From: Chloroflexota bacterium | GTDB lineage: Bacteria > Chloroflexota > Limnocylindria > Limnocylindrales > CSP1-4 | DNA length: 64,000 nucleotides | Reading direction: 5' to 3' | NCBI GenBank assembly: GCA_021802825.1 | Contig: JAJZRG010000005.1 | Location: 62,001-126,000 of the forward strand | Shown here: piece by piece, positions 1 through 64,000 of the stretch | Position numbering within the stretch: the stretch's first letter is position 1 | How the letters are laid out: every line of letters begins with the position of its first letter | Translations under genes and position numbers: made by a program | Notes under the pieces: model-generated | Seen by the model: the letters and a program-made list of their open reading frames with translations, nothing else | Told to the model about the DNA's origin: nothing | The model's database searches: none

Positions 1-332
1 GCGGCGCGCGTGTTGCCGATCGCCTCTTTGACCAGAGCCGCCGTCGAGGGCATCCAGTAGTCCGGGCTGAGGGTCGCGACGACGATCACGTCGATGTCGT
101 CGGGGTCGAGCCCGGCCGTGCGGATGGCGCGCAGCCCGGCAACCGCGCCCATCGAGGCGCTCGTCTCATGGGCAGCGGCGACCCGGCGCTCGCGGATGCC
201 GGTGCGGCTGACGATCCACTCGTCCGAGGTGTCGACCATGCGCTCGAGGTCGGCGTTGGTGAGCACCTGTGCTGGTGCATAGCGGCCCCAGCCGGTGATG
301 CGGACCGAGCGGGGGGACGCGACGGGGGTCAT
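1..332 (-). CDS. fabH: 3-oxoacyl-ACP synthase III (KAS III), N-terminal part
   Basis: The gene runs off the left edge, so only about the first 110 residues are visible. They carry the hallmark KAS III start: Y-x-P-x-x-VLTN-x-DLE-x-x-VDTSDEWI-x-x-RTGI-x-ERR, followed by the first thiolase-fold strand ending IDVIVVATLSPD. FabH condenses acetyl-CoA (or a branched primer) with malonyl-ACP to start fatty-acid synthesis. The catalytic Cys/His/Asn lie outside the window. The ATG overlaps the accB stop as ATGA, so it is probably translated together with the malonyl-CoA and FAS-II genes upstream. Confidence 0.95.
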   Translation of the reverse strand, partial: MTPVASPRSVRITGWGRYAPAQVLTNADLERMVDTSDEWIVSRTGIRERRVAAAHETSASMGAVAGLRAIRTAGLDPDDIDVIVVATLSPDYWMPSTAALVKEAIGNTRA

Positions 333-1057
333 GCGGGCTCAACCTCGATCAGCGGTGACTTGGCCTTCACGAGCTGGCCGTTGTCGGCGCAGATGCGCAC
401 CACCTTGCCGGCAAGGTCGCTCTTGATCTCGTTGAACAGCTTCATCGCCTCGATCAGGCCGATGATCTGGCCCACCGAGACGTGGTCGCCGACGGACACG
501 TACGGCGTGGCGCCCGGCGACGGGGCGCCGTAGAAGATTCCGGTGAGCGGCGCCTTGACAGACGGCCGGACCGGGGGCGCGACCGGCGATGCCACCGGGG
601 GGCTCGTCAGGGCGACTGGCGAGCCCGCCGCCGTGCCGCCATCCGCGGGCGCCACAAGCCCAGGCGCCGCCACGACCCGCTCGACCGCGGCCGGCGAGCG
701 GACAATGATCGTGGTCTCGCCGGCGCTCACCTCGAGCTCGGCGAGCTCGTTCCGCTCCAGGATGGCCGCCAGGCGGTCCACGAGGCTCAGCAGCGCGGCG
801 TCGCCGGCATCGCTCGGGGCGGGCGCGCCCGGCGCCTCGCCCTGGCTCGACATCAGGTCGCCGTCGCGGGGCCGCGAGCGGCCGCCCGCCGTGGACGTCG
901 AGGGGGCCGGCCGGGACGGGTCGCCGGGGCCGACGGGGACCGCGTCGGCGAGGCGCCCCTTGCGGTCCTCGCCGTCCGTGGTCTTGGCGGGGGCGGGATC
1001 GGCGTGGGGCGGCGCGCCGGGGTCGGTGCCACCCGGGAGGGCGCGCTCGTCGCTCAT
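329..1057 (-). CDS. accB: Biotin carboxyl carrier protein of acetyl-CoA carboxylase
   Basis: The product is 242 residues. It has a long Pro/Ala/Gly-rich N-terminal region, a region with a BCCP-like helix (about 85-120) and a C-terminal biotinyl domain (about 165-242) containing E-A-M-K-L-F-N-E; Lys206 is the predicted biotinylation site. It carries CO2 from AccC to the AccA/AccD transferase. I start it at the ATG that overlaps the fabF stop (ATGA); the open frame continues upstream only as a shadow of fabF. A downstream ATG at residue 69 is an alternative. A second BCCP-like gene at 5167-5727 lacks this lysine, so this one should be the working carrier. Confidence 0.9.
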   Translation of the reverse strand: MSDERALPGGTDPGAPPHADPAPAKTTDGEDRKGRLADAVPVGPGDPSRPAPSTSTAGGRSRPRDGDLMSSQGEAPGAPAPSDAGDAALLSLVDRLAAILERNELAELEVSAGETTIIVRSPAAVERVVAAPGLVAPADGGTAAGSPVALTSPPVASPVAPPVRPSVKAPLTGIFYGAPSPGATPYVSVGDHVSVGQIIGLIEAMKLFNEIKSDLAGKVVRICADNGQLVKAKSPLIEVEPA

Positions 1058-2325
1058 GCGTCCCACCTTCGGAAGACCAGCGCCGTGTTCTGGCCACCGA
1101 ACCCGAACGAGTTCGACAATGCCACGCGCGGGTCCCGCTTCGTTGCCACCTTGGGCGTGAGGTCCATGCCCGCCGCCGCCTCGTCCGGGTCGTCGAGGTT
1201 GATGGTGGGCGGCACGATCCCCGTCCGGAGCGTCAGGATAGTGACGATCGCCTCCACGGCTCCCGCCGCGCCCAGGGTGTGGCCGAGCATCGACTTGTTG
1301 GCGGTCACCGACACGTTCCGGGCATGGTCGCCCAGGATCGTGCGGATCGCCGCCAGCTCCGCCTTGTCGCCCTCCGCCGTGGACGTGGCGTGGGCGTTGA
1401 CGTGGTCCACCTCGGACGGGTCGAGGCCCGCCTTGTCGAGCGCCCGTCGCGCGGCCCGGACCGCGCCGATGCCGCCCGGCGCCGGCAGCGTGATGTGCGA
1501 GGCGTCCGCTGTGGCCCCGTAGCCGACGAGCTCCGCGAGCGGGGCGGCGCCGCGCGCCTGAGCATGCTCGAGCGCCTCGAGTACCAGCACGCCGCACCCC
1601 TCGCCCACCACGAAGCCGTCGCGCGCTCTGTCGAACGGGCGCGACGCAGCGGCCGGGTCGTCATTGCGCGTGGACAGCGCCTTCATCGACGCGAAGCCGC
1701 CGATCGTCGCCTCGTGGATCCCCGCCTCGACGCCGCCCGCGAGCATGACGTCCGCGTCGCCGCGCCGAATGGTCTCCCACGCCTCGCCCACCGCATGGCC
1801 GCCCGTGGCGCAGGCCGACACGGTGGAGAAGTTGGGGCCGATGGCGCCAGTCGCGATCGCGACCTGCCCGGCGCCCACGTTGCCGATGCCCATGGGGATG
1901 AAGAACGGCGAGATCCGGTCGGGGCCGCGCTGGCCCATGAGCAGCACGTTGTCGAACAGCGTCTGCACGCCGCCCATGCCCGAGCCCAGGATGACGCCCG
2001 TGCGGGCTGCGAGGTCGCCCTCGAACCGCTCGGGCAGGCCGGCGTCGCAGACCGCCTGGTGGGCGGTCCACAGCGCGAACTGGATGTAGCGGTCGGTGCG
2101 GCGGATCTCCTTGCGGTCGAGGACCGAGGAGGGGTCGAACCCCTTCGCCTCGGCCGCGAACCGGACGCTGAGGCGCGACGGGTCGAACGCCTGGACCGGC
2201 GCCACGCCGGAGCGGCCGGCGACGAGCCCGTCCCAGGTCGTGGGCACGTCGTTGCCGAGGGCGGTGATGGCGCCCATCCCCGTCACCACCACGCGCCGGG
2301 GCCGCTCGGGCCAGCTCCAGCTCAT
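1054..2325 (-). CDS. fabF: 3-oxoacyl-ACP synthase II (KAS II)
   Basis: The product is 423 residues, a normal KAS II length. The Cys-His-His triad is visible: Cys172 in STVSACATGGH, His312 in NAHATSTAEGD and His349 in NKSMLGHTLGAAG, and the C-terminus has the NSFGFGGQN motif. It elongates acyl-ACP with malonyl-ACP. The start is fixed by an ATGA overlap with the preceding phosphoesterase gene, and the stop overlaps accB in the same way, so MPP-fabF-accB-fabH reads as one translationally coupled string. Confidence 0.96.
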   Translation of the reverse strand: MSWSWPERPRRVVVTGMGAITALGNDVPTTWDGLVAGRSGVAPVQAFDPSRLSVRFAAEAKGFDPSSVLDRKEIRRTDRYIQFALWTAHQAVCDAGLPERFEGDLAARTGVILGSGMGGVQTLFDNVLLMGQRGPDRISPFFIPMGIGNVGAGQVAIATGAIGPNFSTVSACATGGHAVGEAWETIRRGDADVMLAGGVEAGIHEATIGGFASMKALSTRNDDPAAASRPFDRARDGFVVGEGCGVLVLEALEHAQARGAAPLAELVGYGATADASHITLPAPGGIGAVRAARRALDKAGLDPSEVDHVNAHATSTAEGDKAELAAIRTILGDHARNVSVTANKSMLGHTLGAAGAVEAIVTILTLRTGIVPPTINLDDPDEAAAGMDLTPKVATKRDPRVALSNSFGFGGQNTALVFRRWDA

Positions 2326-3068
2326 CGGACCAGCTTCCCCGTGCGCACGGTGGCTGCCCGGTACACATCCCCCGGCAGCCCGCGCGCCGAGATGGCGCTG
2401 GCAACCGACAGCGCGTCGAACGGTGTCCGGCGGATCACCACGTCCACCTCGCCGTTGGCGATCGTCGCCATCGCCCAGCTCGCGGTCGGGTCGCCGTCGA
2501 ACACGTAGCCGCACGACCCGTCGTTGACGATGACCTTCCAGCCGAGGTCGCGGACCTCGGGGATGTGCGTGTGGCCCACGCAGATGACCCGGGCGTCGGT
2601 GCCGGCGGCGCGCTCGTAGATCACCGACGCGTCGAGCGCCTGGTCGAAGCCGCGGGTCTGGGACCCCGGCGACGCGTGGACCAGCAGCACCAGCGTGTCG
2701 TCGGCGGTGCGCATCCGGCGCTCGGACGGGAGGCGCCGCAGCCAGTCCAGCTGGCCGTCGCCCAGCTCGTCGTGCGCCCACTCGGCGGCGGCGGTGATCA
2801 CCTCGGGCACGCCGTCCTGGTACTGCGGATAGGCGGCGCCGTAGTCGAAGTCGCCCACCGCGATGTCGGTGTTGCCGGACACGATCAGCGCCCCCTCCGA
2901 CTCGAGCAGGCGCAGCGCGTCCACGCAGCCGTTGGGGTCGGGGCCGTTGAGGACGAGGTCACCGGCGACCAGCACGGCGTCGGGCTTCTCGCGGCGGATC
3001 TCTGCGGCGACCGTCTCGAGGGCGGCGAGGTTGCCGTGGATGTCCGAGAGGACGGCGATGCGGGTCAT
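2322..3068 (-). CDS. Calcineurin-like metallophosphoesterase
   Basis: The 248-residue product has the metallophosphoesterase metal-binding series: SDIHGN near residue 8, GDLVLNG, SGNTD, VHASPG and GHTHIPEV. The family (YfcE/MPP-like) hydrolyses small phosphodiesters or phosphomonoesters with two metal ions; the substrate cannot be read from sequence. A GGAG Shine-Dalgarno lies about 7 bases before the ATG, and the stop overlaps fabF (ATGA). Its position between fabZ and fabF is unusual and may mean only shared expression. Confidence 0.85.
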   Translation of the reverse strand: MTRIAVLSDIHGNLAALETVAAEIRREKPDAVLVAGDLVLNGPDPNGCVDALRLLESEGALIVSGNTDIAVGDFDYGAAYPQYQDGVPEVITAAAEWAHDELGDGQLDWLRRLPSERRMRTADDTLVLLVHASPGSQTRGFDQALDASVIYERAAGTDARVICVGHTHIPEVRDLGWKVIVNDGSCGYVFDGDPTASWAMATIANGEVDVVIRRTPFDALSVASAISARGLPGDVYRAATVRTGKLVR

Positions 3069-3186
3069 CGGGGAGCTCCAGGGCCCTGCGAGGGCGGCAC
3101 AGCGCATGGCGGGGACGAGCACGCGAGCGAGCGCACTTGAGCGCGCGTGAGCGAGCGCGCGGAGGCGACAACGTGGCAATGGGCCG

Positions 3187-3681
3187 TCATCGGAGGGCCC
3201 CCGCCGGCGGGATGACGAACGAGAGCAGGCCCTCGCAGGCCACCTCGCCGTTCACGCTCGCGACCGCACGGCCCTTGCCGAACCGGCTGCCCAGCCTGTC
3301 CATCATGACCTCGAGGCGGAGCGTGTCGCCGGGCACCACGATGCGCTTGAAGCGGACCTCGTCGATCCCGGCGAACAGCCCCATCCGATCGCCGAAGCCG
3401 GGCTGCTTGGCCACGTAGACCGCCATCGTCTGGGCGAGCGCCTCCACCTGGAGCACGCCGGGCATCACCGGCAGGCCCGGGAAGTGGCCCTGGAAGAACC
3501 ACTCCGTGGCGGTGACGGCCTTGATGCCCACGATCCGCTTGGCGTCCGGGTCGTACTCCACGATTCGGTCCACCAGCAGGAACGGCCACCGGTGCGGGAT
3601 CAGCGATTCGATCTCGCGCGTGGTGTGGACGGTCCCGGGCGTGGCCGGGACGGCGGCAGACGGGGTGGCTTGGTCGGTCAC
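3187..3681 (-). CDS. fabZ: 3-hydroxyacyl-ACP dehydratase
   Basis: The 164-residue hot-dog-fold protein has HRWPFLLVDRI and GHFPGLPVMPGVLQVEALAQ, giving the catalytic His and Glu of FabZ. It dehydrates 3-hydroxyacyl-ACP in FAS II. I choose a GTG start preceded by CAGGAG about 9 bases upstream, which places the first conserved motif about 25 residues in, as usual; the longer upstream frame has no homologous content. It sits between accC (115-base gap) and the phosphoesterase (118-base gap), so it may have its own promoter. Confidence 0.94.
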   Translation of the reverse strand: MTDQATPSAAVPATPGTVHTTREIESLIPHRWPFLLVDRIVEYDPDAKRIVGIKAVTATEWFFQGHFPGLPVMPGVLQVEALAQTMAVYVAKQPGFGDRMGLFAGIDEVRFKRIVVPGDTLRLEVMMDRLGSRFGKGRAVASVNGEVACEGLLSFVIPPAGALR

Positions 3682-3796
3682 GGGCGGCTCCTGACGGGGT
3701 CGTCGGCAGCGTAGGCGACGGCGAGCGCCGCATGCTGGCGGGTGTGTGCAGGGCTGCACGCGCGGGCGGGCCGCGGCGCATGGGACGGGACGGGCA

Positions 3797-5164
<1,368 letters not shown>

Positions 5165-5166
5165 GC

Positions 5167-5727
5167 TCAGCCCTCCGCCGCCCCATCGGCGCCCGCCGCA
5201 TTGGCATCCGGCTCGGGGTCGGCCTCGACGAGCGCGATCTCCTCGCCGTACTCCACCCCGTCGCCCGGCTGGGGGTAGACCTCGACCACGGTGCCGTCGA
5301 TCGGGGCCACCACGTCGAGCGCGATGCCCAGCAGGTCGACGCTCGCGATCCGGTCGCCGGCCCGCACGCGCGTTCCCGGGGCGAGGCCCGGCTTGAACAT
5401 GCCCACGGTTGGCGAGAGGGCGGGCTCTTGGCGCGGGCCGTCGGCTGCGGCCTCGTCGGTGACCGGCGGCGCGGGGAGCGAGGCGCCGGGCGGGGCGACG
5501 ATGGGAAGCGACGCCCGGTGCGGGCGCTCGCGGCGGGGGCCGGCGCCGGCCGGGCGGCGGACGCGAATGTGCCAGTCACCCTCGCGGATCTCCACCTCGC
5601 CGAGGTTTGCGGTGGCGAGCTTCACGACGAGCGCGGGCACGAGCGCGTCGGCGAGGCGGGCGATGCCGGCGTGGTCTGCGACGCGTTGGGCGGCGTTGCG
5701 GTCCCCGGGGTGGGGCTGGTCAGGCAT
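5167..5727 (-). CDS. BCCP-like biotinyl-domain protein lacking the biotinylation lysine
   Basis: The 186-residue product has a BCCP-like middle (about residues 25-58, GDWHIRVRRP) and a C-terminal lipoyl/biotinyl-type domain from SPTVGMF (about 106) to residue 169. Where BCCP has V/I-E-A-M-K-L/M this protein has V-D-L-L-G-I, so Gly134 replaces the biotin-accepting Lys and the whole EAMK motif is gone. The fold signature (G-T-x-V-x-A-G-D-x-I and I-D-G-T-V-V-E-V) is kept. It is placed exactly where accB normally precedes accC, between accA (3-base gap) and accC (2-base gap). I infer a structural or regulatory paralogue in the carboxylase complex; a decaying gene is less likely given clean coding and spacing. 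Confidence 0.8.
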   Translation of the reverse strand: MPDQPHPGDRNAAQRVADHAGIARLADALVPALVVKLATANLGEVEIREGDWHIRVRRPAGAGPRRERPHRASLPIVAPPGASLPAPPVTDEAAADGPRQEPALSPTVGMFKPGLAPGTRVRAGDRIASVDLLGIALDVVAPIDGTVVEVYPQPGDGVEYGEEIALVEADPEPDANAAGADGAAEG

Positions 5728-5730
5728 CGG

Positions 5731-6765
5731 CTAGACGTCCTCGCGGGCGGGTGGCTCGTCGCGCCGGCCCACCTGAAGCGGCGCGGGAATGGCCCGCGAA
5801 CCGGCCTCGAAAAGACCGCGAAGGCGGTCGGCGAAACCAGTGCGGGGCGGGGCGATGGGCGCAGGCGCCTCGGTGACGACCTCGGTGTATGCGCCGAGCG
5901 AACGGTACCGCCGGTAGCGCTGCTCGACCAGCAGGTCGACGGGGATCGCCGCCAGGCGGTCCAGCTCCCGCACGATCGCGGCCTTCAGGCGCCTGCCGGT
6001 TTCCTCGTGGTCGAGGTGCGCGCCGCCCTCGGGCTCGGGGACCACGTGGTCGATGACGCCCAGCGCCAGCTGCTCGTTCGCCGTCATCCGCATCGCGAGC
6101 GCGGCCGTCGCCGCCTCGTCCACGGTCCGCCACAGGATGCTCGCGCAGCCCTCGGGCGTGATGACCGAGTACACGGCGTTCTCGAGTGCCAGGACCACGT
6201 CGCCCACTGCGATCGCCAGGGCGCCACCCGAGCCGCCCTCGCCCGTGATGACCGCGACGATCGGCGTCCGCAGGCGGGTCATCAGCCCCACGGACCGGGC
6301 GATCGCCTCGGCAATGCCGCGCTCCTCGGATTCGGCGCCCGGATGGGCGCCCGGGACGTCCACGAAGGTGACGACCGGGAGGCTGCACCGCTCGGCGAGC
6401 TCCATGACGCGCATCGCCTTGCGATAGCCCTCGGGATGCGGCATCCCGAAGTTGCGCCGCACGTTTTCCTCCGTGTCAGCGCCCTTCTGCTGCCCGACCA
6501 CGGCGACCCGGTGCCCATCGATCCGGGCAAAGCCTGCGACGATCGCGCCGTCGTCACCGAACAGCCGATCGCCGTGGAGCTCGACGACCTCGTCGGCCAT
6601 GATGCCGAGCAGCTCGAGCGTCCGCGGTCGGCGGAGGTTGCGGGCCAGCTGGACTCGCGCCCAGACCTCGGCCTTGCGGTCGACCGGCGTCGACTCGACG
6701 GTAGGCTCCGACGGAGCCTCGGCCGGCGGCTGGGCCTCGCGGCGACCCAGGATGCGGTCAACCAC
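5731..6765 (-). CDS. accA: Acetyl-CoA carboxylase carboxyltransferase subunit alpha
   Basis: The 344-residue product matches AccA: RPRTLELL, LHGDRLFGDD, QQKGADTEEN, RNFGMPHPEGYRKA, DVPGAHPG, and the oxyanion-type GEGGSGGALAI. With AccD it moves the carboxyl group from biotin to acetyl-CoA, making malonyl-CoA. The start is a GTG that overlaps the accD stop by 8 bases; the first residues MVDRILGRREA are typical of a short disordered leader. Confidence 0.95.
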   Translation of the reverse strand: MVDRILGRREAQPPAEAPSEPTVESTPVDRKAEVWARVQLARNLRRPRTLELLGIMADEVVELHGDRLFGDDGAIVAGFARIDGHRVAVVGQQKGADTEENVRRNFGMPHPEGYRKAMRVMELAERCSLPVVTFVDVPGAHPGAESEERGIAEAIARSVGLMTRLRTPIVAVITGEGGSGGALAIAVGDVVLALENAVYSVITPEGCASILWRTVDEAATAALAMRMTANEQLALGVIDHVVPEPEGGAHLDHEETGRRLKAAIVRELDRLAAIPVDLLVEQRYRRYRSLGAYTEVVTEAPAPIAPPRTGFADRLRGLFEAGSRAIPAPLQVGRRDEPPAREDV

Positions 6766-7609
6766 GCGCGGGCTCCGGCTGGCCGGGAACGAGGTAGCGG
6801 AGCAGCAGGGCGAGCTCGCGGCGGAGGTCCACTCGGGCGACGATGCGGTCCACGAAGCCGTGGCGCAACAGGAACTCCGCGCGCTGGAACCCCGGCGGCA
6901 GCTCCTGGCCTATGGTGCCGGCGCCCACTCTGGCCCCCGCGAAGCCGATCAGCGCGTTGGGTTCCGCGAGGTTGACGTCGCCCATGGCCGCGAAGCTGGC
7001 GAACACGCCGCCCGTGGTGGGGTCGCTCATCACGGACACGTACGGGACATGGGCGGCGCGCAGGCGCTCCAGGGCCGCCATCGTCTTCGCCAGCTGCATG
7101 AGCGCGATCGTCCCCTCCTGCATCCGCGCCCCACCCGAGGCCGAGACGATGATCAGCGGCACCCGCGAGGCCAGCGCGCCCTCGGCGGCCCGGGCCACCT
7201 TCTCGCCCACGACGGCGCCCATCGACCCGCCCATGAACCCGAAATCCATGACCAGGATCGCCACGCGCTGCTCCTCGATGCGCCCGAAGCCCCAGACCGC
7301 GGCGTCGCGCATCCCGGTGGCCAGCTGGGCCGCGGCGAGGCGGTCGGGGTAGGTCTTCTGGTCCACAAAGCCGAGCATGTCCTGCGCGGCGAGGCCTGGA
7401 TCCCGCTCCTCGAACGAGCCCGGGTCCAGCAGGAGCCCGAGCCGCAGCGCGGACGAGAGCCGGAAGTGGTGGCCGCAGGACGGGCAGACGTGGAGCGTCT
7501 TCTCGAGCGCCTTGTTGAACAGCTGCTCCGAGCACGACGGGCAGCGCGTCCAGAGCTTGTCGGGGACGGCCTCGCGACGGGATCGAAAGCCCGGGAACTT
7601 CACCGGCAT
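6758..7609 (-). CDS. accD: Acetyl-CoA carboxylase carboxyltransferase subunit beta
   Basis: The 283-residue product has the AccD N-terminal zinc finger C-P-S-C-x17-C-P-S-C-G followed by the crotonase-like transferase core (FGFMGGSMGAVVGEK, SASGGARMQEG, PTTGGVFASFA). I use the ATG in a TGATG overlap with the preceding membrane-protein gene; the frame is open upstream but that part is shadow sequence. It forms the transferase half with AccA, encoded directly downstream. Confidence 0.95.
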   Translation of the reverse strand: MPVKFPGFRSRREAVPDKLWTRCPSCSEQLFNKALEKTLHVCPSCGHHFRLSSALRLGLLLDPGSFEERDPGLAAQDMLGFVDQKTYPDRLAAAQLATGMRDAAVWGFGRIEEQRVAILVMDFGFMGGSMGAVVGEKVARAAEGALASRVPLIIVSASGGARMQEGTIALMQLAKTMAALERLRAAHVPYVSVMSDPTTGGVFASFAAMGDVNLAEPNALIGFAGARVGAGTIGQELPPGFQRAEFLLRHGFVDRIVARVDLRRELALLLRYLVPGQPEPARG

Positions 7610-8247
7610 CAGCCCGTCCCTCCGGGCACGCCGGCGGCGAGGTCCGCGATGCGGCGGGCGTGGGCGGCTCGCGCGGCGCGGCCCATGCGGGCCCCGCTCG
7701 GGCGGGAGGCACGCCACGCGACCCAGGCGACACCGACGAGCGAGATGGCGGCGGAGGTGATCGCCCCGCCCACCAGGAGCGGCCGCGCCGGCGAGCGGAC
7801 GCTCCTGGTGCGATCGACGGCGGCCTCGTCGGACGGGTCGAGCCGGCCCGCCAGGACGGCGACAAGCAGCGGGTCCGTGCTCGGCGAGGCGGTGGCGACG
7901 GGGAACGGGACGACGTCGGTGGAGGGGCCGGCGCTGGCCACGGACCCCCGCGACTGGCCCGCGGCAAGGTCGGCCAGCTGGGCGGCCAGCCGCTCCTCGA
8001 AGCGGAACGACGGGTGGGCGCGGAGGAGCGTCGCCCGCAGGACAGCCGCGCCGTGGCGCACGGCCGGATCGATCGCGCGGGCACCGGCGAGGTCTTCGGC
8101 GTCGGGCGCAGGCGCGCCGTCAGCGGTCCTCCTGGCTGCCGAGTCCGCCGCGCGCTCCGCCTGCGCGAGCAACCCGTCGAGGTACTGGTCTGTGGCCAGC
8201 GCGTCCCCCGTGACACCACCCTCCGCGGGTGCCCGCATCAGCCTCAC
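7609..8247 (-). CDS. Single-pass membrane protein, candidate anti-sigma factor
   Basis: The 212-residue protein has a mostly helical, Ala/Arg-rich N-terminal half (HPSFRFEERLAAQLADL near residues 78-94), a Pro/Ser/Thr stretch and one predicted membrane helix (about 156-178) near the C-terminus. I recognise no named family and no HxxxCxxC zinc anti-sigma motif. The GTG start overlaps the stop of the ECF sigma gene (GTGA), the usual arrangement of a sigma factor with its membrane-anchored regulator, so an anti-sigma role is inferred from position only. Confidence 0.6.
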   Translation of the reverse strand: MRLMRAPAEGGVTGDALATDQYLDGLLAQAERAADSAARRTADGAPAPDAEDLAGARAIDPAVRHGAAVLRATLLRAHPSFRFEERLAAQLADLAAGQSRGSVASAGPSTDVVPFPVATASPSTDPLLVAVLAGRLDPSDEAAVDRTRSVRSPARPLLVGGAITSAAISLVGVAWVAWRASRPSGARMGRAARAAHARRIADLAAGVPGGTG

Positions 8248-8885
8248 CGGCGCGACCCGCGGTCGTGGCCCAGTTCGTGCGCGACGCTGCCCAGCGCGCG
8301 GTGGATCAGCACCCGGACGGCGCCCTCGGAGCGGCCCAGGATGCCCGCGATCTCGGCCGTGCTCATCTCGTCCACGAACCGCAGCAGGAGTGCCCGCCGA
8401 CGGTCGTCCGGGAGGTCGCCGACCGCTCGCAGGACGGTGGCGGCCTCGTCCCGGGTCACGGCGTCGCCCTCGAGGTCCACGCCGTCCGCGATGGTCAGCC
8501 CGGCGCCCAGCACCGCGTCGAGCGAGGAGGCTGGCCGGCGCCGGCGCGAGCGCCGCTCGTTGGCGACGACGTTGCGCGCGATGCGGAACAGCCAGACGCG
8601 GAACGTGCTCGCGTCGGGGCCGTCCTCGGGCCGGGCGAGCTCGCGGAAGCGAGTCAGACCCGCCAGCGCGCGGAGGAAGGTCCGCTCCGTGGCGTCCTCG
8701 GCCGCGTGGTGGTCGGCGAGCTCGTAGAGGGCGTAGCTGTACACCTGGGCGAGGTACTTCCGGTAGAGCGCGTCGAACTTGGCGGGGTCCCGGCGCGCCG
8801 CCTCGACGAGCGGCCGGTCACGGTCGAGCGCGACGACGACGCGCTCCGCCGCCGGCTCGGCTGTTCCAAACCCCAGTCGGGCCAT
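8244..8885 (-). CDS. ECF-type RNA polymerase sigma factor
   Basis: The 213-residue product has sigma region 2 (FDALYRKYLAQVYSYALYEL, with D-A-T-E-R-T-F) and region 4 (LPDDRRRALLLRF, then MSTAEIAGILGRSEGAVRVLIHRAL, a helix-turn-helix). Between them lies a basic segment NERRSRRRR. It should direct polymerase to alternative promoters. It begins 4 bases after the birA stop and overlaps its likely membrane partner. Lying inside a lysC-birA-acc gene string, it may tie envelope or lipid stress to malonyl-CoA supply. Confidence 0.9.
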   Translation of the reverse strand: MARLGFGTAEPAAERVVVALDRDRPLVEAARRDPAKFDALYRKYLAQVYSYALYELADHHAAEDATERTFLRALAGLTRFRELARPEDGPDASTFRVWLFRIARNVVANERRSRRRRPASSLDAVLGAGLTIADGVDLEGDAVTRDEAATVLRAVGDLPDDRRRALLLRFVDEMSTAEIAGILGRSEGAVRVLIHRALGSVAHELGHDRGSRR

Positions 8886-8889
8886 CTCG

Positions 8890-9771
8890 TTACACCCCCA
8901 CGGCGAGCCGCACGCGGACGACCTCGCCCGCGTGGACCAGATGCGCGTCGCCGCTGCCGAGCGGGGTCACCGCGAGGGCCCCGCTGCTCGCGTCTACGCC
9001 GTCGACCGTCGCGTCCTCGTCGGCGCGCCCGCCGTGACCCTCCAGCCGGACCACGCGCCCGGTCAGGGCCTGCCGTGCCGTCCAGGTCGCGATGTCGAAG
9101 AACCCGGCGCGCAGCGCATCGAGCCGGGCCTCGAGATAGCCCAGGAACGCCGTGAGCAGCGCCTCGCGATCGATCGGCCGCCCGGCGGAGGCTTCGCGCA
9201 GGCTGGTCATCGTCGCGGCCAGCTCCGGCGGGAAGTCGGCGGCCGCCCAATCCGCGTTAATGCCGATGCCGACGACCGCACGGGGATCGGCCGTGCCCAG
9301 GCCGTCGGTCTCGCCCAGGACGCCGGCGAGCTTGCGCAGTTCGAGCGGCGCGGCCAGTCGGGCGGCGGCCTCGTGGGCAGACATGACGCCGGTCAGCAGC
9401 GCGTGCGGTCCGGCCAGCTCCACCACGAGGTCGTTGGGCCACTTGAGCCGGATCGCGCCCTCGGGCAGCCCGGCGACCTCCTCGGCGGCATCGCACATCG
9501 CCAGGGAGACCGCCGCGGCCAGTCGCCACGCGCGGTCCGGCGGCAGCCAGGTGGGGCGGAAGCCGCACGACAGCATCAGCGAGGCGCCGGGTGGCGACAC
9601 CCAGGCTCGACCGGCGCGGCCACGACCAGCCGTCTGCTCGCGCGCAACCGCGACGGCGACCTCAGGCGTGCCATCGGCCATCCAGCGGCGGACGACGTCG
9701 TTCGTGGACCCGATTGCGTCGAACCGCTCGAGTCTGCTGAACGCGGAGGTGGTCGGCTCGGACCCCGTCAC
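8890..9771 (-). CDS. birA: Biotin-[acetyl-CoA-carboxylase] ligase
   Basis: The 293-residue product has the class II biotin ligase core: DAIGSTNDVVRRW, TAGRGRAGRAWVSPPGASL (biotinyl-AMP loop), LKWPNDLVV and KLAGVLGE, then an SH3-like C-terminal domain. There is no N-terminal winged helix, so this is a monofunctional ligase and not a repressor of biotin genes. It biotinylates AccB encoded about 8 kb downstream in the same gene string. The GTG start lies 4 bases after the lysC stop; an upstream in-frame extension overlaps lysC and has no family content. Confidence 0.93.
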   Translation of the reverse strand: MTGSEPTTSAFSRLERFDAIGSTNDVVRRWMADGTPEVAVAVAREQTAGRGRAGRAWVSPPGASLMLSCGFRPTWLPPDRAWRLAAAVSLAMCDAAEEVAGLPEGAIRLKWPNDLVVELAGPHALLTGVMSAHEAAARLAAPLELRKLAGVLGETDGLGTADPRAVVGIGINADWAAADFPPELAATMTSLREASAGRPIDREALLTAFLGYLEARLDALRAGFFDIATWTARQALTGRVVRLEGHGGRADEDATVDGVDASSGALAVTPLGSGDAHLVHAGEVVRVRLAVGV

Positions 9772-9775
9772 CGGG

Positions 9776-11074
9776 TCAGCCGGCCGCGGCCGCCTCGACG
9801 GCCTCGGGCTGCTCCAGCGCGAACGCAGCATGGAGGGCGCGGACCGCCTGCTCGACGCGATCCTCGGCGATGATCGTGGTGATGCGAATCTCGGAGGTGG
9901 AGATCATCTCGATGTTGATCCCCTCGTCCGCGAGCGTCCCGAACATCCGAGCCGCGTAGCCCGGGGCGTTCTGGATGCCAGCGCCCACGATCGACACCTT
10001 GGCCACCGAGCTGTCGGTGGTCATGTCGGCGAAGCCCAGGTCCCGGACGAGCGGCTCGAGGATGCGCTTGGCCTTGGCGAGCTCGACCCGCGGGATGGTG
10101 AACGAGATGTCCGTCGACCCGCCGTGGCCCACGTTCTGGACGATCATGTCCACGATGACGCCGGCGTCGGCCAGCGGCCCGAAGACATGGTTGGCCACAC
10201 CGGGCCGGTCGGGCACGCCGACGAGCGTGATCTTGGCGACGTTGCGGTCGTGGGCGAGACCCCGGACCTTGTTCCGCTGCTCCACGAGCGGGTCCTCCTT
10301 GATGAGCGTGCCGGGGGCGTCCTCGAACGAGCTGAGGACCTCGATGACGACGTCGTTGACCCAGCCCAGCTCCACGGCGCGCACCTGCATCACCTGGGCG
10401 CCCTGGTGGGCGAGCTCCATCATCTCCTCGTAGCCGATGACTCGCAGCTGGCGGGCGTCGGGGGTGATGCGCGGGTCCGCGGTGTAGATGCCCTTGACGT
10501 CGGTGAAGATCTGGCAGCGGTCGGCGCGCAGCTGGGCGGCGAGCGCGACGGCGGTGGTGTCTGAGCCGCCCCGCCCGAGCGTGGTGATCTCGGCCGCGTG
10601 GACGTCGCTCGCGGTGGCAGTGGCCTCGAGCGCGGCCACGCCCTTCGTGCTCATGCCCTGGAAGCCGGCAACGATCACGACCTTGCCCGCTGCGATCTCC
10701 GCGTTGACGCGTCGTGGGTCGATGCCGGCGATGCGCGCCTTGCCGTACCTGCCGTCCGTGGTGATGCCCGCCTGCGGGCCAGTCAGGCTGATGGCGGCGA
10801 CCCCGAGCGAGTGGAGGGCCATCGAGACCAGCGTGGCACTCTGGTGCTCACCCGTGGCGAGGAGCACGTCCAGCTCGCGAGGGTCTGGCTCATCGGTGAT
10901 GGCGGCGGCGAGGGCAAGGAGCTCGTCGGTCGTGTCGCCCATGGCGGACACGATGACGATGAGGTTCGATCCCGCTGCGCGCTCGCGCGCGATCCGCCTG
11001 GCGACGCGCTTGATGCGCTCGGCGCCCGCGACCGACGAGCCGCCGAACTTCATGACGACGAGAGGGGTGGACAT
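9776..11074 (-). CDS. lysC: Aspartate kinase
   Basis: The 432-residue product has the aspartokinase N-terminal motif VVMKFGGSSVA, the catalytic loop TTLGRGGSDTTAVALAA and FTDVKGIYTADPRI, then two ACT domains (about 270-345 and 350-420) for feedback control by lysine and/or threonine. It phosphorylates aspartate for the Lys/Thr/Met pathway. Between GFQGM and EITTLGRGG there is an insertion of roughly 14 residues (ALEATATASDVHAA) compared with familiar LysC proteins. hom and thrB, the later threonine-branch genes, lie 4.5 kb away. Confidence 0.95.
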   Translation of the reverse strand: MSTPLVVMKFGGSSVAGAERIKRVARRIARERAAGSNLIVIVSAMGDTTDELLALAAAITDEPDPRELDVLLATGEHQSATLVSMALHSLGVAAISLTGPQAGITTDGRYGKARIAGIDPRRVNAEIAAGKVVIVAGFQGMSTKGVAALEATATASDVHAAEITTLGRGGSDTTAVALAAQLRADRCQIFTDVKGIYTADPRITPDARQLRVIGYEEMMELAHQGAQVMQVRAVELGWVNDVVIEVLSSFEDAPGTLIKEDPLVEQRNKVRGLAHDRNVAKITLVGVPDRPGVANHVFGPLADAGVIVDMIVQNVGHGGSTDISFTIPRVELAKAKRILEPLVRDLGFADMTTDSSVAKVSIVGAGIQNAPGYAARMFGTLADEGINIEMISTSEIRITTIIAEDRVEQAVRALHAAFALEQPEAVEAAAAG

Positions 11075-11083
11075 GGCCGGGCA

Positions 11084-11089
11084 ATTCTA
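11084..11089 (-). promoter_or_regulatory. -10 element of lysC, probably leaderless
   Basis: On the minus strand GCTAGAATTG gives the hexamer TAGAAT ending 9 bases before the lysC ATG. A transcription start 6-7 bases downstream would leave almost no leader. No clear Shine-Dalgarno sits between hexamer and ATG. Confidence 0.55.
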
Positions 11090-11445
11090 GCGGGCAGATG
11101 CGGTGATCTCGCCGTTACGGTTCGGTTGCGGCGGATTCGGCGTCGGATACCGCCAGATGTTCTTCCTGCGGCCGCCTGGCCGCCTGCCCGGCCTCGCCGC
11201 GCCAGGACTCGCGCCTTCGACCGGCCTCGCCGCGCCGGGACTCGCGCGTGCGGCGGCACTGCCGGCCCGCATCCCGCGCCTCGCCGGGGGATTCCGCCAT
11301 GTGCCCGCAACGCGGTCCTTCCGTCGCGGGTTTCCGCCAACGGCCCGCGTGGCGGGCCGCTGCGCCAACTCCCTCGCCACTCGCCCCCACATGCCCGTGC
11401 TGCGGGCCTTGTCCAAGAGGTCCTCGGATACGGCCCGCACTGCGG
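11090..11445. other. Gene-free stretch with GC-rich short repeats
   Basis: About 355 bases between the lysC promoter and the end of the XRE/nuclease gene. Open frames here are low-complexity Arg/Ala/Pro shadows. A 26-base imperfect direct repeat (ggcctcgccgcgcc followed by a/g and ggactcgcgc) occurs twice near 11190 and 11226. I see no RNA gene. Confidence 0.5.
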
Positions 11446-12201
11446 TCAGGTGACGGAATCCGACGCCACCCTTCTGCGTGGGCCGGTGCCGGCGGCGCGG
11501 ACGCGGTGCCGTCCGCCGCCCGTACGGCCCGTCGTGCGGTCATGTGCAAGAAACCAGACGCCCGCGACTCCCGGCGCGGTGGGGTGCTCCAGCCAATGGC
11601 GGACATCCCACGTGCCCGCGGGGAGCACGGCATCCACGAGCCCAGCGAAACGGGCGAGCCGTCGGCGGTTCGTCGTTGTGTCGCCCAGGACGAGGATCCG
11701 TGCGACAGATCCAGGCTCCCAGCCGCGCTCGTGCGCGATCGCGGGCGCGAGCCGAACCTTGCGGTCGAGCCCGGCCAGCATCGCCTGCATATCCGGCGTG
11801 ACCGACTTCACCTCGAACACGGCCAGTGCCCGCGTCGGCGGATGCCAGGCCAGAATGTCGATCGACCCCCGCTCTCCGTACCGCGAGAACGTGACCTCGA
11901 CGGCGACCTCCCAGCCGTACGCCCGGAGACGACCCACCACGGCTTCCACGAGCCGTGCGTGCCCCTCGTCCAGCAGCCGGTCGAGCGCCTCGCCCTGGTA
12001 GCGCAGGAGGACATCGAGCGTTCCGCCTACCGCCGACACCACCCGATCGATGACACCGACGGCAATGGCGCGACTCTCGCCGCCTTCGATCCTGGCCACG
12101 ACCGACCGCGACACCCTGGCCGCGGCCGCCAGGTCCGCCTGTCGCCAGCCACGGCGGTGCCGCAGGGCGCGGACGGCCCGGCCGACTCGATCGAGATCCA
12201 T
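11446..12201 (-). CDS. XRE-type DNA-binding protein fused to a PD-(D/E)XK-like domain
   Basis: The 251-residue product begins with an XRE helix-turn-helix (about residues 1-65: ALRHRRGWRQADLAAAARVSRSVVARIEGG). The second half contains ERGSIDILAWHPP and, about 10 residues later, AVFEVKSV, the D...E-x-K spacing of restriction-endonuclease-like folds. The first Met (MDLDRVGR) is chosen because upstream frame is shadow of the divergent hydrolase. The gene stands alone, facing away from the hydrolase at 12349. Nuclease activity is not proven; the domain may only bind nucleic acid. Confidence 0.75.
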   Translation of the reverse strand: MDLDRVGRAVRALRHRRGWRQADLAAAARVSRSVVARIEGGESRAIAVGVIDRVVSAVGGTLDVLLRYQGEALDRLLDEGHARLVEAVVGRLRAYGWEVAVEVTFSRYGERGSIDILAWHPPTRALAVFEVKSVTPDMQAMLAGLDRKVRLAPAIAHERGWEPGSVARILVLGDTTTNRRRLARFAGLVDAVLPAGTWDVRHWLEHPTAPGVAGVWFLAHDRTTGRTGGGRHRVRAAGTGPRRRVASDSVT

Positions 12202-12348
12202 GGCGCGAGGATGGCGTGCGCGCCTTATGCCGCAGTTATGCCGGCAGATCCCGGCACGCCGGCAGGCGGCGGAGCGCCCGATTCGGCGTCCTGCGCCACA
12301 ATCGGCGAACCCGCGCCACGCGCCCCGACCCGGAGCCGGAGACCTGCC

Positions 12349-13110
12349 ATGTGCTTCGACCACGACTCGCGCCCGCCCATCGTCCCCGACCCGTCGGGGA
12401 TGCGCGACGCGCAGGGGGTGCAGCTGGAGGCCGCCGACGGCAACCGCTTCGCCGCCTACGAGGCCCTCGCCGCGCATCCCACGGGAGCTGGGGTCGTGAT
12501 CCTCCCCGACGTCCGCGGCCTGCGCACGTACTACAGGGAGCTCGCCGAGCGCTTCGCGGAGCGCGGGGTGGACGCGATCGCGATCGACTACTTCGGCCGC
12601 ACCGGGGGCATCGGTGACCGCGGGCCGGACTTCGAGTACATGCCGCACGCCGCTGCCACGACGTACGCGGGCCTGGCGGCCGACATCCACGCCGCAGCCA
12701 GGCGCCTCCGGCAGGACTCGAGCATTGATCGCCTCTACACCACCGGCTTCTGCTTCGGCGGCCGACTCGCCTTCCTCACCGCCGGCATGGCGGATCTCGA
12801 CCTCGCGGGCGTGATCGGGTTCTACGGGTGGCCGACCGGTCAGGCCCGCAACGACACGCCTGCCCCCGCCGACGTCGCCTCGAGTTTCACCTGCCCGGTC
12901 CTGGGCATCTTCGGCGGCGCGGACGAGGGCATCTCGGCCGATGCCGTCGCCACGTTCGAGCGAGCGCTGACCGAAGCCGGGATCGAGCACTGCCTCACCA
13001 CGTACGATGGGGCTCCGCACTCCTTCTTCGACCGCAAGGCCGCGGAGTTCGCCGACGCGAGCGATCGCGCGTGGGCGGAGACACTGGGCTTCATGGGGGT
13101 CGCGAGATGA
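12349..13110 (+). CDS. Dienelactone hydrolase family protein
   Basis: The 253-residue alpha/beta hydrolase has a Cys nucleophile elbow G-F-C-F-G-G near residue 130, an Asp in GGADEG and a His in GAPHSFFD, the Cys-Asp-His triad of dienelactone hydrolases. VVILPDVRGL supplies the oxyanion-hole region. Such enzymes open lactones or cleave esters; the true substrate is unknown. The ATG (MCFDHDSRPP) is typical of the family. It is followed within 300 bases by two small genes on the same strand. Confidence 0.88.
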   Translation: MCFDHDSRPPIVPDPSGMRDAQGVQLEAADGNRFAAYEALAAHPTGAGVVILPDVRGLRTYYRELAERFAERGVDAIAIDYFGRTGGIGDRGPDFEYMPHAAATTYAGLAADIHAAARRLRQDSSIDRLYTTGFCFGGRLAFLTAGMADLDLAGVIGFYGWPTGQARNDTPAPADVASSFTCPVLGIFGGADEGISADAVATFERALTEAGIEHCLTTYDGAPHSFFDRKAAEFADASDRAWAETLGFMGVAR

Positions 13111-13120
13111 GGACCGCGAC

Positions 13121-13384
13121 ATGAGCTTCCTGCGACGCATGTTCGGGGGCGGTGCCGACGAGGCCGAGGGGACGGCCCGAGCGCCGCTGGACTCGGCCGA
13201 GGCCGCCGCCGAGGAGGCCGAGCACGAGCGCGCGCTGCTGCGCGAGGAGGCGGTCCGCCTTTCCGACGAGCTGCTGGCGCGCCAGATGCGCTACGCCGAC
13301 CGCTCGTGGACCCCTCCGGCCCAGGGCGCCTCCCGCCGCGCGGGCGACACACAGCACCCGGACAACACAGAGCCCGACGAGTAG
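13121..13384 (+). CDS. Small hypothetical protein
   Basis: An 87-residue acidic/helical protein beginning MSFLRRMFGGG with a central Ala/Glu-rich segment that could form a helix or short coiled coil (about 24-55). I do not recognise it. It starts 10 bases after the hydrolase stop with GAGG upstream, and ends 7 bases before the next gene, so it is probably part of the same operon. Confidence 0.6.
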   Translation: MSFLRRMFGGGADEAEGTARAPLDSAEAAAEEAEHERALLREEAVRLSDELLARQMRYADRSWTPPAQGASRRAGDTQHPDNTEPDE

Positions 13385-13391
13385 GAGGCCG

Positions 13392-13886
13392 ATGGTGCGC
13401 CTGGTCCGAATCCTGGTCAGGCTGCTGGTCGCGTTCACGGTCGCGGTCACCGCCCTGTCAATGGTGTCGGCCATCGTGGCCCTCGCCAAGCGCGGCCGGT
13501 TCCCCGACGACACGGAGCCGGATGACGACGAGCTCGACCTGACCACGATCCTGCGCGGCCGCAAGTTCCGGTCCGAGGCGAAGGCGTTCCGCGGCGGGCG
13601 GCTCATCTCCTGGCAGGGCGGCGCTGACATCGACCTCCGCGGGGCGACGCTGGACCCCTCCGGCGCGCACCTCGACGTCTGGACCGTCTTCGGCGGGATG
13701 CAGCTGCGCGTGCCCGAGGACTGGCGCGTCCGGATGCGGGGCGTCGCCATCTTCGGCGGGGCGGGGTCGATGGCGCCGCAGCCCGAGGACGGCGACCCGG
13801 GCCCGGTGCTCACCATCCGCTACCGGACGCTCTTCGGCGGGTTCGGCGTGACAGCCGAGCCAGACGACGAGGTGCTGACCGTGTAG
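13392..13886 (+). CDS. LiaF-C-like membrane protein
   Basis: The 164-residue protein has one N-terminal membrane helix (about 5-33) and a C-terminal beta-rich domain with repeated WQGGADIDLRGA, VFGGMQLRVPEDWRV and IFGGAG motifs, the pattern of the cell-wall-active-antibiotics-response (LiaF C-terminal) domain. TAGGAGG lies just before the ATG. LiaF-type proteins act with envelope-stress two-component systems, but none is encoded nearby. Confidence 0.7.
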   Translation: MVRLVRILVRLLVAFTVAVTALSMVSAIVALAKRGRFPDDTEPDDDELDLTTILRGRKFRSEAKAFRGGRLISWQGGADIDLRGATLDPSGAHLDVWTVFGGMQLRVPEDWRVRMRGVAIFGGAGSMAPQPEDGDPGPVLTIRYRTLFGGFGVTAEPDDEVLTV

Positions 13887-13967
13887 CGAACGGCCGGCCG
13901 TGACGAGCGGGCGATCCGGGAGCCGCCGTCGCGCTAGGCTGAGGGTCCACACCATCAAGGAGGGGCC

Positions 13968-14201
13968 ATGAAGGAACGGCTCATCGGCGAGGACCAGCTT
14001 CTGGTCACGGCCGACACCACGCTCGGCGACGCACTCTGGGACTGGGTGGCAGCCGACGCCTCGCGGCGCGCGGCCGACGGCTGGCGGATCGCCAATATCG
14101 GCGGCATCGGCACCCAGATGGGGATGCAGCAACCCCAGATGGGCTACGGCGCCCCATCCTACGCGGTGGCGCTCTCCCTCTGGATCCTGTACCGCCGGTG
14201 A
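13968..14201 (+). CDS. Small hypothetical protein
   Basis: A 77-residue protein (MKERLIGEDQLLVTADTTLG) that I do not recognise; Gly/Gln/Met-rich stretch GTQMGMQQPQMGYG near residues 48-61. A strong AAGGAGG Shine-Dalgarno precedes the ATG and a candidate -10 TAGGCT lies at about 13936. Its stop overlaps the next GTG (GTGA), so it is co-translated with the flavin-binding protein. Confidence 0.6.
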   Translation: MKERLIGEDQLLVTADTTLGDALWDWVAADASRRAADGWRIANIGGIGTQMGMQQPQMGYGAPSYAVALSLWILYRR

Positions 14202-14875
14202 GCGACAGCTCGCCTGCCTTGTCGGACCAGCCCGCCGATCCCACGCCTCCCGCCAGCGATCGCGTCCGCCTCCGCCGCAAGCCGATGCGCGGCCGGTACG
14301 ACCGCGCGACGATCGACGCGATCATCGACGCCTCGGTCATCGGGACGGTGGCCTTCGTCCAGGACGGCCAGCCGTACGCGATCCCGACCAACGTCTGGCG
14401 CCAGGGCGACCGCGTCTACTGGCACGGATCGGCGGGCAGCCGCCTGGTCCGAGTGTCGGACGCGAGCCCGGTCTGCGTGACGCTCTACCACCTCGACGGA
14501 CTGGTGCTGGCCCGCTCTGCCACCAACCACTCGGTCAACTTCCGCTCGGTCGTGATCCTCGGTACGGCGCACCTGGTCAGCGAGCCCGCGCACATCGAGC
14601 ACGCGCTCGAGAGCCTGATCGAGGCGCTCTACCCCGGCCGCTGGGCCCAGCTCCGGCCCATGACCCAGAAGGAGCGCAGGGAGACCGGCGTGATGTACGT
14701 TGACCTCACCGAGGCGTCGGCGAAGCTCCGCGACGAGGGCGCCCACGACGACCCGGGCGACGAGACGTGGCCCGTGTGGGCCGGGGTGGTCCCGGTCACG
14801 CTGGTCCGCGGGGAGCCTGAGCCCGACGATTTCGTCGAGCCCGGGACGGCAACGCCCGCGGTGCGCCTCCCCTAG
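14198..14875 (+). CDS. Pyridoxamine 5'-phosphate oxidase-like flavin-binding protein
   Basis: The 225-residue product has the split-barrel PNPOx-like fold: RGRYDRATIDAIIDASVIGTVAFV, PYAIPTNVWRQGDRVYWHGS, and NFRSVVILGTAHLV. This group (NimA/pyridoxamine-oxidase-like) binds FMN or haem; the reaction is unknown. The first 25 residues are disordered Ser/Pro-rich. GTG start overlaps the previous stop. Confidence 0.8.
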   Translation: MSDSSPALSDQPADPTPPASDRVRLRRKPMRGRYDRATIDAIIDASVIGTVAFVQDGQPYAIPTNVWRQGDRVYWHGSAGSRLVRVSDASPVCVTLYHLDGLVLARSATNHSVNFRSVVILGTAHLVSEPAHIEHALESLIEALYPGRWAQLRPMTQKERRETGVMYVDLTEASAKLRDEGAHDDPGDETWPVWAGVVPVTLVRGEPEPDDFVEPGTATPAVRLP

Positions 14876-15080
14876 CTCCGGTTGCGGCAGTCTGGCTGCC
14901 CGATCGGGTCTCATCCGAGTCAAACCGCGGCTCGCCGAGCGTGGACGACCGCGTCGGGCGTCGCCGCGGGCGTCGATCGAGTCGCGTCCGCGGCGCCCGA
15001 GCGTGGGTAGGGCGCCAAGGGCGGGCTCGCGGCGTGACGCACGCGCGCCATTCGCGGATTCGCCTCTGCCCCGCCTGCGG

Positions 15081-15266
15081 CGCGCCGCGCACTCGGCCCT
15101 GCCCCGCCGGCGGCGCGCCGCAGGCTTGAGTCGCGTCAGACTCGAACCGCGGCGACTCACTCGGTTCTCGCCACCCACTCGGCCCTCGCCGCCAGCGCGC
15201 CGCGCACTCGCCCTCGCCGCCGCCGGCGGCGCGCGGCAGGCTTGAGTCGCGTCAGACTCGAACCGC
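15081..15266. repeat. Two ~70-base direct repeats in gene-free DNA
   Basis: Copies at 15081-15150 and 15196-15266 share a common start (cgcgccgcgcactcg) and a nearly identical 40-base end (15111-15150 against 15227-15266, one mismatch by eye) that contains gcttgagtcgcgtcagactc. They lie in the 708-base gap 14876-15583 between convergent genes; nothing in this gap looks coding. Confidence 0.75.
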
Positions 15267-15455
15267 CACGCTCCCATCACGGGAGACGGTCCCAAGTCGG
15301 GGTTCGCCGGGTGGGTCGCGCTCACCGGGCGGGGATTCGAGTCTGCGATGACTCAGCGGCGGCGGGCCTTCAGAGGGCGGGTCTGGGAGGCAGGTCGGGG
15401 CAACCCCGCGCCCGCCCCGCGCCAGCCCCGCTCCAGCCCGACGCCCCGCGCCCCT

Positions 15456-15555
15456 GGGTCGATCAGCTGGATCAGCCGGGTCGATCAGCTGGATCAGCCG
15501 GGTCGATCAGCTGGATCAGCCTGACCGCTGGATCAGCCTGACCGCTGGATCAGCC
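15456..15555. repeat. Compound minisatellite: 22-base x3 and 17-base x2
   Basis: Three perfect tandem copies of gggtcgatcagctggatcagcc (22 bases; 15456-15477, 15478-15499, 15500-15521) are followed at once by two perfect 17-base copies (tgaccgctggatcagcc; 15522-15538, 15539-15555) and a partial third. The two units share the core ctggatcagcc. It lies 28 bases beyond the thrB stop. Confidence 0.9.
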
Positions 15556-15583
15556 TGACCGCGAGCATCGGCCGACCTGGGTG

Positions 15584-16573
15584 TCAGGCGCCCTCGACGA
15601 GCTCCGGTCCCCGGTTGCGCGGCCCCACGATCCGCGTCTGGCCTGACAGCCCCGCGCCGTCGGCCGCATCTCGCAGCGCCGCCTCGACCGGTGCCGCGTC
15701 CGCGTCGGGCGCAACGAACGCCAGCACCGTGGAACCCGCGCCCGAGAGGAACGCGCCCAGCGCGCCGGCCGCCCGCGCGGCGCCCGTCAGGCGCGGCAGC
15801 TGCGGGTAGGCCACCGAGCGGTACGGCTCGTGGATGCGGTCAACAGTGAGATCGGCGAGGAGGTCCCAGCGCCCGGACGCGATCCCCGCCACGCCGATCG
15901 CGATGCGGCTCATGTTGGACACCGCGTCGCGCAGCGGCACCTCGGCCGGGAGGACCCGGCGCATGTCGGCGGTGGACAGCCGGCGGTCGGGGATGAACAG
16001 CACGGCACGAAGCCCCTCGGGCGCGTCGAACCGCACCGCCTCCACGCGCGGGCCCAGGTGGGCCGACACGACGAAGCCGCCCATGAGCGCCGCCGACGCG
16101 TTGTCCGGGTGGCCCTCGATGCCGGCGGCCAGGCGCAGCATGGCCGGCATCGCCAGCGTTCCGCCACCCAGCACGTTTCCGGCCCACACGCCACCCACGG
16201 CGGCCGCGGCAGACGACCCCAGCCCGCGCGACAGCGGGATGCGGTTGTGCGCCGAGATGCGCCAGCCGATCTCCGGCGGCCGCGGCCCGAGCTGCGCCTC
16301 GATGGCCGCCTCGAGCCCCATCACGAAGCGGTCGGACCGCTCGCCGCGGAGCTCGCCGGCGCCCTCGCCGGTGGTCGCGAGCTCGACCAACCCGTCGCCT
16401 GCGACGGCCTCGACCTCGACCCGGTTGCACAGCTCCAGCGCCAAGCCCAGGCAGTCGTACCCGGCACCTAGGTTGGCGGTGGAGGCAGGCACGTCAACGA
16501 CCAACCGCCGGCCCAGGACCGGCGACCAGTCGCCGTGGGTCTGCCAGTGGCCTGCGACCGGGGTGCGGGCCAT
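15584..16573 (-). CDS. thrB: Homoserine kinase
   Basis: The 329-residue GHMP kinase has VDVPASTANLGAGYDCLGLAL at the N-terminus, the ATP loop PLSRGLGSSAAAAVGG, EGHPDNASAALMGGF and a C-terminal GAFLSGAGSTVLAF. It phosphorylates homoserine for threonine synthesis. The start (MARTPVAG) lies 5 bases after the hom stop; the longer frame upstream is shadow of hom. No thrC is seen in the window. Confidence 0.94.
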   Translation of the reverse strand: MARTPVAGHWQTHGDWSPVLGRRLVVDVPASTANLGAGYDCLGLALELCNRVEVEAVAGDGLVELATTGEGAGELRGERSDRFVMGLEAAIEAQLGPRPPEIGWRISAHNRIPLSRGLGSSAAAAVGGVWAGNVLGGGTLAMPAMLRLAAGIEGHPDNASAALMGGFVVSAHLGPRVEAVRFDAPEGLRAVLFIPDRRLSTADMRRVLPAEVPLRDAVSNMSRIAIGVAGIASGRWDLLADLTVDRIHEPYRSVAYPQLPRLTGAARAAGALGAFLSGAGSTVLAFVAPDADAAPVEAALRDAADGAGLSGQTRIVGPRNRGPELVEGA

Positions 16574-16578
16574 GTCGG

Positions 16579-17700
16579 TCAGTCCCCGACCGGATAGCAG
16601 GCACCCGACGGCGCGGCGACGCACTCGCCGTCCACGGGGCGGACTGGGACGTCGGCGCCGCCCTCCGCCCGGACCGCGCCGCCCCACGTCGAGCCCAGCC
16701 CCCGGGCGATCGACACGAGGTCCGAGAGCACGGCGGCTCCAGCGGCCGCCCCACCAGCTCCGGGCCCCTCGAACGCGACCCGCCCGACCGGCTCCGCGTC
16801 CACCTCGACCCGATTGAGCACGCCGTTGCAGCGGCCGAACGGCGACCCGGCCGGGACCGCTGTGGGGACGACCGAGGCCTCGATGGCGCAGTCCTCGGCG
16901 AGCCGGGTCGTCGCGATCAGGCGCAGCGTCCTGCCCTCGGCGCCGAGGGCCGCCACGTCTTCGGCGGTGACACCCGTGATGCCGGGGGTGCCGGGCTTGC
17001 CGCTGGTGGACCCCGCGCAGTTCGACACAGCCTCGGGCGGGATCCAGAGGCCGAAGGCGAGACGGGCGAGGATGACGAGCTTGTTGACCGCGTCGAGCCC
17101 CTCAACGTCGGCGGTCGGGTCGGCTTCCGCATAGCCCTTGGCCTGGGCCTCGCGCAGCACGTCCGCGTAGTCGCGCCCGTCGCGCGCCATCGCGGTCAGC
17201 ATGTAGTTCGTCGTGCCGTTGAGGATGCCGCGGACCCGGGCGATGCGATTCGCGGCCAGGTCCTGGGCGATGGGCCCGAGGAGTGGGATCCCGCCCCCGA
17301 CCGCCGCTTCGAAGCGCAGGACCGAGCCGGTCTCGCGCGTGAGCGCCTCGAGCTCAGGGCCGTGGTGGGCGATCACATGCTTGTTCGCGGTCACCACGTG
17401 GCGGCCCGCCGCGAGCGCGGCCCTGACCAGCGAGTGCGCCGGCTCGTCGCCGCCCATCGTCTCCACGATGACGTCCACGTCGTCGCGGCCGACCAGCGCG
17501 AAGGCGTCGTCGGTCAGCAGCTCGGCCGGGATGCCGTTGGCGATCGCGCGCTCGGTGAACTTCTCGGCGATGCCGGCGAGGACGAGCGGCCTGCCGTCCG
17601 ACGGGGCGAGACGGGGCGACCGCTCGAGGAACGAACGCACGACCTCTCGACCGACGGTGCCGGCGCCGATGACGCCGACGCGCAGGGGCAGGATGCTCAA
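16579..17700 (-). CDS. hom: Homoserine dehydrogenase
   Basis: The 373-residue product has the NAD(P)-binding VGVIGAGTVGREVV, TANKHVIAHHG, AAVGGGIPLL, GILNGTTNYML and the signature KGYAEADPTADVEGLDA. It reduces aspartate semialdehyde to homoserine. There is no C-terminal ACT domain, so feedback by threonine at this step is not expected in the usual way. The start is TTG with CGGAG 7-8 bases upstream. Confidence 0.95.
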   Translation of the reverse strand: MSILPLRVGVIGAGTVGREVVRSFLERSPRLAPSDGRPLVLAGIAEKFTERAIANGIPAELLTDDAFALVGRDDVDVIVETMGGDEPAHSLVRAALAAGRHVVTANKHVIAHHGPELEALTRETGSVLRFEAAVGGGIPLLGPIAQDLAANRIARVRGILNGTTNYMLTAMARDGRDYADVLREAQAKGYAEADPTADVEGLDAVNKLVILARLAFGLWIPPEAVSNCAGSTSGKPGTPGITGVTAEDVAALGAEGRTLRLIATTRLAEDCAIEASVVPTAVPAGSPFGRCNGVLNRVEVDAEPVGRVAFEGPGAGGAAAGAAVLSDLVSIARGLGSTWGGAVRAEGGADVPVRPVDGECVAAPSGACYPVGD

Positions 17701-17732
17701 CGGGGATCTCCGAAGGTTTGGGCGACGCAGGG

Positions 17733-17738
17733 ATGGTA
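17733..17738 (-). promoter_or_regulatory. Candidate -10 element of hom-thrB
   Basis: TACCAT on the minus strand in the context GCTACCATCC, 32 bases upstream of the hom TTG. It follows the GCTA-N3-T pattern seen at other starts here; the leader also contains the Shine-Dalgarno. Confidence 0.4.
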
Positions 17739-17865
17739 GCGAACGAGAGGCGCCCTCCGCGACCGGAGCCCACTCTTCGTTTGGACCGCGCTGCCGGGTT
17801 CGGCAGGTCCGCGCTCCCCGGGGCGCCGAGCCGGCGGGTCCCCGGGACCGGTTTCGGCCGACGCG

Positions 17866-19878
17866 CTAGGAGCGCGCTCCCCCGGCACCGAGCCGGCCGA
17901 TCTCCCCGACGATGGCCGGGTTCTCGAGTGAGGAGAGGTCGCCCGGGTCGAGCCCGAGCCAGGCCGACCGCGCAACGCGACGCATGACCTTGCCGGATCG
18001 GGTCTTGGGCAGGGCGGAGACGACCTCGACCCGCTCGGGCCTGAGGGTCTTGCCCAGGCTGAAGGTGACACCGTCGGCGATCTCGCGCAGCAGGTCGGGG
18101 CCAGCCTGCACGCCGGGCCGCAGCACGCACAGGACGACGATCACCTCGCCCTTGACCGGGTCGGGCACGCCGATGGCAGCCGCCTCGATGACGGCCTTGT
18201 GGATCGACGCGGCGCTCTCCACCTCGGCCGGCCCGACCCGCTTGCCGGCGACCTTGAGCGTGTCGTCGGAGCGGCCGTGGATGTACCAGTAGCCGTCGTC
18301 GTCGATCTCGGCCCAGTCCCCGTGCAGCCAGACGCCCGGCAGCCGCTCCCAGTAGCTCGCGAGGTAGCGGTCGCGATCATGCCAGAACCCACGCGTCATG
18401 CCCGGCCACGGCGCGCGGATCGCCAGCTCGCCGAAGACGCCGCGGACGGGCGTGCCGTCGGGCGCCACGACGTCGGCGGCCATGCCGATGCACGGGCCGC
18501 TGAACGAGGTGGGCTTGATGGGCGTGAGCAGGTTGCAGCCCAGGATCCCACCGCTGACCTCGGTGCCGCCGCTGTAGTTGATGATCGGGCACCTCCCGCC
18601 GCCGATCTCACGGAAGTACCACCACCAGGGCTCCGGGTTCCAGGGCTCGCCCGTGGATCCCAGGACGCGCAGCGAGCCGAGGTCGTGGCCCCGGACGGGC
18701 TCCTCGCCGTGGGCCATCAGCGCCCGCACCAGGGTCGGCGAGATGCCGAGGTGGCTGACGCGGTGGCGCTCGACGATCGCCCACATGCGATCCGGCCCCG
18801 GGTAGTCAGGCGCGCCCTCGTAGAGGACCAGGCGCGCGCCGAGGAGCAGGGCGCCGGAGATGGCCCACGGGCCCATCATCCAGCCGAGGTCCGTGTACCA
18901 GAACAGGGTGTCGCCAGGCCCGAGGTCGAAGTTGTGGGCCAGGTCTTGCGCGCCCTTGATCGGGAAGCCGCCATGGACGTGGACCGCTGCCTTCGGCCGC
19001 CCCGTGGTACCCGAGGTGTAGATGAGCATGTAGGGCGTCTCGGGGTCGGTGTGCGCGCCCCGCGTGGACGCGTCGGCCTCGTCCGCCACCGAATCCAGCG
19101 CCTCGTCCCACCAGCGGTCGCGTTCCGGGTCCCACGGGGCCTCGCCCGCACGTTCGCCAAGCCGCCGGACGACGATGACGCGCCGGACGCTCGGGGCGTC
19201 TGCGAGTGCTGCGTCGGCGACCTCCTTGAGGCCCACGGGCTTGCCGCGCCGCAGGAAGCCGTCGGCCGTGATGAGGACGCTCGCCTCGCAGTCCGCGAGG
19301 CGGCTGGCGACGGCTGGCGCGCCGTAGCCCGAGAAGATCGGCGTGTAGATCGCCCGAAGCCAGCCGAGCGCGAGAACGGCGACCACCGTCTCGACCAGCA
19401 TCGGCAGCAGGATGCCCACTCGATCGCCCTCGCCGACGCCCTGGCGCGCGAGCATCGCCGCCGCGGCCTCGACCGCCTGGAGCAGCTCTGCGTTCGTCAG
19501 CTGGCGGACCTCCCCATCCTCGCCCTCCCAGACGAGCGCGACGCTGCCGGGGTCCGACGCCGCCCGCGGGCCGAGCGCGGCCGACGCGTAGTTGAACCGC
19601 CCGCCACCCCACCAGCGGGCGAACTCGGGTCCGCCGCTCGTGTCCAGCACGGTGGTCGGGCGCCGGTCCCACGCAAGCCCCAGGTCATCCGCGGCGGCGC
19701 CCCAGAACCACGCGGGGTCGGCCACGGCGTGCCGCTGCAGGGCGTGGAGGGAGGGCTCGCGTGCCACGCGCAGGAACCTCGCGAGGCGGCTCGTCGCCCG
19801 CTGCTCCGCGGTGGGCCGCCAGGCGGCGCTGGGGACGTCGCGGCCGAAGACGCGCTCGTCGTCGCTCCGCCTCGCCAT
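17866..19878 (-). CDS. AMP-forming acyl-CoA synthetase (acetyl-CoA synthetase-like)
   Basis: The 670-residue product has the ANL superfamily core: IYTSGTTGRPKAA, FWYTDLGWMMGPW, GDWAEIDDDGYWYIHGR, KVAGKRVGPAEVE and the C-terminal acylation site LPKTRSGKVMRR. Length and the ACAS_N-like start resemble acetyl-CoA synthetase. The substrate loop reads NYSGGTEVSGG where acetyl-CoA synthetases have W-W-x-T-E-T-G-G, so the Trp that limits the pocket to acetate is replaced by Gly; a longer acyl substrate is likely. GTG and ATG codons are adjacent; I use the ATG, 10 bases after GAGG. Confidence 0.88.
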   Translation of the reverse strand: MARRSDDERVFGRDVPSAAWRPTAEQRATSRLARFLRVAREPSLHALQRHAVADPAWFWGAAADDLGLAWDRRPTTVLDTSGGPEFARWWGGGRFNYASAALGPRAASDPGSVALVWEGEDGEVRQLTNAELLQAVEAAAAMLARQGVGEGDRVGILLPMLVETVVAVLALGWLRAIYTPIFSGYGAPAVASRLADCEASVLITADGFLRRGKPVGLKEVADAALADAPSVRRVIVVRRLGERAGEAPWDPERDRWWDEALDSVADEADASTRGAHTDPETPYMLIYTSGTTGRPKAAVHVHGGFPIKGAQDLAHNFDLGPGDTLFWYTDLGWMMGPWAISGALLLGARLVLYEGAPDYPGPDRMWAIVERHRVSHLGISPTLVRALMAHGEEPVRGHDLGSLRVLGSTGEPWNPEPWWWYFREIGGGRCPIINYSGGTEVSGGILGCNLLTPIKPTSFSGPCIGMAADVVAPDGTPVRGVFGELAIRAPWPGMTRGFWHDRDRYLASYWERLPGVWLHGDWAEIDDDGYWYIHGRSDDTLKVAGKRVGPAEVESAASIHKAVIEAAAIGVPDPVKGEVIVVLCVLRPGVQAGPDLLREIADGVTFSLGKTLRPERVEVVSALPKTRSGKVMRRVARSAWLGLDPGDLSSLENPAIVGEIGRLGAGGARS

Positions 19879-20191
19879 CACCAGACGCCTCGGGTGGGCG
19901 CCGCGAAACCGTCATGCGAGAGCGTCGTGGCGCGACCGCCGGCTTGCGCGACCAGCATCGGCATGCCCCCATTGTCGTCGGGACGCGCCAGCCGTCCACC
20001 CACCCTCGCTATCGCCTCGCTATCTCCTCCCGCAGGCGCTTACGGAATCGCCTGGGGAGGCGCCGTGCACGCGGGAGGCCATCCGCTCACCGTAATCTCC
20101 CCCCGGAGCAGCTTGGGGGGCCAATCGCCGCGTAGGCTTTTCCGGGGGGAGAGAGCGGGGTCGCGGCCGCCGCCGGGAGCACAATCGCGTC
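19879..20191. other. Divergent gene-free region with a strong inverted repeat
   Basis: 313 bases between the acyl-CoA synthetase and DUF1810 starts. I see no gene. It holds a perfect 10-base inverted repeat (listed separately) and CACAAT shortly before the DUF1810 ATG as a weak -10 candidate. Confidence 0.5.
20097..20151. repeat. Perfect 10-base inverted repeat enclosing 35 bases
   Basis: CTCCCCCCGG at 20097-20106 pairs exactly with CCGGGGGGAG at 20142-20151. The enclosed 35 bases contain a further G6 run that could pair alternatively with the C6 arm. The position, 40 bases before the DUF1810 ATG, would suit a regulatory hairpin; I could not match it to a known riboswitch. Confidence 0.6.
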
Positions 20192-20635
20192 ATGGACCCG
20201 TTCGACCTCAACCGCTTCGTCGAAGCCCAGCGGGGCGGCTACAACGGCATCCTGCGCGAACTCCGGGCCGCCCGCAAGACGAACCACTGGATGTGGTTCG
20301 TGTTCCCGCAGGTCGCCGGCCTCGGGCAGACCTCGACGTCGCAGCACTACGCCATCCGCTCGCTCGACGAGGCGCGCGCCTATCTCGCCCACCCGATCCT
20401 CGGCCCTCGCCTACGCGAGTGCGCCGACGCGGTTCTGGCGGCACCCCGCGACGCCACGGCCGAGTCCATCTTCGGCGGCATCGACGCGAAGAAGCTCCGG
20501 TCATCGATGACGCTGTTCCTGCGCGCCGTGCCACAGGAGCCCCGCTGGCAGCAGGTCCTCGACCGCTTCTACGGGGGCGTCGCAGACAGCCGAACGGACC
20601 AGATCCTGGGACTTGCGCAACGCTGGGTCGGATAA
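20192..20635 (+). CDS. DUF1810 family protein
   Basis: The 147-residue product matches the DUF1810 pattern throughout: DPFDLNRFVEAQ, ILRELRAARKTNHWMWFVFPQ, YAIRSLDEARAYLAHPILGPRL and KLRSSMTLF. The family is widespread and of unknown biochemical role. No operon partner is obvious; trpS follows after 100 bases. Confidence 0.88.
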   Translation: MDPFDLNRFVEAQRGGYNGILRELRAARKTNHWMWFVFPQVAGLGQTSTSQHYAIRSLDEARAYLAHPILGPRLRECADAVLAAPRDATAESIFGGIDAKKLRSSMTLFLRAVPQEPRWQQVLDRFYGGVADSRTDQILGLAQRWVG

Positions 20636-20721
20636 GCCCGGGCGGGCGGCGCGAGCCTGGTCGCCCGTCCCGTCGAGTGAACAGGCGAGAGCAGCGTCGC
20701 CGCCGGTCTCGCGCCCTCCGT

Positions 20722-20727
20722 TACACT
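20722..20727 (+). promoter_or_regulatory. -10 element of trpS, probably leaderless
   Basis: TACACT in GTTACACTCC, ending 8 bases before the trpS ATG, with no Shine-Dalgarno between. It supports the ATG at 20736 over an upstream TTG in frame. I see no T-box leader. Confidence 0.5.
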
Positions 20728-20735
20728 CCGGGCCA

Positions 20736-21755
20736 ATGACCACCGAACTGCTCCCCTCCCCGGCCCCTGTCCAGGCGCCCAAGCCGCGCCCCCGGATCTT
20801 CTCGGGCATCCAGCCGTCCGGGATCGTCCACCTGGGCAACGACCTCGGCGCCATCCGCAACTACGTGATGCTCCAGTGGGAGTACGAGGCGATCTACTGC
20901 ATCGTCGACTACCACGCCCTCACGAGCACCCACGACCCGGCCGTGATGCGCCAGCGGACACGCGAGATGGCCGCCAGCCTGCTGGCGCTGGGCCTGGACC
21001 CTGAACGCTGCACGCTGTTCGTCCAGAGCCACCGGCCCGAGCACACCGAGCTGATGTGGCTGTTCGCCACGGTGACGCCGGTGAGCTGGCTGGAGAGGAC
21101 GCCGACGTACAAGGAGAAGAAGCACAACCAGCCCGAGGACATCAACCACGGGCTGCTGACGTACCCGGTCCTGCAGGCGGCCGACATCGCGATCTACAAG
21201 GCCGGTCTCGTGCCGGTGGGCAAGGACCAGGCGGCGCACCTGGAGCTCTCGCGGGAGATCGTCCGCGCGTTCAACAACAGGTACGGCGAGACGTTCCCGG
21301 AGGCAGAGGCGGTCTACACCGAGGCGCCCGTGGTGCTGGGCACCGACGGCGTCCGGAAGATGAGCAAGTCGCTCGGGAACACGATCGAGATCCTCGCCTC
21401 GCCCGACGAGATCCGCAAGCAGGTCATGTCGATGGTGACCGACACGAAGCGGATCCTGCGCACGGACCCGGGGCGTCCCGAGGTGTGCAACGTGTGCCAG
21501 ATGCACCGCTTCTTCGGCGACGACTGGGAGGAGATCCAGGACGGCGAGCGCACGGCGCGGACCGGCTGTGTGGACACCAAGAAGCTGCTCGCCGCGCGGA
21601 TCATCGAGCACTACGCCCCGGCCCGGGAGCGCTACACGGAGCTGATGGCGCACCCCGCCCAGATCGACGGCATCCTCGAGGCGGGCGCGGAGCGCATCAA
21701 GCCCCTCGCCCAGGCCACGATGGACGAGGTCCGCACCAAGATGGGCCTGCGCTAG
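20736..21755 (+). CDS. trpS: Tryptophanyl-tRNA synthetase
   Basis: The 339-residue class I synthetase has PSGIVHLGNDLG (HIGH-equivalent), ITYPVLQAAD-type LLTYPVLQAADIAIYKA, VPVGKDQAAHLELSREI and the KMSKS loop RKMSKSLGN. It charges tRNA-Trp. Length is normal for the family. The start was chosen from the family N-terminus and the promoter position. Confidence 0.95.
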   Translation: MTTELLPSPAPVQAPKPRPRIFSGIQPSGIVHLGNDLGAIRNYVMLQWEYEAIYCIVDYHALTSTHDPAVMRQRTREMAASLLALGLDPERCTLFVQSHRPEHTELMWLFATVTPVSWLERTPTYKEKKHNQPEDINHGLLTYPVLQAADIAIYKAGLVPVGKDQAAHLELSREIVRAFNNRYGETFPEAEAVYTEAPVVLGTDGVRKMSKSLGNTIEILASPDEIRKQVMSMVTDTKRILRTDPGRPEVCNVCQMHRFFGDDWEEIQDGERTARTGCVDTKKLLAARIIEHYAPARERYTELMAHPAQIDGILEAGAERIKPLAQATMDEVRTKMGLR

Positions 21756-21991
21756 GCGCCAACCCCGGTCACGCCCCGGTCACGCCGCCGTCAGCGCCGA
21801 AAGGAGCCCTTCATGCTGCCGGTCAGCGGGGCGAGGCCGGGATCCACGAGCGACGCCTCGGCTGGCACCCGCGCACGGCCGAAGGTGACGGCAGAGCCGG
21901 GGCCATCCGCCCTTTGCCGCCGCCCGATGTCGAAGTGCTGCCGCAACGAACTGCCAGCCGAAGCGCTGAGCGCAGCGTGAGCCAGCCGTCG

Positions 21992-21997
21992 TAGGCT
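21992..21997 (+). promoter_or_regulatory. -10 element of the AI-2E family permease, probably leaderless
   Basis: TAGGCT in CGTAGGCTGTG ends 6 bases before the ATG at 22004, and directly abuts an alternative GTG at 21998. The spacing favours the ATG as the true start. Confidence 0.5.
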
Positions 21998-22003
21998 GTG
22001 ACC

Positions 22004-23311
22004 ATGCCTGTTGAGCTCTCCGAGCGGCAGCGCCGCCTCCTGGACGCGGCCCTGGTCCTCGCCGTCGTGGCGCTGGGCTTCGTGGTGCTGAGCGACGTGG
22101 CTGGTGTGCTCACGTTCTTCAGCGACGTCCTGCTGCTGTTCTTCCTCGCCTGGCTGCTCGCGTTCGCGATCCTCCCGCTGATCAACCTCGTCAAGCGCCT
22201 GGTGCCCGGGCTGCCGGACCTGGCCGCAGTCCTCCTGGTGTACCTGGTCGTGGTCGGGCTGCTCCTCGCCCTCGTGATCCAGGTCTCGAGCGTTTTGGCG
22301 TCGTCGATCGGCGCGCTGCCCAAGGACCAGCCCCTCTACGACCAGTTCGTGAAGCTGCTGGCCGATGTGCAGGGGCGCCTGGTCGGAGTCGGCTTCAAGG
22401 TGGACCTCGTGGGCCAGGCGCCCGCCATCTGGGAGACCCTCAACCAATGGGCTGTCCAGCTCGTCGGGCCGCTCCAGCAGGTCGCCGTGGCCAGCATCGG
22501 CGTGCTGGGGAACGTCCTGATCCTCACGATCCTCTCGGTGTACCTGGTCATCGACCGGGAGGAGGCCCTCGCGTTCGTCTACCGGCTCGTCCCACCCGGG
22601 AGGACGCACACCGCGCGTCTCGTCCAGACCAGCGTCGCCCGGTCCTTCGGCGGGTTCCTGCGCACGCAGCTCGTGATGGGCCTCGTGTTCGGCGTGCTGG
22701 CGGCGATCGTCAACGCGGTGTTCGGCCTGCCGTACAGCAGCGTGACGTCGGTGGCGGCCGGGGTCCTGCACGCCATCCCGTTCTTCGGTCCGTTCATCTC
22801 GTGGCTGCCGCCGGTCGCCGTGGCGCTCCTGTCAACCCAGTTCCCGACGCCGGTGATCGTCCTGGCGGTGATGGGCGTCGGCTGGTTCGCGACCATGAAC
22901 ATCCTCCAGCCGCGGCTCATGGCCGGGGCGGTCGGGATCCACCCGATCGTGGTCCTGGGCTCGGTCGTGGTCGGGTCGAAGCTGGCCGGCATCCCGGGCG
23001 CCATCTTCGGCATCCCGATCGCCGCGGTGCTCTCGGCGTTCTTCTTCCACTGGTTTGAGCGGTCGCGCGAGGGCGGGACCGTCGCCGATCGCGCCACCAA
23101 ACGGCTCGAGGCCCGCGAGGGACGGCCGGTCCGCCGGCCGCAGGAGCCAGTCCCCGGCCTGGACGAGGACGTGGACGAGGTGCGCCGGCGCCGTGACGAG
23201 GACGAGGAGCCCGTCGCGCCCGAGGACGATCCGGTCATCGCGGCTGCTGCCGGCGTCGCCGCCAACGCCGCGCAGGCCGCCACCGCCACGCAGCCGGAAT
23301 CGAACCGCTGA
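22004..23311 (+). CDS. AI-2E family transporter (PerM/YdiK type)
   Basis: The 435-residue membrane protein has about eight hydrophobic segments: a pair near residues 14-60, one near 72-95, a large extracellular loop (about 100-155), then LGNVLILTILSVYLVIDREE, a loop with FLRTQLVMGLVFGVLAAIV, and the family-typical AGVLHAIPFFGPFISWLPP and GIPIAAVLSAFF. The C-terminal 75 residues are charged and disordered. Members export small molecules or Na+/H+; substrate unknown. Confidence 0.88.
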   Translation: MPVELSERQRRLLDAALVLAVVALGFVVLSDVAGVLTFFSDVLLLFFLAWLLAFAILPLINLVKRLVPGLPDLAAVLLVYLVVVGLLLALVIQVSSVLASSIGALPKDQPLYDQFVKLLADVQGRLVGVGFKVDLVGQAPAIWETLNQWAVQLVGPLQQVAVASIGVLGNVLILTILSVYLVIDREEALAFVYRLVPPGRTHTARLVQTSVARSFGGFLRTQLVMGLVFGVLAAIVNAVFGLPYSSVTSVAAGVLHAIPFFGPFISWLPPVAVALLSTQFPTPVIVLAVMGVGWFATMNILQPRLMAGAVGIHPIVVLGSVVVGSKLAGIPGAIFGIPIAAVLSAFFFHWFERSREGGTVADRATKRLEAREGRPVRRPQEPVPGLDEDVDEVRRRRDEDEEPVAPEDDPVIAAAAGVAANAAQAATATQPESNR

Positions 23312-23347
23312 GGACGGCCCGATGACGGTCAACACCAACGCCGCCCG

Positions 23348-24370
23348 ATGAGCCCTGACAACCCCGGCCGGCCCGAGATGGCCCGGGAGCGCGCCCGGAG
23401 CGAGCGCCGCGACCTGGACAAGGAGCGCGGCGAGCCGCTCGCCGGCGCCCGCGGCGGCAAGCGCCCGCTCAGGCGCATGGGCAAGCCGCTCGACGCCTGG
23501 ACGACCCGGCCGCGGATCCTGGTCACCAACGACGACGGGATCGAGTCGCACGGGATCGTCGCCCTCAAGCGCGCCCTCGAGGCACTGGGCGAGGTCATCG
23601 TGGTCGCGCCCGACTCCAACCAGTCGGCCGTGGGGCACCAGAAGACGCTGTCGCGCCCGCTCCGGGTGCGGGAGCGGACGATGCCCGACGGCTCCACGGG
23701 CTACGCGATCGACGGCTCGCCCACGGATGCGGTGAGCCTGGGCCTGCTCGGCTTCTTCGACGAGAAGTTCGACCTGGTGGCGTCGGGCATCAACTACGGC
23801 GCCAACCTGGGAGACGACCTGACGTACTCGGGCACGGTGTCGGCGGCGATGGAGGCGATCATCAACTCGACGCCCGCCTTCGCGATCTCGCAGGAGTACT
23901 CCGAGGAGGTGGACTTCACCCTCGCCGGCATCGCCGCCGCGATCGTGGCCCGCAACATCCTCGAGCACGGCCTGCGCCGCGGCGAGCTGCTCAACGTCAA
24001 CGTGCCCGCCGTGAGCGTCGAGGAGTGCGGCGGGATCGAGGTCACCCGCCTCGGCCGGCGCGTCTACCAGGACCAGCTGATCGGGCGGGTGGACCCGCGC
24101 GGGCTCCCCTACTACTGGATCGGCGGGCCGCCGCCATCGGGGATCGCGCTGCCGGGGACCGACTTCGACGCCATCGTCAACCGACGCGTCTCGGTCACCC
24201 CTGTGCACCTTGACCTGACGGGGCGGCGCCTGCTGCGCGAGCTGCCGAAGTGGGACTGGGCGCTCGAGGCGTCGCCGAAGCAGCCGACGCCCGAGGACAG
24301 CGAGGCGCTTCGCCCCACGCCGCTCGAGCGCGAGCGGTTCGCCGAGGAGACGAAGCTCGAGCGGCGGTAG
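23348..24370 (+). CDS. surE: 5'/3'-nucleotidase SurE, with N-terminal extension
   Basis: The 340-residue product has the SurE core from residue about 56: ILVTNDDGIESHG, VAPDSNQSAVGH, SPTDAVSLGL and SGINYGANLGDDLTYSGTV, including the metal-binding Asp-Asp and Asn. It hydrolyses nucleoside monophosphates. The first 55 residues are a highly charged extension and about 50 extra residues follow the core. The ATG overlaps the stop of a 9-codon reading frame (23322-23351) as ATGA. It converges tail to tail with the next minus-strand gene, 4 bases apart. Confidence 0.92.
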   Translation: MSPDNPGRPEMARERARSERRDLDKERGEPLAGARGGKRPLRRMGKPLDAWTTRPRILVTNDDGIESHGIVALKRALEALGEVIVVAPDSNQSAVGHQKTLSRPLRVRERTMPDGSTGYAIDGSPTDAVSLGLLGFFDEKFDLVASGINYGANLGDDLTYSGTVSAAMEAIINSTPAFAISQEYSEEVDFTLAGIAAAIVARNILEHGLRRGELLNVNVPAVSVEECGGIEVTRLGRRVYQDQLIGRVDPRGLPYYWIGGPPPSGIALPGTDFDAIVNRRVSVTPVHLDLTGRRLLRELPKWDWALEASPKQPTPEDSEALRPTPLERERFAEETKLERR

Positions 24371-24374
24371 GCAG

Positions 24375-26030
24375 CTACCGGCGGCGCCTCTTGCGGTCCG
24401 CCAGCACCTCGCGAGCCGCGTTCCGTCCGGGCGCCCCGGTGACGCCGCCCCCCGGGTGTGCGCCCGAGCCCGCGAGGTACAGCCCGCTCACGGGCATCCG
24501 GTAGCGCGCCCAGCCGAGGAGTGGCCGCCACAGCCAGAACGAGTCGAGCGCCGGCTCCGCGTGCATCGGGTGGCCGCCGGTGAGCCCGAACTCGCGCTCG
24601 AGGTCGGCGGGCGTGAGCACCTGGCGCGTGGTGACGCGCGAGGAGATCCCGGGCGCCACGCCCTCGAGCGAGCGGAGCACCGCGTCGCCAACCGCGTCGC
24701 GCTGCGCGTCCCAGTCGCCCGCCGACAGCCCCGACGGCATCCACTGGGCGATCACGCTCATCACGTGCGTGCCCTCGGGCGCGCCCGCCACGAGCGACGG
24801 GTCCACCAGCGACGGGATCGTCGCCTCGAGCACGGGCTGCTCGGCGAAGCGCCCGTACTTCGACGCGTCGAAGGCGTGCTCCATCGCGTCGATCGAGCTC
24901 GTCCCGACCTGGATCCGGCCGCGCAGGAGCCGCACGTCGCCGCCCGCCGCGGGGAACTCGGGCAGCCCGTCGAGCACGAGGTTGACCTTCGCCGAGACCG
25001 CCGGCGTGCGGATGTTCCCGGCCCGCCAGCGCATGTGCGGCCCCACGGCGACGGGATCGACGAGGGAGGTCAGCAGGCGCTTGGGGTCGATGCCGGACAC
25101 CACGGCCGGGGCCGCGATCTCCTCGCCGGTGTCGAGCACGACGCCCGTGACCGCCCCGTCCGACGTCGCCACGGACGCCACCCGGGCTCCCGTCCGGATC
25201 TCCGCGCCGGCGATGCGGGCGGCCCACGCCAGCGCCTCGGAGACGGCCGACGGCCCGCCCTTCGCGAACACCGTCTCGCCCACCCCGCCGCTGTCCGTGC
25301 CGGCGGCGTCGGCAAGCAGGACCGACGTGGAGCCGGCCGACCAGGGCCCCATCGCCGTGTGGCGGACGCCACGCCAGGCGGTGGTCGCGCGGATCGCCTC
25401 GGTCACGAACGACTCGGCCACGAAGTCGGCGACCGCCATCGCGAGGACCCGCAGGATCGTCCGCCCGTCCTCGCGACCCATGCCCCGGAAGGCGCGGGCC
25501 AGCCGCAGGCCCATCAGCGCGTCGCCGGCGCGGGGCCCCCCGATGTCGGGCGGCGTCTGCTCGCCGATGTCCCCGAGGAACTTGGACAGCGAACGGACCC
25601 GCCGGTCGAACTCGACGAAGGCGGTCGCGTCGTCGTCGGACCACGCGCGCAGTGACTCCACGCTCCTGCCCAGGTCGGCCCACAGGGTCACGGCGCGGCC
25701 GTCCGGCTGGGGGGCGAAGACGCGGACCTCGGGCGACACGAGCGCCATCCCGTGGCCGCCCAGGTCGAGCTCGCGGGCCACCGCCGGGCGCAGCCGGCCC
25801 ACCGTGTGGGCGAGCGTCGGCACCCGGACGCCGGGCGCGATCTCCTCGGTCACGGCCGCGCCGCCAACCCGGTCGCGGGCCTCGAGGACCAGGACCCGCT
25901 GCCCGACGCGGGCGAGGTACGCAGCGGCGGTCAGCCCGTTGTGGCCGCCGCCGATGACGATGATGTCATAGGTTCCCCAGGCGGGGGCCGGCGAGGTCGA
26001 AGTCGAGGTCGTCGTCAAAGTCGTGGTCAT
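24375..26030 (-). CDS. PYROXD2-like FAD-dependent oxidoreductase (copy A)
   Basis: The 551-residue product has an N-terminal dinucleotide-binding motif DIIVIGGGHNGLTAAAYLARVGQRVLVLEARDRVGG-type region (residues about 20-55), a PYROXD2/phytoene-desaturase-like core, and a C-terminal FAD-contact GLYLAGSGAHPGGGVTGAPGRNAA. Family reactions are poorly defined. The first 18 residues are almost all Thr/Ser. It follows copy B with a single base between, so the two are one operon. Copy A is the more divergent of the two. Confidence 0.88.
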   Translation of the reverse strand: MTTTLTTTSTSTSPAPAWGTYDIIVIGGGHNGLTAAAYLARVGQRVLVLEARDRVGGAAVTEEIAPGVRVPTLAHTVGRLRPAVARELDLGGHGMALVSPEVRVFAPQPDGRAVTLWADLGRSVESLRAWSDDDATAFVEFDRRVRSLSKFLGDIGEQTPPDIGGPRAGDALMGLRLARAFRGMGREDGRTILRVLAMAVADFVAESFVTEAIRATTAWRGVRHTAMGPWSAGSTSVLLADAAGTDSGGVGETVFAKGGPSAVSEALAWAARIAGAEIRTGARVASVATSDGAVTGVVLDTGEEIAAPAVVSGIDPKRLLTSLVDPVAVGPHMRWRAGNIRTPAVSAKVNLVLDGLPEFPAAGGDVRLLRGRIQVGTSSIDAMEHAFDASKYGRFAEQPVLEATIPSLVDPSLVAGAPEGTHVMSVIAQWMPSGLSAGDWDAQRDAVGDAVLRSLEGVAPGISSRVTTRQVLTPADLEREFGLTGGHPMHAEPALDSFWLWRPLLGWARYRMPVSGLYLAGSGAHPGGGVTGAPGRNAAREVLADRKRRRR

Positions 26031-26031
26031 G

Positions 26032-27654
26032 TCAGGCCACCTTCCGGCCGCGGTGCTTGAGGACCTCGAGCGCGGCCAGCCGCCCGTTGGCGCCCATCAG
26101 GCCGCCGCCGGGATGGGTGGACGAGCCCGAAAGGTACAGGTTCTGCACGGGTGTCGTGAACCGCGCGTAGCCGGGCACGGGCCGGTTGAAGAACAGCTGC
26201 TCGAGTGACAGCTCGCCCTGGAAGATGTTCCCCTCGGTCAGGCCCATCGTGCGCTCGATGTCGAGCGGGGTCAGGACCTGGCGGCCGATGATGATGTCCC
26301 GGATGTTGGGCGCGAACTCCGCGATCCGGTTGATGACCGCGTCGCCAAACGCCTCGCGCTGGTCGTCCCAGGTGCCCAGCTCGGGGGCCAGCTTGTAGGG
26401 CGCGTACTGGACGAAGCACGAGATCACGTGCTTGCCCGGCGGCGCCATCTGGGGGTCCACCAGCGTCGGGATGATCATGTCAACGTACGGGCGCTGGCTG
26501 AACCGGCCGTACTTCGCGTCGTCGTACGCCTGCTCCATCTCGGTGGTGTCGGGGCTGAACGAGATCGCGCCGCGGAGGTGCTCGCCCTCACCCGGGAGGG
26601 ACGTGAAGTCCGGCAGCCGGTCGACGGCCAGGTTGACCTTCCCCGAGCTCCCGCGGAACTTGAAGCGGCGGACCTCCTGCTCGAACTGGGGGTCGAGCGA
26701 GCCGGGCTCGAGGAGGTCGAGGAAGGTGACCTTCGCGTCGGCGGAGCTGAGCACGACGCTCGCCTCGATCTCCTCGCCGCTCTCGAGCGCGACGCCAGTG
26801 GCGCGGCCGTGCTTGACCACGATCCTCGCGACCGGCGCCTCGGTGCGGATCTCGGTGCCCAGCGCCTGCGCGGCGCGGGCGATCGCGTACGACACGCCGC
26901 CGGTGCCGCCCTTGGGGATGCCCCAGGCGCGGAAGGCGCCGTCGATCTCGCCCATGTAGTGGTGGAGCAGCACATAGGCCGTTCCCGGCGAGCGGATGCC
27001 CTGGTAGGTGCCGATGATCCCCGACGCCGACATCGTCGCCTTGAGCGGCTCGGTCTCGAACCACTGGTCGAGGAAGTCCTTGGCCGACATCGTCATCAGC
27101 TGGACGAACACCGCCTGTTGGCGCTCGGGCAGTTGCGCGAAGCGGCGGGCGAGGCTCGCGATCGGGAGCAGGGGCCGCGGGTCGTTCTCGGTGGGGTCGC
27201 CCGGGACGATGCCCAGGATGGGCTTGATGAAGCGGGCCATCTCCACCATGAGCTGGCCGTACTCCTCGTACGCCTCGGCGTCGCTCTTCGACCACCGGCG
27301 CAACTCGCGGACCGTGCGCCCGTGGTCGTTGACGCGCCACAGGTAGTCGCCCCCGGGCGGCGTCCTGTCGATGCCCTTGCGCAGCGGGGTGAACGTGCCG
27401 TCGAGGGGCAGGATGTCGAGGCCGTAACGGGGCAGGTTGAGGTCGCGGATGATCTCGGGCCGCAGCAGGCTCACGACGTAGCTCGCGACCGAGAAGCGGA
27501 ACCCCGGGATGATCTCCTCGGTGACGGCCGCGCCGCCCAGGACGTGCCGCCGCTCGAGGACGAGCGTCTTGAGGCCGGCCCTGGCCAGGTAGGCCGCGGA
27601 CACGAGCCCGTTGTGCCCGCCGCCGATGATGACCGCGTCGTAGCGCTGGGGCAC
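26032..27654 (-). CDS. PYROXD2-like FAD-dependent oxidoreductase (copy B)
   Basis: The 540-residue product has DAVIIGGGHNGLVSAAYLARAG, LVLERRHVLGGAAVTEEI and a C-terminal NLYLSGSSTHPGGGLMGANGRLAA FAD site. Sequence follows the PYROXD2 group closely across its length. Start is GTG (GTG-CCC-CAG) with GGAGGG upstream. The promoter region, 46 bases upstream, carries the TGCAT-N7-ATGCA palindrome also found before the GcvT-like/M20 operon at 32.4 kb. Confidence 0.9.
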   Translation of the reverse strand: MPQRYDAVIIGGGHNGLVSAAYLARAGLKTLVLERRHVLGGAAVTEEIIPGFRFSVASYVVSLLRPEIIRDLNLPRYGLDILPLDGTFTPLRKGIDRTPPGGDYLWRVNDHGRTVRELRRWSKSDAEAYEEYGQLMVEMARFIKPILGIVPGDPTENDPRPLLPIASLARRFAQLPERQQAVFVQLMTMSAKDFLDQWFETEPLKATMSASGIIGTYQGIRSPGTAYVLLHHYMGEIDGAFRAWGIPKGGTGGVSYAIARAAQALGTEIRTEAPVARIVVKHGRATGVALESGEEIEASVVLSSADAKVTFLDLLEPGSLDPQFEQEVRRFKFRGSSGKVNLAVDRLPDFTSLPGEGEHLRGAISFSPDTTEMEQAYDDAKYGRFSQRPYVDMIIPTLVDPQMAPPGKHVISCFVQYAPYKLAPELGTWDDQREAFGDAVINRIAEFAPNIRDIIIGRQVLTPLDIERTMGLTEGNIFQGELSLEQLFFNRPVPGYARFTTPVQNLYLSGSSTHPGGGLMGANGRLAALEVLKHRGRKVA

Positions 27655-27699
27655 CCCACCCTCCGTTCGGGACGCGCGGCCTCGCGGCCGCTATTCAGC

Positions 27700-27722
27700 C
27701 TGCATGGAATTGATGCAGTCTA
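27700..27722 (-). promoter_or_regulatory. Palindromic operator and -10 of the PYROXD2 operon
   Basis: CTGCAT-N7-ATGCAG (27700-27718) is a perfect 6-base inverted repeat with a 7-base spacer. On the minus strand TAGACT (27717-27722) in GCTAGACTGC lies at its upstream edge, so transcription would begin inside the palindrome, as expected for repression by a dimeric regulator. A matching element with the same spacer lies at 32428-32444. Confidence 0.65.
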
Positions 27723-27943
27723 GCCGAGGATGGCCGGGGCGTCGGGCCCGGGATCGCGGAGCGGGCCGGCGCTCCCGGCACGAGTTGCGCGCGGCACGAC
27801 TCGCATCAGAGTTGGATCGGACTGCGGCACGCTCAGGTCGAGCGCAGAGTCGCCGTTTCGCCCCCGGGCCACGTTCCAAGACGGCCGAATCAACCCCGCC
27901 GTGAATAGGACGCTGGCGACGATGGACGTCTACCACCCGCCTC

Positions 27944-28626
27944 ATGGAGAAAGCGTCCCGATACGATGGCCTGGCGGCGCGGTACGACGCCTTCGTCAAC
28001 TCGACCGACCTCACAACGGTTGAGCTCGACTCGCTGGGGCGGCTGCTGGGCGAGGGGCCGGGCCGGTGCCTCGACCTCGGGTGCGGTACGGGCATCGCTT
28101 TCGCCACCCTGAATCGCCTTCACTGGTCGATCGTGGGCGTTGACCTCTCGGCGGACCAGCCCGCCGTGGCCGGCGAGCGTGCCGAGCCAGTTGGGGCCGA
28201 GCTGCATCAGGCCGATGCCGCGCACCTGCCGCTCGCCGCCGACTCGTTCGACGCCGTCGTGTCGCTCGCGACGCACACCGACTTTGAGGATGCCGCCGCC
28301 GCTTTCGCCGAATCCGCCCGCGTCCTCCGTCCGGGCGCCGCTTCGTCTATGTCGGCATCCACCCCTGCTTCGCAAGCCCCAAGGTCGAGCGCCGAACCGA
28401 CGAGCCGCACCTCCTCCATCCTGGCTATTGGCGACGCGGTTGGTGGCATGAGGCGCCCGGATTCCGCTACGGCCGAAATGGCGTCCGCGGGGGCGTCGGC
28501 GTGAACCACCTGCCGCTGGCCGATTTCCTCAACGCGATTCTCGACGCAGGCCTCCGACTCGAACACGTCGAGGAGCCCGGGGACGAGGACTACCCCTTGC
28601 TGCTGGGGCTCCGCGCCGTCCGCTGA
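27944..28626 (+). pseudogene. SAM-dependent methyltransferase with a one-base frameshift
   Basis: From ATG 27944 the frame encodes a class I methyltransferase start: RYDGLAARYDAFV, CLDLGCGTGIAFATL, VVSLATHTDFED, ESARVLRPG. After GGC at 28334-28336 the frame turns to Ser/Ala-rich noise ending at 28504. In the frame that lacks one base, homologous sequence resumes at 28339 (RFVYVGIHPCFASPKVERR), through GYWRRGWWHEAPGFRYGRNG and HLPLADFLNAILDAGL, ending with TGA at 28624-28626. A lost G in GGC-GGC-CGC explains it. It is either a recent pseudogene or a sequencing error. Confidence 0.85.
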
Positions 28627-28643
28627 GCCAACCGAGCTGCGGC

Positions 28644-31592
28644 CTACCAGCCCTCGCGCAGCGTCCGAGCCAGAGCCTCGACGACCAGGTCCGCGCTGCG
28701 CCGGTCGATGCACAGCGGCGGCTTCACCTTGAGCACGTTGTTGCCGTCAGCGGTGGGCTGGACGATCACGCCCAGCTCCAGCATCCGCTCGCAGATCGCG
28801 AGCGCCTCCGCGCCGGCCGGCTCGAGGGTCGCCCTGTCACGGACCAGCTCCACCCCCAGGTACAGCCCCATCCCGTGGACCGCACCGACGATCTCGGGGT
28901 GGGCGGCAGCCACCTGCTCGAGCCCCGCCCTGAGGTGCGCCCCGACGTCCCTGGCGTTCTCGCGCAGCCCCTCGCGATCGATCGTCTCGAGCACCGCGAG
29001 GCCCGCCGCGCACGCCACCGGCGAGCCGCCGACGGACGAGAAGAACGATCCCTCGGCCGCGAACGCGTCGGCGATCGCCCGCGTCGTCACGACCGCGCCG
29101 ACGGCCATGCCGTTCCCCGCCGCCTTGGCAACGGTCACGATGTCCGGCACGACGCCCTGCTGCTCGAACGCCCACTGGTAGGAGCCGAGGCGAGAGTAGC
29201 CGGTCTGGACCTCGTCCGCGATCGCGAGGCCGCCCGCGCCTCGGATCGCTGCATACGCCTCGCGCAAGTACCCGTCGGGCAGGACGACGCCGCCCGCGTT
29301 GCCATAGAGGGGCTCGGCGATGAAGGCGGACGGGCGCCGGCCGGCCGCGCCCAGGCGAGCGACCGTGGCCCGCACGTCATCGGCGTACCGGGTGCCCGCG
29401 TCGGGCCCGCGATGGAGCCCGCGGAATGTGTTCGGCGGCTCCACCGGGTGCACCCAGCCCGGCCGCGTCCCCAGCGCCCGCGGGTTGTCGAGGGCCGAGG
29501 TGCTGATCGCGTCGGTCGCGCTCGTCCAGCCGTGGTAGGCGCCGCGGACGCAGAGCACGTCGTGGGCGCCCGTGGCCGTTCGCGCGAGCCGGAGCGCGAG
29601 CTCGTTCGCCTCGGAGCCCGTGTTGACGAGGAAGACCGTGTCCAGCGGGGCCGGGAAGCGAGCGGCGAGCGCCTCCGCGAACTCGACGATGACGCCGTAG
29701 AGGAACCGCGAGTTGGTGTTCAGCCGACGCAGCCGGCGTGCGACCGCCTCCTCGACCGCGGGGTGGCTGTGGCCGAGCACGGCGACGTTGTTGACGATGT
29801 CGACGTAGGCCCGGCCACGGGTGTCGACGAGGTGGTGGCGCCAGCCGCGCTCGATCGTGGGCGGGACGTCGAAGTAGTGGACCTGGACGCCGGCGAGCAC
29901 GCGGTCGCGGCGGCCGAGCAGCCGGCGCGGGTCGTCCGGCGGGGCCGCAGCCGAGCCGTGCCGCAGGCCGGCGAACTCGGACGGGTCGGGGCAGAGCGCC
30001 AGCCAGGCGCCCTCGAGCGACGGCACCGCGCGACGGGGCGCGTCGAGCCCCGGCACGGTGACCAGTTGCACGTGCACGTGGGGCGGGAGGCCGTCGAGGC
30101 CCGCAGGCGCGATCTCGCCGATGGGTTCGCCGGCGGCGAGCTCCGCCCCGTCCGCCGCGCTCGGGGAGATCCCCTCGAGCCGGAGGTCGGCGCCCTCGAA
30201 GCCGATGACCACCCCGTCGGGAACCAGCCGAACCCTTCCGGCGGCCGGCGCCCGGACCGGGGTCCCCGGCGCGCCGAAGCAGTCCACGCCCAGGTGGACG
30301 CTGGGCGCCTCGTCGATCGCATCCGGGACCGCGTCCACGAGCCTGCCCTCGCCCCAGCGCCCCAGGGCCGGCCCCGAGGCTCCGCCGAGAAGCCGCGCGA
30401 CCGCCGACAGATCGCCGGTCGCCGACGCCGCCAGCGCGTCGCTCGTCGTCGAGAGGTCCAGCACCACGACGTTCGCCGGCAGCTCGACGGGCGCGACCGG
30501 AGGCCGCGTGGGGATCGGCACCCGCCTCGCGGGCCCCAGCCCTGCCGCCGCGCGCAGCACCTCCGTCGCCAGCACCGGGGGCACGCCGGCCACGACCTCG
30601 AGCGCCGCCCACTCCTCATCGCGCACCGAGGCGACGTAGCTGTTCTCCGGCTCGAGCGCCGCCTGCTGGTCCCCGCTCACCGCGACGGCCGCCGCCCTGG
30701 CCACCACCATCGGCCAGACCGCCTCGAGTTCCGCCTCCTCGAGCGGGAGCAGCGGGAGGAAGCCCGTTGCCACCTCGCGTGCGGTCCGGAGCGGCCGGTC
30801 CAGGTCGCGCAGCACGTCCGCCGCGATCGTGACAGCCAGCTCCGCGGCCAGCCAGGTCCGCGACAGGTCCCCGAAATCGATCAGCCCGACGGGCATCGGG
30901 CGGCCAGCCGCGTCGCGGCGGGTGACCGTGTTCACGTCGGTCACGTCCTGATGGACGGTTCGGATCCGCTGCGCCGCGGACAGGGAGGTCAGCGCCTGGG
31001 CGGCACGGGTCGCGGCCCCCTCGGCTGCGAGCCGCCGGGCCGGGGAGCTGGCGAACGGCGCCAGGGCCTCAACGACGCTGCGGGCATGGCGGATGTCCCA
31101 CTGCAGAGCGCGGTCGAGCGCCGGGTGGTCGAAGCCGTCGAGCGCGATCGCGATCCGCGCGGCCATCGCGCCGTGTGCGCGGAGGACCGCTGGTGCGAGG
31201 TAGCCGGCGCGATCGAGCGGCTCCCCGTCGATCCAGGTCACCAGGCGCAGGTCGTGCGCCGCCCCGGAGGTCGTCGTCGCCCGCACGATCAGAGATCCGT
31301 CGGGAGCGGGCTGCGGCACCGGGACCTCGAACGGCAGGCCCATCGCCGCCACCCGGAGCATCGCGGCGTTCTCCGCCTCGAGCGCCGGCCGCCCGAGCCC
31401 CTCACGCGCCACCTTGAGCACGAACCGCGCCCCGCCTCGCGTCTCGACCAGGTAGTTGCGGTCCTGGTGGCTGCCGAGCTCCCGCAGCTTCCCGTCCACG
31501 CCGAACGCCTCGCGCAGGAGGGTCGCCGCCTCGACGGCGTCCACGTCTGGCCGCCGGTGCTCGTGGCCGAGAAACGGGTTCGCACTCGTCAT
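28644..31592 (-). CDS. Kinase (APH) / M23-like / class III aminotransferase fusion protein
   Basis: The 982-residue protein has three parts. Residues about 1-345 are an aminoglycoside-phosphotransferase-type kinase: Lys60, the HxDxxxxN loop at His214-Asp216-Asn221 and the metal Asp239 in LIDFGD. Residues about 345-555 contain an M23-like domain with HLGVD and HVHVQ, its usual metal ligands. Residues about 560-982 are a fold-type I class III aminotransferase with NTGSEANELALRLAR, AYHGWTS, IADEVQTGYSR and the PLP lysine in VAKAAGNG. Kinase plus class III PLP enzyme resembles the human pair HYKK and PHYKPL/ETNPPL, where a hydroxylated amine is phosphorylated and then split by a phospholyase. I infer a similar two-step amine catabolism. 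Confidence 0.85.
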   Translation of the reverse strand: MTSANPFLGHEHRRPDVDAVEAATLLREAFGVDGKLRELGSHQDRNYLVETRGGARFVLKVAREGLGRPALEAENAAMLRVAAMGLPFEVPVPQPAPDGSLIVRATTTSGAAHDLRLVTWIDGEPLDRAGYLAPAVLRAHGAMAARIAIALDGFDHPALDRALQWDIRHARSVVEALAPFASSPARRLAAEGAATRAAQALTSLSAAQRIRTVHQDVTDVNTVTRRDAAGRPMPVGLIDFGDLSRTWLAAELAVTIAADVLRDLDRPLRTAREVATGFLPLLPLEEAELEAVWPMVVARAAAVAVSGDQQAALEPENSYVASVRDEEWAALEVVAGVPPVLATEVLRAAAGLGPARRVPIPTRPPVAPVELPANVVVLDLSTTSDALAASATGDLSAVARLLGGASGPALGRWGEGRLVDAVPDAIDEAPSVHLGVDCFGAPGTPVRAPAAGRVRLVPDGVVIGFEGADLRLEGISPSAADGAELAAGEPIGEIAPAGLDGLPPHVHVQLVTVPGLDAPRRAVPSLEGAWLALCPDPSEFAGLRHGSAAAPPDDPRRLLGRRDRVLAGVQVHYFDVPPTIERGWRHHLVDTRGRAYVDIVNNVAVLGHSHPAVEEAVARRLRRLNTNSRFLYGVIVEFAEALAARFPAPLDTVFLVNTGSEANELALRLARTATGAHDVLCVRGAYHGWTSATDAISTSALDNPRALGTRPGWVHPVEPPNTFRGLHRGPDAGTRYADDVRATVARLGAAGRRPSAFIAEPLYGNAGGVVLPDGYLREAYAAIRGAGGLAIADEVQTGYSRLGSYQWAFEQQGVVPDIVTVAKAAGNGMAVGAVVTTRAIADAFAAEGSFFSSVGGSPVACAAGLAVLETIDREGLRENARDVGAHLRAGLEQVAAAHPEIVGAVHGMGLYLGVELVRDRATLEPAGAEALAICERMLELGVIVQPTADGNNVLKVKPPLCIDRRSADLVVEALARTLREGW

Positions 31593-31763
31593 GCGCCCAA
31601 TCCTCGCAGGTGCGTGGCACGGCGCGGGCGCTCGTACCCCCCAGCCGGGCCACGGGCGCTAGCATCGTGGGGCGCGGCCATCGGCGGCGCCGAGATGTGC
31701 GGCACGCCGCCCGGCCTGCCCCGTGGCGACACGCACCGCTGCCAATCGTGATCCGGAGGCCCG

Positions 31764-32387
31764 ATGCCGCTCCCCGACCCGCATCTGTTCGATGCCAAGG
31801 CGGCCGACTGGGACAGCCCGGTGCACGTCGAGCGGGCCATCGCCATCGCGCGCTCGATCCGGTCCGCCGTTCCGGTCACGGGTGCCACCCGAGTCATCGA
31901 GGTGGGCGCGGGGACGGGCCTGCTCGGCAGGGCGCTGGCGCCCCACGTCGGCTCGGTCCTGATCACGGACCCGTCCACCGGGATGCTCCGCGCCGCGGAC
32001 GAGGCACTGACGGCCAACGGCATCGCCAACGCCCGGACGCGCCGTTTCGACCTCGAGGCCGACCCGGTGCCGGGGGAGCGCTTCGATCTCGCCGTCAGCC
32101 TGATGGCCCTGCACCACGTGCTCGACACGGATGCCGCGCTGGCGCGCCTCGCCGCGATGCTGGAACCTGGCGGCTGGCTTGCGGTGGCGGATCTCGATGC
32201 GGAGGACGGCTCCTTCCACGTCGACCCCGAGGAGCGGGCGATCGTGCTGCCCGGTCACGACCGAGATCAGCTCGGGGCGCGAGCGGTGGCGGCAGGCTTC
32301 GTCGACGTCACGTTCTCCGACGTCTGGCAGATCCCGAAGAACGACCGGGTCTACCAGGTGTTCCTGCTCGTGGCACGCCGACCGTAG
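31764..32387 (+). CDS. Class I SAM-dependent methyltransferase
   Basis: The 207-residue protein has the SAM motifs VIEVGAGTGLLGRAL (motif I), ITDPSTGML (motif II), FDLAVSLMALHHVLD (motif IV) and LEPGGWLAVADLD (post-motif). Residues 1-40 (FDAKAADWDSP) resemble UbiE/COQ5-like enzymes that act on small molecules. CCGGAGG precedes the ATG. It is intact, unlike the frameshifted methyltransferase 3 kb upstream. Confidence 0.87.
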   Translation: MPLPDPHLFDAKAADWDSPVHVERAIAIARSIRSAVPVTGATRVIEVGAGTGLLGRALAPHVGSVLITDPSTGMLRAADEALTANGIANARTRRFDLEADPVPGERFDLAVSLMALHHVLDTDAALARLAAMLEPGGWLAVADLDAEDGSFHVDPEERAIVLPGHDRDQLGARAVAAGFVDVTFSDVWQIPKNDRVYQVFLLVARRP

Positions 32388-32427
32388 CCCCCCGCGCTCG
32401 CTCCGGCCTGCCCGCGGGCATCCAGCC

Positions 32428-32444
32428 TGCATAGTTCTCATGCA
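32428..32444 (+). promoter_or_regulatory. Palindromic operator of the GcvT-like/M20 operon
   Basis: TGCAT-N7-ATGCA, the same arms and spacer as the element at 27700-27718; both are also preceded by cagcc. A -10 candidate CATACT (32443-32448) overlaps its right arm. The start codon lies 33 bases downstream. Confidence 0.65.
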
Positions 32445-32477
32445 TACTGCCCGGGTCATCATCCCAGGAGGTCCCCC

Positions 32478-33668
32478 GTGAGCGTCGGCACCCCGTTCCA
32501 TCCCCGTGCCGCGGCCCTGAATCGCAAGATGCAGTGGCGCGAGTGGTCCGGCTACTGGGCGTCCTCGGTCTACGCCGACTTCCACGACATCGAGTACAAC
32601 GCGATCCGCGAGGCCGCGGCCGTCATCGACGTCAGCCCCCTGTACAAGTACCGGCTGACCGGCCCGGATGCGCTGCGGCTCACGGACCGGGTCATCACCC
32701 GCGACGCGACCAAGCTCGCAGTCGGGCAGGTGTACTACACGCCGTGGTGCGATGAGCACGGCAAGGTCATCGACGACGGGACCGTGCACCGGGTGGGCGA
32801 GCAGGAGATCCGCTGGACGGCCGCCGACCCGCAGTACCGCTGGCTGACCCTCAACGCCGCAGGGCTCGACGTGACCGTCGAGGACGTCTCCGAGTCGGTC
32901 GCGACGCTTGCCCTGCAGGGGCCCTTCAGCCGCGCTGTGCTCGAGGCGGCAACGGGCGAGAGCTTCGCCGACCTTCGCTACTTCCGGCGCCGCGCCAGCC
33001 AGGTCGGCGGCGTGGCCATCGACGTGAGCCGGACGGGCTACACCGGCGACCTGGGCTACGAGCTGTGGATCCCCGCCGAGGCGGCGTCAGAGGTCTGGGA
33101 CCGGCTGTTCGAGGTCGGCAAGGCGTACGCCATCCGGCCCGCCGGGATGCTCGCGCTCGACGTCGTGCGCCTTGAGGCGGGTCTGGTCCTGCTCGAGGTG
33201 GACTACACGTCGGCGCGCCACGCCATGAACCCGGAGCAGAACTACAGCCCGGCCGAGATCGGCCTCGGGCGACTCGTCAACCTGGACAAAGCCGACTTCG
33301 TGGGCAAGCGCGCGCTCGCCGCGGAGGCCGCCGCAGGCGGTCCAGCCCGACGCCTCGTCGGCCTCCAGCTCGACTGGCACGACATCGAGGCCCTGTTCGA
33401 TGCCCAGGGCCTGCCGCCCGCCGTCTCGCCCACCGTGGACCGCTCGCCGGTGCCGGTGTTCGCCGGCGGCAGCCAGGTCGGCAAGGCGACCTCGCACGGC
33501 TGGAGCCCCATCCTCAAGCAGGCGATCGCACTCGCCTCGGTCCCGGCGCGCTTCGAGCGGACCGGGACGCGCCTCGCGGTCGAGTGGACCGTCGAGGGGC
33601 GCCGCGGCAGGGTTGGAGCGACGGTGGTGGGGCTGCCGTTCCTCGACCTCGAGCGCAAGCGCGCGTGA
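32478..33668 (+). CDS. GcvT-like aminomethyltransferase family protein
   Basis: The 396-residue product has the folate-binding GcvT/DmdA fold: AAVIDVSPLYKYRLTGPDA, LALQGPFSRAVLE, SRTGYTGDLGYELWIP and AGMLALDVVRLEAGL. The C-terminal barrel domain ends VVGLPFLDLERKRA. Residue features separate it from a textbook glycine-cleavage T protein and no gcvH or gcvP is near, so it probably demethylates another amine with tetrahydrofolate. GTG start with AGGAGG 8 bases upstream; TGATG overlap with the M20 gene. Confidence 0.85.
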   Translation: MSVGTPFHPRAAALNRKMQWREWSGYWASSVYADFHDIEYNAIREAAAVIDVSPLYKYRLTGPDALRLTDRVITRDATKLAVGQVYYTPWCDEHGKVIDDGTVHRVGEQEIRWTAADPQYRWLTLNAAGLDVTVEDVSESVATLALQGPFSRAVLEAATGESFADLRYFRRRASQVGGVAIDVSRTGYTGDLGYELWIPAEAASEVWDRLFEVGKAYAIRPAGMLALDVVRLEAGLVLLEVDYTSARHAMNPEQNYSPAEIGLGRLVNLDKADFVGKRALAAEAAAGGPARRLVGLQLDWHDIEALFDAQGLPPAVSPTVDRSPVPVFAGGSQVGKATSHGWSPILKQAIALASVPARFERTGTRLAVEWTVEGRRGRVGATVVGLPFLDLERKRA

Positions 33669-35092
33669 TGGGCTCCGACGCGCCCGGAGGGCCCGGCCCC
33701 GACGCCTCCGGTCCGGACCCCTGGGCCGCGTTCGACGCGCTGGTCGCCGAGCGCCTGCCGGCGTGGACCAAGGAGCTGATCGAGTACCTCTCCATCCCCT
33801 CGGAGGGCGGGGACGCGGCGTCGCTGGCCGATGCCGCCGCGTGGACCGCCGGCCGCCTCGAGCGCGCCGGCGCATCGGTCGAAGTCATCGCTCTCGACGG
33901 CGTCCCGCCGCTGGTCGTGGGCGAGCTGGGCGAGGGGCAGCGCACCATCAACGCCGTTCAGCACTACGACGTCCAGCCGGCCGAGCCGTTCGAGCTGTGG
34001 ACGACGCCGCCGTATGCGCCCCATGTCCGCGACGGGCGCGTGTGGGCGCGCGGCGCCACCGACAACAAGGGTGAGTTCCTGCCCCGCCTGTGGGCGCTCG
34101 AGGCCTATCGGGAGGCCATCGGCCCTCTCCCCTGCCGGGTCCGGTTCCTCGTGGAGGGCCAGGAGGAGACCGGCTCGGGCGCACTCGACGACCTCCTCGA
34201 CCGGGCACCGCGGCTGCGCGAGGCCGACGCGGCGCTGATCGAGGGCGGCGGGCTCGACCTGAACGGGCGCCCGAGCGTCGTCGGTGGCGGCAAGGGCATC
34301 GTCGTGTTCGAGCTCTACGCCAGGACGATGGCCCACGACGCGCACTCGAGCCTGTCGGTGCTGCTCCCCAACGCCGGCCACCGGCTGGTCGGCGCGCTCG
34401 CGACGTTCTGGGATGCGGGCGGCCGGCCGGCGATCGCGGGGCTCGACGCCGGCAAGCGGCCGCCGACTGCGGCACAGCTCGCGGTGATCGCGGCCCAGGA
34501 CCAGCAGGACCTCGCCGACATTCGCGCCGACTGGGCCGTGGACCGCTTCATCGGCGGGCTCGACGGGGTGGCCGCGATGGAGGCGCTGACGTTCCAGACG
34601 ACCCTCAACCTCCAGGGCCTGTGGGCCGGCCACACCGAGCCGACGCCCAAGACTGTGACCCCGGCCGAGGCGCACGCCCGGCTCGACGTGCGGATCGTCC
34701 CGGACCAGGAGCCCGACGAGGTGCTCGCGGCCGTCCGCCGACACCTCGACGCCCAAGGGTTCGCCGACATCGAGGTCCGCAAGCGCGAGGGCGAGCCAGC
34801 CTGGTGGACGGGCCCCGACCACGTCGTCGTGACGACCGCAGCAGCCGTGTCCTCGGAGGTGGCCGGGCTGGAGACCACGCTCGGGGTGTCGATGGCCGGG
34901 ACCGTCCCGATGGCGCAGGTCTGCGCCCGCCACCGCGTCCCGTGCACGACGCTGGGCGCCGGCCGCGCGGACTGCCGAGCGCACGCGCCCGACGAGAACA
35001 TCCGGCTCGACGATCTGGCGGCCGCGGCGAGGATGATGGGCCGCTTCGTCGCCACCTTCGCGCGCCTGCCCGAGGTCCCGCGAGTCCCCTGA
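33668..35092 (+). CDS. M20 family metallopeptidase
   Basis: The 474-residue product has the M20 dinuclear zinc motifs: QHYDVQPAEPF, ARGATDNKG, EGQEETGSG and a dimerisation domain with AHDAHSSLSV. Total length and order match dipeptidase-type (CNDP-like) M20 enzymes, which cleave dipeptides or N-acyl amino acids. The ATG overlaps the GcvT-like stop (TGATG), so the pair is translated together. Confidence 0.88.
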   Translation: MGSDAPGGPGPDASGPDPWAAFDALVAERLPAWTKELIEYLSIPSEGGDAASLADAAAWTAGRLERAGASVEVIALDGVPPLVVGELGEGQRTINAVQHYDVQPAEPFELWTTPPYAPHVRDGRVWARGATDNKGEFLPRLWALEAYREAIGPLPCRVRFLVEGQEETGSGALDDLLDRAPRLREADAALIEGGGLDLNGRPSVVGGGKGIVVFELYARTMAHDAHSSLSVLLPNAGHRLVGALATFWDAGGRPAIAGLDAGKRPPTAAQLAVIAAQDQQDLADIRADWAVDRFIGGLDGVAAMEALTFQTTLNLQGLWAGHTEPTPKTVTPAEAHARLDVRIVPDQEPDEVLAAVRRHLDAQGFADIEVRKREGEPAWWTGPDHVVVTTAAAVSSEVAGLETTLGVSMAGTVPMAQVCARHRVPCTTLGAGRADCRAHAPDENIRLDDLAAAARMMGRFVATFARLPEVPRVP

Positions 35093-35448
35093 CCCGCCTG
35101 CGGCCCGCCCGCGACGTGACTTCCGGGCCAGCTGCCGCCCTCGCCCGGTGGCCGGGCTGGCGTCCCGTCCCGGAAGCCGCCCGCCGGTTGCCGCCCGGGA
35201 CCCCCGCCGCGCGCCGGCGGCCGAGTCGTGCCGGGGTCGCCGCGCGCAGTGGCGTGCGCGGGCGCCGGCCCGACCCGGGGGTTCGCGGCGCGGCCCGTGC
35301 GTGCGGAGGGCGCTCCCGACCCTGACGCGACTCAGCCGGCGAGGGGCCGGCGAATCGGGGCGCTACGGTCGCACGATCCTGTCGCCGCTCAGCGGTGCGC
35401 GCTTCGCGGAGGTGCGATCCGACGGTGCAGGCGCTCCCCGCTGGTCAG
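35093..35448. other. Gene-free stretch between convergent genes
   Basis: 356 bases of very GC-rich sequence with no supported gene. Short palindromes such as gccggc-gaggg-gccggc (near 35336) could form a terminator hairpin without a U tract. Confidence 0.4.
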
Positions 35449-36162
35449 CTACCCGCCGACGCGCGCCAGCGCCGTGCCGAGCGAGACCGTCGTCGCCTGG
35501 TCGAGCCCCGAGGTCACCATGAGCCAGCTCGGCGAGCTGCCCCGGGCCACCACGATCGCGTAGCCGCCGGCATCGGTCGCCACGAGCGTCCCGCTCATCG
35601 CGCCGAACGACGCCTGGCCGGCATCGCTTCCCGACGGGACGCAGCCGCTACCGTCGGCGCAGAAGGCGCCCTCAGAGAGGGTCAGGCCGGCGCCACCCGG
35701 GCCCTTGTAGCTGATGACGAGCTTGCCGCCGTTCGCCAGCCGGTACGACCCGCCCGAGACCGTCCAGCCCTTCGGCAGCACCGCGCAGTAGACGTCCCAG
35801 CTCACCGACTCGGCGATGCCGGGCCAGAACGACGCGTTGTCGCCCTCAGGCTGGCAGGCGATGGCGGCGGCGCTGACGGACGGCGAGACTGACGGCGAGC
35901 CGCTGCCAGTCGGGGCCTCACCGGAGGCGTCGGGCGTGGGCGTGACGTCGTTGCTCGCCGCTGCCGTGTCCGAGGCCGTCGGCGTGGTAGGCGTCCTGGT
36001 GCCTGACGGCGCCTTGGACCCGCCGGTCGCGTTCGCAGATGCGGCATGCGGGACACTCGGACTCGCGCCTGCCGTTGACCCCAACCCGCTCGAGGGCGTG
36101 GTCGAGCCGCAGGCGGCTACCGTCAGCGCCACGAGGAACAGGGCGGCGGGGGCGCGTCTCAT
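35449..36162 (-). CDS. Lipoprotein of unknown function
   Basis: The 237-residue protein starts MRRAPAALFLVALTVAACGS, a lipoprotein signal with lipobox V-A-A-C. A Ser/Thr/Pro/Ala-rich linker spans about residues 25-100. The C-terminal domain has paired Cys (IACQ, VYCAV, AFCADGSGC) and PKGWTVSGGSYRLANGGKLVISYKG. I do not recognise the family. Start chosen at the signal peptide; a -10 hexamer lies 7 bases before. Confidence 0.75.
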   Translation of the reverse strand: MRRAPAALFLVALTVAACGSTTPSSGLGSTAGASPSVPHAASANATGGSKAPSGTRTPTTPTASDTAAASNDVTPTPDASGEAPTGSGSPSVSPSVSAAAIACQPEGDNASFWPGIAESVSWDVYCAVLPKGWTVSGGSYRLANGGKLVISYKGPGGAGLTLSEGAFCADGSGCVPSGSDAGQASFGAMSGTLVATDAGGYAIVVARGSSPSWLMVTSGLDQATTVSLGTALARVGG

Positions 36163-36169
36163 CACGTCA

Positions 36170-36175
36170 AGCGTA
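36170..36175 (-). promoter_or_regulatory. -10 element of the lipoprotein gene, probably leaderless
   Basis: TACGCT on the minus strand (GGTACGCTTG) ends 7 bases before the lipoprotein ATG. Confidence 0.5.
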
Positions 36176-36227
36176 CCCGGCCCGGGCGCGCCGCGTGGCG
36201 CCTTCCCAGAAGGCGATCGCCTATCCG

Positions 36228-36986
36228 TCAACCACCGCCCGCCAGCCGAACCAGCGCCGGTGCCACGCCGAACACCTCCCCGATGCGCTCGTCGGTCAGC
36301 ACCTCCGCCGGCGTCCCGTCCCCGACGAGGCGCCCGTGGTCAAGCAGCACCAGGCGCGGGAAGAAGTGCGACGCCAGCGCGAGGTCGTGCAGGACGGCCA
36401 CGAGCGTGGTGCCGTCGCGCTCGTTGAGGTCGCGCATGAGCTCCATCGCCTCCACCTGGTGCCGCAGGTCCAGGTGCACGGTGGGCTCGTCGAGGAGCAG
36501 CGTGGGTGCCGCCTGTGCCACCGCGAGAGCGAGCAGCACCAGCTGCCGCTCGCCCAGCGAGAGCTCCCGCGCATCGCGCCCCAACAGGTGCCCCAGCCCC
36601 ACGCGGTCGATCGCCGCCGCGACGGCGGCGCGATCCGCGGGCCGGGCGCCCCGCAGCGCGTCCTCGTGCGGCAAGCGCCCGAGCGCCACCACCTCCTCGA
36701 CCCGCATCGAGAACGGCAGCGCGGTCTGCTGCGGGACGACGGCCAGGCGGCGGGCGACGGCGGTGCGGTCCATCGATGTCACGGGAACGCCGCCCAGCTC
36801 CACGCGCCCGGCATTCGCCCCGAGCACGCCGGCCACCACACGCAGCAGCGTGGACTTGCCGGCCCCGTTGGGCCCGATCAGCGCGACGCGCTCGCCGGGC
36901 TCCACCGTGAGCGAGACGTCGCGCAGGATGGGGCGGCCCCGCGCCTCGACCGTGACGCCGTCGAGCCAGATCGCCGGGCGGGTCAC
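36228..36986 (-). CDS. btuD: Cobalamin-type ABC transporter ATP-binding protein
   Basis: The 252-residue product has Walker A GPNGAGKST, Q-loop VPQQT, signature LSLGERQ, Walker B LLLDEPTVHLDL and switch His in VLHDLALA. It belongs to the FecE/BtuD group. The GTG start overlaps the permease stop (GTGA). The operon sits behind a cobalamin riboswitch, which points to B12 uptake and not iron-siderophore. Confidence 0.88.
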   Translation of the reverse strand: MTRPAIWLDGVTVEARGRPILRDVSLTVEPGERVALIGPNGAGKSTLLRVVAGVLGANAGRVELGGVPVTSMDRTAVARRLAVVPQQTALPFSMRVEEVVALGRLPHEDALRGARPADRAAVAAAIDRVGLGHLLGRDARELSLGERQLVLLALAVAQAAPTLLLDEPTVHLDLRHQVEAMELMRDLNERDGTTLVAVLHDLALASHFFPRLVLLDHGRLVGDGTPAEVLTDERIGEVFGVAPALVRLAGGG

Positions 36987-38062
36987 AGCTCGTACCCCGT
37001 CCGTGCCCGCCGCAGCAGCGCGAGGAAGAACGGCGCGCCGATGAGCGCGGTCACCACGCCCACCGGGATGTCGCCGAACACGCGGGCCGCGAGGTCGGAG
37101 TAGACGAGCAGGTTGGCGCCCCACAGCGCCGAGATCGGGATGACCGCCCGCGCGTTCGGCCCCGTGAGCAGCCGGACGATGTGGGGGACGACCAGGCCCA
37201 CGAAGCCGATCAGCCCGCTGACGGTGACGGCGGCCGCGGTCACCAGCGAGGCGAGGCCCAGCAGCAGCGGCCGCTCGCGCTCCACGTTGACCCCCAGGTG
37301 GGCGGCCGCCTGTTCGCCGAGGAGCAGCCCGTTGAGCGTGCGGGCGCGGCTCCCGATCAGGATCGACCCGACCAGCACGACGGGCACGGCCCCGGCCAGG
37401 CGCTCCCAGGACGCCTGCTCGAAGCTGCCCAGGATGTAGTTGAAGATCTCGCGCAGCGCCGCGCCGGAGAGGTACATGGCCATGGTCAGGCCCGCCGCGA
37501 GGAGCGATGCCACGGCGTAGCCCGTGAGCAGCAGGCCGGTCAGCGGCGCGAGACCCGTGACGCGCGCCAGCCGGTAGACGACGGTGATCGAGACCACCGC
37601 GCCCACGAACGCGAGGACGTTGGCGAGGCCGAAGCCGAGGAACAGCGCGTGGATCGGGAGGAGCAGGCCGATGGCCGCGCCGAGCGCCGCGCCGGACGCC
37701 GTCCCCAGCACGTACGGGTCGGCAAGCGGGTTGCGCAGCAGGCCCTGGAAGGTCGCGCCCGCCACTGCGAGCCCGGCGCCCACGGTCATCGCGAGCAGCA
37801 CGCGCGGGACCCTGAGCTCCCAGACGATCGCCGCGGTTGAGGGGTCCGCAGTGGACAGGTGCGTGCCGAGCAGCTTGTCGGCGACGATCGTGATCGTGTC
37901 GCCGTACGGGACCGGCACGCTGCCGAACGCCACACCAAGCAGCGCGCCGAGGACGGCCACGACGACCCCGCCGATGACCAGCCAGAACCGGCGCCCGCGG
38001 CCGCGGGCGGCAGCCCGGAGCCGAGCCCCGGTGTCGCCCGCGGTCACGGCGCCCGACGTCAC
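36983..38062 (-). CDS. btuC: Cobalamin-type ABC transporter permease
   Basis: The 359-residue FecCD/BtuC protein has about 10 hydrophobic segments and the family motifs RVPRVLLAMTVGAGLAVAGA, FQGLLRNPLADPYVLGTASGAALGA, LGVNVERER and GLIGFVGLVVPHIVRLL. It moves the vitamin across the cytoplasmic membrane. The GTG start overlaps the binding-protein stop as GTGA; the frame upstream is shadow. Confidence 0.9.
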   Translation of the reverse strand: MTSGAVTAGDTGARLRAAARGRGRRFWLVIGGVVVAVLGALLGVAFGSVPVPYGDTITIVADKLLGTHLSTADPSTAAIVWELRVPRVLLAMTVGAGLAVAGATFQGLLRNPLADPYVLGTASGAALGAAIGLLLPIHALFLGFGLANVLAFVGAVVSITVVYRLARVTGLAPLTGLLLTGYAVASLLAAGLTMAMYLSGAALREIFNYILGSFEQASWERLAGAVPVVLVGSILIGSRARTLNGLLLGEQAAAHLGVNVERERPLLLGLASLVTAAAVTVSGLIGFVGLVVPHIVRLLTGPNARAVIPISALWGANLLVYSDLAARVFGDIPVGVVTALIGAPFFLALLRRARTGYEL

Positions 38063-39132
38063 GGGACGGCGGGGACCGGCGATTCCTGGGGAATGGTGAG
38101 CTCCGGGTGGATCGCCGCCGCCAGCAGCTGGAGGCCCAGGAACAGGCGCGGGCCGGGGCGCGAGATCATCGTGTCGTCGATGGGCGCCACGGCGTGGTTC
38201 TTGACGGCGGTCAGGGTGGACCAGCCGGGCCGCTTCACGGCATCGGCAACCTTGCTGAAGTCGGCCAGCAGCACGATCTGCGGGTCCGCCTTGAGCAGTT
38301 TCTCGGCGGAGATGTCCCACTTGGTGGTGGAGCCCGTCGTGATCGGCGTGCCGCCGGCGTCGGTGATCATCTCGGCCAGGAACGAGCCGTCGGCCGGGGC
38401 GTAGCCCTCGCCGATCTCGTAGTAGACCCTGGGCGCCGGGGCGCTCGCGACAGCGGCCTTGACGGCGTCGAAGGCGGCCTGCATCTGAGTGGTGATGGCG
38501 GTGGCAGAGTCGGCCTTGCCCACAGCCTTGCCGATCAGGTTGATGTCGCTCATCACGCCGGCGACGTTCGGCGCGTAGACGACCAGCACCGGGATGCCCA
38601 GGCTGCGAAGCTTGGCCACGGTGTCGGCGGGGGTCCCGTAGTTGCCGCCAGCGATGACGAGGTCGGCCTTGGCGGCCACGATCTTCTCGACGTCCACGGC
38701 GACGGCTCCGTTGTCGAACTTCTCGACGTCGGGCACGGCACTCGCCTGCGGCGGGTAGAGCGTGAGGTCCTGCGCCTTGCCGACGATCTCGTCGCCCACG
38801 CCCAGCGCGAACAGCGTCTCGGTCACCGCGGGCATCAGGGACACGATCCTGGCCGGCTGGGCCGCGAGGGTGACCTGGGTGCCCTCGTCGTCGGTGAGGG
38901 TCTGCGGGAAGGCTGCGACGGGCGAGGCCGTGGGGGCCGGCGTCGGCGAGTCGGTGGGCGTGACAGACGCCGAGATGGACGGGACGGCGGTCGGGACGCT
39001 CGACGGCAGGGGGGTCGTCGGGACGAGGGTCGGGGTGGCGGCCGGGGCGGCCGAGCAGGCGCCGAGCAGAACGGCAAGGCCCAGGGTGGCGACCAGATGA
39101 CGAGCGCGGGAAATCGGGCGAAGGGCGTCCAC
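38059..39132 (-). CDS. btuF: Cobalamin-type substrate-binding lipoprotein
   Basis: The 357-residue protein starts VDALRPISRARHLVATLGLAVLLGAC (GTG start), a lipobox signal, then a Thr/Pro/Ser linker (about 30-75) and a class III binding domain: PARIVSLMPAVTETLFALGVGDEIVGK, DLVIAGGNYG and WDISAEKLLKADPQIVLL. GGAG lies 7-8 bases before the GTG. The open frame runs through the upstream riboswitch, but coding there is not supported. Confidence 0.9.
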   Translation of the reverse strand: MDALRPISRARHLVATLGLAVLLGACSAAPAATPTLVPTTPLPSSVPTAVPSISASVTPTDSPTPAPTASPVAAFPQTLTDDEGTQVTLAAQPARIVSLMPAVTETLFALGVGDEIVGKAQDLTLYPPQASAVPDVEKFDNGAVAVDVEKIVAAKADLVIAGGNYGTPADTVAKLRSLGIPVLVVYAPNVAGVMSDINLIGKAVGKADSATAITTQMQAAFDAVKAAVASAPAPRVYYEIGEGYAPADGSFLAEMITDAGGTPITTGSTTKWDISAEKLLKADPQIVLLADFSKVADAVKRPGWSTLTAVKNHAVAPIDDTMISRPGPRLFLGLQLLAAAIHPELTIPQESPVPAVP

Positions 39133-39157
39133 GGACAACTCCGGAAAGGCGGTGGGG

Positions 39158-39199
39158 GAAAAGACGGACCCCCGGGCTTCGGGGTGAAGCCGGGGGTCA
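39158..39199 (-). terminator. Intrinsic terminator/attenuator after the cobalamin riboswitch
   Basis: On the minus strand GACCCCCGGCTTC, a 5-base loop and GAAGCCCGGGGGTC form a near-perfect stem (one bulged C), followed by CGTCTTTTCC. It lies between the riboswitch and the btuF GTG, so ligand binding can stop transcription before the operon. Confidence 0.8.
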
Positions 39200-39204
39200 G
39201 ACGC

Positions 39205-39395
39205 GATGTCGCACAGGTACGCCTGACCTTTCTCTCGAAGGCTCGAGCGGCACGCTGCGTCGGCGACCGGACTTCCGCCCCGAGGGGCGGTCACCGTAGC
39301 GGGACTGTGCCGGATTCGCACCGGCTTCGCGACCGTAGCGCGTCGGATCTGCAGGGGCTCGTGGCCCCGATGACTCGCGCAGGGTAGCACCACGG
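39205..39395 (-). promoter_or_regulatory. Cobalamin riboswitch
   Basis: The minus strand has the B12-box core GCCGGTGCGAATCCGGC (near 39309-39325) followed by ACAGTCCCGC, the TACGGTGACC stretch, and GAAGTCCGGTCGCC with a P-type hairpin CCGCCCCTCGGGGCGG between them. Boundaries are approximate. With the following terminator it should switch btuFCD off when adenosylcobalamin is plentiful. Confidence 0.9.
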
Positions 39396-39505
39396 ACGCG
39401 TCACGAGCGGCCGATAGCGGCATAAGCGCCCGATAAGTGCCTGTCGCGATGATCCGGGCACCGCCTCCTCCCGCCAGCAAGCACTCCCGCCGGAGGAGGG
39501 GCTCG

Positions 39506-40609
39506 ATGGAGCTCGCTCGACGGACCCGATGGATCGCCTACTCCCTGCCGGTCGCGCTGGCGGCCGTCGCGGCACTGGCCAGACCGGCACCGCCCGGCGC
39601 CCTCGCGGCCGCGGGCGCCATGCCGGAGCGAGGGTGCGCCCTCGCTGGCGAGGCGAACGCCCGCGGAACCTTGGACGGCGCCCCGGCCTGGTACCGGCTG
39701 GAGCCGCTGCTCGACGGGACGGGGACGCTCGTGGGCCGGCAGCTCACTGCGGGACGCGGCACGGCGCGCTGGACGGCACAGCTGTCGCCCGAATCGTTCG
39801 CCTCGGGCCCCGTGGGCGGGCGCGTGCTGGTGGGCGACGATGACGGGCGCCGATCACGCCTCCGCGTGCTGGACACCGTTCGCGGCTGCTGGTCCGTGGT
39901 CGGCACCGAGGCGGGCGTGATCCGCAGCGCGCTCCTCACCAGCGACGCCGCCGGCGTGTACGAACACCGGGTGGACCGCGCCACCCGGCGCGACCTCGGG
40001 GTGTTCCTCCGCGAGATCCGCGGGTCCGGCGCGCCCCGCCAGGTGGCCGCTGGGCTGGAGGCGGACGCGGTCCACGGGCCCACCTTCTCCACAACGCTGC
40101 TGCTGGGTGATGACGGGCAGCTCGCAGTGAGCTCCTGCGGGGAGCGGGCGTGCCGGACGCGCGTGGTGAACCCCGCGACCGGCGCCGCCTCTCCGATCCG
40201 AGAGACGGGCCCCGCGGCCGGAGTTGTCGGCGCCCAGCTTGTTGCCCCCGAGCCGTGCGAGGGGCTCCCCTGCCCGATGCAGGTCATCGATGTCGCGTCA
40301 GGCGGCGCCACATCGCTCGGCCCGGTGATGGGCCCGGCCGTGCTGGCCCCGGACGGCTCCGGCGCTGTGGTCCTCCCAGCCGAGAACGGCCTGCGCGTCG
40401 CCCGCCCGGATGACCCGGCCCGCTCCGCAGCGGTGCCCGGAACGCGGGACCTCGCCCCGATCGCCCGGACGTCCACGAGCGAGACGGGCTTCGAAGGCCC
40501 CGCAGGTCTCGTGGCCGTCGGCCCGGGCGGCAGTGCCGCCGACCCGTCGCTCGTCCGCCTGCTCAACCCCGCCACGCTCCAGCTCACCGCCGGCGAGGTG
40601 CTCCCGTGA
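39506..40609 (+). CDS. Secreted protein of unknown function
   Basis: The 367-residue protein starts MELARRTRWIAYSLPVALAAVAAL, an export signal, after GGAGGAGG. The rest has repeated short strands (GRVLVGDDDG, LLLGDDGQLAVSSCG, PAVLAPDGSGAVVLP) and paired Cys residues, suggesting a beta-propeller-like or sandwich fold. I do not recognise the family. Its stop overlaps the next gene (GTGA), tying it to the protease and lipoprotein behind it. Confidence 0.7.
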   Translation: MELARRTRWIAYSLPVALAAVAALARPAPPGALAAAGAMPERGCALAGEANARGTLDGAPAWYRLEPLLDGTGTLVGRQLTAGRGTARWTAQLSPESFASGPVGGRVLVGDDDGRRSRLRVLDTVRGCWSVVGTEAGVIRSALLTSDAAGVYEHRVDRATRRDLGVFLREIRGSGAPRQVAAGLEADAVHGPTFSTTLLLGDDGQLAVSSCGERACRTRVVNPATGAASPIRETGPAAGVVGAQLVAPEPCEGLPCPMQVIDVASGGATSLGPVMGPAVLAPDGSGAVVLPAENGLRVARPDDPARSAAVPGTRDLAPIARTSTSETGFEGPAGLVAVGPGGSAADPSLVRLLNPATLQLTAGEVLP

Positions 40610-41640
40610 CGGCTCAGTCCATCGTCCGCCGGCTCGCCGCCGGCCTCATCACCGTCGGCATCCTGGCATCCGCCGCTGGGACAGCGCTCGCCGCCACCCC
40701 CGACCCCACCCTCCCGCCTGCCTGGCCGATCGACACGGCCCTCACGTACCGCTGGACCGCCAACGCGGTGCCGCCGTCGGCCATCAAGACGGCGGTCAAC
40801 GCGGCGGCCGCGGACTCGAACGCGAGCCGCCGATCCCGAGCCCCCTCGTATGCGTACAGCAGCACGGCCGCCAACGGCGTGTCCTACGGCACCGCCAACC
40901 CCTGCGGTGTCAACGGGCTCGCCTGCTTCAGTCGCGATCCCGTGAACCGCTACTGGCACCTGTGGTTCCGCGAGAACGGCCACCGCTACGACTGGGGAAC
41001 CCTCCTCTGGTGCGAGATGTCGGGCAGTCCCAACGGCTGCTACCGAGCCGAGACCATCACCCTCGACGAGCTCGGGCACGTGGCCGGGCTCGACCACCAC
41101 GACAACCTGCCCGATGACAGCGACTACGCGGACGCGGTCGTCCAGACCTACAGCCACGCGCGTCCCTTCGTGGGCTGGAACGCGAGCGCGTTCGGGCGCT
41201 GCGACGTGGCGACGCTCCAGCAGGTCTACGACGTCGCCTCCTGGACCACGCTCTACTCCACCTGCCTCGACATCCCGACGACCCTCGCCATCTCCGCCTC
41301 GACCACGGCGGTCGTCAGCGGCGGCTCGGTGACCTTCACGGCCACGCTGCGCAGCGCAGGGACCGGAAGGCTCGTCGGCAACCCGATGACAGGACGCGTC
41401 GTGGTCCTCCAGTTCCGGTCGGGCACCACCTGGCTCGACCTCGTCACGATTCCCGGCACGACCACGGCCGGCACGTACAGGGTCAGCTATCGGCCGGTGT
41501 ATGCGCAGGAGTACCGCGCCATCTTCCGGAAGCCCGCAAGCGAAGGGGTGCGCACCTCGGTGTCGCCCGGGGTCACGGTCAGAATCACCTGCAGCCCGAT
41601 CAAGTGCCCGCTCGCGGCGAGCGGGGGCAAGCAGCCATGA
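40606..41640 (+). CDS. Secreted metzincin-like protease with an Asp in place of the first zinc His
   Basis: The 344-residue product has a signal peptide ending near residue 30 (AGTALA), a matrixin-like catalytic region and an Ig-like C-terminal domain (about 225-330, with ISASTTAVVSGGSVTFTATL). The zinc motif reads D154-E-L-G-H158-x-x-G161-x-x-H164, so the canonical HExxHxxGxxH has Asp at its first ligand; the catalytic Glu155 is kept. Four or more Cys near the active region may form disulfides. Start GTG by overlap. Confidence 0.75.
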   Translation: MTAQSIVRRLAAGLITVGILASAAGTALAATPDPTLPPAWPIDTALTYRWTANAVPPSAIKTAVNAAAADSNASRRSRAPSYAYSSTAANGVSYGTANPCGVNGLACFSRDPVNRYWHLWFRENGHRYDWGTLLWCEMSGSPNGCYRAETITLDELGHVAGLDHHDNLPDDSDYADAVVQTYSHARPFVGWNASAFGRCDVATLQQVYDVASWTTLYSTCLDIPTTLAISASTTAVVSGGSVTFTATLRSAGTGRLVGNPMTGRVVVLQFRSGTTWLDLVTIPGTTTAGTYRVSYRPVYAQEYRAIFRKPASEGVRTSVSPGVTVRITCSPIKCPLAASGGKQP

Positions 41641-42287
41641 GAGGGGTTCACGTGGTGCGCAGGTTCGCACTCACTTCGCAGCTGGGCGCGGCACTCGCCG
41701 CGCTCGTCCTGGTGGCGGGCTGCACGGGCGGGGCGTCTCCCTCGGCCGCCAGCCCTGTCTCGCCCGCGGTCCCGACCGTCTCGGCGGCGCCTGCGAGCGG
41801 CCCGCCGACGGCCGCGCCCACCCCCAGCGACGTCGCGCCGCCGGACGCGACGCCCACGCCCGCGCCGGCCTCCCCGGCCCCGTCCCCCGCGGACGTGGCC
41901 ACGCCCGGTCCCATCCCGGCCAAGCCGCCGCTCGCAACCCTCCGTGGACTCTCGGGCAGCGCCTCCGCACGCGGCCAGCTCGGGTCGTACACCTGGGGAC
42001 GGGGCGGGTCCGATGCACCCTGGATCGTGGGCAAGGTGCTGGGGTCGGCTGCTGTCGGTGCCGCACTCGACTTGTCCCTGGAGGGCACCGTCCCCATCCG
42101 CTGGACGGCGGCGTGGGCAGCGGTGTCGGGCGGGATGGCGGGCAGTCCGTCCCTCGGCGCCTCGGGCAGCGGCCAGGCGGAGGTCGCGGCCCCCGCAAAG
42201 GCTGGCGACTGGTCCCTCCGGGTCACGGCAACCTTCGGGCCAGGCCACAACGCCACCTACTTCTGGCGCCTGAGCGTCACCAATTAG
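41637..42287 (+). CDS. Lipoprotein of unknown function
   Basis: The 216-residue protein has a signal peptide with lipobox L-V-A-G-C (Cys about 29), a Pro/Ala/Ser/Thr linker to about residue 100 and a C-terminal beta-rich domain with GSYTWGRGGSDAPWI and WSLRVTATFGPGHNATYFWRLSV. The family is not recognised. The ATG overlaps the protease stop (ATGA). Confidence 0.7.
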   Translation: MRGVHVVRRFALTSQLGAALAALVLVAGCTGGASPSAASPVSPAVPTVSAAPASGPPTAAPTPSDVAPPDATPTPAPASPAPSPADVATPGPIPAKPPLATLRGLSGSASARGQLGSYTWGRGGSDAPWIVGKVLGSAAVGAALDLSLEGTVPIRWTAAWAAVSGGMAGSPSLGASGSGQAEVAAPAKAGDWSLRVTATFGPGHNATYFWRLSVTN

Positions 42288-42316
42288 CCCTTGGGCAAGG
42301 ACCTCCGGACATGCCG

Positions 42317-42350
42317 CGCCGCCGGCGCGACAGAAGCGCGACCGGCGGCG
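42317..42350. terminator. Stem-loop between convergent genes (first)
   Basis: CGCCGCCGGCGCG (42317-42329) can pair with CGCG-A-CCGGCGGCG (42337-42350) around a 7-base loop, one bulge. It follows the lipoprotein stop by 30 bases; no U tract, so termination efficiency is uncertain. Confidence 0.5.
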
Positions 42351-42367
42351 GGAGCGAACCGAGACAC

Positions 42368-42389
42368 GCGGGCCGGCCCTCCGGCCCGC
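42368..42389. terminator. Stem-loop between convergent genes (second)
   Basis: GCGGGCCGG - CCCT - CCGGCCCGC, a perfect 9-base stem, 5 bases from the SWIM gene stop. Likely a bidirectional terminator. Confidence 0.6.
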
Positions 42390-42394
42390 TCAGG

Positions 42395-42673
42395 TCAGGC
42401 GATGGCAGCAGCCCCGGTCGCGTTGAAGATCGAGGTCTGCGCCTCTTCGGGCAGCATCACGCCCATGATCTTCTGAAGGGCGAGGAGGTGAACACAGGAG
42501 CCCCAGCTCTCAAAGTAGTGGCAGGTGCAATGCCACGAGCCGGCATCGAGGCTGACGTGATGGGTGTCGTTGTCGCCACGAAACGTCAGGGCGATCCGCT
42601 CGATGGAGATCCGGTCCAGCTCCCGAGCGTAGCGATTCGCCTTCTCGACCTTGCCGATGAGAGAGGAGTGCAT
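42395..42673 (-). CDS. Stand-alone SWIM zinc-finger protein
   Basis: The 92-residue protein consists almost only of a SWIM domain: HHVSLDAGSWHCTCHYFESWGSCVH gives the C-x-C-x7-C-x-H zinc set (about residues 49-62). SWIM domains bind nucleic acid or protein and are usually fused to helicases or transposases; here there is no partner domain. GGAGGT lies 12 bases before the ATG. Confidence 0.8.
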   Translation of the reverse strand: MHSSLIGKVEKANRYARELDRISIERIALTFRGDNDTHHVSLDAGSWHCTCHYFESWGSCVHLLALQKIMGVMLPEEAQTSIFNATGAAAIA

Positions 42674-42965
42674 CGCCGCAGTACCTCCAGTCGCCCCGCG
42701 CGGGGCGTCCACGAGGGCCGCCGTCCGGCCGGGTCCGCGGGGCCGGTGATGACGGTCGCAGGGGAAGCCTACACCCGTCGGCGCCAGGCGACACCCACCC
42801 GGAATCGGACCTGATCGCGGAGACCGTGCGGCCCGTGCGGAGGGTCGCCTGCGGCCCGCGGGAGGACCCCTTGCGGCCCGCGCTCCGCGTCGGTTTCGGG
42901 CTTGGGCCACGCTCGACGAGCGCTGATCCGACCCCGTGGCAAGTCGAGGATCGCGCGGGCGCCGG

Positions 42966-44051
42966 CTAGGGGAGCTCGCCCGCCTCAGCCGCGGCGCAGC
43001 GGTCAAGGAGCTCCTGGAGGGATGCCCGCGCCTCGGCGGCGTCGCGGAGCAGCGCCGAGGCGGTCTCGGGACGGAACGGGCCGGGTGGCGCGTCGCGGAC
43101 GACGACTCGACCGTCGAGTCGCTCCACGAGGAGGTCCCCCGCTGTGGCCTCAGCCTCGGCGCCCGCCTCGACCACGCCGCCCTCGATCCCCCCGGCGCCC
43201 AGCACCTCGAGCAGCGCGGGCCAGGTCCCGACGTCGGTCCAGCCCACGTCCATCGCGGCCATGACGACAGAGCCAGCCGCGGCAGCAGGCTCCATGACCG
43301 CGTAGTCGATCGATCGGCTGGGCAGGGTTGCGTAGCCAGCGGCGAGGTCACCCGCGAGGCCCCGTCGGACGCCGTCGAGCACCTCAGGCGCGTGGCGACC
43401 GAGCGCCTGGAGGATCGCGCGACGGCGCCACAGGAACATCCCCGCGTTCCAGGCGACGCCGGGCATGGCGCCCAGCTCGCGGGCGCGCGCCGGGTTCGGC
43501 TTCTCCTCGAAGGCCGCGAGCGGGTAGGCGCGGAGGCCGTCCACCAGCTCGGCCCGGGCGACGTCCGGCAGCAGGTAGCCGTAGTCCGTGGCGGGGCGCG
43601 TGACCTGGACCCCGAGGGTGACCAGCGGCGACGCGACGCCGAACCGCCCGGTGGCGAGACCCTCGGCGGCCGTCCGCAGGACGGCTCGGAAGCGGCCCTC
43701 GCGGGCGGGGTCGATGCGGTGGTCGGCGGGCAGGATGGCCATGACGGCGTCCGGGTCGCGGCAGGTCTCAAGCACTGCGAGGGCGATCGCCGCGGCGGTG
43801 TTGCGACCCTCAGGCTCGACGATCAGCCGCGCCTCGGGCACCTGCGCCGCCACGAGCGGGGCCCAGGCCGCTGACACCACGACCGCCACCTCCACCGGGC
43901 CGCCCATCTCGGCGCCCCGGAGCCGGGTCACTGTTCGCTGGAGCAGCGTCTCGCCGCCGGGCAGCAGCGGCAGGAATGGCTTCGGGCGAGCCGCGGTGCT
44001 GAGGGGGCGCAGTCGGGTACCGCCCCCGCCGGCCATGATCACGACGTCCAT
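42966..44051 (-). CDS. manC: Mannose-1-phosphate guanylyltransferase
   Basis: The 361-residue product has VIMAGGGGTRLRPLSTAARPKPFLPL (nucleotidyltransferase signature), EPEGRNTAAAIALA, ILPADHRI, FEEKP and WNAGMFLWR, plus a short C-terminal part. It makes GDP-mannose for glycans. The C-terminal isomerase domain of bifunctional enzymes is absent. A -10 hexamer lies 7 bases before the ATG. Confidence 0.92.
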   Translation of the reverse strand: MDVVIMAGGGGTRLRPLSTAARPKPFLPLLPGGETLLQRTVTRLRGAEMGGPVEVAVVVSAAWAPLVAAQVPEARLIVEPEGRNTAAAIALAVLETCRDPDAVMAILPADHRIDPAREGRFRAVLRTAAEGLATGRFGVASPLVTLGVQVTRPATDYGYLLPDVARAELVDGLRAYPLAAFEEKPNPARARELGAMPGVAWNAGMFLWRRRAILQALGRHAPEVLDGVRRGLAGDLAAGYATLPSRSIDYAVMEPAAAAGSVVMAAMDVGWTDVGTWPALLEVLGAGGIEGGVVEAGAEAEATAGDLLVERLDGRVVVRDAPPGPFRPETASALLRDAAEARASLQELLDRCAAAEAGELP

Positions 44052-44058
44052 TCAGCTC

Positions 44059-44064
44059 ATTCTA
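44059..44064 (-). promoter_or_regulatory. -10 element of manC, probably leaderless
   Basis: TAGAAT on the minus strand (CGTAGAATGAG) ends 7 bases before the manC ATG. Confidence 0.55.
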
Positions 44065-44378
44065 CGGGCGGGGTGGACGGGCTCACCCCCGCGGGCCGCG
44101 CCATCAGGCGTCAACCAGCAGCGCGCCGATACCTGGCCCAGTTCAAGCAGCGCTGATCCGCTGGGCGCCGAGACCCTCATGGCGCCGTCGCGATGGCCGG
44201 CCTGAAGCTGCAGCGCGCGCTCGGCGGCAGCCTCCAGATCGCGCTCGTCAACGCGATCCTGGCCGCGGTGTTCGGGACGGTGGCCGCCCTCGGGTCCCAG
44301 TGCGTCGGCAGGCGCACCCGGATGTCCTGTGCGGCAATCGTCGCGCGGCGGCCGCTGCTATCCCAGCGTGGCAGGCGG
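44065..44378. other. Gene-free stretch, possible permease fragment
   Basis: 314 bases between metK and the manC promoter. On the plus strand 44193-44316 could encode LQRALGGSLQIALVNAILAA and VFGTVAALG, faintly like a membrane helix of binding-protein-dependent permeases. It has no full-length frame of its own. Low support; no RNA gene seen. Confidence 0.25.
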
Positions 44379-45584
44379 CTATCCCGCCACGAGGTCGGGC
44401 AGCCCGGCGTCGGGCAGCCCGGCGTCCGCCGCGAGGGCGGCGGCCCGGTCGGTTCGCTCCCACGGCAGGTCGAGGTCGGTCCGGCCAAAGTGGCCGTAGG
44501 CCGCCGTCTGGCGGTAGATCGGGCGGAGCAGGTCGAGGTCGCGGATGATCGCGCCCGGCCGGAGGTCGAAGTGGCGGTTGATGAGCCCCTCGATCGTCTC
44601 GTCGGAGACCGTGCCGGTGCCGAACGTCTCGATCGAGAGCGAGATGGGCTTCGCGATGCCGATGCCGTAGGCGACCTCGACCTCGAACCGGTCCGCGAGC
44701 CCGGCCGCCACGACGTTCTTGGCCACCCAGCGCGCAGCGTACGCCGCCGAGCGGTCAACCTTGGAGGGATCCTTGCCCGAGAACGCGCCGCCGCCGTGGC
44801 GGGCCATGCCGCCGTACGAGTCCACGATGATCTTGCGACCGGTGAGTCCAGCGTCGCCCATGGGCCCGCCGATCACGAACCGGCCCGTCGGGTTGACGTG
44901 CATGACCGGGTCCTCGCGGCGCAGCTCGGCCGGGATCGTCGGCAGGATGACCTGCTCGATGACATCGTTCGAGATCCGCTGGTGGCTCGTGTCAGGGTCG
45001 TGCTGGGTGGACACGACGACCGTCCGCACCGCGACCGGCCTGCCGTGCGCGTACTCGACGGTGACCTGCGTCTTGCCGTCAGGCCGGAGGTACGGGATCG
45101 AGCGATCCTTCCGGACCTCGGCGAGGCGGCGCGCCATGCGGTGGGCCAGCGCGATGGGCAGCGGCATGAGCTCCGGCGTCTCGCGGCACGCAAACCCGAA
45201 CATCATCCCCTGGTCGCCGGCGCCCTGCTCGTCCATGCTCGCCCGGTCCACGCCCTGCGCGATGTCCGGCGACTGCGCCTTGACGCTGACCATCGTGCCG
45301 CACGTCTCGTAGTCGAAGCCGTAGTCCGCGCGGGTGTAGCCGATGTCGCGGACGGTCTCGCGGACCACGTCCTGGAACTCGACGTAGCCGTCGCAGGTGA
45401 TCTCGCCGAAAACGAGCACGAGTCCCGTCGTGGTGGCGGTCTCGCAGGCGACTCGGGCGTGGGGATCGATCCGCAGGATGCTGTCGAGGATGGCGTCCGA
45501 GATCTGGTCGCACATCTTGTCCGGGTGGCCCTCGGTCACCGATTCGGACGTGAACAGGTACTGCGCGGCGTCAACGATGCTCAT
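44379..45584 (-). CDS. metK: S-adenosylmethionine synthetase
   Basis: The 401-residue product has [59 protein letters not shown] and [19 protein letters not shown], all three MAT domains. It makes SAM from methionine and ATP. GGGAG precedes the ATG. I see no convincing SAM riboswitch in its leader. The ahcY operon for the other end of the SAM cycle is 3 kb away. Confidence 0.96.
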
Positions 45585-45622
45585 GGGACTCCCGGGGTGG
45601 GCGCGTCAGGGCTTGTCCTCGG

Positions 45623-45628
45623 AGCGTA
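45623..45628 (-). promoter_or_regulatory. Candidate -10 of metK
   Basis: TACGCT on the minus strand (GCTACGCTCC), 38 bases before the ATG. The remaining part of the 352-base divergent region (45585-45936) holds a CCCGTC/GACGGG palindrome at 45637-45650 and a further plus-strand TACGCT at 45892-45897; no other gene is supported. Confidence 0.4.
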
Positions 45629-45915
45629 GCAGAGGGCCCGTCGCGACGGGGCGACCCCATCCCGGGGGAGCAGGTCGCTGCTGGCTCATGTCGTGCGCTG
45701 ATGCCTCGGGGGCGGACTCGGGCCGGAAGGACACCGCGCAGCTGCCGCGGCCGAAATCGGGGCGCCGGCAGGTCAAGCGGCCCGACGCTCGTCTGCGGCT
45801 CCGCCGCGTCACGGCGGACGACCGAGCCGCGAGGGAGCGGGCTGCCGGAGCGATCGGAATCGGGGGTAAGCGCCAGCGAAGGTTGAGCCGATACGCTGTC
45901 ATTGCGATGATGGAG

Positions 45916-45935
45916 TCTGACCATTATTCTGACCA
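45916..45935 (+). promoter_or_regulatory. -10 and direct-repeat operator candidate of phd-vapC
   Basis: TCTGACCA is repeated exactly at 45916-45923 and 45928-45935. Between and across them TATTCT (45925-45930) ends 6 bases before the phd ATG and is the likely -10. The repeat may be the antitoxin's own operator. Confidence 0.5.
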
Positions 45936-45936
45936 C

Positions 45937-46179
45937 ATGGCGAGAACTGTGACCGCGACCGAGGCGAAGGCGCACATCCTGGCCCTCCTCGACGAGGTGG
46001 AGGCCGGCGAGGAGGTGGAGATCACCCGCCACGGCCGGCTGGTGGCACGGCTCGTGCCCGCGCGCGGCGGCGCGGCGCTCAAGGGCAAGTACCGCGGCAT
46101 CCTCGAGATTCACGCGTCCGAGGACGAGCTCTTCTCACCCAACCTGGACTGGACGGCTGACGAGGACAACCTCGCGTGA
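45937..46179 (+). CDS. Phd/YefM-type antitoxin
   Basis: The 80-residue protein has the Phd fold start TVTATEAKAHILALLDEVEAGEEVEITRHGRLVARLVP, then a toxin-binding tail (about 50-80). It should neutralise the PIN toxin encoded next and repress the pair. ATG chosen over one 30 bases upstream from the family N-terminus and promoter spacing. Stop overlaps vapC (GTGA). Confidence 0.9.
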   Translation: MARTVTATEAKAHILALLDEVEAGEEVEITRHGRLVARLVPARGGAALKGKYRGILEIHASEDELFSPNLDWTADEDNLA

Positions 46180-46565
46180 CGGTGCTGCTCGACACCCATG
46201 CAGCCCTGTGGTGGGCGGCCGTTCCCGAGGCGTTGTCGCCGGCGGCATTGGCGGAGATCGACGCGGCCGACGAGCTGGCCATCAGCGCGATCTCCTGGTG
46301 GGAGATCGCCTGGCTCGCGCGGCGGGGCCGGATCACGCTCGGCACACCGCTCGCGAGTTGGATGCTCGAGGTGGGGCGGTCTCTCCGCACGGTGCCGCTG
46401 ACGCCCGCGATCGCCGCGGCGGCGGCGATGCTCGGCGATGCGTTCCCAAAGGACCCAGGCGATCGGCTGATCTACGCGACCGCCGTCGAGCACGGGTGGC
46501 CGCTCGTCTCGAAGGACGCGCGCCTGCGGGCCTACGACGCGGAGGAGACCGTCGTCGTCTGGTAG
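46176..46565 (+). CDS. vapC: PIN-domain ribonuclease toxin
   Basis: The 129-residue product has LLDTHAALWW (first Asp), E in WWEIAW, DPGDRLIYATA and LVSKDARLRAYD, the acidic cluster of VapC-type RNases. It cleaves RNA when free of antitoxin. GTG start by overlap with phd. Confidence 0.92.
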   Translation: MTVLLDTHAALWWAAVPEALSPAALAEIDAADELAISAISWWEIAWLARRGRITLGTPLASWMLEVGRSLRTVPLTPAIAAAAAMLGDAFPKDPGDRLIYATAVEHGWPLVSKDARLRAYDAEETVVVW

Positions 46566-46581
46566 GGCGGCACCCGAACGG

Positions 46582-48603
46582 TCAGGCGAGCCCGGGCACC
46601 TCGAGGGGCTCGATGCCGTCGGCCGGGGTGAACCCGAAGACGCGGGCCAGGAAGCCGATCTCGGCGCGGTACTGGGCGCGCTTCGTCTCGGCCCAGCGGA
46701 ATCCATGGCCCTCGCCCTCGAAGCGGAGCGCGACGTACGGCAGGCCGGTGCCCGCGAACACGCGCTCCATCGCGTCGACCTGAGAGGGCGGCACGACCTT
46801 GTCGTCGAGGCCCTGCATGATGAGCAGCGGGGCCTGGATCCGGTCGAGCGAGTGGATCGGCGAGCGCTCCCGCCACAGCGCATGGTCGCCGTCCCACGGT
46901 CCCACGTGCCACTCGTCATAGCGCGCCTCGAACTTGTGCGAGTCCTCATGGATCAGCTCGAGGTCGGCGATCCCGAACAGGCTGATCCCGGCCGCGAAGA
47001 CCTCCGGTCGGAACGTGAGGCAGGCGAGTGTGGTATAGCCGCCCGCAGAGCCGCCGCAGACCGCCATCCGAGCGGGGTCCACGTCACCGCGCTCGGCGAG
47101 GAAGCGCGCTGCGGCCGTGGTGTCGTCCACGTCGGCCACGCCGAGATTGAGCTTGAGCGCATCGCGGTACGCCTTGCCGTAGCCCGTCGAGCCCCGGTAG
47201 TCCACGTCCACGATCGCGATGCCCCGCGACGTGAAGAACGCCCGCTCCAGCGAGAACCCCGATGACGCCGCGCTCGTCGGCCCGCCGTGGACCAGCACGA
47301 GCAGCGGGGGCTTCTCGCCGTCGGGGCCGCGGTAGTGGGCGTTGGCGGGCGGGAAGTAGAGCGCGCGAGCCGTCGCTCCGCCACTCGACGGGAAGGCGAT
47401 CGCCTCAGCCACCGGCAGGACCGCCGGGTCGACGGGCGCCGGGAGCGAGCGGGCGAGGATCCCCGCCGGCTCGCCGCTCCGCGGGTTGAGCCGCAACAGC
47501 GCGCTTCCGTCGTGCGGGCCGCTCGCGATGACCGCCGCCGTCTCACCGCTGACGCGCAGGCTCTCAAACTCGGTGAACGGCGTCTCGATCTCGACGACCG
47601 CCCCGTCGCGCTCGATCCGGACCAGTCGGTCGCGGCCGTTCGAGCGAGGCGTGGCGAGGATCGCGCCATCAGGTGTGAACGCGTACGAGGACCGGCCGAA
47701 GACCCACGCCGGATCCGCGAACTCAGCCTCCATCGGCGCGAGCGGGCGCAGCCGCGTCGCCCCGTCGAGGTCTCCGTCGACCACATACAGGTTCCACCAG
47801 CCGGTGTCGTCGAGCACGACGTGAAGCCGCCCGTCAGTCGACCACTCCGGCTGCGCAGCCGACACGCCGTCACCGCCAGCCACGGTCCGTGCCTCGCCCA
47901 GCGAGCCGTCGCCGCGCACCGGCGCCACCCGGAGCCGCGACTCGTTCCAGGGCATGAACGGGAAGTCCCACTCCAGCCACGCCAGCCACCGGCCGTCGGG
48001 CGAGAAGCGCGGTGCGGCGACGAAGTCGGGTCCCGTGACGAGCACGCGGCCCGCCCCGTCCGACCCGTCGAGCGCGAGCATGACGATCTCGTTGACCACC
48101 AGGCGGTGGTCGTCGGGGCGCTCGGCATCGTGCGTCTCGCGGACGGCGACCACCTGCGGCGAGCGAGGGTCCAGCCGCAGGTCGGCGTAGCGCCATGGGC
48201 CCTCGGGGGTGATGGGCACGGGCGCTGCCAGGCCCTGCGCGTCCAGGCGGTACAGCCGACCGTCAGCCTGGTTCGAGGCGATCACGACCTCGCTGTCAAT
48301 CGCGAACGAGCCGCCACCGTACTCGTGCACCCGGTTGCCAACTCGGAACGGCTCAGGCGTGAGCTCCCGGGTCACGCCGTCTGCGGCGTGCCGCAGCAGC
48401 GTGCGACGACCGCCCTGCGTCGGTCGGCCCTCCAGCCACAGGACCGCTTCGGGCTCAGGCCACGGCTCGGCCAGCGGCGTGGCGGCGCCCGACACCAGCT
48501 CGATGCTGATCGGCGAGTGCCAGCTGCCGTACGGCGCAACCGTGGCGGCAGCGGCCGGCGTCCCCGCCGTACCGGTCACCCTCGCCGTCTCCTCCCAAGT
48601 CAT
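46582..48603 (-). CDS. S9 family prolyl oligopeptidase/acylaminoacyl peptidase
   Basis: The 673-residue protein has an N-terminal beta-propeller (about 30-400) and a C-terminal alpha/beta-hydrolase domain with catalytic Ser in CGGSAGGYT, Asp in QGLDDKVVPP and His in GEGHGFRWAE. Also seen: LVLVHGGPTSA and VDVDYRGSTGYGKAYR. No signal peptide. It cleaves small peptides. It starts 4 bases after the ahcY stop. Confidence 0.92.
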   Translation of the reverse strand: MTWEETARVTGTAGTPAAAATVAPYGSWHSPISIELVSGAATPLAEPWPEPEAVLWLEGRPTQGGRRTLLRHAADGVTRELTPEPFRVGNRVHEYGGGSFAIDSEVVIASNQADGRLYRLDAQGLAAPVPITPEGPWRYADLRLDPRSPQVVAVRETHDAERPDDHRLVVNEIVMLALDGSDGAGRVLVTGPDFVAAPRFSPDGRWLAWLEWDFPFMPWNESRLRVAPVRGDGSLGEARTVAGGDGVSAAQPEWSTDGRLHVVLDDTGWWNLYVVDGDLDGATRLRPLAPMEAEFADPAWVFGRSSYAFTPDGAILATPRSNGRDRLVRIERDGAVVEIETPFTEFESLRVSGETAAVIASGPHDGSALLRLNPRSGEPAGILARSLPAPVDPAVLPVAEAIAFPSSGGATARALYFPPANAHYRGPDGEKPPLLVLVHGGPTSAASSGFSLERAFFTSRGIAIVDVDYRGSTGYGKAYRDALKLNLGVADVDDTTAAARFLAERGDVDPARMAVCGGSAGGYTTLACLTFRPEVFAAGISLFGIADLELIHEDSHKFEARYDEWHVGPWDGDHALWRERSPIHSLDRIQAPLLIMQGLDDKVVPPSQVDAMERVFAGTGLPYVALRFEGEGHGFRWAETKRAQYRAEIGFLARVFGFTPADGIEPLEVPGLA

Positions 48604-48607
48604 CGGC

Positions 48608-49885
48608 TCAGGTCCCGTGCTGCCAGCTCGACACGTACTCGAGTTGCTCAGGCGTCATCGCGTCGAGCGTGATGCCCATCGCGGCCAGCTTGAGCCGGGC
48701 GACCTCGGCATCGATCGCCTCGGGCACCACGTACACCTGCGGCGTGAGCTCGGTGTGGTGCTGAGCCACGTATTCGGCGGACAGCGCCTGATTGGCGAAG
48801 CTCATGTCCATGACGGCGGCCGGATGGCCCTCGGCAGCGCCGAGGTTGACCAGGCGGCCCTCCGCGATCAGGTTCAGCCGCTTGCCGCCGATGTCGAACT
48901 CCTGCACGTTGTTCCGCACCCCGCGGACGTGGCCCTCGGCCATCTCGCGTAGCGCCGCCAGGTCCAGCTCGGCGTCGAAGTGGCCGGAGTTGGCCATGAT
49001 CGCGCCGTCCTTCATCGACGCGAAGTGCTCGCGGCGGAAGACGTTCACGTTGCCGGTGGCAGTCACGAACAGGTCGCCCCAGGGCGCCGCCTGACCGACG
49101 GTCATCACCTGATACCCGTCCATCAGCGCCTCGAGCGCGCGCGTCGGATCGACCTCGACCACCGCCACGTGGGCGCCGTGCCCCGCCATGCGCGACGCGA
49201 TCCCCCGGCCCACCCAGCCGTAGCCGGCGATGACCACGTTGCGCCCGGCGATCAGGATGTTGGTGGCGCGCAGGATGCCGTCGATCGTGGACTGGCCGGT
49301 GCCGTACCGGTTGTCGAACAGGTGCTTGGTGAGCGCCTCGTTCACCGCCACGACCGGGAAGGCAAGCGCGCCATCAGCCGCCATGGCCCGGAGGCGGATC
49401 ACGCCCGTCGTCGTCTCCTCAGTGCCGGCCATGACGCCGGGCAGGAGGTCGCGGCGCTCGCTGTGGAGCAGCGAGACGAGGTCGCAGCCGTCGTCCATGG
49501 TGAGCTGGGGCATGGTGCCCGCGACGGCCCGCAGGTGGGCGTAGTAGGAGTCGCGGTCCTCGCCACGGCGGGCATAGGTCGAGATGCCGTAGGCCGACAC
49601 CAGCGCGGCGGCCGTGGGGTCCTGGGTGGACAGCGGGTTGGACGCCGCGAGGTGGACCTCCGCGCCGCCCGCCTTGAGCGTCCGCATCAGGTTCGCCGTC
49701 TCGGTGGTGACGTGGAGGCAGGCGCCGATGCGAAGCCCGTCGAGCGGCCGCTCGCGCTCGAAGCGCTCCCGGATCAGGCGCAGCACGGGCATCTCACGCT
49801 CGGCCCACTCGATGCGGCGGACGCCCTCGGCAGCGAGCCCGAGGTCGGTCACGTCGTGAGGCGCGAGGCTGGCGGTGTCGGTCAT
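48608..49885 (-). CDS. ahcY: Adenosylhomocysteinase
   Basis: The 425-residue product has [39 protein letters not shown], the NAD-binding [14 protein letters not shown] and the C-terminal dimer lock near the end. It splits S-adenosylhomocysteine into homocysteine and adenosine. ATG overlaps the GNAT stop (ATGA). Its operon also has apt, which salvages adenine. Confidence 0.95.
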
Positions 49886-50958
49886 CGGGGCTCCTCGGGG
49901 GATCTGTCGGGCGCAGGCCCGGCGCTGGGCGCGCCATCGGCGGCGATTGGGTCGGCGGTGTGCTCGTCGGGAACGGCACGGCTGGGCGCGGCGCTGGAGT
50001 TGGCGAGGTGAGCGACGCCATCGGCTGCGTCGGCAGCCGTGGCATCGGGGGCGGCGTCTGCCATCGGCATCATCGGGTGCGCCTGATCGAAGGTGAGCTG
50101 GGGCTCGGCCGGGGGCCGCGAGCCGAAGAACCGGCGGAACGGGGCCGGAATCAAGGGCCACGAGGGCGCGGTCCGGCGGATGAGCCGCTCCTCGAAGCGG
50201 CAGTGCTCCTCGTAGCCCAGGGCGCGGTAGGCGGCGATGGCCGACGGGTTGTCGCTTCGGACATTGAGAACCACATCGTCGCAGTAGCGCAACAGCTCGG
50301 CGGTCACGGCCGAGGTGACGGCCTTCGCGAGGCCGCGGTTCCGGTATTCGACGTGGGTCATGACGTTGCCCACCACACCCATCCGCGCCTCGCGGGAGAT
50401 CACGTGGGTGCCCGCTGCGGCGACCAGCCTCCCGCCCACGCGAACCCCAAAGTACACCCCCTCCGCCACGGCGCCGGACGGGAGCCAGGCGGCGAAGCCG
50501 AGCTGGTAGAGCCGGTTGAGCTCGCCGACCTCGACCGGGAGCAGGCGCTCGACGGGTGCCGGGTACGGCCGGAAGGACGCGCGGTCGACCACCATGCGGA
50601 GCATTGCCGGGCCGGGCTCGACGCGGTACGACTGGGCGACGGCGGGGAGCGCGGGGAGGGACACCGAGATGTAGGCGGCGCGGGGCCGGAGGACGTCGCG
50701 CAGGATGGCGGCGATCCCGTCGTTGTGGCCCAGCACGAACATCGACTGGGGTGTGGGGCCCGTGTACTCCATGCCCACGGCGACGACACTGTTGCCCGCC
50801 GTCGCGAGGGCCCAGCGGGCCCGGCCGAACTCGCGCTCGTCGAGGTCGCAGACGGCGTAGGCGGCGAAGAGGCGGTCGCGCTCGAGGAAGGCGCGGAGGG
50901 CGACGCGATCGGTGGTCTGGTGGGCGATGATCCCCCGGCCGGCGGCGACGGCGGTCAC
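49882..50958 (-). CDS. GNAT family N-acetyltransferase
   Basis: The 358-residue product has a GNAT domain with the acetyl-CoA loop [14 protein letters not shown] and [28 protein letters not shown]. The N-terminal half is a second, degenerate GNAT-like region and the last 75 residues are Ala/Asp/Pro-rich disorder. Substrate unknown. GTG start overlaps the MtnA-like stop. Confidence 0.8.
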
Positions 50959-52550
50959 TGGGCGTCCTCGGGCTCGTGCCGCGTTCCAGCGTCGAGAGCT
51001 GCGGCGCCGGGCTCGCCCCCGGCTGCGGCCGGGGCATGGGCGTCGGCGACAACGCCGCTTCCGGGCTCGCCCCCGGCTTCGGCGGCGGTTTCGTGTTCGG
51101 GTCCGGCATCGCCCCCGGTCTGGGCATGGGATTCGGCTGCCTTCGTCGCTTGCTCGGCCCTCTCGGCGGCCCGCGCCGCCTCAGCCGCCCGTGCTCGCTC
51201 CTCGCTGAGCTCCCGGAACCCGCGCGCCGCCATGCGCCGCGCTGACGACCGCTCCACGGCCGCTGCCAGCGAGCTCTCCCACGGCGCGCGCAGCACCCCC
51301 TCGTCGGTCACGACGGCCGTGACCACGGTCCCCGGGATGATGTCGGTCACCGGGTTGCGGATGTGCTCGCCCTCGGGCGCGATGCACATCCCCCGGACCA
51401 TGAGCAGCAGGGACGCGGCCGCGTCCTCGATCGTGAGGTCGTCCGCATCGGCCACCGACAGGTCGATCGCGGTAGACGCGACGCAGACCACGAACGGCAC
51501 GCCGGCGGCGAGCGCGGCGAGCGCGATCGGGTAGGTCCCGACGGGTGCCGCGATGTCCCCGTTGGCCGCGATCCGGTCCGCCGTCACGAGCACCACGTCC
51601 ACCTCGCCCGCAGCGATGCAGCCGGGCGCCGCGGCGTCGGTCACCAGCGCGTGCGGCACGCCCGCCTGCATCAGCTCCCAGCATGCGATCCGCGCCCCGT
51701 TGAGCCAGGGGCGCGACTCGGCGACGAGCGCGTGGATGGGCTGGCCCGCGTGGTGCCGGCTGGTGACCACGCCCAGCGCGGTGCCGAAGACGCCGCTGCC
51801 CATCGCGCCGGTGTTGCCCGTCGTGAGCACGTGGAGGACCGACTCCGGGCCGCCCGGGAGCACCGCGCGGACGTGCTCCGCGATCCTCCCGTGGTCCTCT
51901 GTGGCCTCGATGATGATCTCCTCGGCCTCGCGCCGGAGCTCCGCGGCGAGCTCCTTGCCGTCGGCGTCGATCGTCATCGCGTCCACGATCGCGAGCATGC
52001 GGTCGAGCGCGAGGGCCACCTGCGCCGAGGCGGGCCGGCTGGCGCGGAGCGCGTTGGCGGAGCCGCGGATGGTCGCGCGCCGCGCGAACGGGCGCGAGTC
52101 CCAGGCGCGGGCGGCCACGAGGGCGAGCGTCGCGGCGACCAGCTGCGCCTGGACGGCCGCCCCCGTGATGGCTCCCTCCGCCATGGCGTTGATGGCCTCG
52201 GCGGCGCCGGTGATCTCGAGCTCCTGGAGGATGTCGGGCAGCTGGCGCTGGTCCCAGGCGAAGACGGCGTCGTCCTCGAACCGGAAGGGCGCCCGGTAGC
52301 CGGCGGTGCCGGCGAGGAAGGGGCCCTGCGCGCGGACGGGCGCGGGCGGGGGCACCGACGTGGGTCTGGCGGCCGACTCCGGCTCGCCGATCCCCAGCAG
52401 CTCGCGGGCTGACCGCGCGGATTCGGCCTGGAGCGACTGCGCCGTGCCCAGCATCGACCCGACCGAGCTGGCGACGTCACCGGCGAACAGACGGAAGAAC
52501 CGACGACGGTGCGGGTCGTTGGCGGGGGGCGGGACGGGCTCCTCGGGCAT
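50955..52550 (-). CDS. MtnA/eIF2B-alpha-like protein lacking key catalytic residues
   Basis: The 531-residue product aligns with methylthioribose-1-phosphate isomerase from about residue 88 to 450: [56 protein letters not shown]. The catalytic Asp325 remains, but the Cys of the C-N-x-G motif is Gly245 and the phosphate-binding R-G-A loop reads E125-G-A. A basic N-terminal motif RRRFFRLF and a 95-residue Ala/Glu/Gly C-terminal tail are added. Not expected to be a standard isomerase. Confidence 0.75.
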
Positions 52551-52582
52551 CGGCTTGGCGAAGATGGCCTGGCGCGCCCGCG

Positions 52583-53104
52583 TCAGTACTTGACGACGCT
52601 CGTGACCTTGCGCCCGTCGAGCCGCTCGCGACCGTTGAGGAACTCGAGCTCGACGAGGAACGCCAGGCCCACCACCTCACCCTTGAGCCGCTCGACCAGC
52701 TCGATCGTGCCGCGGACTGTGCCGCCCGTGGCCAGCAGGTCGTCCACGATGAGCACCCGCTGACCCGGCTGGATCGCGTCGCGGTGGATCTCGAGCGTGT
52801 TCGAGCCGTACTCGAGCGCGTACTCCACGGTGAGGGTGTCCGCCGGCAGCTTGCCCAGCTTTCGCACCGGGACGAGGCCCGTGCCCAGCTCGTACGCCAT
52901 CGGCGAGGAGAAGATAAAGCCCCGCGACTCCATGCCCACGACCAGGTCCACGTGGTCGTTGCGGTACGGCTCGAGCATCAGCTCGATCGACTCGCGGTAG
53001 GCGGCCGGGTCCTTGAGCAGCGTGGTGATGTCGTAGAACAGGATGCCGGGCTTCGGGAAGTCGGGGATCTCGCGGATCTTCGCGCGAAGCGTCTCGGCGG
53101 ACAT
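52583..53104 (-). CDS. apt: Adenine phosphoribosyltransferase
   Basis: The 173-residue product has REIPDFPKPGILFYDITTLLKDP, GMESRGFIF and the PRPP loop VLIVDDLLATGGT. It converts adenine and PRPP to AMP. GGAGGT precedes the ATG. It leads the operon apt-MtnA-like-GNAT-ahcY-S9 (32-base gap, then overlaps), so adenine from SAM by-products could be salvaged here. Confidence 0.95.
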   Translation of the reverse strand: MSAETLRAKIREIPDFPKPGILFYDITTLLKDPAAYRESIELMLEPYRNDHVDLVVGMESRGFIFSSPMAYELGTGLVPVRKLGKLPADTLTVEYALEYGSNTLEIHRDAIQPGQRVLIVDDLLATGGTVRGTIELVERLKGEVVGLAFLVELEFLNGRERLDGRKVTSVVKY

Positions 53105-53167
53105 GGAGTTGGAGTACCTCCGCAGGGTGGGCGCGGTCGCCGTCGGGCAGCGTCCGGCGCCGGACGG

Positions 53168-54628
53168 CTAGTCTACCGCAGCCGCCCCCGCGCTCCTGCT
53201 GGGCAGCACGTGCCCCAGCCGCCCCGAGGCGAGCCAACCGAGGACCGAGACGACGGCCGTGAGCACGAACGTCGCCGCCAGCGCCCAGCCCAGACCGTCG
53301 CCCCCGGCGCGCGTCCCGGCCGCCGTGATCGCACCGCCGGCGCCCACGCCGAGCGCCGTGCCCAGGATGTCCGCCAGCTGGAGCGAGGAGGTGGCTGTCC
53401 CCTGCTCGGACGGATGGCTCCGTCGCAACACCACAAGCGTCGCCGCGCTGTACATCGCCCCCATCCCGGCGCCCGCGAGGATCCAGGTGACCGCGAGGAT
53501 CTCGGGCGCGACGGCCGGCGAGACCGCCGCGACCGACAGCACGGCGCCCAGCGCCAGCATGCCGAAGCCGAGGCGCGTGAACCCCACGACGCCCCACCGG
53601 TCGATACGCCGGGCCTGGAGCCAAGTGGCGACGGACCACGCGATCGTGGTCACCGTGAACACCACGCCGGTGAGGGCCGGCGTCGTCCCGCGCCAGGTCT
53701 GGAGGAGGAGCGCGAGGAACCCGTCGGACGCGAAGAACCCGAACGTCATGGCCCCGCGCAGGAGCACGGCCGCGGGCACGCCCTCCGCCCCTCGCAGCGT
53801 CCCCGGCGGCGTGAGCCGGCGGAACGCGGGCACCAGCAGCACGAGCCCGAGCAGCGTCCCGCCCACGACCACCGGCGGCTCGGGCGCTGTGAGCGCAGCG
53901 ATCATCAGGCCCGCGCCCAGCAGCGAGAGCAGCGCGAACGGCACCCGACGCGCCATCGCCTCGTGCTCTGGGTCCTCCTCGCCGCGCCTGGCGCCCGGCA
54001 CCGAGCCCAGCGCGTGGAGCGCCGCGAGCCCGGCGAGCGCGAGCAGCGGCAGCAGCCCCAGGAACACCCAGCGCCAGCCAAGCGTGGCGCCGACGAGCGC
54101 CGCGATCGACGGCCCGACCAGCCCCGGCACCACCCAGGCGGCGGACAGCAGGGCGAACATCGGCGGCTGGAGGTGCTGCGGCAGGCGCCGCCCGATGGCG
54201 ACGTAGCTCGTGGGCGTGAGCGCGCCGCCGCCGCATCCCTGGACGAAGCGGGCCGCGATCAGGATCGGCATCGACGGCGCGACGCCGGCCGCCAGCAGCC
54301 CCGCGGCATACAGCAGCAGCCCGACGCCGAATGGCAGCCGGACCGGCACGCGGTCGAGGATCGGGCCGACGAGCGAGATGCCCAGCATGTTGCCCAGGTA
54401 GAACGCGGCGTAGATCCAGCCGTACAGCTCCTGGTCGCCGAGCTCGCGGACGACGACGGGCATCACGGTGCCGATGGCGAGCGACTCGGCCGCGATGAGC
54501 GTGATCGTCGAGACGAGGCCGGCCGAGAGGCCCCGGTAGCCGGGTGCGAAGAGCTCGCCCGCGCGGGCGGGCGCCGTCGCGGCCTCGGCGGCGGGCGCCG
54601 GCGCGGCCTCGGCGGCGGAGGCGCTCAC
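53168..54628 (-). CDS. MFS transporter
   Basis: The 486-residue membrane protein has 12 or more hydrophobic segments and the MFS loop GNMLGISLVGPILDRVPVRLP, ARFVQGCGGGALTP (drug-exporter motif C-like) and GWRWVFLGLLPLL. It resembles DHA2/EmrB-type exporters. GTG start. The preceding gene (54636-55481) ends 7 bases before, so the two are probably one operon. Confidence 0.85.
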   Translation of the reverse strand: MSASAAEAAPAPAAEAATAPARAGELFAPGYRGLSAGLVSTITLIAAESLAIGTVMPVVVRELGDQELYGWIYAAFYLGNMLGISLVGPILDRVPVRLPFGVGLLLYAAGLLAAGVAPSMPILIAARFVQGCGGGALTPTSYVAIGRRLPQHLQPPMFALLSAAWVVPGLVGPSIAALVGATLGWRWVFLGLLPLLALAGLAALHALGSVPGARRGEEDPEHEAMARRVPFALLSLLGAGLMIAALTAPEPPVVVGGTLLGLVLLVPAFRRLTPPGTLRGAEGVPAAVLLRGAMTFGFFASDGFLALLLQTWRGTTPALTGVVFTVTTIAWSVATWLQARRIDRWGVVGFTRLGFGMLALGAVLSVAAVSPAVAPEILAVTWILAGAGMGAMYSAATLVVLRRSHPSEQGTATSSLQLADILGTALGVGAGGAITAAGTRAGGDGLGWALAATFVLTAVVSVLGWLASGRLGHVLPSRSAGAAAVD

Positions 54629-54635
54629 TGGCCCC

Positions 54636-55481
54636 TCAATACGAGCGGTCGATGGCGGCGCGGGCGAGCTTGAGGGCGATATTGCCGCCGGGGACGATCA
54701 TGCCGATCGTGTCGGCGCCGATGTCGAACATGGCGTCGCGGCTGATGTGGCCCTTGAGCTGGAGCTTGAGCGAGGTGGCCGTCCTCGTGTCCCCCGTCAG
54801 CCCGTCAACCTCGACCACGCCGCGCTTGCCCTTCGCCGGGAGCTCGAACTCGAACGCCCAGATGGGCCGGTAGACGAGCTCGAGGCTGGGCACGCCGAGC
54901 TGCTCCTCGAAGATCTGGTCTGCCTGGAGCGGCACCATGAGCTTGGCGAGGAGCTGGCGGACGATGGCCGACGCGCGGTGGTCCGGCGTGACGACCACCG
55001 TGCCGTCGGCGCTGAGCGCGGAAGGGTCCGTGACCTCGGTGCTCTGTCCCGACATGAGCGCCGCGCCGTTGGGAATGGCCTGCGCGGTGAGCCCGTCGAT
55101 CCAGACCTCCTCGCGCAGGTCCTCGGTGCAGTGCTCGAGGACGGGCATCGCGAACGACGCCGGGCTCTTGCCCGACGTGACCACGCCGTAGTCCTCGCCG
55201 AGCACGGTCACGCTGCGGACGTCGGGAGCGCTGGCAGGGACGGTGTACGTGCGCGTTCGGTCGTAGTTGTAGTGCGCGGTGCAGACGACGTGCCAGAACG
55301 GCTCGATCCGCTGCTGCGTCGCCGCGAGGACCACGTCCTCGGACTTGGGGCGCGACAGCAGCCCGCCGATGCCGCTGCCCAGGGCGCCGGTCTTCTTCTC
55401 CTCCGCGCGACGCAGGGCGTCGTCGCGGCCAAGCCGCGGCTCGAGGGCGAGGATGCGCGATTCGCCGAGTGAGATTTCCAC
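54636..55481 (-). CDS. Hypothetical protein
   Basis: The 281-residue protein has no signal peptide or membrane helix except a mildly hydrophobic C-terminus. Noted motifs: HVVCTAHYNYDRTRTYTV, EVWIDGLTAQAIPNG, YRPIWAFEFELP, KGVVEVDGLTGDT-like GVVEVDGLTGDTRTA. I do not recognise the family. GTG start. Confidence 0.6.
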   Translation of the reverse strand: MEISLGESRILALEPRLGRDDALRRAEEKKTGALGSGIGGLLSRPKSEDVVLAATQQRIEPFWHVVCTAHYNYDRTRTYTVPASAPDVRSVTVLGEDYGVVTSGKSPASFAMPVLEHCTEDLREEVWIDGLTAQAIPNGAALMSGQSTEVTDPSALSADGTVVVTPDHRASAIVRQLLAKLMVPLQADQIFEEQLGVPSLELVYRPIWAFEFELPAKGKRGVVEVDGLTGDTRTATSLKLQLKGHISRDAMFDIGADTIGMIVPGGNIALKLARAAIDRSY

Positions 55482-55610
55482 GGTTTGGGCCCCGCACGTG
55501 AGGAGCGTCTGTCGGACAGGCGCAGGGCTACACGATATCGAGGCGGGCGCGGGCGTGGAGACCGGGAACCGCGAGTTGTTGCCGCGCGGTGCCCGGGTGC
55601 CACGTACTTC

Positions 55611-56555
55611 TCAGCGCGCGACCAGCCGCAGCAGCTCGCCCAGGGCGGCGATCTGCTCGGGGCTCCGGTAGATGTTGTTGTTGAACGTGAAGCCCGTGAA
55701 GCCCGCGTCGAGGTAGGGCCGCAGCTCGTTCGCCGCCTGCTCGGGCGTGCCCACGAAGACGTGTGGCCGGCGGTCGGGTGCGACGAGGTCGAGCATCGTC
55801 CTGGCGTCCGCCTCGTTGGCGCCCACCAACACGGGCGCCGCCATCGTCCGCTCGATCGTGGATGGGTCGCGCCCGATCTCCTCGGCGTAGCCGCGCAGCA
55901 GGCTGGTCTTGCGGTTGAGCGTCTCCATGCCCAGGGGGAACCAGTGCGTGATGTCCGCGTGCTTGGCGGCGATGCGCAGCGTGCGCTGCTCGCCGCCCCC
56001 ACCCACCAGGATCCGCGGGCCGCCCGGCTGGACCGGGCGCGGCACGTTGATCACGTCCAGGGTGCGGTAGTATGCGCCCTCGAAGCTCGAGCGCTCGTTC
56101 TCGAACATGCCCCGGACGATCGTGAGGGCCTCGTCCAGGCGGTCCATCCGCTCCTTGATCGGCGGGAAGTCGAAGCCGAACGCCTCGTGCTCCGCATCGA
56201 ACCAGGCGGCGCCGAGACCGAGGATCGCGCGCCCGCCCGAGATCACGTCGAGCGTGGTCGCGGTCTTGGCCAGCAGCGCCGGGTTGCGGTAGGTCACGCC
56301 GGACACGAGCGTCGAGAGGCGGACGCGCGTCGTCTCGCGCGCGAGCGCCGCCAGCACGGACCAGCCCTCGAGCATCGGCTCGTCCTGCGCGCCGATGCCC
56401 GGGATCTGGTTGAGGTGGTCCATCACGCTGACCAGGCTGAAGCCTGCGGCCTCGGCGGCCTTCGCCTGCTCGACGGTCGTGCCGAACAGCTGGGCCGAGG
56501 AGGCGTCGGGATGGGTGTACGAGGGGAGGTGAAGGCCGAACCACGGTGTCGTCAT
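55611..56555 (-). CDS. Luciferase-like (F420-type) oxidoreductase
   Basis: The 314-residue product has WFGLHLPSYTH, VEQAKAAEAAGFSLVSVMDHL, AALARETTRVRLSTLVSGVTYRNPALLAKTATTLDVISGGRAILGLGAAW-type order and PRILVGGGGEQRTL. This group uses F420 or FMN to oxidise or reduce small substrates; the choice cannot be read here. It stands alone after a 110-base gap. Confidence 0.88.
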   Translation of the reverse strand: MTTPWFGLHLPSYTHPDASSAQLFGTTVEQAKAAEAAGFSLVSVMDHLNQIPGIGAQDEPMLEGWSVLAALARETTRVRLSTLVSGVTYRNPALLAKTATTLDVISGGRAILGLGAAWFDAEHEAFGFDFPPIKERMDRLDEALTIVRGMFENERSSFEGAYYRTLDVINVPRPVQPGGPRILVGGGGEQRTLRIAAKHADITHWFPLGMETLNRKTSLLRGYAEEIGRDPSTIERTMAAPVLVGANEADARTMLDLVAPDRRPHVFVGTPEQAANELRPYLDAGFTGFTFNNNIYRSPEQIAALGELLRLVAR

Positions 56556-56648
56556 GCGTCGATGATGCCGGGGATCCGTTTCCGGCGTCCTCGGAGGGGA
56601 GGGCCCTTTCGTTGCACTCGCGCACCGTGGGTGAAACGGCCGGCCCGG

Positions 56649-56772
56649 CCTGAGTCACCTCCGGCCTGAGTCATCTGAGGATGGAACGCGCTTCAGGGTG
56701 ATCGCGGACGCGGCGTTCACCGTCCCCTCGTGGTGAGACGGCCAGCCTGAGTCACCTGAGAATGGAACGGCG
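56649..56772. repeat. TGAGTCA-containing direct repeats in a gene-free stretch
   Basis: In the 467-base gap 56556-57022, cctgagtcatctgaggatgg (from 56665) and cctgagtcacctgagaatgg (from 56746) are near-identical ~26-base repeats 81 bases apart, and a shorter copy begins at 56649. TGAGTCA occurs at 56651, 56667 and 56748, and its complement TGACTCA at 56854. No gene is seen here. Confidence 0.7.
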
Positions 56773-57022
56773 TGCGGTCACGCTCGGCCGATGGGCGAGA
56801 TCGGCGGTCTCGGCCGTGGCCCGCCCTCGCGGCACGTGGTTGCGATGCGCGGGTGACTCAGGGCCCTCAGACCAGGCCGCAGCACGGGGAAATTCCGGTC
56901 AGAGTCACATCGGCGGCGCCCGAGCGTGGGAGAGCGGCACGTGTCCCACCCCGAGGTTCCGCGTCGCGCACGCAGGAGGTCGAGACAACGACTCAGGCGA
57001 GTCGCGACAACACGGCGAACCG

Positions 57023-57568
57023 CTACCAGGCGTCGCCAGGGCGTCGGCGGCAGGTGATCGGCGAGGCCAGATCGATCGCCGGCGAGGTCGGCGTCAGCAG
57101 GACCATGACCCCGTCGTCCTCGTCCGGAGTCCGGGTGAGGCTGCCGTCCGGTTCGCGCACGGAGGTCGGCCCAGCCCACCGGAGCCACCCGAGCCGCTCG
57201 TAGAAGGAGGGCTCGCCGGTCGAGAGGGCACCCAGCTCGTAGGCGTCGGCGATGTGGGTGTCGGCGGCGGTCATGAGCCGGGAGGCGATGCCCCGACGCT
57301 GGAAGCGCGGCAGTGTCGCCACGGCCTCGACGTAGCCCGCCCGCAGTACTCGTCCGCCCACCTCGAGCACGCGTGGCACCACCGCGGCGTGGCCGATCAC
57401 GCGCCCATCGACCTCGGCCAGGTAGTGCCGACCGCCGAGCGCGTGGTCCAGGTCGTCGGGCGTGAACTGGCCCTCGGGCCAGCAGGCGTGGCCGAGGTCG
57501 AGGATCTGGGCGAGGACGGCCGGGCCAAGCTCGTCGCTGGCCGCCTCGCGGAAGGCCACCTCGCTCAC
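57023..57568 (-). CDS. Aminoglycoside 2'-N-acetyltransferase-like GNAT protein
   Basis: The 181-residue product follows the AAC(2')-I pattern along its full length: HAAVVPRVL, RAGYVEAVATLPRFQRRGIASRLM (acetyl-CoA loop), AYELGALS, YERLGWLRWAGPTSV, G-x-x-TRTPDEDDGVMVL and a C-terminal C-x-x-R-x-GD-x-W. The length equals that of mycobacterial AAC(2')-Ic. Activity on drugs is not shown; a cell-wall role is possible. GTG start overlaps the DUF4440-like stop. Confidence 0.8.
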   Translation of the reverse strand: MSEVAFREAASDELGPAVLAQILDLGHACWPEGQFTPDDLDHALGGRHYLAEVDGRVIGHAAVVPRVLEVGGRVLRAGYVEAVATLPRFQRRGIASRLMTAADTHIADAYELGALSTGEPSFYERLGWLRWAGPTSVREPDGSLTRTPDEDDGVMVLLTPTSPAIDLASPITCRRRPGDAW

Positions 57569-57921
57569 AGCAAGGTTCCCTGGTGGTAGCGGATGCGCCA
57601 GCGGCTGCCGTCGAGGACCCAGATCGAGGCGCGCCGGGCCGGGCGCACACCCAAGGTCTCGTAGGTCGCCAGAACGACGCCGTCGGCGAGGACTTGGACC
57701 TCGAACCCCCTGATCGCGACCTCCGAGAGCTGAGCCGCGGCGAGCGCGACGAGCATCTCGTCGCGCGTCCATCCGCGGCCACTGGCGCCCGTCTCGCGGA
57801 AGGCATCATGCAGCACGCCCGGGTAGCCGCCGGGGAGATCGGCCCCGCGACGCTCGGCGAGGGCGAGCTCGAGGCGAAGCAGGTCCGCGCGAAGCGTGTC
57901 GTCGTCGGACGTCGAACCCAT
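57565..57921 (-). CDS. DUF4440 / SnoaL-like protein
   Basis: The 118-residue product has DLLRLELALAERRGADLPGGYPGVLHDAF, W-T-R-D-E-M-L and VLATYETLGVRPARRASIWVLDGSRWRIRYHQGTLL, the NTF2-like DUF4440 pattern. Ligand unknown. Its stop overlaps the AAC(2')-I-like gene, so the two are co-translated. Confidence 0.75.
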   Translation of the reverse strand: MGSTSDDDTLRADLLRLELALAERRGADLPGGYPGVLHDAFRETGASGRGWTRDEMLVALAAAQLSEVAIRGFEVQVLADGVVLATYETLGVRPARRASIWVLDGSRWRIRYHQGTLL

Positions 57922-57927
57922 CGGACG

Positions 57928-57933
57928 AGGATA
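57928..57933 (-). promoter_or_regulatory. -10 element of the DUF4440-like gene, probably leaderless
   Basis: TATCCT on the minus strand (GCTATCCTCG) ends 6 bases before the ATG. Confidence 0.5.
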
Positions 57934-57986
57934 GCCCGAAGCCGACGGACGCCGGCCGTCACCGCCGAATGCGCGATGATGGCGGC

Positions 57987-58562
57987 ATGGAGACGCCGAC
58001 CGCCACGCCCGACACCGCCCCAGCCCCGGACCGCGACTTCCCGACGCCCGACGCCGCCCTGGCCGCGTCGCCACAGCATGCGGCCGCCCTCCAGCTGATC
58101 GTCCGTCGCCCGGAGCGGGATGCCCGCGAGGCTGTCGTCGAGGGGCGGCTCGACCCGGTCGAGGGGCTGGTCGGCGACGACTGGCTCGCCCGCGGCGGCA
58201 CGTCGCGGCCCGACGGCTCGGCCGACCCGCTCTCGCAGCTGACGATCATGAGCACCCGCGTCTTGGCCGTGATCGAGCCCGACCCCGCCCGGTGGCCGCT
58301 CGCCGGCGACCAGCTCTACGCCGACCTCGACCTGTCGGAGGCCAACCTCCCGCCCGGCGCCCGCCTGCGCGTGGGGGAGGCGCTGGTCGAGGTGACCGAG
58401 CGGCCGCACACCGGCTGCGCGAAGTTCGCCGCCCGCTTCGGGTTGGACGCCCTGCGCTGGATCAGCACCCCGGTCGGCCGATCGCGCCGGATGCGCGGCA
58501 TGTACGTGCGGGTGGTCGAGGGCGGTGCCATCCGGCTGGGCGACGAGATCCGCAGGGCCTGA
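57987..58562 (+). CDS. MOSC domain protein
   Basis: The 191-residue product has the MOSC signature with the molybdenum-cofactor-binding Cys in RPHTGCAKFAARFG (about residue 141), and NLPPGARLRVGEALVEVT, RGMYVRVVEGG. MOSC proteins transfer or carry Moco sulfur; this short stand-alone form may act on xenobiotics. I use the second Met (METPT), as the first 6 codons overlap no family content. Confidence 0.82.
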   Translation: METPTATPDTAPAPDRDFPTPDAALAASPQHAAALQLIVRRPERDAREAVVEGRLDPVEGLVGDDWLARGGTSRPDGSADPLSQLTIMSTRVLAVIEPDPARWPLAGDQLYADLDLSEANLPPGARLRVGEALVEVTERPHTGCAKFAARFGLDALRWISTPVGRSRRMRGMYVRVVEGGAIRLGDEIRRA

Positions 58563-58700
58563 CCTTCGGCGTCAGCTGCACGCACCCGAGACCTCCGCGA
58601 TCCGAACCGCGACGCGCCGGCCGACGAGCCTGGCGGGGACGGGTGCCCGGCCGGGGAGCTGCCCTGTGGCGCGGCGGCCACGCCCGCGGGACGCCGCGAT

Positions 58701-59222
58701 TCAATCCACAGTTGAGTTGCGGGGCAGGGTCGGGTTGCCGGGCTGACCAGCGACCCACCCCGCCGCGGCCCGGACCAGCGTGTCGAGCCCCGGCGGGAAG
58801 ACCCGCTCGCCCGTCGCGACCAGCTCCTCGATCGCCCACCAGCGGTGCGCCTCGACCGCCCGTGCCTCGCCGTCGCCGTGGCGCCCCGTGCCCACATGCG
58901 GCGTCGGCACGCAGCCGGCCACGTACCACTCGTCCTGGACGATGCGCCGCCCGCGGAACAGGAACGACACCTCGGGCCGCTCGCCGATGACAGGACCGAA
59001 GGCCGCCTCGCAGATGCCGGTCTCCTCGCGGAGCTCGCGTCGAGCGGCAGCCTCGATCGACTCGAACGGCAGGATGCCGCCGCCCGGCAGGTACCAGTAC
59101 GGGCTGTCCGGGAGGTCTCCGGTCGAGGTCTGGCGGAACAGCAGCACCCGCCTGTCGGGGTCGAGCAGGACGACGCGGGCGGACCGACGCCGGCGGGGTG
59201 GCAGGAGCCGTCGCCAGCTCAT
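58701..59222 (-). CDS. Nudix hydrolase
   Basis: The 173-residue product has the complete Nudix box G-x5-E-x7-R-E-L-x-E-E-x-G-I (GGILPFESIEAAARRELREE, residues about 48-70) and a barrel fold with RVVLLDPDRRVLLFRQ. It hydrolyses a nucleotide-linked diphosphate; substrate unknown. ATG overlaps the mfd stop. Confidence 0.9.
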   Translation of the reverse strand: MSWRRLLPPRRRRSARVVLLDPDRRVLLFRQTSTGDLPDSPYWYLPGGGILPFESIEAAARRELREETGICEAAFGPVIGERPEVSFLFRGRRIVQDEWYVAGCVPTPHVGTGRHGDGEARAVEAHRWWAIEELVATGERVFPPGLDTLVRAAAGWVAGQPGNPTLPRNSTVD

Positions 59223-62200
59223 GCCGGCCCGTCGCCGATCGAGCCGCCCACCGCTCCCCCGCCCGCCGCCGCCACCAGCCGCGCCACGACCGCCTGCGTC
59301 AGCGTCCACGACCGGAGCGGATCGCGCGGCAGACGGATGCGCACCTGGTTCGACGCAAACGTGATGTCCCCCGGCCGCACGCCCGGCAGCGGCGCCGCGC
59401 CGCCCGCCGCCCCCGGCGCCAGCAGCTGCATCGCCGTCGCTCGCGACAGCGCCGCCCCGAACCGCACCACCAGCCACCCCTCCTCGCGCGCCACCGACGC
59501 GACGCCTGCCGTCTCCGCCGACAGCCGCAGCTCCGCCACCTCGACCAGCCGCAGCACCGGCGCCGGCATCGGCCCGAAGCGGTCGGTCACCTCCTGGCGG
59601 AACGCGGCGAGATCGCCCACGGTCCGCGCCCGCGCCAGCCGCCGGTACAGCTCCAGCTTCTGCGCCTCGTCGGGCACGTACGAATCGGGCATGTGCGCGT
59701 CGATCGGCAGGTCCACCACCGCCTGCGGGACCTCGCGGACGGGCTCGCGGTGGTCGCGGCGCGCCTTCGCCTCCTCGACGGCCTCCGCCAGCAGGCGCGA
59801 GTACAGGTCGAAGCCGACCGAGGCCATGAACCCGCTCTGCTCGCCGCCCAGGATGTTCCCGGCGCCTCGGATCTCGAGATCCGCCAGGGCGATCTGGAAC
59901 CCTGCGCCCAGCTCGGACGCGTTGAAGATCGCCTGGAGCCGCTTGCGCGCCTCCTCGCTCATGCGCTCGCGCCGCCGGTAGAGCAGGTACGCGTAGGCCC
60001 GGCGCGAGGAGCGCCCGACGCGCCCCCGAAGCTGGTAGAGCTGGGCGAGGCCGAGGGTGTCGGCGCGGTCGATGATGATCGTGTTGGCGTTGGGGATGTC
60101 GAGCCCGGACTCGATGATCGTCGTGCACACCAGCACGTCGGCGGCGCCGTCGGCGAACGCGAGCATCACCTTCTCGAGGGCGCCCTCGGGCATCTGCCCG
60201 TGGCCCACCAGGATCCGCGCCCCGGGCAGGAGCCGGCGGAGCTGGTCGGCCTGCGCCTCGATGGTCTCGACGCGGTTGTGGACGTAGAACACCTGGCCGC
60301 CGCGGTCGAGCTCGCGCAGGACGGCGTCGCGGACCAGCCCGGCCGAGGCCTCGGCGACGCGCGTCTGGATCGGCAGGCGGTCCTCGGGTGGCGTCTCGAT
60401 GACCGAGAGGTCGCGAATCCCGGCGAGCGCGAGGTTGAGCGTCCGCGGGATCGGCGTGGCCGAGAGCGTGAGCACGTCCACCGACGACCGCAGCTGCTTG
60501 AGCCGCTCCTTCGCGGCCACGCCGAAGCGCTGCTCCTCGTCCACGACCACGAGGCCCAGATCCCTGAACGCGACATCCTTCGAGAGCAGCCGGTGCGTCC
60601 CGATGACGATGTCGACCGTGCCGTTCGCCAGCCCGGCCACGGTCGCCTCCTGCTCGCGGCCCGACACGAACCTCGACAGCAGCCGGACGTTCATCGGGAA
60701 CGCCCCGAAGCGCTGGGAGAACGTGGTGAAGTGCTGCCCTGCCAGCACGGTCGTGGGGACCAGCACCGCCACCTGCTTGCCGTCCTGCGTCGCCTTGAAC
60801 GCGGCCCGCAGCGCCACCTCGGTCTTGCCGTAGCCCACGTCGCCCACGACCAGCCGGTCCATCGGGCGGCGGGCCTCCATGTCCACCTTGACCTCGGTGG
60901 AGGAGCGGAGCTGGTCGGGCGTCTCCTCGTACGGGAACGATGCCTCCATCTCCATCTGCCAGGGCGAGTCGGGCGAGTAGGCGAACCCCTCGGCGGCCTC
61001 GCGCTTGGCGTACAGGGCGAGCAGTTCGTCGGCAAGATCGGTGACGGCCTTGCGGACCTTCTGCTTGGTGCGCAGCCACTCCGTGCCGCCCAAGCGCGAG
61101 AGGGTCGGGTTCTCGCCGCCCGAGTAGCGCGAGACGCGGTTGATCTGCTCCACCGGGACGAAGATCCGGTCACCGGCCGCGAAGCTGAGCTCGAGGTAGT
61201 CGCGCTCCTCGCCCGAGCCGCCGCGCCGGAGCATCTGCTCGTAGCGCGCGATGCCGTGGTCGATGTGGACGACGAGGTCGCCGGGCGTCAGGCGCTCCAG
61301 GATGTCCCGCGGGACGATGCGGCGCATCGCCTTCGGCCTTCGAACCCGGACGGACCCGAACAGCTCCCGGTCCGTGACGACGGCCAGCCCATCCGGCCCG
61401 CCGACGAAGCCGCCGTTGAGGCTGCGCTCGACGAGGGCGATGGCGCCGGGCGGCGGCGGGGTTGAGATGCGGTTGACGATCCCGACGGCATGGCCGGCCT
61501 CGCCCAGCAGCTCGGCGAGGCGCGGCGCCTGGTCGGACGCGAGGACGACCCGCGCGCCTTCGCCCAGCCAGTGCTCCACGCCGTCCACCAGGCGCTCGGT
61601 CCGGCCCGGCGGCAGGACCGGCTCGCGCCAGCCGAACTGGTCGCCGCTGGTGAGGCTCATCGAGGCGTAGGCCATCCCGTCGGCCTCGGGCGCGTCGGAC
61701 TGCCAGGTGAGCTCGAGGGTGCGCGCGCCGTGGAGCCGGGCCTTCCAGTCGCGCGGCGGGAGGTAAGCACTGGGCCAGTCGCGCGGGAGCTCGCCCTGGT
61801 CCACCAGCTCGCGGTGGCGCTCGTCGGCCTGGCGCCACAGGAAGTCGGCGGCGTCGGCGAGGTCACCGGGCTCGTCGAGGACCAGCAGCGTCGCCGGTCC
61901 GAGGTGGTCGAGGCCGGTCGCCGGGGCCACCAGCCGCGCCCAGACCTCGGCCGCGTCGCCCGCCTGGAGCGCCCGGCCGGCCAGCGCGCGCTCGGCGCCC
62001 TCGGACACGGCCTCGCCGGCGAACCGCGCGAGGTCCAGCGCCAGGCGCTCCGGCAGCCCTTTCGCCAGCTTGCCGAGCCTGGCCCGCAGCTCGTCGCCTC
62101 CGCCCTTGGGCAGCAGCAGCTCGGTCGCGGGGAGCAGCGCCACCTCGCGGACCTCGCCGACGCTGCGCTGGTCAGTCGGGTCGAAGGCGCGCATCGAGTC

Positions 62201-63142
62201 GATCTCGTCGCCGAACAGCTCGATCCGGACCGGCAGCGCAGCCGACGGCGGGAACACGTCGAGGATGCCGCCGCGGCGCGCGAACTCGCCCCGCCCGGCC
62301 ACCTCGAGCACCGGCGCGTAGCCGAGGTCGAACAGCTCGGCCAGGAGCGCGTCGAGGCCGACGCGCACGCCGGGCCTGAGGGTCCGCATCCGCTCGGGCA
62401 GGTCCGCCGGGGCGATGGTCGCCTGGAGGAGTGCCTGCACGCTGGCCACGAGCATCTTGGCCTTGCCGCTCCGCCACGCGGCGAGCGCCGCGACGCGCGC
62501 CGCGGTCTCGTCTGGGACCAGCTCCGAGCGCTCGTACGCGAGCGAGCTGCGCGGCTCCAGGACGGCAACCGCCGACACGTCGCCGAGCCAAGCGCCCAGC
62601 TCGTCGGCCACGCGGTCGCCGATCTCCGCGTCGCGGGCGACCCAGCAGATGCGGTCGCCGCCATCGGCCAGGGCGAGCGCCGCTGCGAGGTAGGACTTCG
62701 CCCCGTGCGGGACGGAAGTCAGGCCGACATGGCGTCCGTGGATGCCGGGTGCCGCGCCGCCGCCCAGCCGCTCGCGAAGGGACGTGAACGAACCGGTCGC
62801 GTGGAGCAACCTCGGCAGCGCCGAGAGGTCGGGCGTGCGTCGGCCGGCACCGCGGACGGCGGGAGCCGCCGAGCCGTCGCTCCTGGTTCGGGCGGCCGGC
62901 CGGGCCGGGGCGCGGCGCGCCGTCGGGCTCGCCGCATCGGTCGGGCTCGCCGCATCGCCAGCCCGGCGGCGCGCCCGCGCCGCGGGGTCCAGGAGCTCAA
63001 CCTCGGCCTCAGCAGACGCGCGGTCGAGGTCAAGGTCACGCTCCGTGGCCTCGGCCGCGCCCCGACGCTCGGCCCAGTCGCGCGCGACCTTCTCGGCGAG
63101 CTTGCGCTCGCGGGTCGATCGGCCTCGGTAGCGATCGGTCAC
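59219..63142 (-). CDS. mfd: Transcription-repair coupling factor
   Basis: The 1307-residue product has the Mfd order: UvrB-like N-terminal module (about 110-420), RNA polymerase interaction domain near GDLVVHIDHGIARYEQ, Walker A GDVGYGKTEVALRAA, DEEQRFGV, ATPIPRTL and QLRGRVGRS helicase motifs, then TRG-type C-terminus. It removes stalled polymerase and recruits UvrA. Residues 1-105 are a basic, disordered extension with a short tandem repeat (DAASPT twice). GTG start overlaps pth. Confidence 0.96.
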   Translation of the reverse strand: MTDRYRGRSTRERKLAEKVARDWAERRGAAEATERDLDLDRASAEAEVELLDPAARARRRAGDAASPTDAASPTARRAPARPAARTRSDGSAAPAVRGAGRRTPDLSALPRLLHATGSFTSLRERLGGGAAPGIHGRHVGLTSVPHGAKSYLAAALALADGGDRICWVARDAEIGDRVADELGAWLGDVSAVAVLEPRSSLAYERSELVPDETAARVAALAAWRSGKAKMLVASVQALLQATIAPADLPERMRTLRPGVRVGLDALLAELFDLGYAPVLEVAGRGEFARRGGILDVFPPSAALPVRIELFGDEIDSMRAFDPTDQRSVGEVREVALLPATELLLPKGGGDELRARLGKLAKGLPERLALDLARFAGEAVSEGAERALAGRALQAGDAAEVWARLVAPATGLDHLGPATLLVLDEPGDLADAADFLWRQADERHRELVDQGELPRDWPSAYLPPRDWKARLHGARTLELTWQSDAPEADGMAYASMSLTSGDQFGWREPVLPPGRTERLVDGVEHWLGEGARVVLASDQAPRLAELLGEAGHAVGIVNRISTPPPPGAIALVERSLNGGFVGGPDGLAVVTDRELFGSVRVRRPKAMRRIVPRDILERLTPGDLVVHIDHGIARYEQMLRRGGSGEERDYLELSFAAGDRIFVPVEQINRVSRYSGGENPTLSRLGGTEWLRTKQKVRKAVTDLADELLALYAKREAAEGFAYSPDSPWQMEMEASFPYEETPDQLRSSTEVKVDMEARRPMDRLVVGDVGYGKTEVALRAAFKATQDGKQVAVLVPTTVLAGQHFTTFSQRFGAFPMNVRLLSRFVSGREQEATVAGLANGTVDIVIGTHRLLSKDVAFRDLGLVVVDEEQRFGVAAKERLKQLRSSVDVLTLSATPIPRTLNLALAGIRDLSVIETPPEDRLPIQTRVAEASAGLVRDAVLRELDRGGQVFYVHNRVETIEAQADQLRRLLPGARILVGHGQMPEGALEKVMLAFADGAADVLVCTTIIESGLDIPNANTIIIDRADTLGLAQLYQLRGRVGRSSRRAYAYLLYRRRERMSEEARKRLQAIFNASELGAGFQIALADLEIRGAGNILGGEQSGFMASVGFDLYSRLLAEAVEEAKARRDHREPVREVPQAVVDLPIDAHMPDSYVPDEAQKLELYRRLARARTVGDLAAFRQEVTDRFGPMPAPVLRLVEVAELRLSAETAGVASVAREEGWLVVRFGAALSRATAMQLLAPGAAGGAAPLPGVRPGDITFASNQVRIRLPRDPLRSWTLTQAVVARLVAAAGGGAVGGSIGDGPA

Positions 63143-63915
63143 CGACCGCCGCCACCTTTGTCGCCGGAGCCCGGGCTGCGTCTGCAGCCGCCCGCCCCGG
63201 GATCGTCCTCGCCCGTGCCCGAGGTCCCCGGCAGAAGCTTCCGCCAGCCGGTCCTGGTCCGTCGCACGCCCTGGTCATCGGCGGGGCCGCCCACCTCGCC
63301 CGGCTTCGGGCCCGGCGTCCCGCCGTCGGCAGTGCCCGCCGGGTTGCACTCGAGGTCGAAGGAGTTGAACCGGTTCGCCGCCTTGGACGTGCCCTCGCGC
63401 GTCCAGGCCTCGACGGCCTCGGCGGTCGCGTCGAGCAGGATCGGCAGGCAGGCCCGCTCGTCGGCGGCGAAGCGCGAGAGCACGTGGTCGATGGCGCCGC
63501 GCCCGGGCTCGCCGATGCCCACCCGGAGGCGGCTGAACTTCTCGGTGCCGAGCTCTTCGATGATCGAGCGCAGCCCGTTGTGCCCACCGTGGCTGCCGGC
63601 CTCGCGGAAGCGCAGCTTGCCGAAGGGGAGGGCGAAGTCGTCGGCCACCACCAGCACGTCCACCAGCGGCACGTGATTGCGCGCCATCAGCTTGCGGACC
63701 GCGATCCCGGAGTCGTTCATGAACGTCAGGGGCTTGGCAAGGATCAGGTCCATGCCCTTCCAGCGCAGCTCGAGGACCTCGCTCGCGTCGCGCTGGCGGC
63801 CGCGGCCAGCGCGCCCGGCCCGGTCCGCGATGCGGTCCAGCGCCATCCAGCCGATGTTGTGGCGGGTTTCTGAGTACTGGCCGCCCGGATTCCCCAGGCC
63901 GACGACGAGCTTCAC
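63139..63915 (-). CDS. pth: Peptidyl-tRNA hydrolase, with C-terminal extension
   Basis: The 258-residue product has VVGLGNPGGQYSETRHNIGWMALD (catalytic His), PLTFMNDSG, ADDFALPFGKLRFREAGSHGGHNGLRSI and RLRVGIGEP. It frees tRNA from stalled peptidyl-tRNA. About 70 C-terminal residues (GTADGGTPGPKP onward) are disordered and beyond the usual length. GTG start. The operon continues into mfd and Nudix. Confidence 0.95.
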   Translation of the reverse strand: MKLVVGLGNPGGQYSETRHNIGWMALDRIADRAGRAGRGRQRDASEVLELRWKGMDLILAKPLTFMNDSGIAVRKLMARNHVPLVDVLVVADDFALPFGKLRFREAGSHGGHNGLRSIIEELGTEKFSRLRVGIGEPGRGAIDHVLSRFAADERACLPILLDATAEAVEAWTREGTSKAANRFNSFDLECNPAGTADGGTPGPKPGEVGGPADDQGVRRTRTGWRKLLPGTSGTGEDDPGAGGCRRSPGSGDKGGGGR

Positions 63916-64000
63916 GATCGGGTGCGAGCCCCCTGTTGTGCTGAGCCAAGCATGGCGAAGGGCCCCGCGAACGCATCCGCCGGGGCTGCGGCGCCATGGT

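Follow-up and report, generated by a model that had tools for sequence, protein, structure and literature searches.

The window, which is the whole 64,000-nucleotide stretch of Chloroflexota DNA that was analysed, carries on its minus strand, in order, birA, an ECF sigma factor gene, an ORF, accD, accA, a gene termed X here, accC, fabZ, a metallophosphoesterase gene, fabF and accB:

8890..9831, minus strand: birA, biotin-protein ligase, upstream of the acc genes in the same direction (TIGR00121, above cut-off)
8244-8885, minus strand: ECF-type sigma factor, between birA and accD, same direction
7609-8247, minus strand: ORF without a Pfam match, between birA and accD, possibly a membrane partner of the ECF-type sigma factor
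6758..7717, minus strand: accD, carboxyltransferase beta (longest ORF; start likely internal)
5731..6765, minus strand: accA, carboxyltransferase alpha (profile matches)
5167..5727, minus strand: X, lysine-less paralogue of the biotin carboxyl carrier protein (BCCP, AccB), 186 residues, ATG start (profile matches, alignment, AlphaFold model)
5557..5694, minus strand: N-terminal module of X, helix (residues 12-40) and beta-hairpin (44-57) (AlphaFold model, profile match to 4hr7)
5221..5430, minus strand: pseudo-biotinyl barrel domain of X, about residues 100-169, thumb loop missing (AlphaFold, Foldseek)
5326..5340, minus strand: motif V-D-L-L-G of X (residues 130-134), replacing I-E-A-M-K (alignment)
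5242..5256, minus strand: V-E-Y-G-E segment of X (residues 158-162) (alignment, tree rows)
3797..5164, minus strand: accC, biotin carboxylase
3187..3681, minus strand: fabZ (profile match)
2322..3179, minus strand: metallophosphoesterase, between fabZ and fabF (longest ORF; real start probably internal, near 3069)
1054..2325, minus strand: fabF (TIGR03150, above cut-off)
329..1057, minus strand: accB, biotinylatable BCCP with IEAMK and thumb, adjoining fabF (TIGR00531, 108 bits; alignment)

X lies 3 nt from accA, and accC starts 2 nt past its stop codon. Since accA, accC and accD are placed as the sequence-only reading of this DNA had implied, X fills the accB slot before accC.

The protein is laid out as an N-terminal helix and beta-hairpin, an Ala/Pro linker and a biotinyl-domain barrel. 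It reads A-S-V-D-L-L-G-I-A-L-D-V opposite L-I-E-A-M-K-L-F-N-E-I of AccB; the replacement of IEAMK by VDLLG can be read directly from the minus-strand ORF, and the retention of EAMK by accB at 329-1057, also noted in the sequence-only reading, holds as well. Translating 5167-5727 on the plus strand gives a meaningless sequence. The sole lysine of the barrel domain sits in MFKPG, outside the biotin hairpin. The proposed biotinyl fold pattern is borne out by a confident barrel prediction and by a Pfam Biotin_lipoyl match of 23.3 bits against a cut-off of 22.1. The TIGR00531 BCCP profile is matched over positions 9-155 of 156 (E=1.8e-9) at 38.3 bits, far under the model cut-off of 115.2 bits, although the EAMK accB of the window, at 108 bits, is also under this cut-off. 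Thus X has the biotinyl-domain fold and the N-terminal module of an AccB, but because it lacks the biotin-accepting lysine in the (E/A)MK hairpin that characterises AccB (TIGR00531), it is not a functional AccB. Such lysine-less genes are readily annotated as accB though they have no capacity for biotinylation.

In the AlphaFold model, the helix (12-40) and hairpin (44-57) are followed by a low-confidence linker and a barrel with a pLDDT of 97-98. The closest solved structures found by Foldseek are 1bdo (TMt 0.82) and 4hr7_G (TMt 0.84), at 24-25% identity; the AccB of the window is 38-39% identical to the same domains. The N-terminal module alone matches residues 26-56 of E. coli BCCP (4hr7, E=1.8e-6), and a search with the X profile picks up the Chloroflexus BC1 chain 8HZ4 as well (E=1.3e-10). 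In an AlphaFold model of the E. coli proteins, AccB Lys122 and the thumb contact BirA (PMC10863985). X has neither the lysine nor the thumb, so its biotinylation is very unlikely.

X is present in most of 100 relatives searched, including a sister family with genomes of about 1.1 Mb. Its sequence was read in families f1-f5 of the window's class, in 52 genomes by a hand-count of loci. Every sequence of the class that reaches the motif carries glycine in place of the lysine, as VD(V/M/L)LG, VEMLG or IQSLG, and L133 and G134 are invariant in an alignment of 26 sequences. The sequence-only reading had asked whether the lysine loss is conserved among homologues between accA and accC, and had named homologues keeping EAMK at this place as evidence against it: none in the class carries the lysine. 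The loss is real, and wider than could be seen from one sequence. Between congeners, dN/dS is 0.24-0.56 for X, 0.33-0.53 for the biotinylatable accB and 0.10-0.19 for accC; the X protein is under purifying selection. Independent homologues that read alike, together with the low dN/dS, rule out chance, a frameshift or an assembly error, and conservation in relatives and the same dN/dS values rule out a pseudogene.

The order accD-accA-X-accC-fabZ-fabF-accB(EAMK) is found in f1, f2 and f4 wherever gene order is visible, and, of the contigs of the class that are long enough to be informative, nearly all place X among the acc genes. The distance from X to accC is -4 to +8 nt in f1 and f2; the stop and start codons mostly overlap or nearly so, which suggests that the two genes are translationally coupled in these families. 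The separation is about 950 nt in most f4 genomes and 1.2 kb or more in f3 and f5. The gap of about 950 nt recurs in six f4 loci (L063-L067, L069), and in L063 it holds an ORF (7094-7741, minus strand) without a Pfam match. The f3 sequences have a shorter N-terminal module that aligned poorly. In one genome (G401; L133, L134) the acc/fab cluster is present twice, through either duplication or contamination, and each of the two clusters encodes both a lysine-less and an EAMK BCCP.

When 400 genomes of the phylum were scanned with the profile, strong matches to X were confined to the window's class, and a second tier of matches came from other groups. Among the 20 second-tier matches read, 10 keep EAMK and 10 are lysine-less; an eleventh lysine-less genome outside the class (G166, f24) has EVLN. 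Lysine-less BCCPs thus occur in at least six further Chloroflexota families (11 genomes), with the lysine changed to glycine or asparagine: EAMG (f73), DVLG (f14), ETLG/EVLG (f11), QSLN/EALN (f21), ETLN (f13) and EVLN (f24). Over 62 aligned lysine-less rows the position is glycine in 57, asparagine in 5 and nothing else. Ten of the 11 genomes outside the class were searched for a partner, and all ten have an EAMK or ETMK BCCP beside fabF. In ten genomes of families with a lysine-bearing efp-type BCCP, a second AccB, of the fabF-linked kind, was not seen. Two extra matches in f47 (G209; L178 and L187) were rejected as second AccBs: they lie next to genes of other carboxylases, a pyruvate carboxylase/OadA-type subunit (IEVMK) and a CT_C_D carboxyltransferase (VGVMK), and are therefore probably the carriers of those enzymes. 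No accC-like biotin carboxylase was found in one f11 genome that has both BCCPs (G106; L113, L147; 1.9 Mb, 88% complete). In the six families outside the class the lysine-less gene is away from accC, which limits the operon argument to the window's class.

The position of these outlying genes bears on the ancestry of X. The lysine-less gene lies directly after pepP-efp in f11, f14, f21, f24 and f73, and before xseA in f11 and f21; such neighbours were not found for the f13 gene (L124). Most single-copy families have an EAMK gene at this same pepP-efp-BCCP-xseA locus, which argues that it was the ancestral accB that lost its lysine. Most simply, the lysine-less gene is the old accB at its old address, the biotin job having passed to the fabF-side copy; the lysine-less gene of the window's class occupies the accA-accC slot instead of the efp locus. 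The fabF-linked lysine-bearing copies form one group in the tree (SH-aLRT 99). At least two changes of the lysine state are needed on the free tree; the test of a single origin for the lysine-less group gave p-AU 0.57 and did not reject it. These trees are short, were built quickly and have weak support at some points.

The features of the two copies have also been divided. Single-copy AccBs combine EAMK, the thumb and VEYG (or VEFG) in one protein. VEYG or VEFG is kept in 55 of 55 lysine-less tree rows, and VEYG is absent from all 44 rows of fabF-linked partners (two f47 outliers left out). A gap at the thumb is the rule in the window's class and is not the rule in f21, f13, f24 or f73, so the thumb was presumably lost after the lysine. 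X is probably the old accB lineage itself, with biotin held by its fabF-side partner throughout the phylum.

These findings point to a probable role of X in acetyl-CoA carboxylase, the first enzyme of fat synthesis: that of a conserved subunit without catalytic function which aids the assembly of AccC and works like the plant protein BADC. It would have arisen as follows. After duplication of accB, the fabF-linked copy would have kept the biotin lysine and the job of mobile carrier, and the old copy would have lost the lysine and been kept as a structural subunit, in the window's class losing also the thumb modelled to contact BirA. The helix and beta-hairpin of X may join AccB in one hetero-oligomer and help to tie AccC dimers together, with the pseudo-biotinyl barrel occupying a BCCP docking place on AccC or capping AccB. 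Through these predicted contacts X could govern how the BC-BCCP half assembles and how active it is, while CO2 would be carried by AccB alone.

The sequence-only reading had proposed that X is a paralogue with a structural or inhibitory function in the carboxylase complex; all the findings agree with this putative function. A chiefly inhibitory X, a rheostat that competes with biotinylated AccB for AccC and cuts carboxylase activity when AccB or biotin is limiting, would keep AccC occupied by default, in line with the shared fold, the missing lysine and the coupling to accC rather than to accB; plant BADC, too, was first described as a negative regulator (PMC11926652, PMC12873504). However, one would not expect a pure inhibitor to have inherited the position of the ancestral accB, nor to fill the accB slot across a class, and this reading appears rather unlikely, though inhibitory and structural roles are compatible. 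Co-conservation, tight coupling to accC and the conserved helix-hairpin module make the case lean towards a structural rather than purely inhibitory role.

It is improbable that X belongs to another process or carboxylase, for example as a carrier-like decarboxylase partner or a non-enzymatic binding domain, with its place in the acc cluster incidental. Biotinyl-like barrels do occur in unrelated proteins, and outside the class the gene follows pepP-efp, away from accC, accA and accD; but the efp locus is the very address of AccB in single-copy relatives, the protein is a full-length AccB homologue with an AccB-type N-terminal module, and nearly all sufficiently long contigs of the class have it among the acc genes. 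That the altered hairpin carries another covalent group, or binds a free cofactor, is very improbable: the Leu-Gly pair is invariant in the class, and the site is therefore under selection, but it offers no lysine or other usual acceptor, only the glycine or asparagine already described. The idea that X is a decaying accB duplicate without function, attractive only in that the defining residue and the thumb are gone, can practically be discarded, being refuted by the dN/dS values, by the invariant Leu-Gly and near-invariant VEYG across whole families, and by retention in the reduced f2 genomes of about 1.1 Mb.

The proposed assembly role may be set against several known systems. X shares its two-module layout and barrel fold with E. 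coli AccB (PDB 4hr7/1bdo), but is without the biotinylation lysine, the EAM motif and the thumb. The X profile matches the BCCP hairpin of Chloroflexus aurantiacus BC1 (8HZ4), an enzyme in which two biotin carboxylase dimers are joined by a barrel of four such hairpins; deletion of the hairpin gives dimers with lower activity, and deletion of the biotinyl core leaves the tetramer intact (PMC11077971). A BCCP hairpin is thus sufficient to tetramerise biotin carboxylase. There, in contrast to X, the hairpin and a biotinylated core are fused to the biotin carboxylase in one chain. A further likeness is to the non-catalytic 'glue' subunits (AccE-type) of bacterial acyl-CoA carboxylases. Such subunits have been cited as an analogy for BADC (PMC11926652); they and X, as proposed, are both non-catalytic assembly subunits, but they are not described in that source as BCCP paralogues.

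X resembles BADC itself, which also has a glycine at the lysine position. BADC and X are both BCCP homologues without the biotinylation motif, and in each case the organism has a heteromeric acetyl-CoA carboxylase and encodes a true BCCP as well; for the lysine-less bacterial proteins this coexistence holds in the window and in ten two-copy genomes. BADC, a BCCP-like protein without AMKL, was at first taken for an inhibitor and has since been described as the 'glue' of BC-BCCP (PMC11926652, PMC12873504); it has been called unique to the plant htACCase (PMC11926652). No bacterial BADC-like protein was found in the literature searched, which omits most subscription journals, and an approximate BADC fragment, run against the PDB, returned no BADC structure. 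Unlike BADC, X is bacterial, has its gene either within the acc operon or at the efp position, is without plant-like targeting and is probably the positional heir of the original accB; it is on bacterial contigs whose nearest named records are Chloroflexi MAGs. Thus X is proposed to work like BADC, with putative binding to BC and BCCP and at most a putative common descent, but is not classed as one, because the plant plastid-targeted origin is absent.

It seems fairly probable that a BADC-like two-BCCP acetyl-CoA carboxylase operates across a large part of the Chloroflexota, in which the ancestral AccB is now a permanent non-biotinylated structural subunit, the fabF-linked duplicate is the sole biotin carrier and single-copy relatives represent the state before the split. 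If X is such a structural subunit, a subunit type described as unique to plants also arose in bacteria, perhaps independently. The plant BADC genes are redundant, one double mutant is embryo-lethal, and whether their products are inhibitors or assembly factors is argued (PMC12873504). For an in vitro reconstitution of the bacterial system, which has a single BCCP with the lysine and a single one without, two to five subunits could suffice; some of its relatives combine both jobs in one protein. The division of features between the copies would also link EAMK and the thumb of a BCCP to biotin carrying, and the VEYG segment to the structural role that X is proposed to share with BADC.

What the first reader, a model, noticed from the sequence alone, without database searches (positions are those of the whole stretch)
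27700..32444. One palindrome, TGCAT-N7-ATGCA, marks two operons in the 24-35 kb cluster
The elements at 27700-27718 (before the PYROXD2-like pair) and 32428-32444 (before the GcvT-like/M20 pair) have the same arms, the same 7-base spacer, a shared cagcc flank, and both touch a -10 hexamer. I did not see a third copy by eye, and both sites sit at promoters of a cluster of flavoproteins, a folate-dependent demethylase-like protein, a peptidase and a kinase/aminotransferase fusion. That suggests one regulator controlling a two-part catabolic pathway for a methylated or hydroxylated amine. No regulator gene is in the window.
Basis: partly seen in the sequence, partly recalled or inferred. Interest (0 to 1): 0.75.

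Follow-up and report, generated by a model that had tools for sequence, protein, structure and literature searches.

The report
Shared DNA switch for lysine genes
A short DNA sign in front of two gene groups also stands in front of lysine-breakdown genes elsewhere in the same genome and in relatives, so it is very probably the docking site of one lysine-related control protein that has yet to be identified.

Summary
The two palindromes are the only exact TGCAT-N7-ATGCA copies found in the 3.93 Mb genome (0.4 expected). The real motif has a third half-site: ATnCA-N3-TGCATA-N5-TATGCA. In 30 related genomes, 65 of 67 places matching its 14 letters with at most one mismatch lie directly before one of four genes: lysine 2,3-aminomutase, a class-III aminotransferase heading a CoA-transferase operon, or this window's first flavoprotein or GcvT-like gene; about one is expected by chance. 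The own genome has one-mismatch sites before its aminomutase and aminotransferase, and a weak, genus-conserved one upstream of dapB-dapA-dapD. So 'one regulator, two operons' is right but too small: a lysine regulon, most likely under a repressor, whose regulator was not identified. The most novel reading, that the flavoproteins and the folate-type GcvT-like protein demethylate N-methyl-lysine, rests on co-regulation, similarity to N-demethylases and human PYROXD2 genetics; kinship to PYROXD2 was not tested.

The parts
27693..27717 (+). Operator 1: ATTCA-gcc-TGCAT-ggaattg-ATGCA (three half-sites), before the flavoprotein pair, which runs on the - strand
   Evidence: matrix score 40.0 against at most 9.7 in 30 Markov-1 windows
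27717..27722 (-). -10-like hexamer TAGACT abutting operator 1, reading towards the flavoprotein pair
   Evidence: sequence; 'tagac' precedes TGCAT in 8 of 8 rows of other genus members for this gene
26032..27654 (-).
   Evidence: Pfam; NCBIfam (best CrtO, 298 bits, below its cut-off of 1000)
24375..26030 (-). FAD-dependent oxidoreductase 2, directly after the first
32420..32444 (+). Operator 2: ATCCA-gcc-TGCAT-agttctc-ATGCA, before the GcvT-like gene
   Evidence: matrix score 44.0
32443..32448 (+). -10-like CATACT; TACT directly after the palindrome is kept in nearly all genus members that keep the site
   Evidence: 9 of 10 have TACT directly after the palindrome; G005 has TATACT
32478..33668 (+). 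GcvT-like folate-type aminomethyltransferase/demethylase-like protein
   Evidence: Pfam GCV_T 199 bits; best solved relatives TMAO demethylase, T-proteins, dimethylglycine oxidase and dehydrogenase
33584..35092 (+). M20 peptidase, second gene of the GcvT-like operon (the called start overlaps the first gene; the true start is probably further downstream)
28644..31592 (-). Kinase/M23/class-III aminotransferase fusion between the two operons; no motif before it, so not shown to be in the regulon
   Evidence: NCBIfam NF004800, 1144 bits against a cut-off of 973; window scan

Best explanation
The palindromes are operators of one sequence-specific DNA-binding regulator, most likely a repressor that senses lysine or a lysine derivative. 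The site is three half-sites, ATnCA-N3-TGCATA-N5-TATGCA. It stands before lysine 2,3-aminomutase, an aminotransferase/CoA-transferase operon, the flavoprotein pair and the GcvT-like/M20 operon, and in some genomes upstream of the dapB-dapA-dapD lysine biosynthesis operon. In several relatives the flavoprotein and GcvT-like genes are divergent over a single shared site. In this genus the two operons have mostly moved apart and each kept one copy in the same orientation, which explains why both window sites read the same way although their genes point in opposite directions (inferred history). Shown: the motif, its rarity, its conservation and its gene set. Inferred: that a protein binds it, that it represses (it covers the start of transcription or touches the -10), and that lysine is the signal. 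Not known: which protein.
For: Own genome: only two exact palindromes found. Extended motif at up to 2 mismatches: 7 distinct places against 1.5 expected and 0 for the reversed control, 5 of them before the genes named. 30 relatives at up to 1 mismatch: 67 distinct places in 29 genomes, 65 before the four genes; reversed control 2, expectation 1.0. Sets fetched by protein, not by site: 10 of 12 genomes of the genus have the palindrome at up to 1 mismatch within 140 bp before the GcvT-like gene, and 16 of 20 aminomutase loci hold one. The aminomutase, dapA and dapD are over their NCBIfam cut-offs. In 27 of 31 aminomutase promoters a -10-like hexamer ends 10-30 nt before TGCAT, 16 nt in 16 of them, so the site covers the start of transcription (the hexamers were chosen after seeing the sequences). 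One shared divergent site in G046, G099, G101, G107 and G010. In G004 and G011 an extra exact extended site stands directly before the CoA-transferase gene.
Against: No regulator identified. The flavoprotein and GcvT-like genes lack a recognisable site in the sister family (G025) and in G021, G022 and G023. In 400 genomes of the phylum the exact motif was found in 18 of 33 of the family and, as single hits, in 5 of 367 others. The bare 10-letter palindrome is less specific: of 25 places in the 12 genus genomes, 5 are elsewhere, which is what chance predicts. The dapB site scores 17.1, no better than the two misses L395 and L396 (22.6 and 17.0), so its case rests on conservation in 4 of 5 genus genomes. 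No expression or binding data.
Confidence: 0.8

Rival explanations
1. The regulator is an Lrp/AsnC-type protein: amino-acid responsive, with several dimers sitting on half-sites in phase.
For: ATGCA-N3-TGCAT units recur every 20 bp at the fullest sites. 4 of 5 sister-family genomes examined have exactly one PF01037 gene, and 4 of 8 aminomutase loci of that family hold a one-mismatch site. Lrp control of lysine genes is recalled, not looked up.
Against: Among the 29 Lrp loci fetched, no palindrome or ATGCA-N3-TGCAT at up to one mismatch lies before the regulator gene; single matches elsewhere in L151 and L164. None was seen next to a regulon gene. Other regulator families were not surveyed.
Confidence: 0.35
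2. The regulator is the small winged-helix-like protein encoded near the aminomutase gene.
For: About 140-aa family without a Pfam family over cut-off, on the same fetched stretch as the aminomutase in 12 genomes; confident AlphaFold model (pLDDT 90); the closest solved folds are mostly winged-helix proteins (best VIA Z 8.0, rmsd 3.4, 99 aligned).
Against: None of the 21 genus-g2 genomes is among the 93 of 126 with a match, although G012 of that genus keeps the site before its aminomutase and G061, G064 and G065 carry sites upstream of dapB-like genes. Present in G015, G042, G022 and G028, where no aminomutase was found. No Foldseek match under E 0.001, and Z around 8 can mean only a common arrangement.
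Confidence: 0.2
3. The palindrome is an RNA element (hairpin or riboswitch) in the leader.
For: At the aminomutase gene it lies in the predicted leader; lysine riboswitches exist (recalled).
Against: Before the GcvT-like gene it lies upstream of the predicted -10; its orientation is reversed at the flavoprotein pair; one copy can serve two divergent genes; 14 loci gave no credible Rfam match (two sub-threshold eukaryotic families only).
Confidence: 0.03
4. Chance palindromes in a G+C-rich genome.
For: The ten bare letters alone give about 0.4 per genome, and 5 of 25 bare palindromes in the genus stand at unrelated places.
Against: 65 of 67 matches of the extended motif at four gene families.
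Confidence: 0.01

Closest known systems
Arginine repressor boxes (ARG boxes of ArgR; recalled, not looked up)
   Same: TGCAT/ATGCA-type half-sites, pairs in phase at about 20 bp, amino-acid metabolism
   Different: Recalled spacing is TGCAT-N4-ATGCA; here it is N7 with an outer half-site at N3, and the gene set concerns lysine
Lrp/AsnC operators (recalled)
   Same: Amino-acid metabolism, repeated half-sites
   Different: No regulator linked here; the half-site was not matched to any characterised Lrp
TMAO demethylase, dimethylglycine oxidase and dehydrogenase, glycine-cleavage T-protein
   Same: The GcvT-like protein aligns from residue 4 to 395 of 396 with the C-terminal part of TMAO demethylase (187 bits for that stretch) and with T-proteins
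   Different: Here the folate-type protein is a separate gene, tied to CrtO-like flavoproteins by co-regulation and often by neighbourhood; scores lie below every NCBIfam cut-off listed
Human PYROXD2 (orphan flavoprotein; variants associate with N6-methyllysine and N6,N6-dimethyllysine levels: PMC9730628 and PMC7878905, passages seen)
   Different: Kinship was not tested here; the families that score best are CrtO and CrtI, far below their cut-offs

Membership tests
Single-regulator regulon (operator) | Same motif at promoters of functionally related genes, far above chance | tested here: met
Single-regulator regulon (operator) | Conservation before orthologous genes fetched without regard to the site | tested here: met
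   10 of 12 in the genus before the GcvT-like gene; 16 of 20 aminomutase loci, the other four being of the sister family, of which L109 and L110 end before the promoter and L107 and L108 hold two-mismatch copies
Single-regulator regulon (operator) | Cognate regulator known | tested here: inconclusive
   No convincing self-site; only Lrp and one orphan family were surveyed
Lysine regulon | Contains lysine-specific enzymes | tested here: met
   TIGR03820 lysine 2,3-aminomutase, 546.9 bits against a cut-off of 525.4
Lysine regulon | Lysine biosynthesis operon carries the site | tested here: inconclusive
   Of 30 dapA loci: 4 of 5 of the genus and G061 of genus g2; G064 and G065 from the palindrome scan (dapB/dapA named by reading only); no clear site in the rest
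Lysine regulon | Responds to lysine | not testable with these tools
   needs binding or expression data
ARG box (ArgR) | TGCAT-N4-ATGCA spacing (recalled) | tested here: not met
   N7 spacing before GcvT-like and aminomutase genes fetched by protein (the scans looked for N7)
Lysine riboswitch | Match to an Rfam model | tested here: not met
   no such match in 14 loci
Folate-dependent N-demethylase (GcvT-type domain) | GCV_T domain and full-length similarity to demethylases | tested here: met
Folate-dependent N-demethylase (GcvT-type domain) | Demethylation activity and its substrate | not testable with these tools
   assay needed
PYROXD2 family | Closest similarity to PYROXD2 | not tested
   No PYROXD2 entry among the PDB matches listed and no PYROXD2-named model among the 25 best listed per protein; structure prediction without an alignment failed (pLDDT 32)

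The most novel reading that the evidence does not exclude
The flavoprotein pair and the GcvT-like protein form an N-methyl-lysine demethylation module: the flavoproteins oxidise N6-methyl- or N6,N6-dimethyl-lysine released from proteins, the GcvT-like protein passes the methyl carbon to tetrahydrofolate, and the freed lysine enters the co-regulated aminomutase - aminotransferase - CoA-transferase route. If the flavoproteins are true PYROXD2 relatives, this gives a testable chemistry for the orphan human PYROXD2, whose variants associate with methyl-lysine levels.
Probability: 0.3. Interest if true: 0.85.

Novelty: new member of a known kind. Interest (0 to 1): 0.62.

Why it matters
It gives a Chloroflexi-related family, seen here only as genome assemblies, a defined lysine regulon with a sharp operator, so that the unknown regulator could be fished out with one DNA fragment. 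It also places two orphan flavoproteins and a folate-type demethylase-like protein in lysine metabolism, which makes a methyl-lysine demethylation pathway directly testable.

Tried and rejected
Regulator by self-site: extended motif at up to 2 mismatches in the own genome and in 12 genomes. The extra places, with matrix scores: own C8 upstream of a small gene read as secE in a ribosomal-protein cluster (-0.7); own C26 at the start of a small gene that reads as an XRE-type helix-turn-helix with a HipA-like gene behind it (1.4); in relatives L397 5.7, L398 6.3, L399 3.5, L400 8.2, L401 9.0. L399 lies inside a gene that reads as argB, 340 bp before one that reads as ArgR. All are within the background (up to 9.7), so I read them as chance. 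The names in this paragraph come from reading the translations, not from a family search.

Regulator by linkage: clustering of genes around the sites gave no conserved known regulator; one orphan family with a winged-helix-like fold was followed. A MarR gene near the own aminomutase (L132), another in L240 and a GntR/LacI-type gene in L286 were seen only singly. Lrp genes: no self-site.

Riboswitch: rejected. ArgR: spacing does not fit the recalled box.

Structure prediction of flavoprotein 1 without an alignment failed and was not used; an alignment should have been given.

Counts are biased, since most of those loci were fetched because they carry a site, and some called starts run over the site. 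One row there (G043, 4 mismatches) is a wrong start; one search shows an exact site. The unbiased counts are those. In one search, 26 rows were shown, one of them (L020) without usable upstream sequence.

Papers: nine searches ran. Lists were capped and only titles and abstract beginnings were seen, except passages of PMC9730628 and PMC7878905 and a term look-up in PMC8777681. Nothing listed names this regulon or a bacterial methyl-lysine demethylation route; one search found no paper with both Limnocylindrales and regulon. That the family is Limnocylindrales/CSP1-4 is recalled, not shown; the titles of the nearest named records say Chloroflexi only.

Full report
WHAT WAS CHECKED. Both palindromes are in the sequence, at 27701-27717 and 32428-32444. 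The window alone cannot judge them: with two mismatches allowed it holds 11 matches against 8.2 in shuffles. The genome can: the search of its 3.93 Mb gives these two exact copies and no other, against an expected 0.42; a chance pair within 4.7 kb has expectation 0.0002.

THE REAL MOTIF. Sites before homologous genes give tATnCAgnCTGCATAgnnttTATGCA over 86 sites. Those loci were mostly fetched by site, so the ten core letters are fixed by collection; the outer half-site ATnCA and the inner A and T are not. On this matrix, which does not contain the window's two sites, they score 44.0 and 40.0; the next independent place in the window scores -7, and 30 Markov-1 windows at most 9.7.

THE REGULON IN THE OWN GENOME. 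At up to two mismatches the extended motif finds seven distinct places against 1.5 expected; reversed control 0: the two window sites; C42, before lysine 2,3-aminomutase (one mismatch); C7, before a class-III aminotransferase followed by two CoA-transferase subunits (one mismatch, with a second overlapping two-mismatch match); C4, about 290 bp upstream of dapB-dapA-dapD (two mismatches); and two places on C8 and C26 that score as background. Identities: the aminomutase (TIGR03820), dapA and dapD are over NCBIfam cut-offs; dapB is below (102.9 against 122), and the aminotransferase is below the cut-offs of all 25 models shown.

RELATIVES, ONE UNBIASED SCAN. In 30 genomes of the family the motif at up to one mismatch occurs at 67 distinct places in 29 genomes (71 rows, four pairs being the two strands of one place). 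1.0 is expected and the reversed control has two. 65 of the 67 lie directly before the aminomutase, the aminotransferase, the first flavoprotein or the GcvT-like gene (three of them at contig ends or with poorly called genes were settled by tblastn). The two others (L395, L396) are in unrelated coding sequence. The bare 10-letter palindrome is less clean: in the 12 genus genomes it has 25 places. 20 stand before regulon genes (two of these, in G005, look like one locus assembled twice). Among the 20 are two before the CoA-transferase gene itself (G004, G011). 5 are elsewhere, about what chance gives.

RELATIVES, FETCHED BY PROTEIN. Before the GcvT-like gene, 10 of 12 genomes of the genus have the palindrome at up to one mismatch within 140 bp (7 exact, 3 with one). 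G010 shares one site with its divergent flavoprotein gene further upstream, and G008 has a degenerate copy. Outside the genus the site was found before this gene in some genera (for example G013, exact) and not in others, nor in the sister family, where the GcvT-like gene is still divergent from the flavoprotein pair. For the aminomutase, 16 of 20 loci hold a site at up to one mismatch; the other four are of the sister family, two of them ending before the promoter. In 400 genomes of the phylum the exact motif is found in 23: 18 of the 33 family members and 5 of 367 others as single hits, against 8 hits in 6 genomes for the reversed control.

HOW IT WORKS. In 27 of 31 aminomutase promoters a -10-like hexamer, mostly TATGAT or TATCAT, ends 10-30 nt before TGCAT, 16 nt in 16 of them (hexamers chosen after seeing the sequences). 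The site then covers the start of transcription. At the GcvT-like gene it lies just upstream of and touching the predicted -10. At the flavoprotein pair the orientation is reversed. This suits a protein that blocks RNA polymerase. It does not suit an RNA element, and no credible Rfam match was found in 14 loci. Repression and lysine as the signal are inference. In G046, G099, G101, G107 and G010 one site sits between divergent flavoprotein and GcvT-like genes. In most of this genus the operons have separated and each kept a copy in the same orientation; that order of events is inferred.

LYSINE BIOSYNTHESIS. Of the 30 dapA loci, 4 of the 5 of the genus keep TGCATAGAACATATTCA about 290 bp upstream of dapB while its flanks vary. 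The genus-g2 genome G061 has an exact palindrome and ATGCA-N3-TGCAT upstream of dapB. G064 and G065 have similar arrays before genes that read as dapB and dapA. The remaining loci show no clear site; G041 and G046 have a one-mismatch ATGCA-N3-TGCAT there. The own site scores 17.1, no better than the two misses above (22.6, 17.0). This link is suggestive, not settled.

THE REGULATOR. Not found. No convincing self-site, no shared linked regulator. An orphan family of about 140 aa near the aminomutase is predicted as a winged-helix-like fold. But none of the 21 genus-g2 genomes is among the 93 of 126 with a match, and G012 of that genus keeps the aminomutase site. Lrp/AsnC proteins fit by habit of the family only.

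WHAT THE WINDOW OPERONS MAY DO. The GcvT-like protein's best solved relatives are TMAO demethylase, T-proteins, dimethylglycine oxidase and dehydrogenase, and sarcosine oxidase. The second Asp of the T-protein's IIDD (recalled as the catalytic, folate-side residue) is aligned with an Asp. Variants at human PYROXD2 show the strongest association of PMC9730628 with N6,N6-dimethyllysine and also one with N6-methyl-lysine (passages). PMC7878905 lists N6,N6-dimethyllysine, a rare-variant signal that vanished after conditioning on common variants (passages). A look-up of five terms, lysine among them, found none in PMC8777681 on PYROXD2 disease. Co-regulation with lysine genes, a demethylase-like folate protein and this genetics together suggest N-methyl-lysine demethylation. 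The chain has an untested link, so I give it 0.3.

VERDICT. Observation confirmed; interpretation right in kind and too small in extent. A conserved, largely family-restricted lysine regulon with an unidentified regulator.

Noticed in passing
L240:5672-6106 (+) and relatives; own genome L132:10275-10718: Orphan family of about 140 aa near lysine 2,3-aminomutase, no Pfam family over cut-off, predicted winged-helix-like fold with high confidence.
   Followed up: partly
L300, L304, L311: The aldehyde dehydrogenase, CoA-transferase A/B and aminotransferase genes of the regulon lie together in an Oligoflexia, a Udaeobacter and a gammaproteobacterial record, so the route may be widespread.
   Followed up: partly
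window 28644-31592 (-): Kinase/M23/class-III aminotransferase fusion (NF004800, 1144 bits) lies between the two operons but has no motif; possibly another modified-lysine or amine enzyme (inference).
   Followed up: partly
L133 about 6531 (own genome C4): The roughly 290 bp leader before dapB holds a kept TGCATAGAACATATTCA in four of five genus genomes; no credible Rfam match.
   Followed up: partly
L060, L061, L279: In three genus-g2 genomes the region before dapB(-like) genes has both ATGCA-N3-TGCAT and TGCAT-N7-ATGCA, a denser arrangement than at the catabolic operons.
   Followed up: no
L065:6002, L071:1671: In G004 and G011 an additional exact extended site stands directly before the CoA-transferase subunit A gene, inside the aminotransferase gene group.
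   Followed up: partly
window 39902-39991 (-): ARAGORN reports a tRNA-like gene with a four-base anticodon (cgta), probably false.
   Followed up: no
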